Origin: a virus
IMG/VR virus record: IMGVR_UViG_3300032282_004885
Location: 1-28,863 of that record
Strand: one strand, 5' to 3'
DNA length: 28,863 nt
Shown: one piece after another, positions 1-28,863 of the stretch
Numbering within the stretch: the stretch's first letter is position 1
How the letters are laid out: each line of letters starts with the position of its first letter
Notes under the pieces: generated by a model
What the model saw: the letters and a program-made list of their open reading frames with translations, nothing else
Told to the model about the DNA's origin: nothing
The model's database searches: none
Program-made: the position numbers and the translations under genes

Positions 1-51
1 ACCTATTTTTCGTCTCCCTTTACGCGGGCGATTTTTACGTTCCCATGGCAT
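1..51 (-). CDS. Start of a small basic protein, cut by the window edge
   Basis: Only the first 17 codons are inside the window: M-P-W-E-R-K-N-R-P-R-K-G-R-R-K-I-G. Nine of the 17 residues are Lys or Arg, so a nucleic-acid-binding protein is possible, but nothing more can be said. A purine-rich Shine-Dalgarno stretch (AGGTAGGG) lies 6 nt before the ATG, which is the main reason to call the gene. It follows the 62-aa gene by 18 nt with no terminator between them, so the two are probably cotranscribed. Another ATG 6 nt upstream, in another frame, runs only six codons before a stop. Low to moderate confidence because the rest of the gene is not visible. Confidence 0.5.
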   Translation of the reverse strand, partial: MPWERKNRPRKGRRKIG

Positions 52-69
52 ACATTACCCTACCTTTCT

Positions 70-258
70 TTATTTTTTATTGTTAAACGCTAATTCAACT
101 ACAAAATGTGTTCCACCGATTGCGTCAAAAGAAATAATATTCTTATCTTTTAGATTAATACCCTTTTTAGCACACCACATCGTCAATGCTTCAAATACTT
201 CACTACCATTGAATGTATAAAGACCATCACTTGTTTCTTTATTAAATTTACATTCCAT
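70..258 (-). CDS. Small hypothetical protein, 62 aa
   Basis: A 62-aa protein of unknown function, without a recognisable domain, signal peptide or membrane segment. The start ATG is preceded by GAGGA with only about 3-4 nt of spacing, and it begins 6 nt after the stop of the deaminase gene. The two genes therefore look translationally coupled and share the sigma70-type promoter upstream of the deaminase. The sequence is mixed alpha/beta in character (for example F-D-A-I-G-G-T-H-F-V-V-E-L-A-F near the C-terminus). It is a likely early gene by context. Function unknown. Confidence 0.6.
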   Translation of the reverse strand: MECKFNKETSDGLYTFNGSEVFEALTMWCAKKGINLKDKNIISFDAIGGTHFVVELAFNNKK

Positions 259-264
259 AAATCC

Positions 265-760
265 TCATGCTGCAATAAATTCTTGAACAATAAACTTACC
301 GTGGTGTGCATCTCCAAAACGCTCAAGAAAATAATTCGTAATCTTGCTCGGCTGACCAATAAGTTGCATCATATCACGGTTCTTAAGAATGTTCATTTCA
401 CCATCGTCATCAACATATACAACTCGGGAAACTCCCGCGTTCTTCAAGGCGTGTTGACAAAGCGGACAAGGCTTTCCGTTCTTGTTTTCACGAGCCTTCG
501 GGCACGTAGTGTTATTAAAGCGATAAAGATAAATTTTGCAACCATCTGCTTTATCTCCCATCTTGCTCAACAAATCAATTTCTGCGTGCATAGAACACTT
601 GAAAACACTCTTATTACGCGAATAACGACGCTTATTGACACCAAAACTAACAATCTTGCCACCCTTCACAGCAAAGGCGACAATCTGATGCTGAAGACTA
701 TCATCACGAAACTGTGATGCAATATCTTCAGCGAGGTACTACAAAATCAAGATACTTCAT
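265..760 (-). CDS. Cytidine/deoxycytidylate deaminase-like protein with a frame break near the N-terminus
   Basis: The body, readable from a GTG at 669, has the zinc-dependent deaminase signature: H-A-E (residues 28-30 of that frame; His ligand and catalytic Glu) and P-C-P-L-C (Cys68, Cys71, the other zinc ligands). Such enzymes deaminate cytidine, dCMP or related substrates; a T4-type phage would use dCMP deaminase to make dUMP for dTTP. The substrate here is not proven. The only good ribosome-binding site (AGGAG, 9 nt spacing) serves an ATG at 760, but that frame reads MKYLDFVVPR and stops at TGA 730-728. The deaminase frame (+1 relative to it) is open from just after a TAG at 741-739 and encodes plausible N-terminal sequence (LAEDIASQFRDDSLQHQIVA). 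One base gained or lost, a sequence error or a +1 recoding event between 741 and 728 would explain this. A sigma70-type promoter lies just upstream. Confidence 0.75.
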
Positions 761-789
761 GGTATCAGGCTCCTATGTTGGTTGCCCTG

Positions 790-818
790 ATTGTAGCAGC
801 GGATCGCTGCGGTGTCAA
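790..818 (-). promoter_or_regulatory. Sigma70-type promoter of the deaminase gene, with an inverted repeat in the spacer
   Basis: On the minus strand TTGACA (818-813) and TACAAT (795-790) are separated by exactly 17 nt, and the -10 is preceded by TGC (extended -10). The spacer contains a perfect inverted repeat GCAGCG-ATC-CGCTGC (810-796), well placed to be an operator between the two promoter elements. The expected transcription start is near 783, about 23 nt before the ATG at 760. The promoter lies just downstream of the terminator of the 116-aa gene. Confidence 0.8.
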
Positions 819-846
819 GCGGCGGGCACAGGCTCCTATAAAGAAG

Positions 847-868
847 AAACCCGCATTTCTGCGGGTTT
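847..868 (-). terminator. Terminator after the 116-aa gene
   Basis: Nine-base stem AAACCCGCA / TGCGGGTTT with a GAAA loop on the minus strand, followed by CTTCTTTAT. It begins 7 nt after the stop codon of the 116-aa gene. On the plus strand the hairpin is followed by a longer T run, so it may work in both directions. It is almost identical to the hairpins at 1276-1295 and 1718-1739. Confidence 0.75.
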
Positions 869-874
869 TTTGTT

Positions 875-1225
875 TTAGCGTCTTCTTGCTGGTTTTGCTT
901 GCATCATACTTGATACTTTTGACAAAATTTGAGGATCTTCAACAGGTTTTGGCTTTTCTGTACGACCACTAGTATCTAAATATTTTACATACTTTTCATC
1001 GCCATGAAATAATGAAAAATTATTTCCCAATTTTTTATATATATACATTTTTCCATCTATTTTTAAAACTTGAGCGCCAGTATAACCAGCCACTCTTTTA
1101 AGATCTTTTTCTAATTTTTGTTCGTCAGATGAAACCGATACACTTATATCTGCTTCATCTACTGACATTAACTCTTCTAGTTCTTCTTTGATTATTTGTT
1201 TTAATTTATCACGTGATAGTTTCAT
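875..1225 (-). CDS. Small protein with IIKEEL N-terminal module, 116 aa
   Basis: Function unknown. The first 19 residues, MKLSRDKLKQIIKEELEEL, form a predicted amphipathic helix almost identical to the N-terminus of the neighbouring 120-aa protein, while the rest of the two proteins is unrelated. The middle (about residues 30-65) is soluble alpha/beta; the C-terminus ends A-K-P-A-R-R-R and is basic. The start is supported by GGGAG 10 nt upstream. The gene is a single transcription unit: a terminator lies on each side and the ACTATTTA candidate late-promoter motif lies 26 nt upstream. The likely late expression and the shared helix make a capsid-targeted or virion-associated protein possible; this is inference. 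No enzyme motif is visible. Confidence 0.7.
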   Translation of the reverse strand: MKLSRDKLKQIIKEELEELMSVDEADISVSVSSDEQKLEKDLKRVAGYTGAQVLKIDGKMYIYKKLGNNFSLFHGDEKYVKYLDTSGRTEKPKPVEDPQILSKVSSMMQAKPARRR

Positions 1226-1251
1226 TTATACAAATCTCCCAGTACAAACAC

Positions 1252-1259
1252 TAAATAGT
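1252..1259 (-). promoter_or_regulatory. Candidate late promoter motif ACTATTTA (116-aa gene)
   Basis: ACTATTTA on the coding strand, 26 nt before the ATG and just downstream of the terminator hairpin at 1276-1295. It is one of six exact copies found upstream of structural genes or of the two IIKEEL genes. No -35 element is seen, as expected for T4-type late promoters. Confidence 0.5.
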
Positions 1260-1275
1260 TACTTTATAAAGAAGA

Positions 1276-1295
1276 AACCCGCATTTCTGCGGGTT
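1276..1295 (-). terminator. Terminator after the 120-aa gene
   Basis: Eight-base stem AACCCGCA / TGCGGGTT with a GAAA loop on the minus strand, followed by TCTTCTTTAT. It lies 14 nt after the stop of the 120-aa gene and is nearly identical to the hairpins at 847-868 and 1718-1739. Confidence 0.75.
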
Positions 1296-1309
1296 CTTAG
1301 ATATATTAT

Positions 1310-1672
1310 TTATTTTTTCATTAATCGATTAAGTTTGTTTGCTTTGATTTTACCAAAAGCTTGAAGCATTGCAGCCTTTTTAATTATATCTGTTCCCATT
1401 TTAGAATTATTCCACAATTCTTGTTCATCTTTTTTATCCATATATTCATCGTATAATCTTTGGGATTCTGCATCAATTTGTTTTTGTTGTTCAGTTTTTT
1501 CGGATTTTTGTCCTACTGGTACTTGCGATTGTGCAGTATCTGGTCCAGTTGGAACAGCGGAGCCTGGAATCGGTTTTTCATCTCGTCCACTCGTTGGTAA
1601 GGAGATGTCCCGATAAACTTCTTCCAACTCTTCTTTTATTATCTGTCTTAATCTATCGCGTGTTAGTTTCAT
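1310..1672 (-). CDS. Small protein with IIKEEL N-terminal module, 120 aa
   Basis: Function unknown. The start is set at the ATG at 1672, not at an upstream in-frame start at 1711, because AGGAG lies 7 nt before 1672 and the protein then begins MKLTRDRLRQIIKEELEEV, matching the start of the 116-aa protein. The two 57-nt starts are similar in DNA, with mostly silent or Lys/Arg differences, so this module is homologous and under selection. The middle is Pro/Gly/Gln-rich and probably disordered (residues 20-60); the C-terminal half is helical, charged and ends in basic residues (N-R-L-M-K-K). It is flanked by terminators and preceded by the ACTATTTA motif, so it is a stand-alone, probably late gene. 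A capsid cargo role is inference. Confidence 0.7.
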   Translation of the reverse strand: MKLTRDRLRQIIKEELEEVYRDISLPTSGRDEKPIPGSAVPTGPDTAQSQVPVGQKSEKTEQQKQIDAESQRLYDEYMDKKDEQELWNNSKMGTDIIKKAAMLQAFGKIKANKLNRLMKK

Positions 1673-1695
1673 ATCATATCTCCTATTACAAAGAC

Positions 1696-1703
1696 TAAAT
1701 AGT
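1696..1703 (-). promoter_or_regulatory. Candidate late promoter motif ACTATTTA (120-aa gene)
   Basis: ACTATTTA on the coding strand, 23 nt before the ATG at 1672 and directly downstream of the uvsX terminator. The flanks (AACTATTTAGT.TTTGTA) closely match the copy at 1252-1259, so the whole promoter region of the two small genes is repeated. Confidence 0.5.
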
Positions 1704-1717
1704 TTACTCAACAGAAG

Positions 1718-1739
1718 AAACCCGCATTTCTGCGGGTTT
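1718..1739 (-). terminator. Terminator after uvsX
   Basis: Nine-base stem AAACCCGCA / TGCGGGTTT with a GAAA loop on the minus strand, followed by CTTCTGTTG. It begins 5 nt after the uvsX stop codon. It is the third near-identical copy in 0.9 kb. Confidence 0.75.
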
Positions 1740-1744
1740 TTTAA

Positions 1745-2905
1745 TCAATGCTGAACGTCTTCGCCTTTTCCATCATTCAAAAAGTCTTTTGCATCTCCCA
1801 ATTTCTTATCAAACTTCTGAATAACTTCATAATCAAAGATTTCCATAACACGATCCCGAAATTTTTGATTTGTTTTCATTAGTTCTACGAAACCTTCTTC
1901 TAAACCTTGCCATTTTTCTACCGTACCATCAGCATATGTTAGTTTATTCCAAGTTCCTGTTTCAAGGTGTTCAGTTTTGCCCTTAATAGCTTCAAGAATG
2001 CTTTCTTCATTCATAACACCAACGGTATCGCCCCATAGAATCTTAAATTCTGCAACACGATTCTGTGTTCCAAAACGTGATTTCTCAATACGGGCTTTTA
2101 CATATGAACCAATTTGATAGCCTTTTGCATCGTATACCATACTATCTTTTGCAAATGATTTTGTGAGCCAAATACGAACACTTGTAAAGAAATCTGGCGA
2201 GCTTCCACCAGGTGTATTATATTTCTGACTATCAGTTAGATATTTGCCGCCTTGTGGTGCTTCACTAGTAGCTTTGATATTAACCTTCAACTGATTAAGG
2301 ATTATCAAAGTACATTCACGCTGCGCAAGTGGTGTTGTAATTTTCTGAAATGCTTTTGCTAATAGCGCAGCTTTTACACCAATACGTTCGTTTGGATTAA
2401 ATGTTCCTTCAATATCAACTTTTGTTGGTGTTGCAGCTAAACTATCAATAATGAAAAGAAATTTATCTTCACTTGCCGCCATAAGTGTTTCCATGGTTTC
2501 AAAAACACTTTCAAGATCAGGCGGCTGAACATAAATCAAATTATCTAAATCACATCCTGCTTTTTCAAGGAATTCACTATTTAATGCACTCTCTGCATCA
2601 AAATAAACAGCAGTAATACCTTGCTTTTGCGCATTTCCTGCAATTTGTGCAGCAAGAAAGCTTTTACCTGTTGCCTGAACACCGGCAATCTCAATAATTT
2701 TTCCTACCGGAATACCTGCCATTTTACCTTTAGCAACAATTCCATCAAGCCAAGTTGAACCTGTGGAAATCCATTCTTTTACATCTGTTGGATTTTCTTC
2801 ACGAAGATCAAAAACAGCGCCTTTTAATTTACTATTAAGTACCTTTCTTAATTCACTAACATCTACTTTACCGGCTTTTACTTCTTTTAATTTTGCCATA
2901 CTCAT
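1745..2905 (-). CDS. uvsX: UvsX-type recombinase (RecA family), 386 aa
   Basis: A RecA-family ATPase that forms filaments on single-stranded DNA and catalyses strand exchange in phage recombination, recombination-dependent replication and repair; it works with the gp32-type protein encoded just upstream. Walker A is G-V-Q-A-T-G-K-S (residues 75-82), the catalytic Glu is E105 in Y-F-D-A-E-S, and Walker B is F-L-F-I-I-D (149-154). The DNA-binding L2-type stretch follows I-I-L-N-Q-L-K (201-207). The length is close to T4 UvsX (about 390 aa). The start at 2905 has AGGAG with suitable spacing. A sigma70-type promoter overlaps the upstream terminator, and a terminator follows the stop. An adjacent gp32-uvsX pair in one direction makes functional sense. 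Confidence 0.95.
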   Translation of the reverse strand: MSMAKLKEVKAGKVDVSELRKVLNSKLKGAVFDLREENPTDVKEWISTGSTWLDGIVAKGKMAGIPVGKIIEIAGVQATGKSFLAAQIAGNAQKQGITAVYFDAESALNSEFLEKAGCDLDNLIYVQPPDLESVFETMETLMAASEDKFLFIIDSLAATPTKVDIEGTFNPNERIGVKAALLAKAFQKITTPLAQRECTLIILNQLKVNIKATSEAPQGGKYLTDSQKYNTPGGSSPDFFTSVRIWLTKSFAKDSMVYDAKGYQIGSYVKARIEKSRFGTQNRVAEFKILWGDTVGVMNEESILEAIKGKTEHLETGTWNKLTYADGTVEKWQGLEEGFVELMKTNQKFRDRVMEIFDYEVIQKFDKKLGDAKDFLNDGKGEDVQH

Positions 2906-2943
2906 CTTTTTCTCCTAAAGTATCTATTTGGGAAAATAGAAAA

Positions 2944-2973
2944 CGACCAAAGAGATTTTACCCTCTTTGGTCG
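2944..2973 (-). terminator. Terminator after gp32 gene, overlapping the uvsX promoter
   Basis: Perfect 11-bp stem CGACCAAAGAG / CTCTTTGGTCG (2973-2963 and 2954-2944 on the minus strand) with an 8-nt loop, followed by TTTTCTATTTT. It lies 23 nt after the stop of the gp32 gene. Its 5' arm is part of the spacer and its loop holds the -10 of the uvsX promoter. Confidence 0.85.
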
Positions 2974-2983
2974 CCTTTGTCAA
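2955..2983 (-). promoter_or_regulatory. Sigma70-type promoter of uvsX inside the gp32 terminator
   Basis: Minus strand TTGACA (2983-2978), 17-nt spacer, TAAAAT (2960-2955). The expected start near 2948 falls in the 3' arm of the terminator hairpin, about 40 nt before the uvsX ATG. Upstream transcripts would end where new ones begin. Confidence 0.7.
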
Positions 2984-2996
2984 CACCTATTGTGTA

Positions 2997-3734
2997 TCAG
3001 AGATCAAGTTCTCGGATTGCAGCGTCTACAGCATTATCAACGCCACCACCCTTCTCAACTCCAACACTTGTTTCATCTGGTTCAGCAAGATGTTTATCAA
3101 GTGCTGTCTGAACTTCAGCTGTACTCATTCGTGTAAAGATTGTTGAAAGATCTGGAACACTCTCAAGCAAATCCTTACATTCTTGACTACCAAGTCCCTT
3201 ACACATGGCAGTTGACTTTGGTTTTGGCTTTACTGACATAGTCGAATAACGAGCGCCATTCTTCTTACCCTTATCAACCTTTAGATCAAATCCATTTTCT
3301 GGATCTGTAATATCACCAAAGTCTGGATCAAGAACAGTCTTGAGGAGTTCCTCATAGACGGTCTTTGAATAAGACCAAACCTTTACTCCATCCTTTTCAC
3401 TTCCGCGTACAAGAATTGGCGAAAGGAAACGCTGACGGACGAAAAGATCCTTTGCAGCTGCTACACTATCAGGTTCACCTGACTTGAATAGTTTAGTAGC
3501 AAATTCGCAAATCGGACAATCTTCTCCGAAATTACGCTTTGGACACATTACACTCTGGTTTCCGACATTATAATGGAACCAGAATTCCTTGAACGGATCA
3601 CCATCCGGGGTTGGAAGCACACGGACTTCGTGAACACCGTCTTCTGGTTTCCAGAAGGCTGACTCGGAACTTGATTTACCCTTATTATTGAGCTTTTCAA
3701 GTTTTTTCTGCATAGCGCGAATATCAATACCCAT
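2997..3734 (-). CDS. 32: gp32-type single-stranded DNA-binding protein, 245 aa
   Basis: Binds and protects single-stranded DNA during replication and recombination and loads onto the same substrates as UvsX. The T4 gp32 zinc-binding pattern is visible: His54, Cys64, Cys73, Cys76 (H-x9-C-x8-C-x2-C, within H-Y-N-V-G and C-P-K-R-N-F-G-E-D-C-P-I-C). The N-terminus is basic (K-K-L-E-K-L-N-N-K-G-K), as in the cooperativity region of gp32. The C-terminus is acidic (D-N-A-V-D-A-A-I-R-E-L-D-L), as in the protein-interaction tail. It is shorter than T4 gp32 (301 aa). The start has AAGGAG 9 nt upstream. It has its own sigma70-type promoter and a strong terminator. Confidence 0.92.
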   Translation of the reverse strand: MGIDIRAMQKKLEKLNNKGKSSSESAFWKPEDGVHEVRVLPTPDGDPFKEFWFHYNVGNQSVMCPKRNFGEDCPICEFATKLFKSGEPDSVAAAKDLFVRQRFLSPILVRGSEKDGVKVWSYSKTVYEELLKTVLDPDFGDITDPENGFDLKVDKGKKNGARYSTMSVKPKPKSTAMCKGLGSQECKDLLESVPDLSTIFTRMSTAEVQTALDKHLAEPDETSVGVEKGGGVDNAVDAAIRELDL

Positions 3735-3804
3735 AATTACTTACTCCTTGTGGCACGTCAACTTACTGTTGCGTAGACCGTTAATGTTGGCTCTAACAAA
3801 ACCA

Positions 3805-3833
3805 ATCATACCACCGACATTCTTAACAATCAA
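3805..3833 (-). promoter_or_regulatory. Sigma70-type promoter of the gp32 gene
   Basis: Minus strand TTGATT (3833-3828), 17-nt spacer, TATGAT (3810-3805). The predicted start is near 3798, giving a leader of about 64 nt before the ATG at 3734. Confidence 0.7.
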
Positions 3834-3882
3834 GAGACAAGTCGGCTTACCTATACTTATCATGCTCTCATAAAAAAGTAAA

Positions 3883-3902
3883 GGGCCGCAATAAAGCGGC
3901 CC
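3883..3902 (-). terminator. Terminator after the 122-aa gene
   Basis: Seven-base GC stem GGGCCGC / GCGGCCC with a six-nt loop, followed on the minus strand by TTTACTTTTTT. It lies 21 nt after the stop of the 122-aa gene and upstream of the gp32 promoter. Confidence 0.85.
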
Positions 3903-3923
3903 AATACATAGTATTTCTACTTA

Positions 3924-4292
3924 TCAGCGGCGTGAACGACGCTTTGCACGAACAACTTTAGAGATTGTTGAAGTTGTACGACGTGAACGTGACTGACGTG
4001 GTGGTTTAGCATTTGTACGCTCACGAACTGTTACTGAACAGTTTACAGGAACTACTGTACGACTATCCTCAGTAGCAAACACCTGACCGGTTGATACATT
4101 TGAGAACAAATATGAATCGACTTCGTCAAGTGTTCCATCTTCTACAGAACGATTACTTACAGTGAGCAACTGATAAACTGTTCCCGGAGCAGAACGGGGA
4201 AAACGGAAAGTCTCTCCAGCGCGTAGATGTGAAAGGGTTACGCGACCGGCATTACCAACTTTTCCACGACGATTAACTGATACTTTTGACAT
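3924..4292 (-). CDS. Small basic hypothetical protein, 122 aa
   Basis: Function unknown. The first 85 residues look like a small beta-rich domain (L-R-A-G-E-T-F-R-F-P, V-Y-Q-L-L-T-V, S-Y-L-F-S-N-V). The last 35 residues are strongly basic and disordered (K-P-P-R-Q-S-R-S-R-R, then R-A-K-R-R-S-R-R), suggesting nucleic-acid binding. The start is supported by AAGGA 5-6 nt upstream. It has its own strong sigma70-type promoter and a terminator, and base composition is more GC-rich than the neighbouring polymerase gene. A short hairpin (CAACC / GGTTG, 4318-4331) lies in the predicted leader. Placed between replication genes, it is probably an early DNA- or RNA-binding protein; this is inference. Confidence 0.75.
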   Translation of the reverse strand: MSKVSVNRRGKVGNAGRVTLSHLRAGETFRFPRSAPGTVYQLLTVSNRSVEDGTLDEVDSYLFSNVSTGQVFATEDSRTVVPVNCSVTVRERTNAKPPRQSRSRRTTSTISKVVRAKRRSRR

Positions 4293-4349
4293 ATTTTTCC
4301 TTTTGTTAGAACACCTGCAACCAGCGGGTTGTTCGGTGATGATGCGGCA

Positions 4350-4378
4350 ATCATAGCACCGATCAGATCACTTGTCAA
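4350..4378 (-). promoter_or_regulatory. Sigma70-type promoter of the 122-aa gene
   Basis: Minus strand TTGACA (4378-4373), 17-nt spacer, TATGAT (4355-4350) preceded by TGC (extended -10). The -35 is the centre of an inverted repeat CACTTG-A-CAAGTG and also contains the stop codon of the upstream 277-aa gene. The expected start is near 4343. Confidence 0.8.
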
Positions 4379-5208
4379 GTGCTTCGCGGTGGCTGGATAA
4401 ACTTTGTTCGTCCAACACAATATACAAAATTTTGTTCGTAGTTTGTTTCATACACATTAAAAGAAATTTTTAAATTTTCTTTTTGTTTTTCTTTCACTTG
4501 ATTTTTAAGTGTTTGTAACAACTTTTTTTCTTTTTTAAGAGTATTAGAATTTATAGCAAAGTAATAAACTATTTCTTCTATATTTTCCAGATCAGAAAAC
4601 CACCTTATCTCATCTCGACCTATGTCTGATAGACCATATGTTTCAATTCTGGAAATATCACTTAGTTCTATATTGTTTGTTAGTAGAGGTTTAATATTTG
4701 AATAAACATTAATATAATGAGATGTTGATGAAACAAGTTGATTGAATTTATCATCAAAATCTAAAATACTAACATTATCAAGTATACTTTCTAATTTTAC
4801 TTTATCAAAATAAACAAACTTATTAAACAAACCTGATCTTGTATATTCTTGAAGAACACTAAAAGTAATTTTATCTTGTATTTTTTCTAAATTTCCCATT
4901 AATTCTAAATCTGATCTAACATAATAAATATTTATTTTTCGATCTTTAAAATTCTGAAGAAATTTAAGAATTATTCCGCTTATTGCTTCAGAACCGTCGA
5001 TAAACACACTTATTTCTGAATTATTATCTTTGATAAATTCATTTAATTGATGCGGATAATTCTTTTCATACTCCTCTGCGTTCTTTAATTGCGGCAAATC
5101 AAAAGAAGAATTTTCAGTATTAATTGTATAAACTGAATATTGAGGATAAGAAGAAAAACTATCAACCAATTGAGAACAAAAATCACCAATTCCAACCAAA
5201 GAAATCAT
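4375..5208 (-). CDS. Unknown protein with Rossmann/FtsZ-like N-terminus, 277 aa
   Basis: Not confidently recognised. The N-terminus M-I-S-L-V-G-I-G-D-F-C-S-Q-L-V-D has the beta-strand, G-x-G turn and helix of a Rossmann-type nucleotide fold. The order of strands that follows (Y-S-V-Y-T-I-N; S-V-F-I-D-G-S-E-A-I-S-G) resembles tubulin/FtsZ-like proteins. The diagnostic GGGTGTG loop is absent, with only D-G-S-E-A-I-S-G in its place, so GTPase activity is not supported. A C-terminal helix (about 225-250) is highly charged. The gene overlaps the DNA polymerase stop by 4 nt (ATGA) and has AGGA 7 nt before its start, so the two proteins are made together and may cooperate. There is no terminator after it; the 122-aa gene promoter begins in its stop codon. 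Confidence 0.75.
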   Translation of the reverse strand: MISLVGIGDFCSQLVDSFSSYPQYSVYTINTENSSFDLPQLKNAEEYEKNYPHQLNEFIKDNNSEISVFIDGSEAISGIILKFLQNFKDRKINIYYVRSDLELMGNLEKIQDKITFSVLQEYTRSGLFNKFVYFDKVKLESILDNVSILDFDDKFNQLVSSTSHYINVYSNIKPLLTNNIELSDISRIETYGLSDIGRDEIRWFSDLENIEEIVYYFAINSNTLKKEKKLLQTLKNQVKEKQKENLKISFNVYETNYEQNFVYCVGRTKFIQPPRST

Positions 5209-6389
5209 AATATTTTCCTCATATCTCCAAGAGACTTTCCAATCTTAACAGAAGACTTAAATTTACCAAACTCAGTATCATTATAAGTATCTACAATCTG
5301 TTTTACAAGTTCTTTTTCTTCCTTTTTCATATCAATAACAATATTATCGTGAATAATCATTTTGATCTTAGACTTACAATCTTTTAGCAACTCATTTACT
5401 TTTAATACTTGTCGCAAAGCCATATCCGCCGTTGTACTTTGAACAATATAATTTACAGAATGAAATTCATCTGCGATTATTTCTCTACCATAGTGATTTT
5501 TAACTAAATTACCATCCCAGTATTTCTTTTTAATCATATCTGTATTATAATACTTCTTAAAATCTCTTTCTCTTTGGTTCTTTTTACCATACAACCAAGA
5601 AATAAAATCATTTTTAGCAGTGTTTCTATCAATATAGCCAAACTTCTCTTTGTTCCACTCATGAATATCGATTGTAGGCTGTTTAAAGCCGTTTAAAGCA
5701 AGAAATACGCGAACTTCTGCTGCGTTATAATCAATATCAAGAAAGAAATCATTATTAGGTTTAATAAATGATCTCAAATTTTTCGAAAGATTAAGAATAG
5801 GAAAACTATTTTCCTCTGTTGTTAATCTACCTGTTTTAGAACTAAATTGATTATAAGTTATATAATTGTCTTTTGATAAATAAGACTGTGCGAAATCTCG
5901 CACTTTGTTGTCGTGTAAGTTATTTTTAATAGCTACATCATCAAAAGATAATTTTTGATTACGAATTGTTGTTAATAGTATTTCTAAATCTCTTTTAAAT
6001 TCATAATCGATTGGTTTTGGATAATTTTCCAATACATAATCAATTATCTGACACTTTATATCACAAAAATCAATCAAGAATTTATTAGGAACAAGATCAT
6101 AAAAACAATTTTCTTTTAATGATACTTTTGCTTCGACAAAAGAACGAATAAATGATTTTGCTTTGCTATTCAATTCTTTCCATCGATCTTGTAAATGCTC
6201 CGGACATACTTCATCAAAGTCTTTGCCGGCAACATAAAGATTAGCATATTGGATATTTTTATTTTTTAAGTATGCTTGATATTTCCAAGTAGAAAGTAGA
6301 TCTCCACGTGGCTCTTGACCAAATAATAGTTGTCCATTATGGTAGAACCCAACACACTCAGTTTTATCGTCCAAAGCAAGAAAAGTCAT
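5205..6389 (-). CDS. Family A DNA polymerase without a recognisable exonuclease domain, 394 aa
   Basis: Template-directed DNA synthesis. Visible polymerase motifs: T-G-R-L-T-T (186-191); motif A D-Y-N-A-A-E-V-R (220-227, catalytic Asp220); O-helix-like motif B R-x3-K (R255, K259) ending L-Y-G (266-268), with Ile where Klenow has Phe762; G-R-E-I (301-304); Q-S-T-T-A-D-M (317-323); motif C H-D-N (347-349), where most family members have H-D-E. At 394 aa it is much shorter than Pol I (928) or T7 polymerase (704), and the N-terminal 180 residues show no clear 3'-5' exonuclease motifs. T4 itself uses a family B enzyme (gp43), so a family A enzyme here is notable. It could be the main replicase or an accessory repair polymerase. 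It is coupled to the downstream 277-aa gene, and its promoter abuts the start codon. Confidence 0.9.
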   Translation of the reverse strand: MTFLALDDKTECVGFYHNGQLLFGQEPRGDLLSTWKYQAYLKNKNIQYANLYVAGKDFDEVCPEHLQDRWKELNSKAKSFIRSFVEAKVSLKENCFYDLVPNKFLIDFCDIKCQIIDYVLENYPKPIDYEFKRDLEILLTTIRNQKLSFDDVAIKNNLHDNKVRDFAQSYLSKDNYITYNQFSSKTGRLTTEENSFPILNLSKNLRSFIKPNNDFFLDIDYNAAEVRVFLALNGFKQPTIDIHEWNKEKFGYIDRNTAKNDFISWLYGKKNQRERDFKKYYNTDMIKKKYWDGNLVKNHYGREIIADEFHSVNYIVQSTTADMALRQVLKVNELLKDCKSKIKMIIHDNIVIDMKKEEKELVKQIVDTYNDTEFGKFKSSVKIGKSLGDMRKIL

Positions 6390-6397
6390 AAGCCGCG

Positions 6398-6426
6398 ATC
6401 ATAGACCAAACTTTAGCAGCCGTCAA
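6398..6426 (-). promoter_or_regulatory. Sigma70-type promoter of the DNA polymerase gene, nearly leaderless
   Basis: Minus strand TTGACG (6426-6421), 17-nt spacer, TATGAT (6403-6398). The expected transcription start (about 6391) is only a few nt before the ATG at 6389, and no Shine-Dalgarno site is present. The promoter starts right after the stop codon of the 426-aa gene. Confidence 0.7.
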
Positions 6427-6427
6427 G

Positions 6428-7708
6428 TCAGAAGAAGTTCATAATAAATTGTTTATCGCCTCTATCATATCCAACTTTGCATTTAAAAAATATTAAATCT
6501 AAAGCAGATATAATATCTTTATATTTATAAACTTGCAAAATTTCATTAAATTCTTGTTCAAATTGATTTTCTGTTGATATAAAATTATTTTCTTTAGATT
6601 TTATGTAGAAAAAAATTTTTAACATTTCTTTTTCATCAATAAATTTATTTAAATCTGAATAATCAAACCTATTTCTTCTTACTGTTTTTTGAGATATACA
6701 AACTTTATTATTTATTAATCTATAATTTGCAATTTTGAATTCTGGTTCTTGTTCAGCAATAAAACTATACAAATTATACATATTTACTTTAAAATTTTCA
6801 AAATCAAAATAATCTGCAATATAATAATAATTGTTAAAATATTCTTCTATATTTTGAATTGAATAATTGTTTATTAAATATCTGGATGCTGATGGACTTG
6901 ATATATCGAACACCATTCTCCAAGGTATATTTTTATCGATTGTAAATCCAAATTCTTTTGCTAAATTTTGAAAAGCCAAGAATGATGGATCTTCGAAAAA
7001 TTTTTGATATTTATAAAAATCATCTCCATAATTGCCCATATCAAACTCGACTATTAGACCACTAATGTTAGATGATGAAAATCCGGATTTAATAAATTCA
7101 CCTTTATTAAAAAGAAAATTATCATATTGAGAATTATAATAAAAAATAAAATTTTTTATTGTAGAAGAATAATCAGTTATATTATTTTTTAAATTATTGT
7201 TTGTAATAAAATTAAAAAATTTATTTAAATATGTGTTTAAATAATCGTTATATTCAATATGTGGAGAAGAATATGCTTTTTTAACTTTTATTTTGTAAAA
7301 CTTACTTGTTTTTAGTATTAAACCACTGTCGATAATTGCATTATATTTTAACATCATTTCATTAAAAGCATCTGCTGCAACATTACTTAAATAAAAATTT
7401 GGATTATCATTTAATGTTTTTAAATTTTCTTTATTGATAGAAATAGAATTTCCAAGTGTGTTTATTTTTCCATATAAATTATCTTTATAAAAAAAATCTT
7501 TAAAAGTATCTACAGAAACATTAGTATCTTTAAGTTTATTATTTAAATATTTTCCATAATTTTTTCTTTGATAATATGTAAAAATAGAATTTGCATTATT
7601 ACTTGCTCTTGGAATTATAATATAATTACCAGAATTTACATCTGGATCGGTTTGATTTAAATCATTTAATTTGTCTAAAAATTTATCTTCTAAATTATTA
7701 AATTTCAT
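6428..7708 (-). CDS. Hypothetical protein, probably virion-associated, 426 aa
   Basis: Function unknown. The protein is very rich in Asn, Tyr, Phe, Lys and Ile with few Gly/Ala, reflecting a markedly AT-rich gene. No catalytic motif, signal peptide or membrane segment is evident. A stretch F-T-I-D-K-N-I-P-W-R-M-V-F-D (about residues 257-270) looks like a conserved core. The start ATG at 7708 has no clear Shine-Dalgarno sequence. It follows the hub-like gene by 20 nt with no terminator or promoter between, so it is probably the last gene of the late tail operon and encodes a baseplate or tail component; this rests on context only. The polymerase promoter begins directly after it. Confidence 0.75.
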   Translation of the reverse strand: MKFNNLEDKFLDKLNDLNQTDPDVNSGNYIIIPRASNNANSIFTYYQRKNYGKYLNNKLKDTNVSVDTFKDFFYKDNLYGKINTLGNSISINKENLKTLNDNPNFYLSNVAADAFNEMMLKYNAIIDSGLILKTSKFYKIKVKKAYSSPHIEYNDYLNTYLNKFFNFITNNNLKNNITDYSSTIKNFIFYYNSQYDNFLFNKGEFIKSGFSSSNISGLIVEFDMGNYGDDFYKYQKFFEDPSFLAFQNLAKEFGFTIDKNIPWRMVFDISSPSASRYLINNYSIQNIEEYFNNYYYIADYFDFENFKVNMYNLYSFIAEQEPEFKIANYRLINNKVCISQKTVRRNRFDYSDLNKFIDEKEMLKIFFYIKSKENNFISTENQFEQEFNEILQVYKYKDIISALDLIFFKCKVGYDRGDKQFIMNFF

Positions 7709-7728
7709 ATTGTATAACCAAATTATTT

Positions 7729-10326
7729 TTAATTAGCACTAAATACACCTTCTGTCTCAATCGAACCTGGTGCTTGTGTTGATTGGGGGAGCGGAGAAGT
7801 ACGGAATATTTTTAACGGCGCTCCGGACAAATCAGTGATCATTCCATCACCAGTAGAAACCCAAATTCCTTCTAAAGATGTAATAAACTTACCCGCTTCT
7901 ATAACTAATTTTATACTAACAAGCATAAAATATCCACCTATACCTAAAGAAATTGGATCGCTAAGATCTTTTACGCCGGTAAAACTTGGAGAAACATAAA
8001 ATATAGTTCCAGGTCTAAAATATGTAACACCCATACACTCTAAACTAACATTATATAGACCTCTTAAAAATACTCCCGGTCTCCATTTTGTACCTTCTAC
8101 TTGTTTTTGTATTGCTGCTTCTTTTAAATAAGGAATAGTATTTTCTTTAAATACAATTTTGTTAATTACACTGTTTTTATTTCCATAATAAAAACTCGGA
8201 ATTCCAGTTTGAAAATCTTTAGTTATATCTCTTTTTCTCTGAAAATATTTTGGAACTGCATAAAGCATTATAAAATTTACTTCTATTTTGTTTTCTACAT
8301 CAGTTGAGCGAATATCTTTTATAAAATCAAACGGAGTAGACTGTTTTTTTACACTAAAACTAGGTATTTTTGTTAATTCACCACTTTCATTTTTTCTGGC
8401 TTCTTTATATAATGGATTTTCTTTAGATATTGATACTCTATCCATATGATATTTAAATTTTAAATTTTGAGTAGGATAGTAGTCATCAGTAGTTGGTTGT
8501 ACTACTGAAGGTAATAAATCATTAACACAAGAATTTAAAAATGAAATTAAACTCATATAATATCGATCTGAAGACATGATATGATTTGTAAACCAATGTT
8601 TAAAAGTTGACATTGAAATAGGTAAATCAAGAATGTTTGTTTGTTTTATTTTATATTCATAAACAAAAGAACTATTAGAATTTTTTATATCAATATCTTT
8701 ATATTTTTTAAAATCTGGTTGACTAAAAATCGAGCTATTAAGATCGCTTCCAACAATTCCGGAATTTAATTGAGTTGAACTTTTTGTAAAATCAAAACTG
8801 CTTATTGGAACATCACAGCCAACTATTAAAAATGATTTATTTAATCTTAACGCTTTTAATAAAGTACCAAAAGTAAAATAACGAACTAATCTATAATCAT
8901 CCAACGGTTCTTGTAAGAATAAATATTCATAATAATCTCTTGTGTTAAGAGGATCTTTTTTAGTAAGAAATGCGTTAGGATAAGCCTCATATGGTGAAAC
9001 ACCAGGTGCAGGCATAACAAAAGAATTATTAATAATATTTTTTAAAGTATTTTGTTGAAATTTACTATTAATAATTTCTTGTTTAAATAATTCAATATAT
9101 TTTTTTCTTTCTTCATATTCTTTTCGAAGTATACGAAAAAAAGGAATTGTTCCGCCACCACGAATATTTTTATTAGGATCTATATACATTTTTTGTAAAT
9201 TATCTAATATTTTTGTTATAAAGCTTTCTCTACTGGTTTTTTCTAAATTATTTTTTTTATCTATACTTGATTGTAATAATGCCACAAGATCTTGTTCTTT
9301 ATCTGTTATGTCTTTTGTATCTCCAAAAGTTGCATCGAGATCTGGTAATTTAAGTTCTATTTTTTTTATTTGGTTTGTTTTATCGTCATATTCTTTTACT
9401 ATTTCTAATCCTTCTCCGTATCTTTTTCTTAATGTTTCTTCAGTGTCTGATATTATTTGATCTAATCTTTTTATTTCTTCTACTGTAGATGGTTCTATTA
9501 TGTTTATAATATGTGGATTTCTTGCTTCACTTTCAAGTGTTCCAATATATTCAACATCTAACTCTACAGAACCATCCTCTTGAATGTTTAAAGTATGTTT
9601 AATGTAATTAATGTACAGCTCTCCATGAGAACCATCAACAAAACTTTGAAGATCTTTTTCGTGTATATTTAGATTTCCAGGAAAATTATTATTTACATTC
9701 CAACCAAATTTTAATAAAATTTTATAGTATTTTGGATCTGCATTACCCCTCAAACCTTTTAATTCTTTTGCTGCTGTAAATAATTCTGTATATTTATTAT
9801 TTTCGTCAAAAAGTGCTTGTATTGAATCGAATGTAAATTTCATTTTCACAAGATATTGATACATTGTTGCTGGATCTTTACCTTGAGAATCTAACTGTAA
9901 ATTTTTTAAATTTGCCTGAAAACCTCTATCACTTCCAGTTCCTGTTATGGAATCGATGGCTTTACGAGGAAAATAATTATTAAAATTAAATTGTCTTTTT
10001 ATGCCTGTTTCTGGATATATTTTATATAATTCTATATAAGGAACTAAATTTGATAAATCTGCAGAATTTAAATTATTAAATGATTTTATAAAATCTTCAA
10101 ATTTATAAATAAGATTAATATCACATCCTATATCTTCATCTTTTGTATCGGTGAGTTTAACTATTTTAGCATTTAATTTTCCAAATGGTGAAAGGTATTC
10201 GTTTGTCAAAAATGGCAAATTTTGCATTAATATTGTTTGATCAAATGTTTTTTTCTCTTGTCCTTCTTCTTCGTTTGCCTGTTTTACCGAATATGCATCA
10301 TCTTTTTCAATATCTGATATTGCCAT
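7729..10326 (-). CDS. Large baseplate hub-like structural protein, 865 aa
   Basis: Probably the central baseplate hub or a closely associated tail protein. The assignment rests on position (tape measure, tube cap, LysM protein, then hub, as in many contractile tails) and on the C-terminal region (about 770-835): G-I-G-G-Y-F-M-L-V-S, then G-K-F-I-T-S-L-E-G-I-W-V, a pattern typical of hub/gp27-like beta domains. The N-terminal 140 residues are polar; residues about 280-390 include a charged coiled-coil segment. There is no lysozyme or peptidase motif of T4 gp5 type that I can see. Start: GGGAG 6 nt upstream, with the ATG one base after the stop of the LysM gene. Its exact T4 counterpart (gp27, or another hub protein) is uncertain. 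Confidence 0.65.
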   Translation of the reverse strand: MAISDIEKDDAYSVKQANEEEGQEKKTFDQTILMQNLPFLTNEYLSPFGKLNAKIVKLTDTKDEDIGCDINLIYKFEDFIKSFNNLNSADLSNLVPYIELYKIYPETGIKRQFNFNNYFPRKAIDSITGTGSDRGFQANLKNLQLDSQGKDPATMYQYLVKMKFTFDSIQALFDENNKYTELFTAAKELKGLRGNADPKYYKILLKFGWNVNNNFPGNLNIHEKDLQSFVDGSHGELYINYIKHTLNIQEDGSVELDVEYIGTLESEARNPHIINIIEPSTVEEIKRLDQIISDTEETLRKRYGEGLEIVKEYDDKTNQIKKIELKLPDLDATFGDTKDITDKEQDLVALLQSSIDKKNNLEKTSRESFITKILDNLQKMYIDPNKNIRGGGTIPFFRILRKEYEERKKYIELFKQEIINSKFQQNTLKNIINNSFVMPAPGVSPYEAYPNAFLTKKDPLNTRDYYEYLFLQEPLDDYRLVRYFTFGTLLKALRLNKSFLIVGCDVPISSFDFTKSSTQLNSGIVGSDLNSSIFSQPDFKKYKDIDIKNSNSSFVYEYKIKQTNILDLPISMSTFKHWFTNHIMSSDRYYMSLISFLNSCVNDLLPSVVQPTTDDYYPTQNLKFKYHMDRVSISKENPLYKEARKNESGELTKIPSFSVKKQSTPFDFIKDIRSTDVENKIEVNFIMLYAVPKYFQRKRDITKDFQTGIPSFYYGNKNSVINKIVFKENTIPYLKEAAIQKQVEGTKWRPGVFLRGLYNVSLECMGVTYFRPGTIFYVSPSFTGVKDLSDPISLGIGGYFMLVSIKLVIEAGKFITSLEGIWVSTGDGMITDLSGAPLKIFRTSPLPQSTQAPGSIETEGVFSAN

Positions 10327-10327
10327 A

Positions 10328-10669
10328 CTAAACTCCCATATATTCGAACAAATTATTTAAATCAGTAGGTATATAAAAAACATCACCAATTGTAAAGTGT
10401 GCATCTGTTGGCTTATTATTGTACATCCCAATAACCCACCATAAATCTGGATTTGAATAATATTGTTCGGCATATTTGTATAGTCTATCTCCTCTACGCC
10501 AAACAACAGAAATTGTATTTATTTTTGCTCTATCTAAATAAGTTGGTATTTTAAAATTTGGGGATACATAATGTTTAATACCAAGAATATTTTTTAAATC
10601 CAACATTTTTTGTATTAATGTTGAATTATTATATTTTGTTAATCGGTTGTTGTATCTTTTTATTGCCAT
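10328..10669 (-). CDS. 53: Baseplate wedge gp53-like LysM protein, 113 aa
   Basis: The C-terminal two thirds is a LysM-like domain: W-R-R-G-D-R-L-Y-K-Y-A, then P-D-L-W-W-V-I-G-M-Y-N and G-D-V-F-Y-I-P. In contractile tails such a small LysM protein (T4 gp53, P2 gpX) sits at the hub/inner baseplate and helps join the hub to the wedges. It is shorter than T4 gp53 (196 aa) and nearer the size of gpX-type proteins. The N-terminus is basic (K-R-Y-N-N-R-L-T-K). The start is conventional ATG without a clear Shine-Dalgarno site, 15 nt after the upstream gene, so translation may depend on coupling. Confidence 0.75.
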   Translation of the reverse strand: MAIKRYNNRLTKYNNSTLIQKMLDLKNILGIKHYVSPNFKIPTYLDRAKINTISVVWRRGDRLYKYAEQYYSNPDLWWVIGMYNNKPTDAHFTIGDVFYIPTDLNNLFEYMGV

Positions 10670-10684
10670 GATTATTATTGACCA

Positions 10685-11377
10685 TTATTGACTTGTTAAA
10701 AGCTCCCACCAGGCTCCTTCAGCTGCTGGTTGATCTGGTTTTTTTGTAGATTGTGATGTATTGTATAATCGATTATTATTGAATTTAAAATCTTGTGTAT
10801 GAATTATTTTAAATGTTAAAGATATATTGAATTCACCGGGTACTGCATAATCACCTTCTGTATTTTTTGTTCGAAAAGTTGAAGAACTATCAAATTTAAG
10901 TTTATATTTAAAATTATCAACAGCAATAACATATTGAGAATTGTTTAATAAATTCATAAAATTTATTGTTATTAATGGAGATTTTTTAATTATAAGTGTT
11001 TGTGGATCTATGGTTGTACCTTGATTAACAGCAGATGGACTTTGATATGGTTGAGAATAAACAGGATATAAAAAATTTATTAAATCTTGTAATCGATTAA
11101 AATTGTCTAATGCTTGTTGTTGATTGTCTGCAACCACATTAAAACTCAATGTTGCATTTCTTGTAGTTTTTTTGTATATTGCAATTGGATCCATTCTTCC
11201 AAATGCATCATAAGTTGTCCATTCTGGTTTAAAATTATCATCAAATTCCATATCATATGGAATAAATTCAACATTTTTATTGCCATGAGCGAGAGAAGTT
11301 ATAACAACAACTGGAGAAGCAGAGCCGCTTGTTGCTAAACTATTTATTGAATTTCCTTCTTTATAAGATATAACCAT
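10685..11377 (-). CDS. Tail tube cap/initiator-like baseplate protein (gp48/gp54-like), 230 aa
   Basis: Directly downstream of the tape measure gene, where T4 has genes 48 and 54 (tube cap and tube initiator at the top of the baseplate). The protein is beta-rich with a pattern compatible with tube-like folds (V-E-F-I-P-Y-D-M-E-F-D-D; A-T-L-S-F-N-V-V-A-D; P-L-I-T-I-N-F-M-N-L-L; F-N-I-S-L-T-F-K-I-I). A helix (D-N-F-N-R-L-Q-D-L-I-N-F-L-Y-P) interrupts it near residues 90-105. It is shorter than gp48 or gp54. Strong Shine-Dalgarno GGAGG 8 nt before the ATG. The fold is inferred, not shown; it may instead be a gpU- or Dit-like tail protein. Confidence 0.6.
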   Translation of the reverse strand: MVISYKEGNSINSLATSGSASPVVVITSLAHGNKNVEFIPYDMEFDDNFKPEWTTYDAFGRMDPIAIYKKTTRNATLSFNVVADNQQQALDNFNRLQDLINFLYPVYSQPYQSPSAVNQGTTIDPQTLIIKKSPLITINFMNLLNNSQYVIAVDNFKYKLKFDSSSTFRTKNTEGDYAVPGEFNISLTFKIIHTQDFKFNNNRLYNTSQSTKKPDQPAAEGAWWELLTSQ

Positions 11378-11382
11378 TATTA

Positions 11383-13914
11383 TTACCTCCCGTTTTCATA
11401 GCCGGTCGCTAATGCTGCAGCAATTTCCGGAGATATTACTGTTCCCATGGTGCTAATTAAATTTGCCGATTGAAATCTTGATATTTCTTCAATTTTTGGC
11501 TTCAACACTTCGATAATCTTTTGTCCATCTATACTAACCGATAATGGAACAAACGCAGTTGTCTGTGCAGATGGTGCATTTTTCGAAACTGCTGAATTTG
11601 TAACACCAGAAGTGTTAGTTGCAGTACTCATATTGAAGCTGACTGTTTCTGTTGGTGCAGAAGAAGCAGAGATTTTTTCTGGCTCAGAAATCATTTTAAA
11701 TATCGATGTGAATTTTGCTTCCATTCCTTCAATCGAAGTCATACCAGAAACTGCTACATTTAATTCTGAAATTGCTTTTGCTAGTTGAGTTATAGATTTT
11801 GTAATTTTTTCTAATCCATCTGTATCCATTAGTGCTAAATCAGTCATAAATTTAGATATAGAAGAAGAAGTTGTTGCAAAATCTTTAGACGCTTTATTTA
11901 GTTTTTCGAAAGCCTCTGCAATACCTTGCAATCCGGTTGAAACAATTATTAGTGCTCCTCCCATAATCGCTAAAGCAGCTGCTAAAGCAGTAAATCCAAG
12001 AATTCCAAGAGTAAATGCTGCAAAACCAACACCAGAACCTAAAATAGCACCAAGACCCATAATCATTCCGAATACAAGTGTTAGTAATCCTAATCCTGCT
12101 ATAATTTCACTAAATTTAAGATCCGACATTTTACTTAATCCTGCGACCAAGGCAACTATAACTGCTGCAATCATGCCTGCAACTAATATACCTAATACAA
12201 CTCTTGGAAAATTATCTGCTAAACGCTTGAAGAAACTTGATATTGCACTACCAATAGATGATACAGTTGATCTAAAGCTTTGTGCTGCAGCGGGATTTGG
12301 GGCTCCTGCTGTCGTAGAAGTAAGTAATTTACCAAATCCAAATATTTTCTTTCCTAAAGCAGTAAATGCTTTACCAATTAGTGAAAACTTCCATAAAAAT
12401 AAAGCAGTAAACGATATAAGTGCCGCTGAAGCGTCCTTTCCCAAAAAGGAAGAAAGAACTTCGTGAATTCCTTGAACTGCTTTTGCTAAAAGAGTTGTTA
12501 TTTGCATAAATCCACTAATGAATGGTTGTGCAATAACAATTAATCCATTCAAGGTGCTTTGCAATTTATCCATTGCTACACTAGTTTCTAGAGCCTGATC
12601 AGCAAGTGATTTTTTCGCCGCTATTGAATCTTGTTCTAATTGAGTGTTTTTATTTAATATGTTTCCAAATAGTTTACCAGCTTCATTGAGATCTCTAATT
12701 CCGGCAGCATTCGCAATAGCCATTTTTTCAAATCGGTTCATCTCTTCCCATTGTCGACCACTCGCTTTAACGCCTTCTTGTAATAATCTAATTCTCTCTT
12801 CATCACTTGCTGTCAGTAATTCAATTGCATTAAATTGATCACCAAGCATTGCATTTAAAGTTCCTGCTTTTCTTGCAGCATCTTCAAATGTATCAAATCC
12901 TTGAGCGATATTAATCAATTCACTTATTTTAAGACCCGTTTTTAACGATTGTTCTGCGAGACCATCAAGTACTTTTGTCATTTGATCTCCATATCCAACA
13001 AATCTTGAAGAATTTTCTGCAAATGCTTCTGAAAGAGTATTCAACGCCATTTTATTTTTTGCGGCCATTTGAACAAAACTTTGTTGTATATTTGCAGCTT
13101 GTTGTGGGGTTTTACCCATAGCATTGATGAGAGTATCAAATCCTTTTGCCGCAGAAGCTCCACTTACACCTATTTTTTCTAAATGTGATTGCGTGGTGCC
13201 AATCGCAGTCGCTGCAGCAACACCATAAGCGCGTAAATTATTAAAACCAGATGACAAATTAGCCAATGCTTTTTGTCCCTGCTCGAATGTTACACCAGAA
13301 GCAAGATTATTTACCGCTATGTTTTTTGAAATTTCAGATATTTCTTTATTATATCCACCGGTTAATTTAAATAAATTAACCATCACTTCTTCTTGCTTTA
13401 TTAGATTATTTTTTATTTGTTCTCCAATAGACAATATTGCAGTTCTTGATTTCTCTAGTTCTTTTGCATCTTTGAGTTCTTTTGCTTGCTCATCTGTTAT
13501 TTCTTTTAGCTTCTTTATTTTTGCATCTAATTTATCTGCTTCTTCTTTCGTTAATTTGCCTTGTTCTTCTAAAACCTTCTTTTGTTCTATTAATTTAGCA
13601 GCCTGAAGAATATTTGCAGAATAAGAATCGGAAAGAAGTTGTAGTCTTTCTTCTTCAATACCTTTTATAACTTTTTCATAATCAGTTATGTTTTTTTTAT
13701 TTTCTAAAATTAGTTCTTCTTTCTTTTTAATTTCTTCAAGTCTTTTATTTCTATTTTCTACTGCTTTATATAAATCGTCTTCTAATTGTTTTTCATAACT
13801 GGCATCTTTTTGTGGCTGTATACCACCTATATTAGAACCTGAATCGCTGGTTCCAGTTTGTTTTGATATTGCTTCAGCAATTGCTTTTGCTAATTTGTTT
13901 GGATCAATATCCAT
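11383..13914 (-). CDS. 29: Tail tape measure protein, 843 aa
   Basis: Sets tail length and is expelled from the tube at infection. Visible features: charged coiled coil (about residues 40-170), a helical central region, then several long hydrophobic segments (about 498-517, 570-592, 605-628 and 631-658), and a soluble C-terminus with Ser/Thr-rich linker and a final helical part. This architecture and the position after the gp26/chaperone genes and before the tube-cap gene mark it as the tape measure, the counterpart of T4 gp29 (590 aa). It is longer than gp29, which predicts a longer tail than T4 if length scales. The start has AGGAA 8 nt upstream. A 12-bp hairpin precedes the gene. Confidence 0.85.
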   Translation of the reverse strand: MDIDPNKLAKAIAEAISKQTGTSDSGSNIGGIQPQKDASYEKQLEDDLYKAVENRNKRLEEIKKKEELILENKKNITDYEKVIKGIEEERLQLLSDSYSANILQAAKLIEQKKVLEEQGKLTKEEADKLDAKIKKLKEITDEQAKELKDAKELEKSRTAILSIGEQIKNNLIKQEEVMVNLFKLTGGYNKEISEISKNIAVNNLASGVTFEQGQKALANLSSGFNNLRAYGVAAATAIGTTQSHLEKIGVSGASAAKGFDTLINAMGKTPQQAANIQQSFVQMAAKNKMALNTLSEAFAENSSRFVGYGDQMTKVLDGLAEQSLKTGLKISELINIAQGFDTFEDAARKAGTLNAMLGDQFNAIELLTASDEERIRLLQEGVKASGRQWEEMNRFEKMAIANAAGIRDLNEAGKLFGNILNKNTQLEQDSIAAKKSLADQALETSVAMDKLQSTLNGLIVIAQPFISGFMQITTLLAKAVQGIHEVLSSFLGKDASAALISFTALFLWKFSLIGKAFTALGKKIFGFGKLLTSTTAGAPNPAAAQSFRSTVSSIGSAISSFFKRLADNFPRVVLGILVAGMIAAVIVALVAGLSKMSDLKFSEIIAGLGLLTLVFGMIMGLGAILGSGVGFAAFTLGILGFTALAAALAIMGGALIIVSTGLQGIAEAFEKLNKASKDFATTSSSISKFMTDLALMDTDGLEKITKSITQLAKAISELNVAVSGMTSIEGMEAKFTSIFKMISEPEKISASSAPTETVSFNMSTATNTSGVTNSAVSKNAPSAQTTAFVPLSVSIDGQKIIEVLKPKIEEISRFQSANLISTMGTVISPEIAAALATGYENGR

Positions 13915-13935
13915 TTAATAAATTCCTAAAATAAT

Positions 13936-13970
13936 AAAACTTACTACATTATTATTTAGTAGTAAGTTTT
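13936..13970 (-). terminator. Hairpin between the gp51-like frame and the tape measure gene
   Basis: Perfect 12-bp inverted repeat AAAACTTACTAC / GTAGTAAGTTTT with an 11-nt loop, followed on the minus strand by ATTATTTTAGG. It is AT-rich, so termination may be partial, which would lower tape measure mRNA relative to upstream tube and sheath mRNA. It could also act as an mRNA-stabilising or processing hairpin. Confidence 0.55.
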
Positions 13971-13982
13971 AATTTTTTTCAA

Positions 13983-14213
13983 TCATCGCCTTGAGGCTTT
14001 TTCTATCTGTTCTGCTTCTTCTCGTTTTTGTTTTACCAAACGCTTGACAAACCAGTCTCGTATTGATATTGGTAAGTTGTAAGCCTCGGTAAAGCTCCAT
14101 CCACCATGATATTTTAATGCGAAAAATGCTTCATATACCGATTCGATATATTCATCACTTAGTCCAAAAAAATTCCATATTAAATGGAACCTCCATGTCT
14201 GCGCTGTATTCAC
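13983..14213 (-). CDS. gp51/tail-chaperone-like frame, probably read by frameshift from the gp26-type gene
   Basis: A 76-codon frame overlapping the end of the gp26-type gene by 59 nt in the +1 (equally -2) frame. Its only upstream start is GTG at 14213, with no Shine-Dalgarno at a workable distance. Protein-like sequence begins after the overlap: G-L-S-D-E-Y-I-E-S-V-Y-E-A-F-F-A-L, Y-H-G-G-W-S-F-T-E-A-Y-N-L-P and a charged C-terminal helix. This helix-rich pattern with G-x-S-F-T-E and N-L-P resembles small gp51 or tail-assembly-chaperone extensions of T4-like phages. A run of seven T (14172-14166) in the overlap offers a slip site; the fused protein would be 346 aa (286 + 60). It lies directly before the tape measure gene, where G/GT-type chaperones are found. 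It may instead be a coupled separate protein. Confidence 0.65.
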   Translation of the reverse strand: MNTAQTWRFHLIWNFFGLSDEYIESVYEAFFALKYHGGWSFTEAYNLPISIRDWFVKRLVKQKREEAEQIEKASRR

Positions 14214-15024
14214 AGGCTTTACAAGTAAATTCCTGAGTTAAATCAACATTTGGAGTTACTAATTTATATGCTTCTCTCAAAAATCTGCTGTCTTTAACAG
14301 GAAGTACATCTATGAATTTAGAAATAAGAGATTTATCTGTCTCTCCTTCAGCACTTTCTATCATTAATTTTAATTGTTGTGTATTGCTGCTGTCAATAGT
14401 GCTCTGCTTGTTTGCTTCTATTATTTGTGTAATAGCACGCTCATCATTACCGTCCATTAAACGAATATTTACAGTAACATCAGTTTTTGGTAATTTAACT
14501 GAAAAAACTCTACCATTAACATGTTTTATACTATCATGCATGTTTTCTGGTATATTACCCTCAAATATTTTTTTATTTTCATCTAACAAGAAAGAAAACT
14601 TTGTACTTGTCAAACAAGATGGACATGTAGCACTGGTAGTATATTTACTACCAAAGCCTGATATTCTTGCATCAATTAATATCGCATTTCTATCTCCAAC
14701 TAATAATTCTGCTGGATTAATAGATTTATCTACCAAAAGACTTTCAATTAATCGATCTAATACTATTCCCTTTTTAATAAGGGATTTTGAAGTAAGTATA
14801 TCTTCTTCTTTTGCTGTCATAAACTTTATTTCTAAAGTTTCTTTTCCATGTAAAGGACTTCCCGGTTTATAGAATTTTCCTTTTGATGGTAGTTCCACAA
14901 AAAGAGTTGGAGCGGCAAAGGCCAAGTCTAATTTTGACTTTAGCCCGCCGCTTGCAACTACATTTGTAGAGACTGGATCTTCGCCTGCTATTTGCAGCCT
15001 ACGTTCATTGTCTCTATCATTCAT
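14155..15024 (-). CDS. 26: gp26-type baseplate/hub assembly protein with zinc-ribbon cysteines, 289 aa
   Basis: Matches the T4 gp26-type baseplate family by pattern: L-P-S-K-G-K-F-Y (45-52), L-E-I-K-F-M-T-A-K-E-E-D-I-L (64-77), I-D-R-L-type helix, and G-D-R-N-A-I-L-I-D-A-R (110-120). Two CxxC pairs, Cys134/Cys137 and Cys268/Cys271, could form a zinc ribbon that closes the chain. T4 gp26 (208 aa) is an assembly factor of the baseplate hub; the role here is inferred from family and position between tube and tape measure genes. The start has AGAGGTG 5 nt upstream. The 3' end contains TTTTTTT, a possible frameshift site into the following frame. No terminator separates it from the tube gene. Confidence 0.8.
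   Translation of the reverse strand: MNDRDNERRLQIAGEDPVSTNVVASGGLKSKLDLAFAAPTLFVELPSKGKFYKPGSPLHGKETLEIKFMTAKEEDILTSKSLIKKGIVLDRLIESLLVDKSINPAELLVGDRNAILIDARISGFGSKYTTSATCPSCLTSTKFSFLLDENKKIFEGNIPENMHDSIKHVNGRVFSVKLPKTDVTVNIRLMDGNDERAITQIIEANKQSTIDSSNTQQLKLMIESAEGETDKSLISKFIDVLPVKDSRFLREAYKLVTPNVDLTQEFTCKACEYSADMEVPFNMEFFWTK
14164..14175 (-). other. Candidate ribosomal frameshift site (T7 run)
   Basis: On the coding strand GAA TTT TTT TGG in the gp26-type frame. Slipping +1 after the second TTT gives GGA CTA AGT and enters the 76-codon frame; a -2 slip does the same with one more Phe. The upstream frame stops three codons later (TGA at 14157-14155). No clear downstream pseudoknot was identified by eye. 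Confidence 0.5.
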
Positions 15025-15052
15025 TTAACACCTCTATTATATATTATTAAGC

Positions 15053-15685
15053 TCAGGAACCAAATGGATTTACTGATTGCTCATCGCGTTGTGCTTTAAA
15101 TTCTGCCCAATCATATCTTAAAGCAATCGTTACTGTTAATATATCTTCAGAACCATAATCAAGAGCATCTGGCTTTATAGATTCTAAATAAGCATTTTTA
15201 AGCATCCATTGTTCCGCTACTCCAGTATCTTCTACAGAAGCTGGATAATTCACTGAATCAGTGGCATTTTCCGGAAGTGCTGTAAGAGCAGAATTCAATA
15301 CTCTTATATTTACATTTCCCAGAGCATTTACGGCTGCTTGTTTTCCAACAGTGACAACAGAACCATCAGCATTGATTAGACCACTCAAACCGGACTTTAA
15401 AAATACTGCTAATAAAGAACGATTTGTATCAATAGTACTAACATCACCTGTTTTTTGAATATCAACTAGTTTTATTGTTAGTGGATTTGGATCCCAAGTG
15501 ACACGACCTGGATGATAAAATGATTTATTGAAGTACTTGTGTTCTGACATTCCAAGTTTAACACCTGGTCTATCACATGTTTGTGCTAAGAATTGAAAAT
15601 CTGTTAAATCTGCACCAGTAAAAGTTATTAAATATCTAAATTTTCTTTTTGGTTCTAGTGCGGCATTAGTCCAGTGTAAACTCAT
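15053..15685 (-). CDS. 19: Tail tube protein (gp19-type), 210 aa
   Basis: Forms the inner tube through which DNA passes. The order sheath-tube and the pattern F-R-Y-L-I-T-F-T-G, F-L-A-Q-T-C-D-R-P-G, H-P-G-R-V-T-W-D-P-N-P-L-T-I-K-L and C-terminal I-L-T-V-T-I-A-L-R-Y-D-W-A match gp19-type tube proteins (T4 gp19: 163 aa; F..L..E+.+.+D). It is somewhat longer than T4 gp19, with an inserted central segment (about 85-140). Start: AAGGA 9 nt upstream. It lies 38 nt after the sheath gene, with no terminator. Some T4-like baseplate tube proteins have the same fold, but the size and position next to gp18 favour the main tube protein. Confidence 0.85.
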   Translation of the reverse strand: MSLHWTNAALEPKRKFRYLITFTGADLTDFQFLAQTCDRPGVKLGMSEHKYFNKSFYHPGRVTWDPNPLTIKLVDIQKTGDVSTIDTNRSLLAVFLKSGLSGLINADGSVVTVGKQAAVNALGNVNIRVLNSALTALPENATDSVNYPASVEDTGVAEQWMLKNAYLESIKPDALDYGSEDILTVTIALRYDWAEFKAQRDEQSVNPFGS

Positions 15686-15723
15686 TTTATAAATCCTTTT
15701 TATAAGTTATATTAGTATATATA

Positions 15724-18576
15724 TCAATCGTCAAAACTTGCACCGGTATTTGTTATGATGAAGTCAATTGCGATAAATTCAATTGCACGGGCTGGTTTAA
15801 TATAAACTTTAGCGTACATGATATTGCGATCAACAAGATCTGGAGTTGTTGTTGTTTGATCGAGAACAACTTTGTAATCGCTTAAACCAAATCTTGCTTT
15901 TGTATCTGCAAGCAATGGATCAACTTGAGCAACAAATCTATCCCAAGTAACTTTTAAGTTTGGATCAAACAAGATGCCTCTTGAAATTTTGCCAATTCTA
16001 TCTTTGAGATAGATTGCAAGACGACGAACATTTATACGGTCAAGAGCACTTGCTGTTGCTTGTAGTGTCTTCTGGCCAAAGATTACAATACCTTCGCTTG
16101 GGAATGAAGCGATTGGATTAACGTTTACTTCATATAGAGCATCACGCTGTTTGAGTGACAATCTTTCACGAACATCAAGAACAGTTAAGCCTGATGAACC
16201 GTTACTTAAACCACCGCGATTAAATCCTGCTGGAGCAAACCATACAGCGGTTGCTTCTTGTGATGAAGCCATTGTTCCAAGGGCCACAACTGATGGTGGA
16301 ACCCATAGTGGATTTCCATTTCCTGCGTCTATCGAAACCCAAGGATAATATGCACAACCAAAACTATTATTTAAGTTTCTTGATTTAATGCTTACAACAG
16401 CGGCATTAACATTACCAATTCTACTTCTTTCAGCATTTGCTTCTTCTGTTGTTGGTTTGTAGCCGCCTTCAATATCAATTATGGCAAGTGTATCATTTCT
16501 ATTTTTTGCTGTATCAAGAACCTTGTTTGTTACGGTTGTATTGGTAATACCAGGAACTGTTAATAAATTCATTTCAACAACTTCTGGATCAGAAACCATA
16601 TCGATAGCTTTTGATAGTGAATAGTGAACATAATTTGTTGCTGGATTGTCATTTGGGCTTAATAAGCGATTTGCAAATGGTTCTTTTTCTTTTATATCTA
16701 AGCCGTCAAAACCACCAAACATTGGAATGGTAAATCGGTTGACGCCTTGATCAAGTGTGTTTTTGTACGATGGAGATGAACCTGTTGCAGACAATGAAGA
16801 ACCTGCTGTTCTGGAATTTTTCTGCCATGCATATTTACCAGATACTAATGTACTGCCAGAAACAGCTTCTTTAACATCATCAAGAGTGAATATTGTAGAA
16901 TATTCAGTTATTGAACCAGATGGAACAAAGGTGTCTAAATTATATGGTTTTATTCTAACAAGATCGACATAGTCTTCATTCAATTTATTTAGTGTTGATA
17001 CATTTGTAACAACTCCATAATAAGCATCGCGATCATTTAAAACACCGGCTTCTGAACTTGAAACTCTTAATTTAACTTCTGGAAACAATAATGAAGCAGT
17101 TAAATCGGCTATACCAGTCATATCAACTGGTTTTGTAGAACCAGACAACATAAGAGGTATAGAGCCACTTACTTTGACTATATCATTACCACTTAAACTT
17201 GAAGTTGTTAGAGTGCATGATTTATATCTAACCGGTCCGAGGAAGCCGAATGGTAGACTTTCAGGATCTACGCCGCCTTCTTCGACTAGAGGGTTCATTT
17301 CTACGCGAACCAATTTAGAAACATTATCATAATTTCCAAATACTTTGTGTCTCTTTTCACCGGTCGATAAACTGTCAGTCCATTCAGTGTATTTATCACC
17401 AATTCTCTTAGCAATATAATTGTCAGAGTTTGGATTTAGATTTACGCCTGAGAATACTTCTAATACATTTGGAGAACCATCTGTATCTGATGTTGAACGA
17501 ATTTCAACTGTGAAAGAACCGTATTTTTCAAAAGTTGTTGGTGAATATCTAATATTTGAAATTGATACTTTCAACTCTCTTTGGGTCCAGTCACCCGAAC
17601 CTTCTCCACCAAGAGCAACAAATCTAAATAATTTAGACATACTTTCTGGATTATAAGAACCAGTAATAGTGCTCAAGTCTTGTGAAAATATCCAACCGGT
17701 TTGTGCTGGGGCAGCAACTTTTTGGAAATTAGATAAGTCGACTGCACTATTTTTAAGACCGGCGATGAATGCATAGCAACTACCGGTAGCAATATTATCA
17801 CTAACAAAATCTGTAAAAGTTTCACCAAGCCAATATTTTTCTCTATTATCGGGCGAAGTGATGCTTGTATTGACAAGTGTTGGATTTGTATTAAACACTT
17901 TACGAATATATTTATCAGAATTTTTGTCAAAATTAAATGATGTATCTAATAATGCTGTACTATTAACATTATCACTTCCAAGAACTTTCATTCGGAATTC
18001 ATAACTATTGCCTATTGATTTGACGAATGCTGCTGAAGCAGTAATCATACTTCCTGTTGGATTTTGACCAACAAGAGCCAAACCTACGTCGTTATTGACA
18101 TAAAATATGGCGCCTAATACACCTGTAACTTCTGTTGCAGAGCTTGATGGTACTATGAACAAACCGTAAGCACCACCATTACTTGTAACACTTGAAGAAT
18201 TAATCGTATTTGTTGTTTTCCAACCTGCTTCGCCACCACTAGTATTTGATGGATGCTGCGAACCCATCAAACGAACATATGTTAATGGACTTGAATTTGC
18301 TAAATATGCTTTTGCTGCCCAAGTACCATAAATTGGAGCAGTTAAATTTCCTTCTCTCCACACGTCACCATCGGTTGTGCCACGAACTGGTTCACCGAAT
18401 ATCGATACAAATTCTTCATATGAACGCACTTTTACAGGAACCATACCTGGACCGCGACGAGCACGACCGATAATAACTGGACCTACGCCTTCATTTAAAT
18501 TATTGATCTGTGAACGATCGATTTCTTTAATTTGAATTCCGGGAGAAACGAAACGAAATTTATTAGCACCACTCAT
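15724..18576 (-). CDS. 18: Contractile tail sheath protein (gp18-type), 950 aa
   Basis: The sheath subunit that surrounds the tube and contracts at infection. The N-terminus has the typical sheath start: F-V-S-P-G-I-Q-I-K-E-I-D, G-V-G-P-V-I-I-G-R-A-R-R-G-P, then V-R-S-Y-E-E-F-V-S-I-F-G. The C-terminal region also fits (I-N-V-R-R-L-A-I-Y-L-K-D-R-I, R-F-V-A-Q-V-D-P-L-L, V-Y-I-K-P-A-R-A-I-E-F-I). At 950 aa it is well above T4 gp18 (659); the extra length is a Ser/Thr/Asn-rich insertion between about 100 and 650, probably surface-exposed domains. The start has AGGAG 8 nt upstream. The ACTATTTA motif lies 35 nt before the ATG, so sheath and tube probably begin a late transcript here. Confidence 0.95.
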   Translation of the reverse strand: MSGANKFRFVSPGIQIKEIDRSQINNLNEGVGPVIIGRARRGPGMVPVKVRSYEEFVSIFGEPVRGTTDGDVWREGNLTAPIYGTWAAKAYLANSSPLTYVRLMGSQHPSNTSGGEAGWKTTNTINSSSVTSNGGAYGLFIVPSSSATEVTGVLGAIFYVNNDVGLALVGQNPTGSMITASAAFVKSIGNSYEFRMKVLGSDNVNSTALLDTSFNFDKNSDKYIRKVFNTNPTLVNTSITSPDNREKYWLGETFTDFVSDNIATGSCYAFIAGLKNSAVDLSNFQKVAAPAQTGWIFSQDLSTITGSYNPESMSKLFRFVALGGEGSGDWTQRELKVSISNIRYSPTTFEKYGSFTVEIRSTSDTDGSPNVLEVFSGVNLNPNSDNYIAKRIGDKYTEWTDSLSTGEKRHKVFGNYDNVSKLVRVEMNPLVEEGGVDPESLPFGFLGPVRYKSCTLTTSSLSGNDIVKVSGSIPLMLSGSTKPVDMTGIADLTASLLFPEVKLRVSSSEAGVLNDRDAYYGVVTNVSTLNKLNEDYVDLVRIKPYNLDTFVPSGSITEYSTIFTLDDVKEAVSGSTLVSGKYAWQKNSRTAGSSLSATGSSPSYKNTLDQGVNRFTIPMFGGFDGLDIKEKEPFANRLLSPNDNPATNYVHYSLSKAIDMVSDPEVVEMNLLTVPGITNTTVTNKVLDTAKNRNDTLAIIDIEGGYKPTTEEANAERSRIGNVNAAVVSIKSRNLNNSFGCAYYPWVSIDAGNGNPLWVPPSVVALGTMASSQEATAVWFAPAGFNRGGLSNGSSGLTVLDVRERLSLKQRDALYEVNVNPIASFPSEGIVIFGQKTLQATASALDRINVRRLAIYLKDRIGKISRGILFDPNLKVTWDRFVAQVDPLLADTKARFGLSDYKVVLDQTTTTPDLVDRNIMYAKVYIKPARAIEFIAIDFIITNTGASFDD

Positions 18577-18611
18577 TATAAAATACTCCTATACAGCATG
18601 TATTTCTTAGG

Positions 18612-18619
18612 TAAATAGT
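18612..18619 (-). promoter_or_regulatory. Candidate late promoter motif ACTATTTA (sheath gene)
   Basis: ACTATTTA on the coding strand (context CTTACTATTTACC), 35 nt before the sheath ATG and downstream of the gp15-type gene's promoterless border region. Same motif as five other sites in the window. Confidence 0.5.
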
Positions 18620-18654
18620 AAGATTTATTTTGAAAAGAAACAAACTATAGTAAT

Positions 18655-19497
18655 TTAAAATATCTTCTTGTCTCTTATGGTCAATTCATCAAAAATAGTT
18701 TTTTCTCTTGGTATTTTTACTTCTACAATTGTTTCTGAGGTTGTTATTTTTGGTTTTTCAGAATTTGGGCCACCACCCAATAAATAACCAAGTACATTTA
18801 TTGATATTTCTGTTGTAAATAATCTATTTTGTTCTTCAAGTTTTATATTATTTCCACCATTTTTAAAAGAAGAATCTTTGTCAAAAAATACTTCATATTT
18901 ATGTTGTTCTTTAGAAATCATAAAATGATTTATACCGGCAGTATAAGTCATAAATGGCTGTATAATTTCATTCATTTGTTGTTGATATTCCGTATTTACT
19001 GTTATAGTATATTTTACATCAATATAAGTTGGTAATGGTATTTTTGTAACTTCATAGACTATTTTTTCATTTTTTTCTTTTATATTATATTGAACAGAAT
19101 TTTTATTTTTTGCATAATTATTTGATTTTTCTTGTGAAACTAACTTTGTTACAGTTACGACACCACCGCGAAAATCATCTGGTGGAACATTAGCATAAAA
19201 TGTACCTTTTTTTGTCAAACTTTTTGTTATATTATCTCTTTGAACAGATATAACCGGTAATATAAAGTTTCCATTTACATCTCTTAATGTTCTATCAAAT
19301 TTAATTTGATGTGCTCTTTCAGCAGCAACCCAAATAACAGGTGTTTTTTTCCATCCCCGATTTGTATTTGCATGAATATTCATAGTTTTATCGAGCCATT
19401 CATAAACAGCCAAATCTATTGTCTCTATTGTTGAAGGTTCTATTGAAACTTGATTTTGTTCAAGACCTCTTCTTTCATATTCTGTTTTATCGCTCAT
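18655..19497 (-). CDS. 15: Tail sheath stabiliser / tail completion protein (gp15-type), 280 aa
   Basis: Caps the finished tail and joins it to the neck. Pattern shared with T4 gp15 (272 aa): an N-terminal region around 60-110 (K-F-D-R-T-L-R-D, F-I-L-P-V-I-S-V), then K-I-P-L-P-T-Y-I-D-V-K-Y-T-I-T-V (172-187), the helix Y-Q-Q-Q-M-N-E-I-I-Q-P-F (about 192-203) and a C-terminal beta segment F-T-T-E-I-S-I-N-V-L-G-Y-L. In T4 the same elements read S-P-x-K/x-Y-E-L and E-Q-I-L-P. It follows the gp14-type gene by 12 nt, so order 13-14-15-18-19 is kept. Genes 16 and 17 (terminase), which lie between 15 and 18 in T4, are absent here. Confidence 0.8.
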   Translation of the reverse strand: MSDKTEYERRGLEQNQVSIEPSTIETIDLAVYEWLDKTMNIHANTNRGWKKTPVIWVAAERAHQIKFDRTLRDVNGNFILPVISVQRDNITKSLTKKGTFYANVPPDDFRGGVVTVTKLVSQEKSNNYAKNKNSVQYNIKEKNEKIVYEVTKIPLPTYIDVKYTITVNTEYQQQMNEIIQPFMTYTAGINHFMISKEQHKYEVFFDKDSSFKNGGNNIKLEEQNRLFTTEISINVLGYLLGGGPNSEKPKITTSETIVEVKIPREKTIFDELTIRDKKIF

Positions 19498-19509
19498 GTT
19501 TTAATTCCA

Positions 19510-20328
19510 TCATGGTAATGTAAAAAGCGGACTTTCAATCCACACGCCACCTTCATTAAAATAAAATTTATCAGATTGATCAAAATTTCCATATATCTCG
19601 TCTTCATCTATATCACTTAAATAAACAATACAACCTTTATAGTCTTGTGGATTGTTTACATAATCTAAAAATTGTGATCTTTTTGACCATGTTCTTTTGC
19701 CTGAGATTATTTGTATTTTTCCACCACACGCCGCTTCGATCGGTGTTGTGTCTATTATTTCTTCTAGTTCTTCTTGATTTTGCGCTAGATTTAATCTTAT
19801 TTTTTCTCTAATTTGTAATAATTCTACAGGTTCATTAAAAAATCCCTGCCTAACTCTTATACAGTTTGCTGTTATTTCCACACGATGATCGACTTGACCA
19901 AACAATGCTCTTGGTTGTGATAGTTTAACAATTTCATAAAATGTTGTACCATAAAAAACAATATCACCTTCACGTACATATAAATCTTGATCTTCTGTTA
20001 ATCTTCTTTTATGAAAATTTATGACTAATTTTGATTCTTTATCCAAACCATATGTTTCAGTGGTTGTTTGATCTGCTTCTAATTTTACAAGTGCCTTAAC
20101 AACAATTGGTCGAAGAAAAGTTTTATTTATTGCTTCTCCGTAAAGAGGATGAAAATCACTATTTTTTATATTTAAAGGAAAATAAATAATAGTTTGACCT
20201 ATTACTCGTTCAATCAGTTCATCATTTACTTGTTTAGTTAGATCTCTCTCCTTCTTTCCTAAAAACATAGGAGGAGGTGGTTTATCAGGTTGAGACCATT
20301 TATTAGGATTAGCTTTCTTTTTTGCCAT
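19510..20328 (-). CDS. 14: Neck protein (gp14-type), 272 aa
   Basis: Part of the neck that closes the filled head and receives the tail. Pattern of gp14-type proteins: E-R-D-L-T-K-Q-V-N-D-E-L-I-E-R-V-I-G-Q (27-45), Y-F-P-L, D-F-H-P-L-Y-G-E-A (about 60-68), P-I-V-V-K-A-L-V-K-L, then a central F-H-K-R-R-L-T-E-D-Q-D-L-Y-V-R-E-G-D-I and Y-G-T-T-F-Y-E-I-V-K-L. The length is near T4 gp14 (256 aa). The first 20 residues are Lys/Pro-rich and probably disordered. It follows the 438-aa gene by 4 nt with only a weak Shine-Dalgarno, so translation is probably coupled. The assignment combines sequence pattern and gene order. Confidence 0.75.
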   Translation of the reverse strand: MAKKKANPNKWSQPDKPPPPMFLGKKERDLTKQVNDELIERVIGQTIIYFPLNIKNSDFHPLYGEAINKTFLRPIVVKALVKLEADQTTTETYGLDKESKLVINFHKRRLTEDQDLYVREGDIVFYGTTFYEIVKLSQPRALFGQVDHRVEITANCIRVRQGFFNEPVELLQIREKIRLNLAQNQEELEEIIDTTPIEAACGGKIQIISGKRTWSKRSQFLDYVNNPQDYKGCIVYLSDIDEDEIYGNFDQSDKFYFNEGGVWIESPLFTLP

Positions 20329-20332
20329 TTAA

Positions 20333-21649
20333 TCAACCCACGAATATGACATTTGGAACTGCTGCAAGTATCTTGTTTGCATTGTCAGAAAGAGCAGTTC
20401 GTTTTTCAGCAAGAGTATTGTAATCGGTTTCTTCAAGTATTTTTAATAACTCTTCTTTAAGAGCATCTTTTTCTTCTTTACTTTGTGCTCTCAAGTCCGC
20501 ACCATTTAGTGTTACACTTTCACCTGGAATTGGTATTGTTTGGAATTTACTACGAACTTCTGCAAGCATACCCTTTGCCACAGCGAGAGCATAACGACGT
20601 ATCCAATGTTTACCAATAGCATTTATATTTTCAAATGGTATGTTTGAGAAAGGAAGAGTATTAATGTTATTAACACCACTAATTCTTGGATCTTTTCCAC
20701 TTACTTCAGTATAAGATGAGCCCGATATAGTGCCTATACCAATATTGGCACCATTACCAGAACCAACAGAAAACTCAAACCAATATGTATGAATATCGGT
20801 TGAATCTGGAATTGGATATAATCTTAATTTGTTATTTTTAATCTCATAAGAATAATGAGAAATACGAGTATAAATATTGTCTTCATATGCCATCGCTTGA
20901 AGTTTATTGTGCCACGCTGGAATAACTTCAAATGTACTATCATCGGCATATTGACCATACGTAGAAAGATTACCTACTGCATTTAAGCCACCATAATAAC
21001 CATAAAATCTCCACATAGCGCGGGCAGATTTATAATAAACTTTTCTAACTGTTATTCTTTGCCCTGCGCTTACTTTATTGTACAGGTAAGAAGAAGGATC
21101 AGACGCAGATGAACTAACAATTGCCTGTAAATCATATTCTTGTTGATCTGTAACGGCGTCAAAAGAAGCAGTATAAATATCTATTTTTCCACCAACTCCA
21201 GCTTCATGTGAAAAAGCGTCGGCTATATCTCTGATTGAAGTTATATCATACATGGGATATGTAAGATTAAGAGGTCCAGAAGAACTAACAAGATTATAAA
21301 GAGCACTTCCACTCTTTATCTCACCGTCGCTATTGAACGTTCCTGTTGGAGCACCAAGCATATTTCCAAGTGAATTTTTTGCTTGATGAAGATTTACTAA
21401 ATATCCATAAGTTAAAACTGCATCTTCGTAAGCAGCATAAACTTGACCTTCTGTGATTTCTATATCAAGAACATCGCCACCTATCATCTTATATGTATAA
21501 GCTACTTGATCAACAGCACCGCTTACAAAGTCAACACTATTTGCATATACACCAATAGGCAGATTTCCGGTTACATTAATATATGTTCCGGTTGGTGGCA
21601 ATACGATTGCGCTAGTTTGTTGTTTCGGCGTGAGAACAGGTACGGCCAT
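20333..21649 (-). CDS. 13: Neck/virion protein (gp13-like), 438 aa
   Basis: Placed before the gp14- and gp15-type genes, as gene 13 is in T4, and therefore probably the head-neck connector. Recognisable core: V-R-K-V-Y-Y-K-S-A-R-A-M-W-R-F-Y-G-Y-Y-G-G (about 201-221), a mid-protein H-Y-S-Y-E-I-K-N-N-K-L-R-L-Y-P-I-P, and a conserved-looking C-terminal half N-A-I-G-K-H-W-I-R-R-Y-A-L-A, F-Q-T-I-P-I-P-G-E, then a charged helix (E-E-K-D-A-L-K-E-E-L-L-K). It is longer than T4 gp13 (309 aa). The ACTATTTA motif lies 32 nt upstream and a GC-rich terminator before that, so the neck genes start a transcription unit. The gp13 name is the least certain of the neck set. Confidence 0.6.
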   Translation of the reverse strand: MAVPVLTPKQQTSAIVLPPTGTYINVTGNLPIGVYANSVDFVSGAVDQVAYTYKMIGGDVLDIEITEGQVYAAYEDAVLTYGYLVNLHQAKNSLGNMLGAPTGTFNSDGEIKSGSALYNLVSSSGPLNLTYPMYDITSIRDIADAFSHEAGVGGKIDIYTASFDAVTDQQEYDLQAIVSSSASDPSSYLYNKVSAGQRITVRKVYYKSARAMWRFYGYYGGLNAVGNLSTYGQYADDSTFEVIPAWHNKLQAMAYEDNIYTRISHYSYEIKNNKLRLYPIPDSTDIHTYWFEFSVGSGNGANIGIGTISGSSYTEVSGKDPRISGVNNINTLPFSNIPFENINAIGKHWIRRYALAVAKGMLAEVRSKFQTIPIPGESVTLNGADLRAQSKEEKDALKEELLKILEETDYNTLAEKRTALSDNANKILAAVPNVIFVG

Positions 21650-21681
21650 TTATAAAATTCTCCATTAATATGGTTACTTTA

Positions 21682-21689
21682 TAAATAGT
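21682..21689 (-). promoter_or_regulatory. Candidate late promoter motif ACTATTTA (neck operon)
   Basis: ACTATTTA on the coding strand (context ATACTATTTATAAAG), 32 nt before the 438-aa gene and just after the terminator at 21719-21744. Read on the plus strand this copy includes TATAAATA, the T4 late consensus, but in the direction away from the gene. Confidence 0.5.
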
Positions 21690-21718
21690 ATTAAATTAGA
21701 TCAATTAGATATAAAAGA

Positions 21719-21744
21719 AAGCCCGCCATATTTCAGGCGGGCTT
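21719..21744 (-). terminator. Terminator after the 222-aa gene
   Basis: Nine-base stem AAGCCCGCC / GGCGGGCTT with an 8-nt loop, followed on the minus strand by TCTTTTATAT. It lies 20 nt after the stop of the 222-aa gene. Confidence 0.9.
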
Positions 21745-21764
21745 CTAAATTACATACTAAATTA

Positions 21765-22433
21765 TCAATCAGATCCACCAGAAAGAGCAACTGCTCCTGT
21801 CTTGGTAGTAAGATCACCTGTACCACTTGCAGTTACACTTGTACCGGCAGCATTTACTATACCAACAAGTGTTGGAACATAATTGTTACCACCTGAAATA
21901 CTTTGTGAAGCAGCAATGCGAACTGTAATTGCTGTAGCATTAAGATTTCCGTTACCATCTGTTACGGCAGTTGGTTCTTCTGCAACGGCATTTGTACCGC
22001 CACTAAGAAATCCACCACTAAACATACCAGTAGCACTTGCATTTGTTATACTACCTACTATAATCTTGTTGGTAACAGAGGAATTTGCATTTAATGCATT
22101 TTTTACGTCATTTAAAGTTGTCGTCGCTCCATAGCCAACAGATATAGTGTTTCCATTAACATTTACAGTCAGTGCACCAGAAAAAGAAAAAGTAATATTT
22201 ATATTATTTCCAGCAGTACCAGCAGTTTTGGCACTTACAGAAAGCTGACCCATATTTGCACCCGAACCAGCAGTCAAAATTCTACTTGCACTTGTTGCTG
22301 CTGTTCCAGCAGCGCCTTGAACATAAGTAATCGTTATATTGTTTCCTGCTGAACCTACTGTTTTGGCTGTATAGGTTACTCCACCTAATGAGTTGGTTGC
22401 AGCGGCAGCAATACTTTCTCCATAAAAAAACAT
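21765..22433 (-). CDS. Gly/Ala/Thr/Asn-rich virion protein with flagellin-like motifs, 222 aa
   Basis: Function unknown; probably a surface or decoration protein by composition and place. It has almost no charged residues. Two similar segments are visible: Y-T-A-K-T-V-G-S-A-G-N-N-I-T-I-T-Y (about 20-36) and V-S-A-K-T-A-G-T-A-G-N-N-I-N-I-T-F (about 66-82), followed by G-N-T-I-S-V-G-Y-G-A-T-T-T-L-N-D-V-K-N-A (94-113), which resembles the 'IN' motif of flagellins and similar beta modules in phage tail or capsid proteins. It is a single-gene unit with its own ACTATTTA motif (50 nt upstream, GGAG before the ATG) and strong terminator. High expression in the late phase is likely. Confidence 0.7.
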   Translation of the reverse strand: MFFYGESIAAAATNSLGGVTYTAKTVGSAGNNITITYVQGAAGTAATSASRILTAGSGANMGQLSVSAKTAGTAGNNINITFSFSGALTVNVNGNTISVGYGATTTLNDVKNALNANSSVTNKIIVGSITNASATGMFSGGFLSGGTNAVAEEPTAVTDGNGNLNATAITVRIAASQSISGGNNYVPTLVGIVNAAGTSVTASGTGDLTTKTGAVALSGGSD

Positions 22434-22483
22434 ATTTGAAATCTCCGTAAATAAAGAATAAAGAACTGTAAGTTCTTTTTATA

Positions 22484-22491
22484 TAAATAGT
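22484..22491 (-). promoter_or_regulatory. Candidate late promoter motif ACTATTTA (222-aa gene)
   Basis: ACTATTTA on the coding strand (context ATACTATTTATATAAAAAG), 50 nt before the ATG and just after the terminator at 22513-22536. A short inverted repeat AAGAACT / AGTTCTT (22461-22477) lies between it and the gene, in the predicted leader. Confidence 0.5.
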
Positions 22492-22512
22492 ATTAAAATT
22501 TATATAAAAGAA

Positions 22513-22536
22513 AACCCACCATATTTCAGGTGGGCT
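22513..22536 (-). terminator. Terminator after the 262-aa gene
   Basis: Minus strand stem AGCCCACC / GGTGGGTT (one G-U pair) with an 8-nt loop, followed by TTCTTTTATAT. The wobble pair is stable only in the minus transcript, which fits the gene direction. It resembles the hairpin at 21719-21744, including the loop. Confidence 0.85.
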
Positions 22537-22557
22537 CTTTGTTTATATTATTATATT

Positions 22558-23346
22558 TTAGAATGCATCTTCAACGAATATTTGGAAATCGTCAAAATAT
22601 ACTATATCATTCGGTGAATATGGACCGCCATAAATTGCAAATCCGTAAGAAGAAGTATCAACGAGTGTATTTGGACCTGGGTTTGCCCAGGCTGTTGTCG
22701 TAAAAGAATTCCATGGTACATAATAATTATTAGTTGTTAAAAATTCTGTGGTATATACTTGTCCCCAAGTATCCGGAGCGGAAAGAGAAGCGGTGTATAG
22801 AGTAATTACATCTTTTAAATTACCACTCACCGGTGTTCCATTAATAATCTTATTAACTTTTACTGGTACAATATCCATTCTCAATCCAATCCATGTATCA
22901 GTTTTACCTAAACTAGTAAGAAAAGGATTCTCTGCAGATCGTCCTGCTTTATAACCACCAAAACTACAATATAATAGATCATTTCGAAATCCAAATTCGT
23001 ATCCACAATCTGGAAGACTGGCACTTATAATTCCATTTGTAAGATTATTAGGAGGATTTGTTTTTGCTACAAGAGCAAATTTACATGGATTAAAATTTGT
23101 TGCTCTTCCCCAAATTCTTAAAGAAACAGATTTTGTTTCTGGTATATTAACAAACGCAGAACTACTAACGGAAGAACTAATATAAAAATTGCCTCTAATT
23201 ACACCTCCTAAATTTGGATCATACACACGACATTGAACAGAAGAAGTAAGTGGATTTGGTAAAGAAGAATTTAATATAGAAGAACCGGTTGGCGGAAATA
23301 CTACATTACCATTACCAGGTAAAATTAAAAAATCACTATAAGACAT
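22558..23346 (-). CDS. Beta-rich hypothetical virion protein, 262 aa
   Basis: Function unknown. The protein is rich in Ser, Asn, Pro, Tyr and Gly and alternates in beta-strand fashion, with aromatic clusters (G-Y-E-F-G-F-R-N-D-L-L-Y-C; N-N-Y-Y-V-P-W-N-S-F) and an acidic final strand (Y-F-D-D-F-Q-I-F-V-E-D-A-F) of the sort that closes lectin or jelly-roll folds. A glycan- or surface-binding role is possible but unproven. There is no signal peptide. It follows the LamG-like gene with a 35-nt gap, has AGGAG before the ATG and a terminator 22 nt after its stop. With its neighbours it forms a block of accessory surface genes between capsid and neck genes. Confidence 0.7.
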   Translation of the reverse strand: MSYSDFLILPGNGNVVFPPTGSSILNSSLPNPLTSSVQCRVYDPNLGGVIRGNFYISSSVSSSAFVNIPETKSVSLRIWGRATNFNPCKFALVAKTNPPNNLTNGIISASLPDCGYEFGFRNDLLYCSFGGYKAGRSAENPFLTSLGKTDTWIGLRMDIVPVKVNKIINGTPVSGNLKDVITLYTASLSAPDTWGQVYTTEFLTTNNYYVPWNSFTTTAWANPGPNTLVDTSSYGFAIYGGPYSPNDIVYFDDFQIFVEDAF

Positions 23347-23381
23347 ATTTATAAGCTCCTATTAATATATATACAAAAATA

Positions 23382-24371
23382 CTATGACCAACCATCACCG
23401 GACTCAAAACTATCTGTTAAGTCTGGTGATGTGAATGTTGTTGTTCCAGATACTGCTGTTGGTAAATTAACCGCATCATTCCAGTTCTCACTAAATTCAA
23501 AACTATCTGTTAGATCTGGTGATGTGAATATTGTTGTTCCAGATGTTGCTGTTGGCAGATCGACTGCGTCATTCCAGTTTCCATTAAATTCAAAACTATC
23601 TGTTAGATCTGGAACTGTAAATGTTGAAGAACCAGAAATAGTTGAAATTATTTTTTCTACAAATCTTTTATTTGTAACATTATAATTTTGTGCTATTTCA
23701 TCTTGAGTTAGTTGTTTATTATAAACTCTTACAACAGCCATACTTCCAGTATACCAATATCCGCGACTACCAGCATAGCCACCATAAACACCAATAGAAA
23801 TGCCACCTGCATCTGTATTTATTGTTCCTGCTTGTGAATCACTAGCAACCAATACACCATTTACATAAATTCTTCTATTTCCACTACTATATGTTGCAAC
23901 AACTTGAGAAAATTGTGTCGTTCCACTCAGAACAGAAGTATTAACACTTAAATCTTGTAATCCGCCAATATTTTGACGCCATATTATAGTATTATTACCA
24001 TTTTGAAATAAAGAATATTGTGTATTAAGATTTCCTTTTTCAAAAAAGAATCCATTTTGATTTAAATTAGCAGTTTTTACCCATGTTTCAACACTTACCG
24101 TCTGTGTATCGAAAATTGTATTGTTTGGTATTTTTGCTAAACTATTTGAACCATTAAAATCAAACCATTTTTGATTATATTCTGATGTATAAAATGATGT
24201 ATTTTCTAAAGACGCTGTACTAGCATTTGTCGTTAAATCATACCAATCTGTTCCACTTCCCGGATAAGACGATGCATTTTGTGCATCCAGATGTAATATT
24301 AGTCCATCTGTTACTATTTGTAATTCTCGAGAAAATAAAATACCGGTTGTTGAATTTTTATTAAAAAACAT
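23382..24371 (-). CDS. LamG/concanavalin-like lectin protein with C-terminal repeats, 329 aa
   Basis: Residues about 22-232 form a laminin-G/concanavalin-like domain: G-L-I-L-H-L-D-A, W-Y-D-L, K-W-F-D-F-N-G-S-N-S, V-S-V-E-T-W-V-K-T, R-R-I-Y-V-N-G-V-L-V-A, I-S-I-G-V-Y-G-G and M-A-V-V-R-V-Y-N-K-Q-L-T-Q-D-E-I. Such domains in phage virions usually bind sugars or decorate the head or fibres. The C-terminus holds three 31-residue units starting at 246, 277 and 308 (S-G-x-x-x-F-T-x-P-D-L-T-D-S-F-E), the last one truncated. The gene follows the major capsid gene's terminator. Its Shine-Dalgarno is weak (GAG close to the ATG), and no ACTATTTA motif was seen upstream. Host or particle-surface binding is inferred. 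Confidence 0.75.
   Translation of the reverse strand: MFFNKNSTTGILFSRELQIVTDGLILHLDAQNASSYPGSGTDWYDLTTNASTASLENTSFYTSEYNQKWFDFNGSNSLAKIPNNTIFDTQTVSVETWVKTANLNQNGFFFEKGNLNTQYSLFQNGNNTIIWRQNIGGLQDLSVNTSVLSGTTQFSQVVATYSSGNRRIYVNGVLVASDSQAGTINTDAGGISIGVYGGYAGSRGYWYTGSMAVVRVYNKQLTQDEIAQNYNVTNKRFVEKIISTISGSSTFTVPDLTDSFEFNGNWNDAVDLPTATSGTTIFTSPDLTDSFEFSENWNDAVNLPTAVSGTTTFTSPDLTDSFESGDGWS
23385..23636 (-). repeat. 93-nt (31-aa) direct repeats in the LamG-like gene
   Basis: Two full units and one partial unit of a coding repeat with the core PDLTDSFE. They are similar at DNA level (GATCTGGTGATGTGAAT-type blocks on the plus strand recur), so they probably arose by recent duplication and could vary in number between relatives. 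Confidence 0.8.
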
Positions 24372-24400
24372 ACTCTATAACTAGTTTCTGCAAAAAAAGA

Positions 24401-24422
24401 AGCCCGCCAGAAATGGCGGGCT
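24401..24422 (-). terminator. Terminator after the major capsid gene
   Basis: Nine-base stem AGCCCGCCA / TGGCGGGCT with a TTTC loop, followed on the minus strand by TCTTTTTTTG. It lies 23 nt after the capsid stop codon and is one of the strongest terminators in the window. Confidence 0.9.
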
Positions 24423-24445
24423 CTCTATTAACCACTCACTACTTA

Positions 24446-26143
24446 TCAGCCGAGTAGATCTTGTACGACAACGAGGCCGTAAAGATCTGGGCGTACCATC
24501 TTCTTGGCGTAGCGGGTCATAACACCCTTACGTGGTACGAAATCTTCAGTACCAAAGATGGTTGGTGTAACCTGGAGTGGGACGTATGGAGCATATACGA
24601 ATCCACTTTCGAGGAAGCTACTGCCCTTACGACCTACAAGAACAACGTTACGTGGGAAGTATGGATCAACGAATACATCCCATTTCTTACTTAGTGAACC
24701 GGCTTTGACTGCGCCGATTGTACCCTTGGCGTCATCATGGACTACGTTTGCACGGAAGCCACTTGTGAATTCAAGGATATTGGCTACTTCTGGTCCGCAA
24801 ACAACGAAGTTTGCACCACCACGAAGAGTCTTACGGTGGATTGCAGCACTTACATCGTTGATGGTTTCAACGAGGGTTTCGTACCACATACTAACATTAC
24901 CGGTGAAGTCAGCACCATTTAGATCGGCAACACCACTGGCAATTGGTTGACCGGTTGTACGCTCAACGAATTTACCTGGACGGCGTGACCAATATAGTGT
25001 TGCAGCGGTTGCACCACGGACAAGTTCACCTAACATTTCTTGGTCGATTTCTAGACCAATTTGTTCTGATAGGATACTTGTGAGTTCAACTTCGGCATCA
25101 AGATTGTGATAAGCATTTAGATCTTGACCGAGTTCTGGTGTCCACTTAGCTTTGAGCTTGCGTGTTTTAGCAGTTACAGCAACACTGTCAACTTTGATGT
25201 CAATTTCTGGAATGTTTGATTCACCTTCAAGAGTGATTGACTGATTGACGCCTAGATCAATACCAGCTGGTACAACAGCACCGATGGTACTTGAATTAGT
25301 TAGTTCGTCTTTAATTGGCCAACTTACTGTGACAGCACTACCGGTGACGGTTGCTGCAAGGGTGGCTGGGTTAGTTACTGCTGGATCGTTGAATGCAAGT
25401 AATAGAACGTTCTTTGTTGAACCACTATACTGTGTTAAGCGACGAACTTGAACATCACGTTGACCATTTGTGCCTGAAACTGAAATAACAATTAAGTTTT
25501 CACGATCAAGGCGATTTAGTAGTGTTGCACTTTCAGTTACGGCACAAACAACTACGGCTGAACCTGATACGAGATCTGGATCAAAACGTACTAGTTTATC
25601 AAGAGCAGTATTACCACCAACTGTACCTGAAAGTAGAGCTGTTAATGTTTCTGATTTTGAACCAGTTGGAAGTGAGTAACCGTTGTTTAATGCGCGAAGT
25701 GAATTTTCAGCATTAACACCTGAGAGACTTACACCGCCGGTTAATTGTGAAGCAACAACGCCACCACCGAATAGTGATTTGCCTTGTAGATTTGCACCAC
25801 GATCACGTTCGAATGTGAAGTCGAGGAAGAAGATTAGACCGCTTGGTAAACTCATTGGTTGTACACTAACGAGTTCATTCGCAATTAGTGAACCGAATAC
25901 ACGGCGTACTATTGGGAACGCAACGGCAGCAAAGCCTTCAACATCACCTCCTGACATTGTGTTGGCTTCACGAAGTAATTCCTGAGCCTGATTTTCTAAT
26001 AGACGGGCCATTGAAGCCTTGGCGCGGTCATCACCAATACCTTCTAATAGACCTGTATCTGACCATTTACTCATTAATGCGCCACCTTCTTTTTCGAGGT
26101 CACGCTTAACCACACCTTCTGTTAATTTTTTAATAACTGACAT
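24446..26143 (-). CDS. 23: Major capsid protein (gp23-type), 565 aa
   Basis: The main shell protein of the head. The start pattern K-W-S-D-T-G-L-L-E-G-I, then A-R-L-L-E-N-Q (46-52), and V-S-V-Q-P-M-S-L-P-S-G-L-I-F-F-L-D-F (92-109) match gp23 (T4: C-G-V-Q-P-M-N-S-P-T-G). T4 gp23 loses its N-terminal 65 residues to the prohead protease at a (L/I)-x-E site; here L-R-E (57-59) before Ala60 is a good equivalent. The length is near T4's 521. The start has AGGAG 8 nt upstream. It lies 28 nt after the prohead core gene, and a strong terminator follows, so it is probably the most abundant late mRNA. Composition is less AT-rich than the accessory genes. Confidence 0.95.
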   Translation of the reverse strand: MSVIKKLTEGVVKRDLEKEGGALMSKWSDTGLLEGIGDDRAKASMARLLENQAQELLREANTMSGGDVEGFAAVAFPIVRRVFGSLIANELVSVQPMSLPSGLIFFLDFTFERDRGANLQGKSLFGGGVVASQLTGGVSLSGVNAENSLRALNNGYSLPTGSKSETLTALLSGTVGGNTALDKLVRFDPDLVSGSAVVVCAVTESATLLNRLDRENLIVISVSGTNGQRDVQVRRLTQYSGSTKNVLLLAFNDPAVTNPATLAATVTGSAVTVSWPIKDELTNSSTIGAVVPAGIDLGVNQSITLEGESNIPEIDIKVDSVAVTAKTRKLKAKWTPELGQDLNAYHNLDAEVELTSILSEQIGLEIDQEMLGELVRGATAATLYWSRRPGKFVERTTGQPIASGVADLNGADFTGNVSMWYETLVETINDVSAAIHRKTLRGGANFVVCGPEVANILEFTSGFRANVVHDDAKGTIGAVKAGSLSKKWDVFVDPYFPRNVVLVGRKGSSFLESGFVYAPYVPLQVTPTIFGTEDFVPRKGVMTRYAKKMVRPDLYGLVVVQDLLG

Positions 26144-26171
26144 TTTATAACTCCTGTGAATATAATTGGTA

Positions 26172-27500
26172 TTATTTAATACCGGCTAATTTTAACCAAC
26201 GATCTTTATTTGGATCGTTTGGCTGTTCTGTTTGTTTGTGAGGCAGACGGAATGAACTCTTTTTACTAATAGCTTCATTCAGTGATTTTGGTACACGTTC
26301 TTCTCTTTGAGAACCACCCACCGAATTGATTAGTGTTTCATAAACCGTTTTTGCTTCACTGACGGAATCAGCCTTGGAAATAGCTTCGACAATATTTATT
26401 TTTTGTCGCTCATTCAAGGAGGCGCTTTTCAAGACCTGATTTTCGTAAAAGAGACGTGCATTTAAAGTATTAACTTCTTCAAGTTTCTTAAATGCGACTG
26501 ACATATCTTCTACTGTGGAAGACAACTTATTGTTTTCTTCCAAGAGTTTTTGAATTCTTGCATCTTTCTTTTCTATTAATTTCATGGAATTTTGATGTTC
26601 TTTTAATAATTGTGCAGATGCTTGCAACAATTGTTTTGTTTTTGATTCGTTTGTTTTTTCTTTGTGTTTTTTTATTGCGGCTTGAGTTGCTTTGCCGCGT
26701 GTTTTTTCATATGGTGTAAGTATACCGTCACCGTCTAGATCTGCTTTTTCTTTATCTAATTCTTCATCTTCTTCGTCTTCTTCGTTTTCTTCTTCATCGT
26801 CTTCGTCGGATTCTTCTTCATCGTCTTCGTCGGATTCTTCTTCATCTTCCGATTCTTCGTCTTCGTCTTCTTCTTTTTCTTCTGAGAGAACTTCGTCTAA
26901 ACTAACTTCCGTTAGTTCATCTTCTTCTAAAGTCATATTTGTATCACCTTGCGGACCTGCAAAATCTTCATCCATTTCTTCATCTAATAAATCTTCATCT
27001 AATTCAATTGATTCCATCATTGGTGATGGTCCACCAGCACCACCAGAAGCAGGAGGTTGATTCATCATACCGGTCATTTGTGGAGACATATCTGTTTCTT
27101 CTTCTTTATCACCTATTTGTAGTGCATCAGCAAGATCAGCAAGATTTATATTTACTTCAACTTCTTCATCGTCATCTGGACATGGGCATAATTTTTCACC
27201 ATCAGTAGCAGCTAAAGGTATATCTTTTGCTGCACCAGCAACATAACCTTTATTTGATTCATCTGGAGGAGCACCGCCAAAATCTGTTAGAGGAGCATTA
27301 GAATCGCCACCAGCTAAAGCATCACTTGGAGAAGGAGTATCGGCTCCTGGTTCTTCGTCTTGTTCTAGTAATTTTTCCACCGCTTCTTTAACTTGTGGAG
27401 CAAATTTTTCTAACAAAGTTGCTTGTGCGCTTTTAAAGGCTGAATCTCTTAGGGCTTGAGCATCTACTATGGCTTGCTCTAATAGTTTTGAACTACTCAT
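26172..27500 (-). CDS. 22: Prohead core (scaffold) protein, gp22-like, with an EF-hand loop, 442 aa
   Basis: Directly upstream of gene 23, as gene 22 is in T4, and therefore the internal scaffold on which the capsid forms. The start is placed at the ATG at 27500 (AGGAG 8 nt upstream) rather than at the upstream TTG at 27533. Order: helical N-terminus (1-50), Pro/Gly-rich linker (50-165), an acidic low-complexity stretch (165-250, with an E-E-S-D-E-D-D-E repeat), an EF-hand calcium loop D-L-D-G-D-G-I-L-T-P-Y-E (254-265), a coiled coil (about 280-360), and the gp22-like tail with N-E-R-Q-K-I-N-I-V-E-A (363-373) and E-A-K-T-V-Y-E-T-L (382-390). It ends R-W-L-K-L-A-G-I-K. It is longer than T4 gp22 (269). 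The EF loop and acidic block may combine functions of T4's acidic core proteins gp67/gp68; this is inference. Confidence 0.8.
   Translation of the reverse strand: MSSSKLLEQAIVDAQALRDSAFKSAQATLLEKFAPQVKEAVEKLLEQDEEPGADTPSPSDALAGGDSNAPLTDFGGAPPDESNKGYVAGAAKDIPLAATDGEKLCPCPDDDEEVEVNINLADLADALQIGDKEEETDMSPQMTGMMNQPPASGGAGGPSPMMESIELDEDLLDEEMDEDFAGPQGDTNMTLEEDELTEVSLDEVLSEEKEEDEDEESEDEEESDEDDEEESDEDDEEENEEDEEDEELDKEKADLDGDGILTPYEKTRGKATQAAIKKHKEKTNESKTKQLLQASAQLLKEHQNSMKLIEKKDARIQKLLEENNKLSSTVEDMSVAFKKLEEVNTLNARLFYENQVLKSASLNERQKINIVEAISKADSVSEAKTVYETLINSVGGSQREERVPKSLNEAISKKSSFRLPHKQTEQPNDPNKDRWLKLAGIK
26790..26850 (-). repeat. 24-nt repeat coding for the acidic tract of the prohead core protein
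   Basis: About two and a half copies of a 24-nt unit (TCTTCATCGTCTTCGTCGGA type on the plus strand) encoding E-E-S-D-E-D-D-E. It is likely to change length by slippage or recombination. Confidence 0.75.
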
Positions 27501-27534
27501 TAAAAATACTCCTGAAAATACACTTTTACTCAAT

Positions 27535-27542
27535 TAAATAGT
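27535..27542 (-). promoter_or_regulatory. Candidate late promoter motif ACTATTTA (prohead core/capsid operon)
   Basis: ACTATTTA on the coding strand (context AAAACTATTTAATTG), 34 nt before the ATG at 27500. It would drive the gp22-gp23 pair. Confidence 0.5.
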
Positions 27543-27578
27543 TTTATTTTTATCAACATACCACAAATATGCTCAAAA

Positions 27579-28130
27579 CTATAGTTTGTTTATAAAACAT
27601 TTAATTAAATTACTATCTCCATCTGCATCTTCTAACGCTTGTGCTATTACTTTACCAAATAAATCTCTTTTTATACCTAATAAATTTTTTATTTTTGCTG
27701 ATTTTCCATGTCCTAATTTGGAACTTGTAACAATCCAATCACCTGATTTTACTTTTCCCGTAACTAAAACATGTTCAGCGCCTAATATTATTGGCTGATT
27801 TTTACTGTGTAGTGTGACGCCAATCACTCTTTTATCTTCTTCTATCACACAAGGAACTGCTTTACTGTTTTCCCAAATAACAACAGTACCGGTGGGATAC
27901 TCACCCAAATTATCTGTTGTTAATCCTGTTTCGAAAACAGCACCTACGGTTGTTTGTTGGGCATACACATCAGCCCATCTATTTGTTGCTGAACCAATAG
28001 TTCTGGCTGCATCGCCTTCTGGTAATAAAGAACCGGTTATTTGTACAGAACCACTTAAACTTACAGTTCCATCATTTAAAAGTTTATGTATTTGTGTACT
28101 ACCACTTACTACACTTATACCTTTAGTCAT
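27579..28130 (-). CDS. Fibre-like virion protein, 183 aa
   Basis: The N-terminal half has Ser/Gly-rich beta turns and a tail-fibre-type motif A-R-T-I-G-S-A-T-N-R-W-A-D-V-Y-A (41-56). The C-terminal half (about 75-183) is a small beta domain: Y-P-T-G-T-V-V-I-W, R-V-I-G-V-T, I-L-G-A-E-H-V-L-V-T-G-K-V, G-D-W-I-V-T-S, G-H-G-K-S-A and G-K-V-I-A-Q-A-L-E. I recognise this domain type from structural proteins of marine T4-like phages, without a defined role. The start has only a weak GAG site 8-9 nt upstream. Upstream lies a strong terminator and two partial copies of an ATCACTAT element, but only a one-base variant of the ACTATTTA motif (28163-28171). Confidence 0.75.
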   Translation of the reverse strand: MTKGISVVSGSTQIHKLLNDGTVSLSGSVQITGSLLPEGDAARTIGSATNRWADVYAQQTTVGAVFETGLTTDNLGEYPTGTVVIWENSKAVPCVIEEDKRVIGVTLHSKNQPIILGAEHVLVTGKVKSGDWIVTSSKLGHGKSAKIKNLLGIKRDLFGKVIAQALEDADGDSNLIKCFINKL

Positions 28131-28207
28131 TTATTTCTCGCTTCTATTCACTAAATATGGTCTAAAATAGTGATTTAACTAAATATATAGTGATTTTAAT
28201 AAAAAAA

Positions 28208-28231
28208 ACCGGCACCCCGAAGGATGCCGGT
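28208..28231 (-). terminator. Terminator after the repeat fibre gene
   Basis: Ten-base stem ACCGGCATCC / GGGTGCCGGT (one G-U pair) with a TTCG tetraloop, followed on the minus strand by an uninterrupted run of seven further T. It lies 27 nt after the fibre stop codon. The most stable terminator in the window. Confidence 0.95.
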
Positions 28232-28257
28232 CAATAATTTAATTAAAAATTATTATA

Positions 28258-28863
28258 TCATTGTCCATAGAATGGACTTGGGAACCAAGTAGCATCAGCA
28301 CCTTCACCTTCGCAGAAGTACCATTTGTTGCCTTGTTCAAAGTCAGCATGTGTACCCTTGAGGTAGAAGAAGTGACCACTATAATCTCCTGGAGTTGCTG
28401 CCATAGCAGTAAGTACTGAAGCATCGGCAGATATAGCGCTATCAAGAACGTTCTTGACATTCTTGAAAGTACCTTTTCCACCAACTGTCAAGCTGCTAGC
28501 AACACTTACATCAGAAGCAAGACCAACAGTCCAAACATCACCTGCTTTGCTTACTGATGTTTCATTTGCAACTGATGTAATTGATAGATTATCAATACGA
28601 GTTGATAATGAACTATCAGCACTTGCACGATTTGAAATTTCAGTTGAAAGAGCGGTTGAAACATCTGTTGAGAGACCACTTACTGCACTTTCACGATTTG
28701 AAATTTCAGTTGAAAGAGCGGTTGAAACATCTGTTGACAATCCGCTTACTGCACTTTCACGATTTGAAATTTCAGTTGAAAGAGCGGTTGAAACATCTGT
28801 TGATAATCCACTTACTGCACTTACACGATTTGAAATTTCAGTTGAAAGAGCTACTGAAACGTC
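28258..28863 (-). CDS. Fibre protein with 22-aa coiled-coil repeats, C-terminal part
   Basis: The reading frame is open to the window edge, so the start is not visible; an internal TTG at 28740 is not a real start. At least three copies (the outermost partial) of a 22-residue unit L-S-T-D-V-S-T-A-L-S-T-E-I-S-N-R-E-S-A-V-S-G are followed by a diverged copy and a transition R-I-D-N-L-S-I-T-S-V-A-N-E-T-S-V-S. The C-terminal 110 residues form a non-repetitive domain (G-K-G-T-F-K-N-V-K-N-V; H-F-F-Y-L-K-G-T-H-A-D-F; W-Y-F-C-E-G-E-G; P-S-P-F-Y-G-Q). The heptad-like hydrophobic spacing suggests a trimeric fibre shaft with a terminal head. It is a probable head or tail fibre, transcribed in front of the capsid genes. 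Confidence 0.85.
   Translation of the reverse strand, partial: DVSVALSTEISNRVSAVSGLSTDVSTALSTEISNRESAVSGLSTDVSTALSTEISNRESAVSGLSTDVSTALSTEISNRASADSSLSTRIDNLSITSVANETSVSKAGDVWTVGLASDVSVASSLTVGGKGTFKNVKNVLDSAISADASVLTAMAATPGDYSGHFFYLKGTHADFEQGNKWYFCEGEGADATWFPSPFYGQ
28606..28863 (-). repeat. 66-nt direct repeats in the fibre gene
   Basis: Coding repeats with a 66-nt period, nearly identical in DNA (the block GAAATTTCAGTTGAAAGAG on the plus strand recurs four times) and continuing beyond the window edge. Recent duplication is likely. Confidence 0.9.

Follow-up and report, generated by a model that had tools for sequence, protein, structure and literature searches.

A short N-terminal module on many unrelated small proteins of distant T4 relatives: a putative capsid-targeting sequence

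Why should two neighbouring phage genes, whose small products are otherwise unlike, open with almost the same N-terminal helix? The question arises in a 28,863-bp stretch of DNA (hereafter the window, the entire IMG/VR record IMGVR_UViG_3300032282_004885) that is, judging from its gene content, a piece of a distant T4 relative's genome. Pfam, PHROGs and phmmer searches identify a Gp23-type capsid protein, a gp22-like scaffold, a contractile sheath, and gp32-like and UvsX-like proteins. The major capsid protein (24446..26143, minus strand) reads LLRE/ANTMSGGD where the T4 cleavage site sits, the corresponding cut in T4 gp23 being FLTE/AEIGGD (cuts marked by a slash), and the scaffold protein (26172..27500, minus strand), which begins MSSSKLLEQAIVDAQALRD, belongs to a phmmer family shared with the protein in the scaffold position of the related phages described below. 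The record stops short of the expected gp21 position. Our two genes lie outside the head operon, flanked by uvsX and a dCMP deaminase gene. Elsewhere in the window (5205-6389, minus strand) a 394-aa protein resembles just the C-terminal portion of family A DNA polymerases, possibly one half of a split polymerase.

The first gene (875..1225, minus strand) encodes a 116-aa protein that consists, by ORF calling and Pfam, PHROGs and IMG/VR searches, of the helix at residues 1-19 (MKLSRDKLKQIIKEELEEL, encoded at 1169..1225, minus strand) and an orphan body; the second (1310..1672, minus strand, with its ATG at 1672) encodes a 120-aa protein built the same way, its helix (MKLTRDRLRQIIKEELEEV) encoded at 1616..1672, minus strand. 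The initial annotation had described near-identical N-termini on otherwise different proteins, with DNA differences that are mostly silent or conservative, and both statements stand: 15 of the 19 residues are identical and the other 4 conservatively replaced, and the 12 nucleotide differences between the 57-nt modules amount to 6 silent and 4 replacement codons (S/T, K/R, K/R, L/V). The bodies gave nothing significant in Pfam or PHROGs and had no IMG/VR relatives outside the helix. A profile of the shared segment, which we call module A, matches exactly two places in the window (E 3e-13 and 3e-11); the likeness is therefore not due to chance. A single-sequence AlphaFold model of the 116-aa protein places a helix at residues 5-19 followed by a beta-rich body, at a low confidence (pLDDT 58.6) that is too weak for fold comparison.

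Both genes are preceded, as had been noted, by a putative late promoter element, ACTATTTA, at 1252..1259 (116-aa gene) and 1696..1703 (120-aa gene), both on the minus strand. The same element occurs on the minus strand ahead of the genes for the scaffold (27535..27542), the tail sheath (18612..18619), a 438-aa protein (21682..21689) and a 222-aa protein (22484..22491), making six minus-strand copies in the window, all 29-58 nt upstream of minus-strand genes; the two plus-strand copies are both intragenic. A 20-nt terminator-like hairpin, AACCCGCAGAAATGCGGGTT, is found in three identical copies, the only ones in the window, located between uvsX and the 120-aa gene (1719..1738), between the 120-aa and 116-aa genes (1276..1295) and after the 116-aa gene (848..867), all on the minus strand. 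These hairpins bracket both genes, each of which therefore forms a promoter-gene-terminator cassette.

Module A, with the consensus MKITKxxLKQIIKEELxxVLxE, is widespread in IMG/VR. A search of the rest of the genome and its relatives had been proposed, and we scanned IMG/VR with a DNA pattern for M-K-[ILF]-[ST]-x3-L-[KR]-[QE]-I-I-K-E-E, which matched at least 119 loci and at least 172 proteins; the same codons in scrambled order gave no match in IMG/VR. In cellular genomes (257 Gb, one genome each for 84,980 species) there was a single match, on a contig that also bears three genes with a second N-terminal module (module B, below) and is probably viral. Among the matches listed, Met stands exactly at position 1 in 234 of 257 motif occurrences, most others following a GTG, and the codons for the fixed residues vary between loci. 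A profile search of records among these matches found between 1 and 29 copies per record, with 15 in LR756508 (484 kb). The highest number seen, 29, is on an 83-kb contig, G032 (tiles L176-L180), in which no T4 head gene was found and which is probably a fragment. With the module removed, 317 bodies among the matches listed fall into approximately 265 clusters, and 146 representative proteins match just 5 Pfam families and 11 PHROGs (a polynucleotide-kinase-like protein is among the cargo); the cargo of module A is thus hypervariable and mostly without known family. Among phage isolates, tblastn found module A in LR756508 only, and the profile adds Flavobacterium phage immuto, with one clear copy (gp080) upstream of terminase, and finds nothing in T4, the four cyanophages searched (syn9, S-SSM7, P-HM2 and S-SKS1), Astolliot or RM378. 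Literature searches with the module A and B peptide strings found no relevant paper, those on capsid-targeting sequences (CTS) in marine T4 relatives returned only reviews and T4 work, and no virion proteome of a module A carrier was found.

The phages that carry the module have much in common. Among the matches listed, Gp23 occurs in 22 of 36 larger carrier contigs versus 1 of 24 control contigs chosen by a neutral 16-mer (Fisher p 6e-6), and a gp21-type S77 protease in 23 of 35 carriers; five carriers without Gp23 have a T4-type portal, none of 25 has an HK97 capsid, and of the 34 carriers between 16 and 150 kb in length about 9 show no T4 head gene, possibly as a result of being fragments. 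Module A is absent from all 24 controls. Module A thus marks what by gene content is a clade of distant relatives of T4, most of them uncultured.

Within these genomes the module has a preferred place, for the most part a short way upstream of the head operon. In carriers, terminase and portal are followed by small genes, gp21, one more small gene, structural genes, scaffold and capsid, and 19 of the 22 genomes with gp21 have a module A copy between -16 and +2 kb of gp21, against 6.2 expected from circular shifts in which clusters stay intact (none of 4000 shifts as high), in a test that overstates independence since the 22 genomes are related. We preferred circular shifts because a plain 10-kb count around gp21 is weak when copies are many. 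A copy lies within 1 kb of gp21 in 6 of the 22 (1.3 expected), the region from +2 to +20 kb downstream is depleted (1 of 22, 5.6 expected), and 126 of 127 copies are on the gp21 strand. Directly behind or near gp21 there is also a conserved protein of approximately 140 aa (L194:10791-11222, with orthologues in about 33 loci), with no Pfam family and the consensus MKKSELKxLIKPLVKECIxEVLIEEGLLS, which is a candidate prohead core protein and a possible receptor. Its resemblance to module A was set aside as evidence, since just one orthologue (11.9 bits) beats shuffled controls.

Many module A helices are followed by a sequence resembling the cleavage site of the head protease. Only residues 1-15 are fixed by the search pattern, which leaves the later ones free. 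Among the matches listed, 68 of 157 proteins with different bodies contain [LIVMF]xE[AGS] within residues 16-32, where 2000 shuffles gave a mean of 20.9 and a maximum of 37. Where a hydrophobic-x-Glu falls at residues 18-22, 49% of the P1' residues are A, G or S (p 1e-8); the share is 18% further along the proteins and 19% where P3 is non-hydrophobic. In most capsid proteins of these phages, LLRE/A or LLRE/S occupies the position of the T4 FLTE/A cut, and this resemblance to the sites behind the helix makes the protease specificity fit. The site is not universal: a strict one is missing after the helix in more than half of the module A proteins among the matches listed. The two window proteins are included here, in agreement with an earlier caveat that no perfect [LI]xE[AGS] directly follows their helices; the 116-aa protein has a non-strict V-D-E-A at residues 22-25 and the 120-aa protein has none.

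Module A is not the only such N-terminus. Module B, first noticed as MKLLLENWRKFLNE within one genome's head operon, has the N-terminal pattern MKLL[LM]ENWR-x-[FY]LNE (consensus MKLLxENWRKFLNE) and is as widespread as A, with at least 120 loci (examples are L057:1985-2215 on the plus strand, L196:9582-9812 and L225-L333); among the matches listed it heads more than 160 proteins in 99 body clusters. In phage isolates, tblastn with module B gave a single weak irrelevant match. Its bodies include NUDIX, Zeta-toxin-like kinase, GNAT, HAD, M23 peptidase and amidase proteins, recognisable enzymes being commoner with B than with A. Its P1' is not clearly A, G or S, a comparison that is not a fair one because the B pattern itself fixes the Glu. 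The two modules differ in sequence, yet both are N-terminal and widespread and occur on the same cargo families: seven body clusters among the matches listed mix A and B tags, as in L104 (A) and L057 (B), which are 76% identical over 54 aa of body. From such swaps the two read as interchangeable. A cargo with a PHHMTI motif like that of 2H phosphoesterases occurs once with A and once with B, in L089 (165 aa, minus strand) and L246 (minus strand); known anti-CBASS enzymes have a fold of this kind.

Gene pairs alike in their first 16 residues and unlike in body were also sought blindly. This search, which as a positive control put ipII/ipIII first among the pairs of the T4 stretches searched, found two further shared N-termini in immuto (gp076/gp003 and gp083/gp230), MKKQILSEQFRRMQKLAGIITES and MENFDLKKFLVEN / MENFDLKKFLVENKLT, each on unrelated bodies and both with an [LI]xE ending (L456:1676-2140, L457:25061-25456, L456:8633-8932 and L457:1803-2318), and another, MKKLLTEWRKFLKE, in one carrier genome.

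The nearest known parallel is the CTS of T4, which was established by experiment. The internal proteins of T4, a highly diverse set in which only this sequence is conserved, enter the scaffolding core by means of it (PMC3012670); propeptides of 10-20 residues are taken off by the protease (PMC5694885). The T4 CTS (ipII and ipIII: MKTYQEFIAEA) and module A are both short N-terminal peptides on unrelated small proteins, encoded by tandem genes, in phages with Gp23 and gp21; a gp21-type site stands at the end of the T4 peptide and of part of the module A family. As in the window pair, the ipII and ipIII genes are in tandem, have unrelated bodies and lie away from the head operon. The two peptides have no alignable sequence, however, and module A is longer (approximately 20-23 residues up to the site), rich in K and E, built around an Ile-Ile core, borne by many more cargos and not universally followed by a cleavage site, whereas module B is nearer in look to the T4 sequence (FLNE versus FIAE). 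Because of this lack of likeness we class module A as CTS-like by analogy and do not place it in the T4 CTS family. A second parallel is offered by the propeptides of phiKZ-like ejection proteins (SPN3US gp53, gp54 and others), which are likewise N-terminal and prohead-targeting, are alike between diverged proteins and are removed by the prohead protease (PMC5694885); unlike module A, they mostly exceed 100 residues and belong to another phage group and another protease specificity.

By analogy with T4, we read module A as a putative N-terminal CTS of a distant T4-relative clade, serving to package its cargo, and put the probability of this reading at roughly 0.7. It is supported because of the enrichment of sites after the helix, the place of the genes, the interchange of A and B and the shared ACTATTTA. 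The suggestion of capsid targeting in the initial annotation has thus gained support, short of demonstration, from the Gp23 and S77 carriers, the site enrichment, the proximity to the head operon, the variable cargo, the tag swap and the ipII/ipIII-like layout. Late in infection, the phage would make several small unrelated proteins sharing one amphipathic helix, which would dock on the core of the growing prohead, on the scaffold and the core proteins associated with it, and so enclose the cargo. In many cases a gp21-type protease would then cut at [LI]xE/[AGS] after the helix, and the freed cargo would stay with the DNA and probably enter the next host, as do T4 IPI-IPIII and Alt. Enzymes among the cargo could be injected or could be active in the cell.

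That last point leads to a reading in which the helix works in the infected cell, attaching its cargo to a complex of the host or the phage (RNA polymerase, the membrane, a replication site) or setting its turnover, with no packaging at all. Part of the cargo does look enzymatic, and the window genes have uvsX and the dCMP deaminase gene as neighbours; their position behind uvsX is no objection to packaging, however, because T4 ipII and ipIII also lie outside the head operon. We consider a role confined to the infected cell unlikely, since it predicts neither a gp21-type site, nor the tie to Gp23 and S77, nor a cluster upstream of the head operon.

The helix may also be a virion tag that directs its cargo to a part other than the head core, such as the portal or neck, the tail tube or the baseplate, or a binding tag for an assembly factor encoded by the phage. 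A late-type promoter and a place beside structural genes would suit any late virion protein. Against both, the sites that follow the helix are of the head-protease type, and the copies lie by gp21 and upstream of terminase and portal, not in the tail block (1 of 22 genomes at +2 to +20 kb), and we think it quite improbable.

There is only a very slim chance that the window likeness is a functionless recent duplication of a promoter-RBS-start cassette onto different bodies, which is refuted as a full account by the IMG/VR spread and the scrambled control, the same peptide in other codons starting hundreds of proteins in other phages and the changes within the pair being mostly silent or conservative. 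Such an event may nevertheless describe the origin of the pair, which looks like a duplicated 5' cassette as well, because its DNA similarity covers, besides the module (83%), a 30-nt promoter/RBS stretch (87%) and the flanking hairpin, all repeated at a spacing of approximately 444-447 nt.

Taking module A as a capsid-targeting sequence, a broader proposition follows the same lines and has, we think, slightly better than even odds: uncultured T4 relatives may mark hundreds of unrelated protein families for loading into the head, and for injection, with a small code of N-terminal tags that can replace one another (A, B and others confined to single lineages). The proteins that phages inject besides DNA are known for very few phages, and cargo of this kind outpaces homology searches; with a conserved address tag, candidate injected proteins could be listed from sequence alone. 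The present analysis provides approximately 357 cargo clusters among the matches listed, 295 of them singletons and nearly all without known family. Because IPI*, one of the internal proteins of T4, blocks a restriction enzyme (PMC3012670), lists of this kind would lead directly to counter-defence proteins. The tags could also help to pack proteins of choice into phage heads. If the code is real, the tag alone would allow lists of injected host-takeover and counter-defence proteins to be read directly from metagenomes.

Follow-up and report, generated by a model that had tools for sequence, protein, structure and literature searches.

A two-product tail assembly chaperone gene of T4-like phages with a conserved TTT TTT TGG junction and a probable +1 ribosomal frameshift

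The tail genes considered here lie on the minus strand of a 28,863-nucleotide stretch of DNA from an uncultured T4-like phage (IMG/VR record IMGVR_UViG_3300032282_004885), referred to below as the window. A gp26-type gene is located between the tail tube gene and a long gene whose product is taken as the putative tape measure from its position and length (Table 1). A PHROG search with this 843-aa protein gave no significant match, and the position homologous to 11383-13914 in Flavobacterium phage immuto is annotated as tape measure. The tail sheath protein, at 950 aa, is roughly double the PHROG 23 profile (496), so it appears to carry a long insertion. Rfam and tRNA scans of the whole window gave no matches.

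Table 1 Features of the chaperone locus and of the neighbouring tail genes in the window
Feature	Position	Strand	Remarks
Short form (TAC-N), predicted gp26-type tail assembly chaperone, zero frame	14155..15024	-	289 aa; PHROG 150, PF12322
TGA stop of short form	14155..14157	-	third codon past TTT TTT TGG
Putative slip site TTT TTT TGG	14164..14172	-	9 bases invariant in 40/40 representatives
+1-frame C-terminal extension, predicted gp51-type TAC-C	13983..14165	-	60 aa + stop, starting GGA CTA AGT
GTG, sole possible second-frame start upstream of the site in the window	14211..14213	-	without Shine-Dalgarno; judged unused
GGAGGT, Shine-Dalgarno-like, lineage-specific conserved element	14189..14194	-	GAG at 34/34 Glu codons
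Possible hairpin TTCCAT-TTAAT-ATGGAA directly 5' of the T run	14173..14189	-	lineage-specific
Next gene, long helical protein, putative tape measure	11383..13914	-	843 aa; by position and length
Preceding gene, tail tube	15053..15685	-	PHROG 4542 tail tube, E 2.4e-16
Tail sheath	15724..18576	-	PHROG 23 tail sheath, E 7.7e-66

The gp26-type ORF ends in ATG GAA TTT TTT TGG ACT AAG TGA, that is, three codons after GAA TTT TTT TGG, exactly as described in an earlier, sequence-only reading of this DNA. The second frame (13983-14213, minus strand) stands in a +1 or -2 relation to it and, also as first described, overlaps it by 59 nt (14155-14213). A +1 slip at the end of the gp26-type frame would join 286 residues of the first protein to 60 of the second, giving the 346-aa fusion that had been predicted.

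Both parts of this fusion are related to proteins of T4. The short form matched PHROG 150 (baseplate hub, E 5.6e-15) as well as the Pfam family PF12322 (T4_baseplate), to which it belongs at 43.1 bits against a curated cut-off of 24.5. The two parts were modelled separately by structure prediction. The short-form model (pLDDT 85.8) found the HK97 tail assembly chaperone 2ob9 as its top match among solved structures when using VIA-align (Z 4.3, 91 aligned, rmsd 4.8), a similarity below the level that proves homology; Foldseek gave E 1.2, and many baseplate hub and hub-assembly chaperone matches were obtained against viral models. The extension was modelled as a three-helix domain (pLDDT 92.7). 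It had no match above Z 2.3 among solved structures and resembles the predicted Gp51 of P-HM1 and two annotated tail/tape-measure chaperones (E 0.17 to 1.4, prob 0.90 to 0.99). Its sequence aligned with the gp51-type C-part of Kyanoviridae (hhalign prob 89, E 2e-6), which in turn matches PHROG 634 (E 4e-23); the direct match of the window clade's C-part to PHROG 634 is weak (E 0.049). A further match was to PHROG 20255 (E 8e-7). Weak matches to the Pfam family DUF6760, of unknown function, were seen in 10 of 15 C-parts (window 13986-14165 and relatives, best E 0.00036), and DUF6760 members elsewhere may be counterparts of the C-part domain.

In T4, gp26 matches PHROG 150 at 14-235 while gp51 matches PHROG 150 at 13-280 and PHROG 634 in addition; gp51 is thus a gp26-like protein with an extension. 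The T4 short and long forms are encoded by two separate genes on opposite strands. Judged from these homologies, the product of the window's gene is a predicted tail assembly chaperone, with the short form a T4 gp26 homologue and the added 60 residues a gp51-type C-domain. The sequence-only reading had seen a gp26-type protein being joined to a chaperone; this part has to be revised, as the gp26-type protein would itself be the short chaperone and the counterpart of gpG. The pair fits the TAC-N/TAC-NC pair of T4-like phages (gp26/gp51) as far as described in the portions of the literature available to us, namely the same homologous genes in the same place before the tape measure. The extension lies in another frame, is conserved as protein, is attached close to where the first ORF stops and is homologous to the gp51-type C-domain via the Kyanoviridae C-part, the direct match being weak.

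Within the window the T7GG motif is no commoner than chance (one match to TTTTTTTGG vs 1.7 expected from shuffles), so its significance rests on comparison with relatives. A first set consisted of 80 IMG/VR loci with 39 to 81% identity in the first protein. Counting the window, TTTTTTTGG is found at the junction in 78/81 loci and TTCTTTTGG in 3/81, the +1 frame is open through the junction in all 81, and a zero-frame stop follows the site after 2-4 codons in the 80 relatives. Forty representatives chosen at <70% identity all carry the complete TTT TTT TGG (TTTTTTTGG). In the remainder of the gene TTT makes up 75% of the Phe codons, by which TTT TTT would be expected in about 21 of the 40, in a naive test that ignores the relatedness of the sequences.

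With further scans the census reached 195 distinct related loci. The +1 relation is found at the homologous point in 180 of them, with one of a family of five sites: TTTTTTTGG (130 loci), TTTCTTTGG (29), TTCTTTTGG (16), TTTCTATGG (4) and TTTCTTTAC (1). Conservation of the T7 run and of the frame relation, which the sequence-only reading had named as a check, therefore holds, and none of these 180 loci encodes the second part as a separate gene. UGG is retained at the site throughout the +1 loci of the census except in L134 (UAC), L084 (UUC) and L356 (UUC). UUC UUU UGG occurs on separate branches of the tree (L008 group, L188 clade and L279; 16 distinct loci). The +1 junction is also present in seven bacterial MAG contigs, mostly from Flavobacteriales, with TTTTTTTGG visible in 5/7 and TTTTTTTTC in 1/7, and isolates carry the site as well, namely the Microcystis phage Mel-JY01 (TTT TTT TGG) and, in a near variant, immuto (TTT CTT TGG). 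The window itself is a single contig, so an indel error (six or eight T in reality) or a decaying gene had to be considered. That the site recurs in these isolates and across about 180 distinct assembled loci refutes a sequencing error and leaves the absence of a biological frameshift with a vanishingly small probability.

Substitution patterns change frame at the same point. Variation among the representatives is highest at the third position of 0-frame codons upstream of the site and at the third position of +1-frame codons downstream, with zero variation in the nine site bases. Among downstream single-base codon differences, the synonymous share is 0.775 when read in the +1 frame vs 0.115 in the 0 frame and 0.176 in the -1 frame. 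The frame of synonymous variation thus changes from 0 to +1 precisely at the site, which bears out the earlier impression that the second frame becomes protein-like right after the T7 run; by this measure, the second frame is evidently protein-coding from the T run onward.

Independent initiation of the second part, at the GTG within the gp26-type gene or by coupling and with no fusion being made, would be an alternative way of expressing it. The GTG (first base at 14213) is found in the same place in most close relatives, and in two other loci (L198 and L203) the second part does have an ORF of its own with an ATG. However, as had been noted from the sequence, the second frame's GTG-only start has no ribosome-binding site: no suitably spaced Shine-Dalgarno precedes it, in contrast to GAGG, AGGA or GGGAGG at the neighbouring genes. 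For this reason, and since it is not conserved in all relatives, the GTG was rejected as second-frame start. ATG, GTG and TTG are all absent between the last +1-frame stop and the site in 13/81 loci. The +1 ORFs of L032 and L033 are entirely devoid of ATG, GTG and TTG, so a join is the only known route to the second part there. Moreover, the +1-frame coding constraint starts at the site and not at the GTG. Taken together, a separately started gene is hardly credible at this locus, and it is almost certain, as judged from the sequence comparisons, that the long chaperone form is made by frameshifting. Programmed frameshifting, the mechanism originally proposed, is supported.

We hypothesize that one gene would give rise to two tail assembly chaperones by ribosomal +1 slippage, a reading to which we assign a high, though not overwhelming, probability. 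Most ribosomes would stay in the zero frame up to the stop and produce the 289-aa short form, while a presumed minority would shift to +1 at TTT TTT TGG. While tRNA-Phe occupies UUU in the P site and the A site holds UGG (Trp), the tRNA would advance by one base in the 3' direction onto the overlapping UUU, GGA would be read as the next codon, and 60 codons in the new frame would complete the 346-aa long form. By analogy with lambda gpG, the short form may coat the tape measure, and by analogy with lambda gpGT, the C-domain of the long form may recruit the tail tube. Re-pairing at the sites would be from UUU to UUU or from CUU to UUU. These shift codons, CUU_U and UUU_U, are of the prfB type; five loci (TTTCTATGG and L084) need UUU_C. 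In the four TTT CTA TGG loci the CUA tRNA is unable to re-pair at +1, so here the slip would have to take place at the preceding codon (UUU to UUC), and L084 likewise requires an earlier slip on UUU_C. With this provision, a single mechanism, +1 P-site slippage, would account for nearly all site variants. Slow decoding of Trp would fit as the reason why UGG has been kept.

The site variants also bear on other ways of reaching the same frame. A -1 shift of the canonical type does not apply, as the junction does not follow the X XXY YYZ heptamer (most loci have A, C or G directly ahead of TTT TTT) and the -1 frame is closed within 8-122 nt in the window's relatives. A -2 shift, for which there is precedent in phage Mu (PMC5009743), would add one extra Phe (F-F-F-G-L), and the T7 run does let UUU re-pair at -2; at the CUU site, too, the -2 codon UUC is compatible by pairing alone. 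At UUC UUU UGG, however, the -2 codon is UCU, which has a middle-position mismatch for tRNA-Phe, and 16 loci on separate branches nevertheless keep the frame. Sites at which -2 re-pairing fails favour +1, and we regard a -2 shift as very improbable.

Slippage of RNA polymerase on the T7 run could in principle yield the same fusion by normal translation of a fraction of mRNAs with U6 (or U9), stimulated by the hairpin. The run is invariant in the window's superclade, the hairpin lies directly 5' of it in the window and in about 30% of representatives, and a known case, the hairpin-stimulated slippage in a Roseiflexus IS630 element, loses one residue, the direction needed here (PMC5009743). On the other hand, TTCTTTTGG (16 loci) and TTTCTTTGG (29 loci) contain T runs of only 3-4 and keep the same frame, UUC UUU UGG and UUU CUU UGG have no homopolymer longer than four, many T7 loci lack the hairpin (L038, L051, L057, L066, L071 and L075), and runs of about nine are usual for slippage without structure (PMC5009743). 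Polymerase slippage is therefore improbable, and ribosomal +1 slippage remains our preferred reading.

Synonymous constraint is strong upstream of the site, at 14173-14194 (minus strand) of the window and in the corresponding stretch of L016-L080. Within the window's superclade, GAG is used for 34/34 Glu codons at -27 (background 0.34, p 1e-16), CCG for 24/39 Pro codons at -21, GCG is preferred at -12, and GAC is used for 21/22 Asp codons at -9; third-position G/C upstream of the site is about 0.8-0.95 vs 0.34. The favoured codons together form GGAGGT and, in about 30% of representatives and the window itself, also the hairpin. Both elements are restricted to part of the superclade: GGAGG is present in 57/80 superclade loci and 0/94 loci of two other clades, and the four core pairs of the hairpin form in 25/85 representatives, which led us to reject a universal upstream hairpin. 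Shine-Dalgarno sequences precede 88% of genes near the window and 70% of those elsewhere in the superclade. The upstream element is absent in the L188 clade, though 76% of genes there have a Shine-Dalgarno, and in the immuto clade (L083, L096-L175), where the figure is about 8%, in line with Bacteroidota hosts, and the +1 site is retained. No stimulator common to all clades was found, nor was a conserved 3' pseudoknot or stem-loop detected by consensus folding and single-sequence z-scores over 60-90 bases downstream. The GGAGGT/hairpin element may tune shift efficiency; it is not a general requirement for the shift.

The 15 census loci outside the five-site family show other solutions at the homologous junction. 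Five are distant phages with a +1 relation at other sites, seven have a -1 relation, and three (L198, L203 and L085) show no link. The -1 loci comprise a Kyanoviridae-type clade (L089, L176-L185) including C48C1 and the jumbo phages (L090, L092, L093) Atu_ph07, PA5oct and 7t3. They have the same gene pair with a slip by Phe-Phe at the gp26 end and a stop close by, but, unlike in the window, the extension continues in the -1 frame from T TTT TTT or T TTT TTC. Mapped on the first protein's tree, the frame state requires three changes, and the -1 loci form one side of a branch with support 90, with long branches that make their placement unsure. The Bacillus, Listeria and Streptococcus phages SP-15, LIS04 and GXN1 (L086, L087, L088) have a +1 junction without T7GG; they have in common xCC CGA TTy close to the end, which points to another +1 site, perhaps xCC_CGA. 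SP-15 used as search query matched itself alone. In BRock the +1 site is perhaps UUU_C. In L198 and L203, which belong to a second clade, the +1 frame is closed and a gp51-type part with its own ATG follows just past the gp26 stop in another frame, an unlinked state in which the join may have been lost recently.

Vladimirov, Gautam and Davidson (2022, Virology 566:9-15) reportedly described frameshifting in several T4-like groups, with genes 26 and 51 being separate in the T4 group. Their work is cited for frameshifted T4-like chaperones in the sections of PMC10274946 and PMC12846349 available to us. Judging by these excerpts, frameshifted chaperones of T4-like phages are already known outside the T4 group, so the earlier remark that a frameshift would be unusual here stands for its direction and site and not for frameshifting as such. 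The slippery sites that PMC12846349 cites from this work are poly-T -1 signals, in contrast to the +1 shift at UUU_UGG or CUU_UGG proposed here. The new parts are the switch between -1 and +1 among clades and a conserved +1 signal at a sense codon. Lambda gpG/gpGT likewise come from one gene located between those for tail tube and tape measure and share their N-part, but they use a -1 shift and belong to a different protein family by sequence (PMC5009743).

A parallel for the proposed slippage is the +1 shift of prfB (RF2), which usually occurs at CUU_U and in a minority of low-GC genomes at UUU_U (PMC5009743; PMC12421855), the same P-site codons as at the phage site. However, prfB has a stop in the A site and the Shine-Dalgarno-like AGGGGG three bases before the site. 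The phage site has neither: its A site holds the Trp codon UGG, and GGAGG is found 19-20 bases before, in one superclade only. Among known +1 contexts, UUU_U with a sense codon in the A site is weaker than CUU preceding a stop. Frameshifting to +1 in tail genes is also known from the Halorubrum tailed virus HSTV-2 and from the Listeria phages A118, A500 and PSA (PMC5009743), the latter shifting at CCC_UGA in the major tail protein gene, unlike the site described here.

The proposed frameshift would account for a gene overlooked in annotation. For Mel-JY01, immuto, SP-15, BRock and C48C1, a chance or late start codon has been taken as the beginning of the extension, a late TTG in the case of C48C1. 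Evenly balanced, in our judgement, is the broader proposal that these sites are a natural class of efficient bacterial +1 recoding with the sense codon UGG in the A site, spread over at least three T4-like clades, some of them in hosts without Shine-Dalgarno use, tuned by GGAGG and hairpin in one superclade, and with the direction of the shift (-1 or +1) swapped while the two-product output is kept. The loci would provide a large number of natural +1 sites at which the A site holds a sense codon, a context in which the rules are poorly known. The same two-product chaperone would be made in three ways at one homologous junction, by a -1 shift, by a +1 shift or from separate genes, and this diversity would make it testable what must be conserved, the ratio of the two products or the signal.
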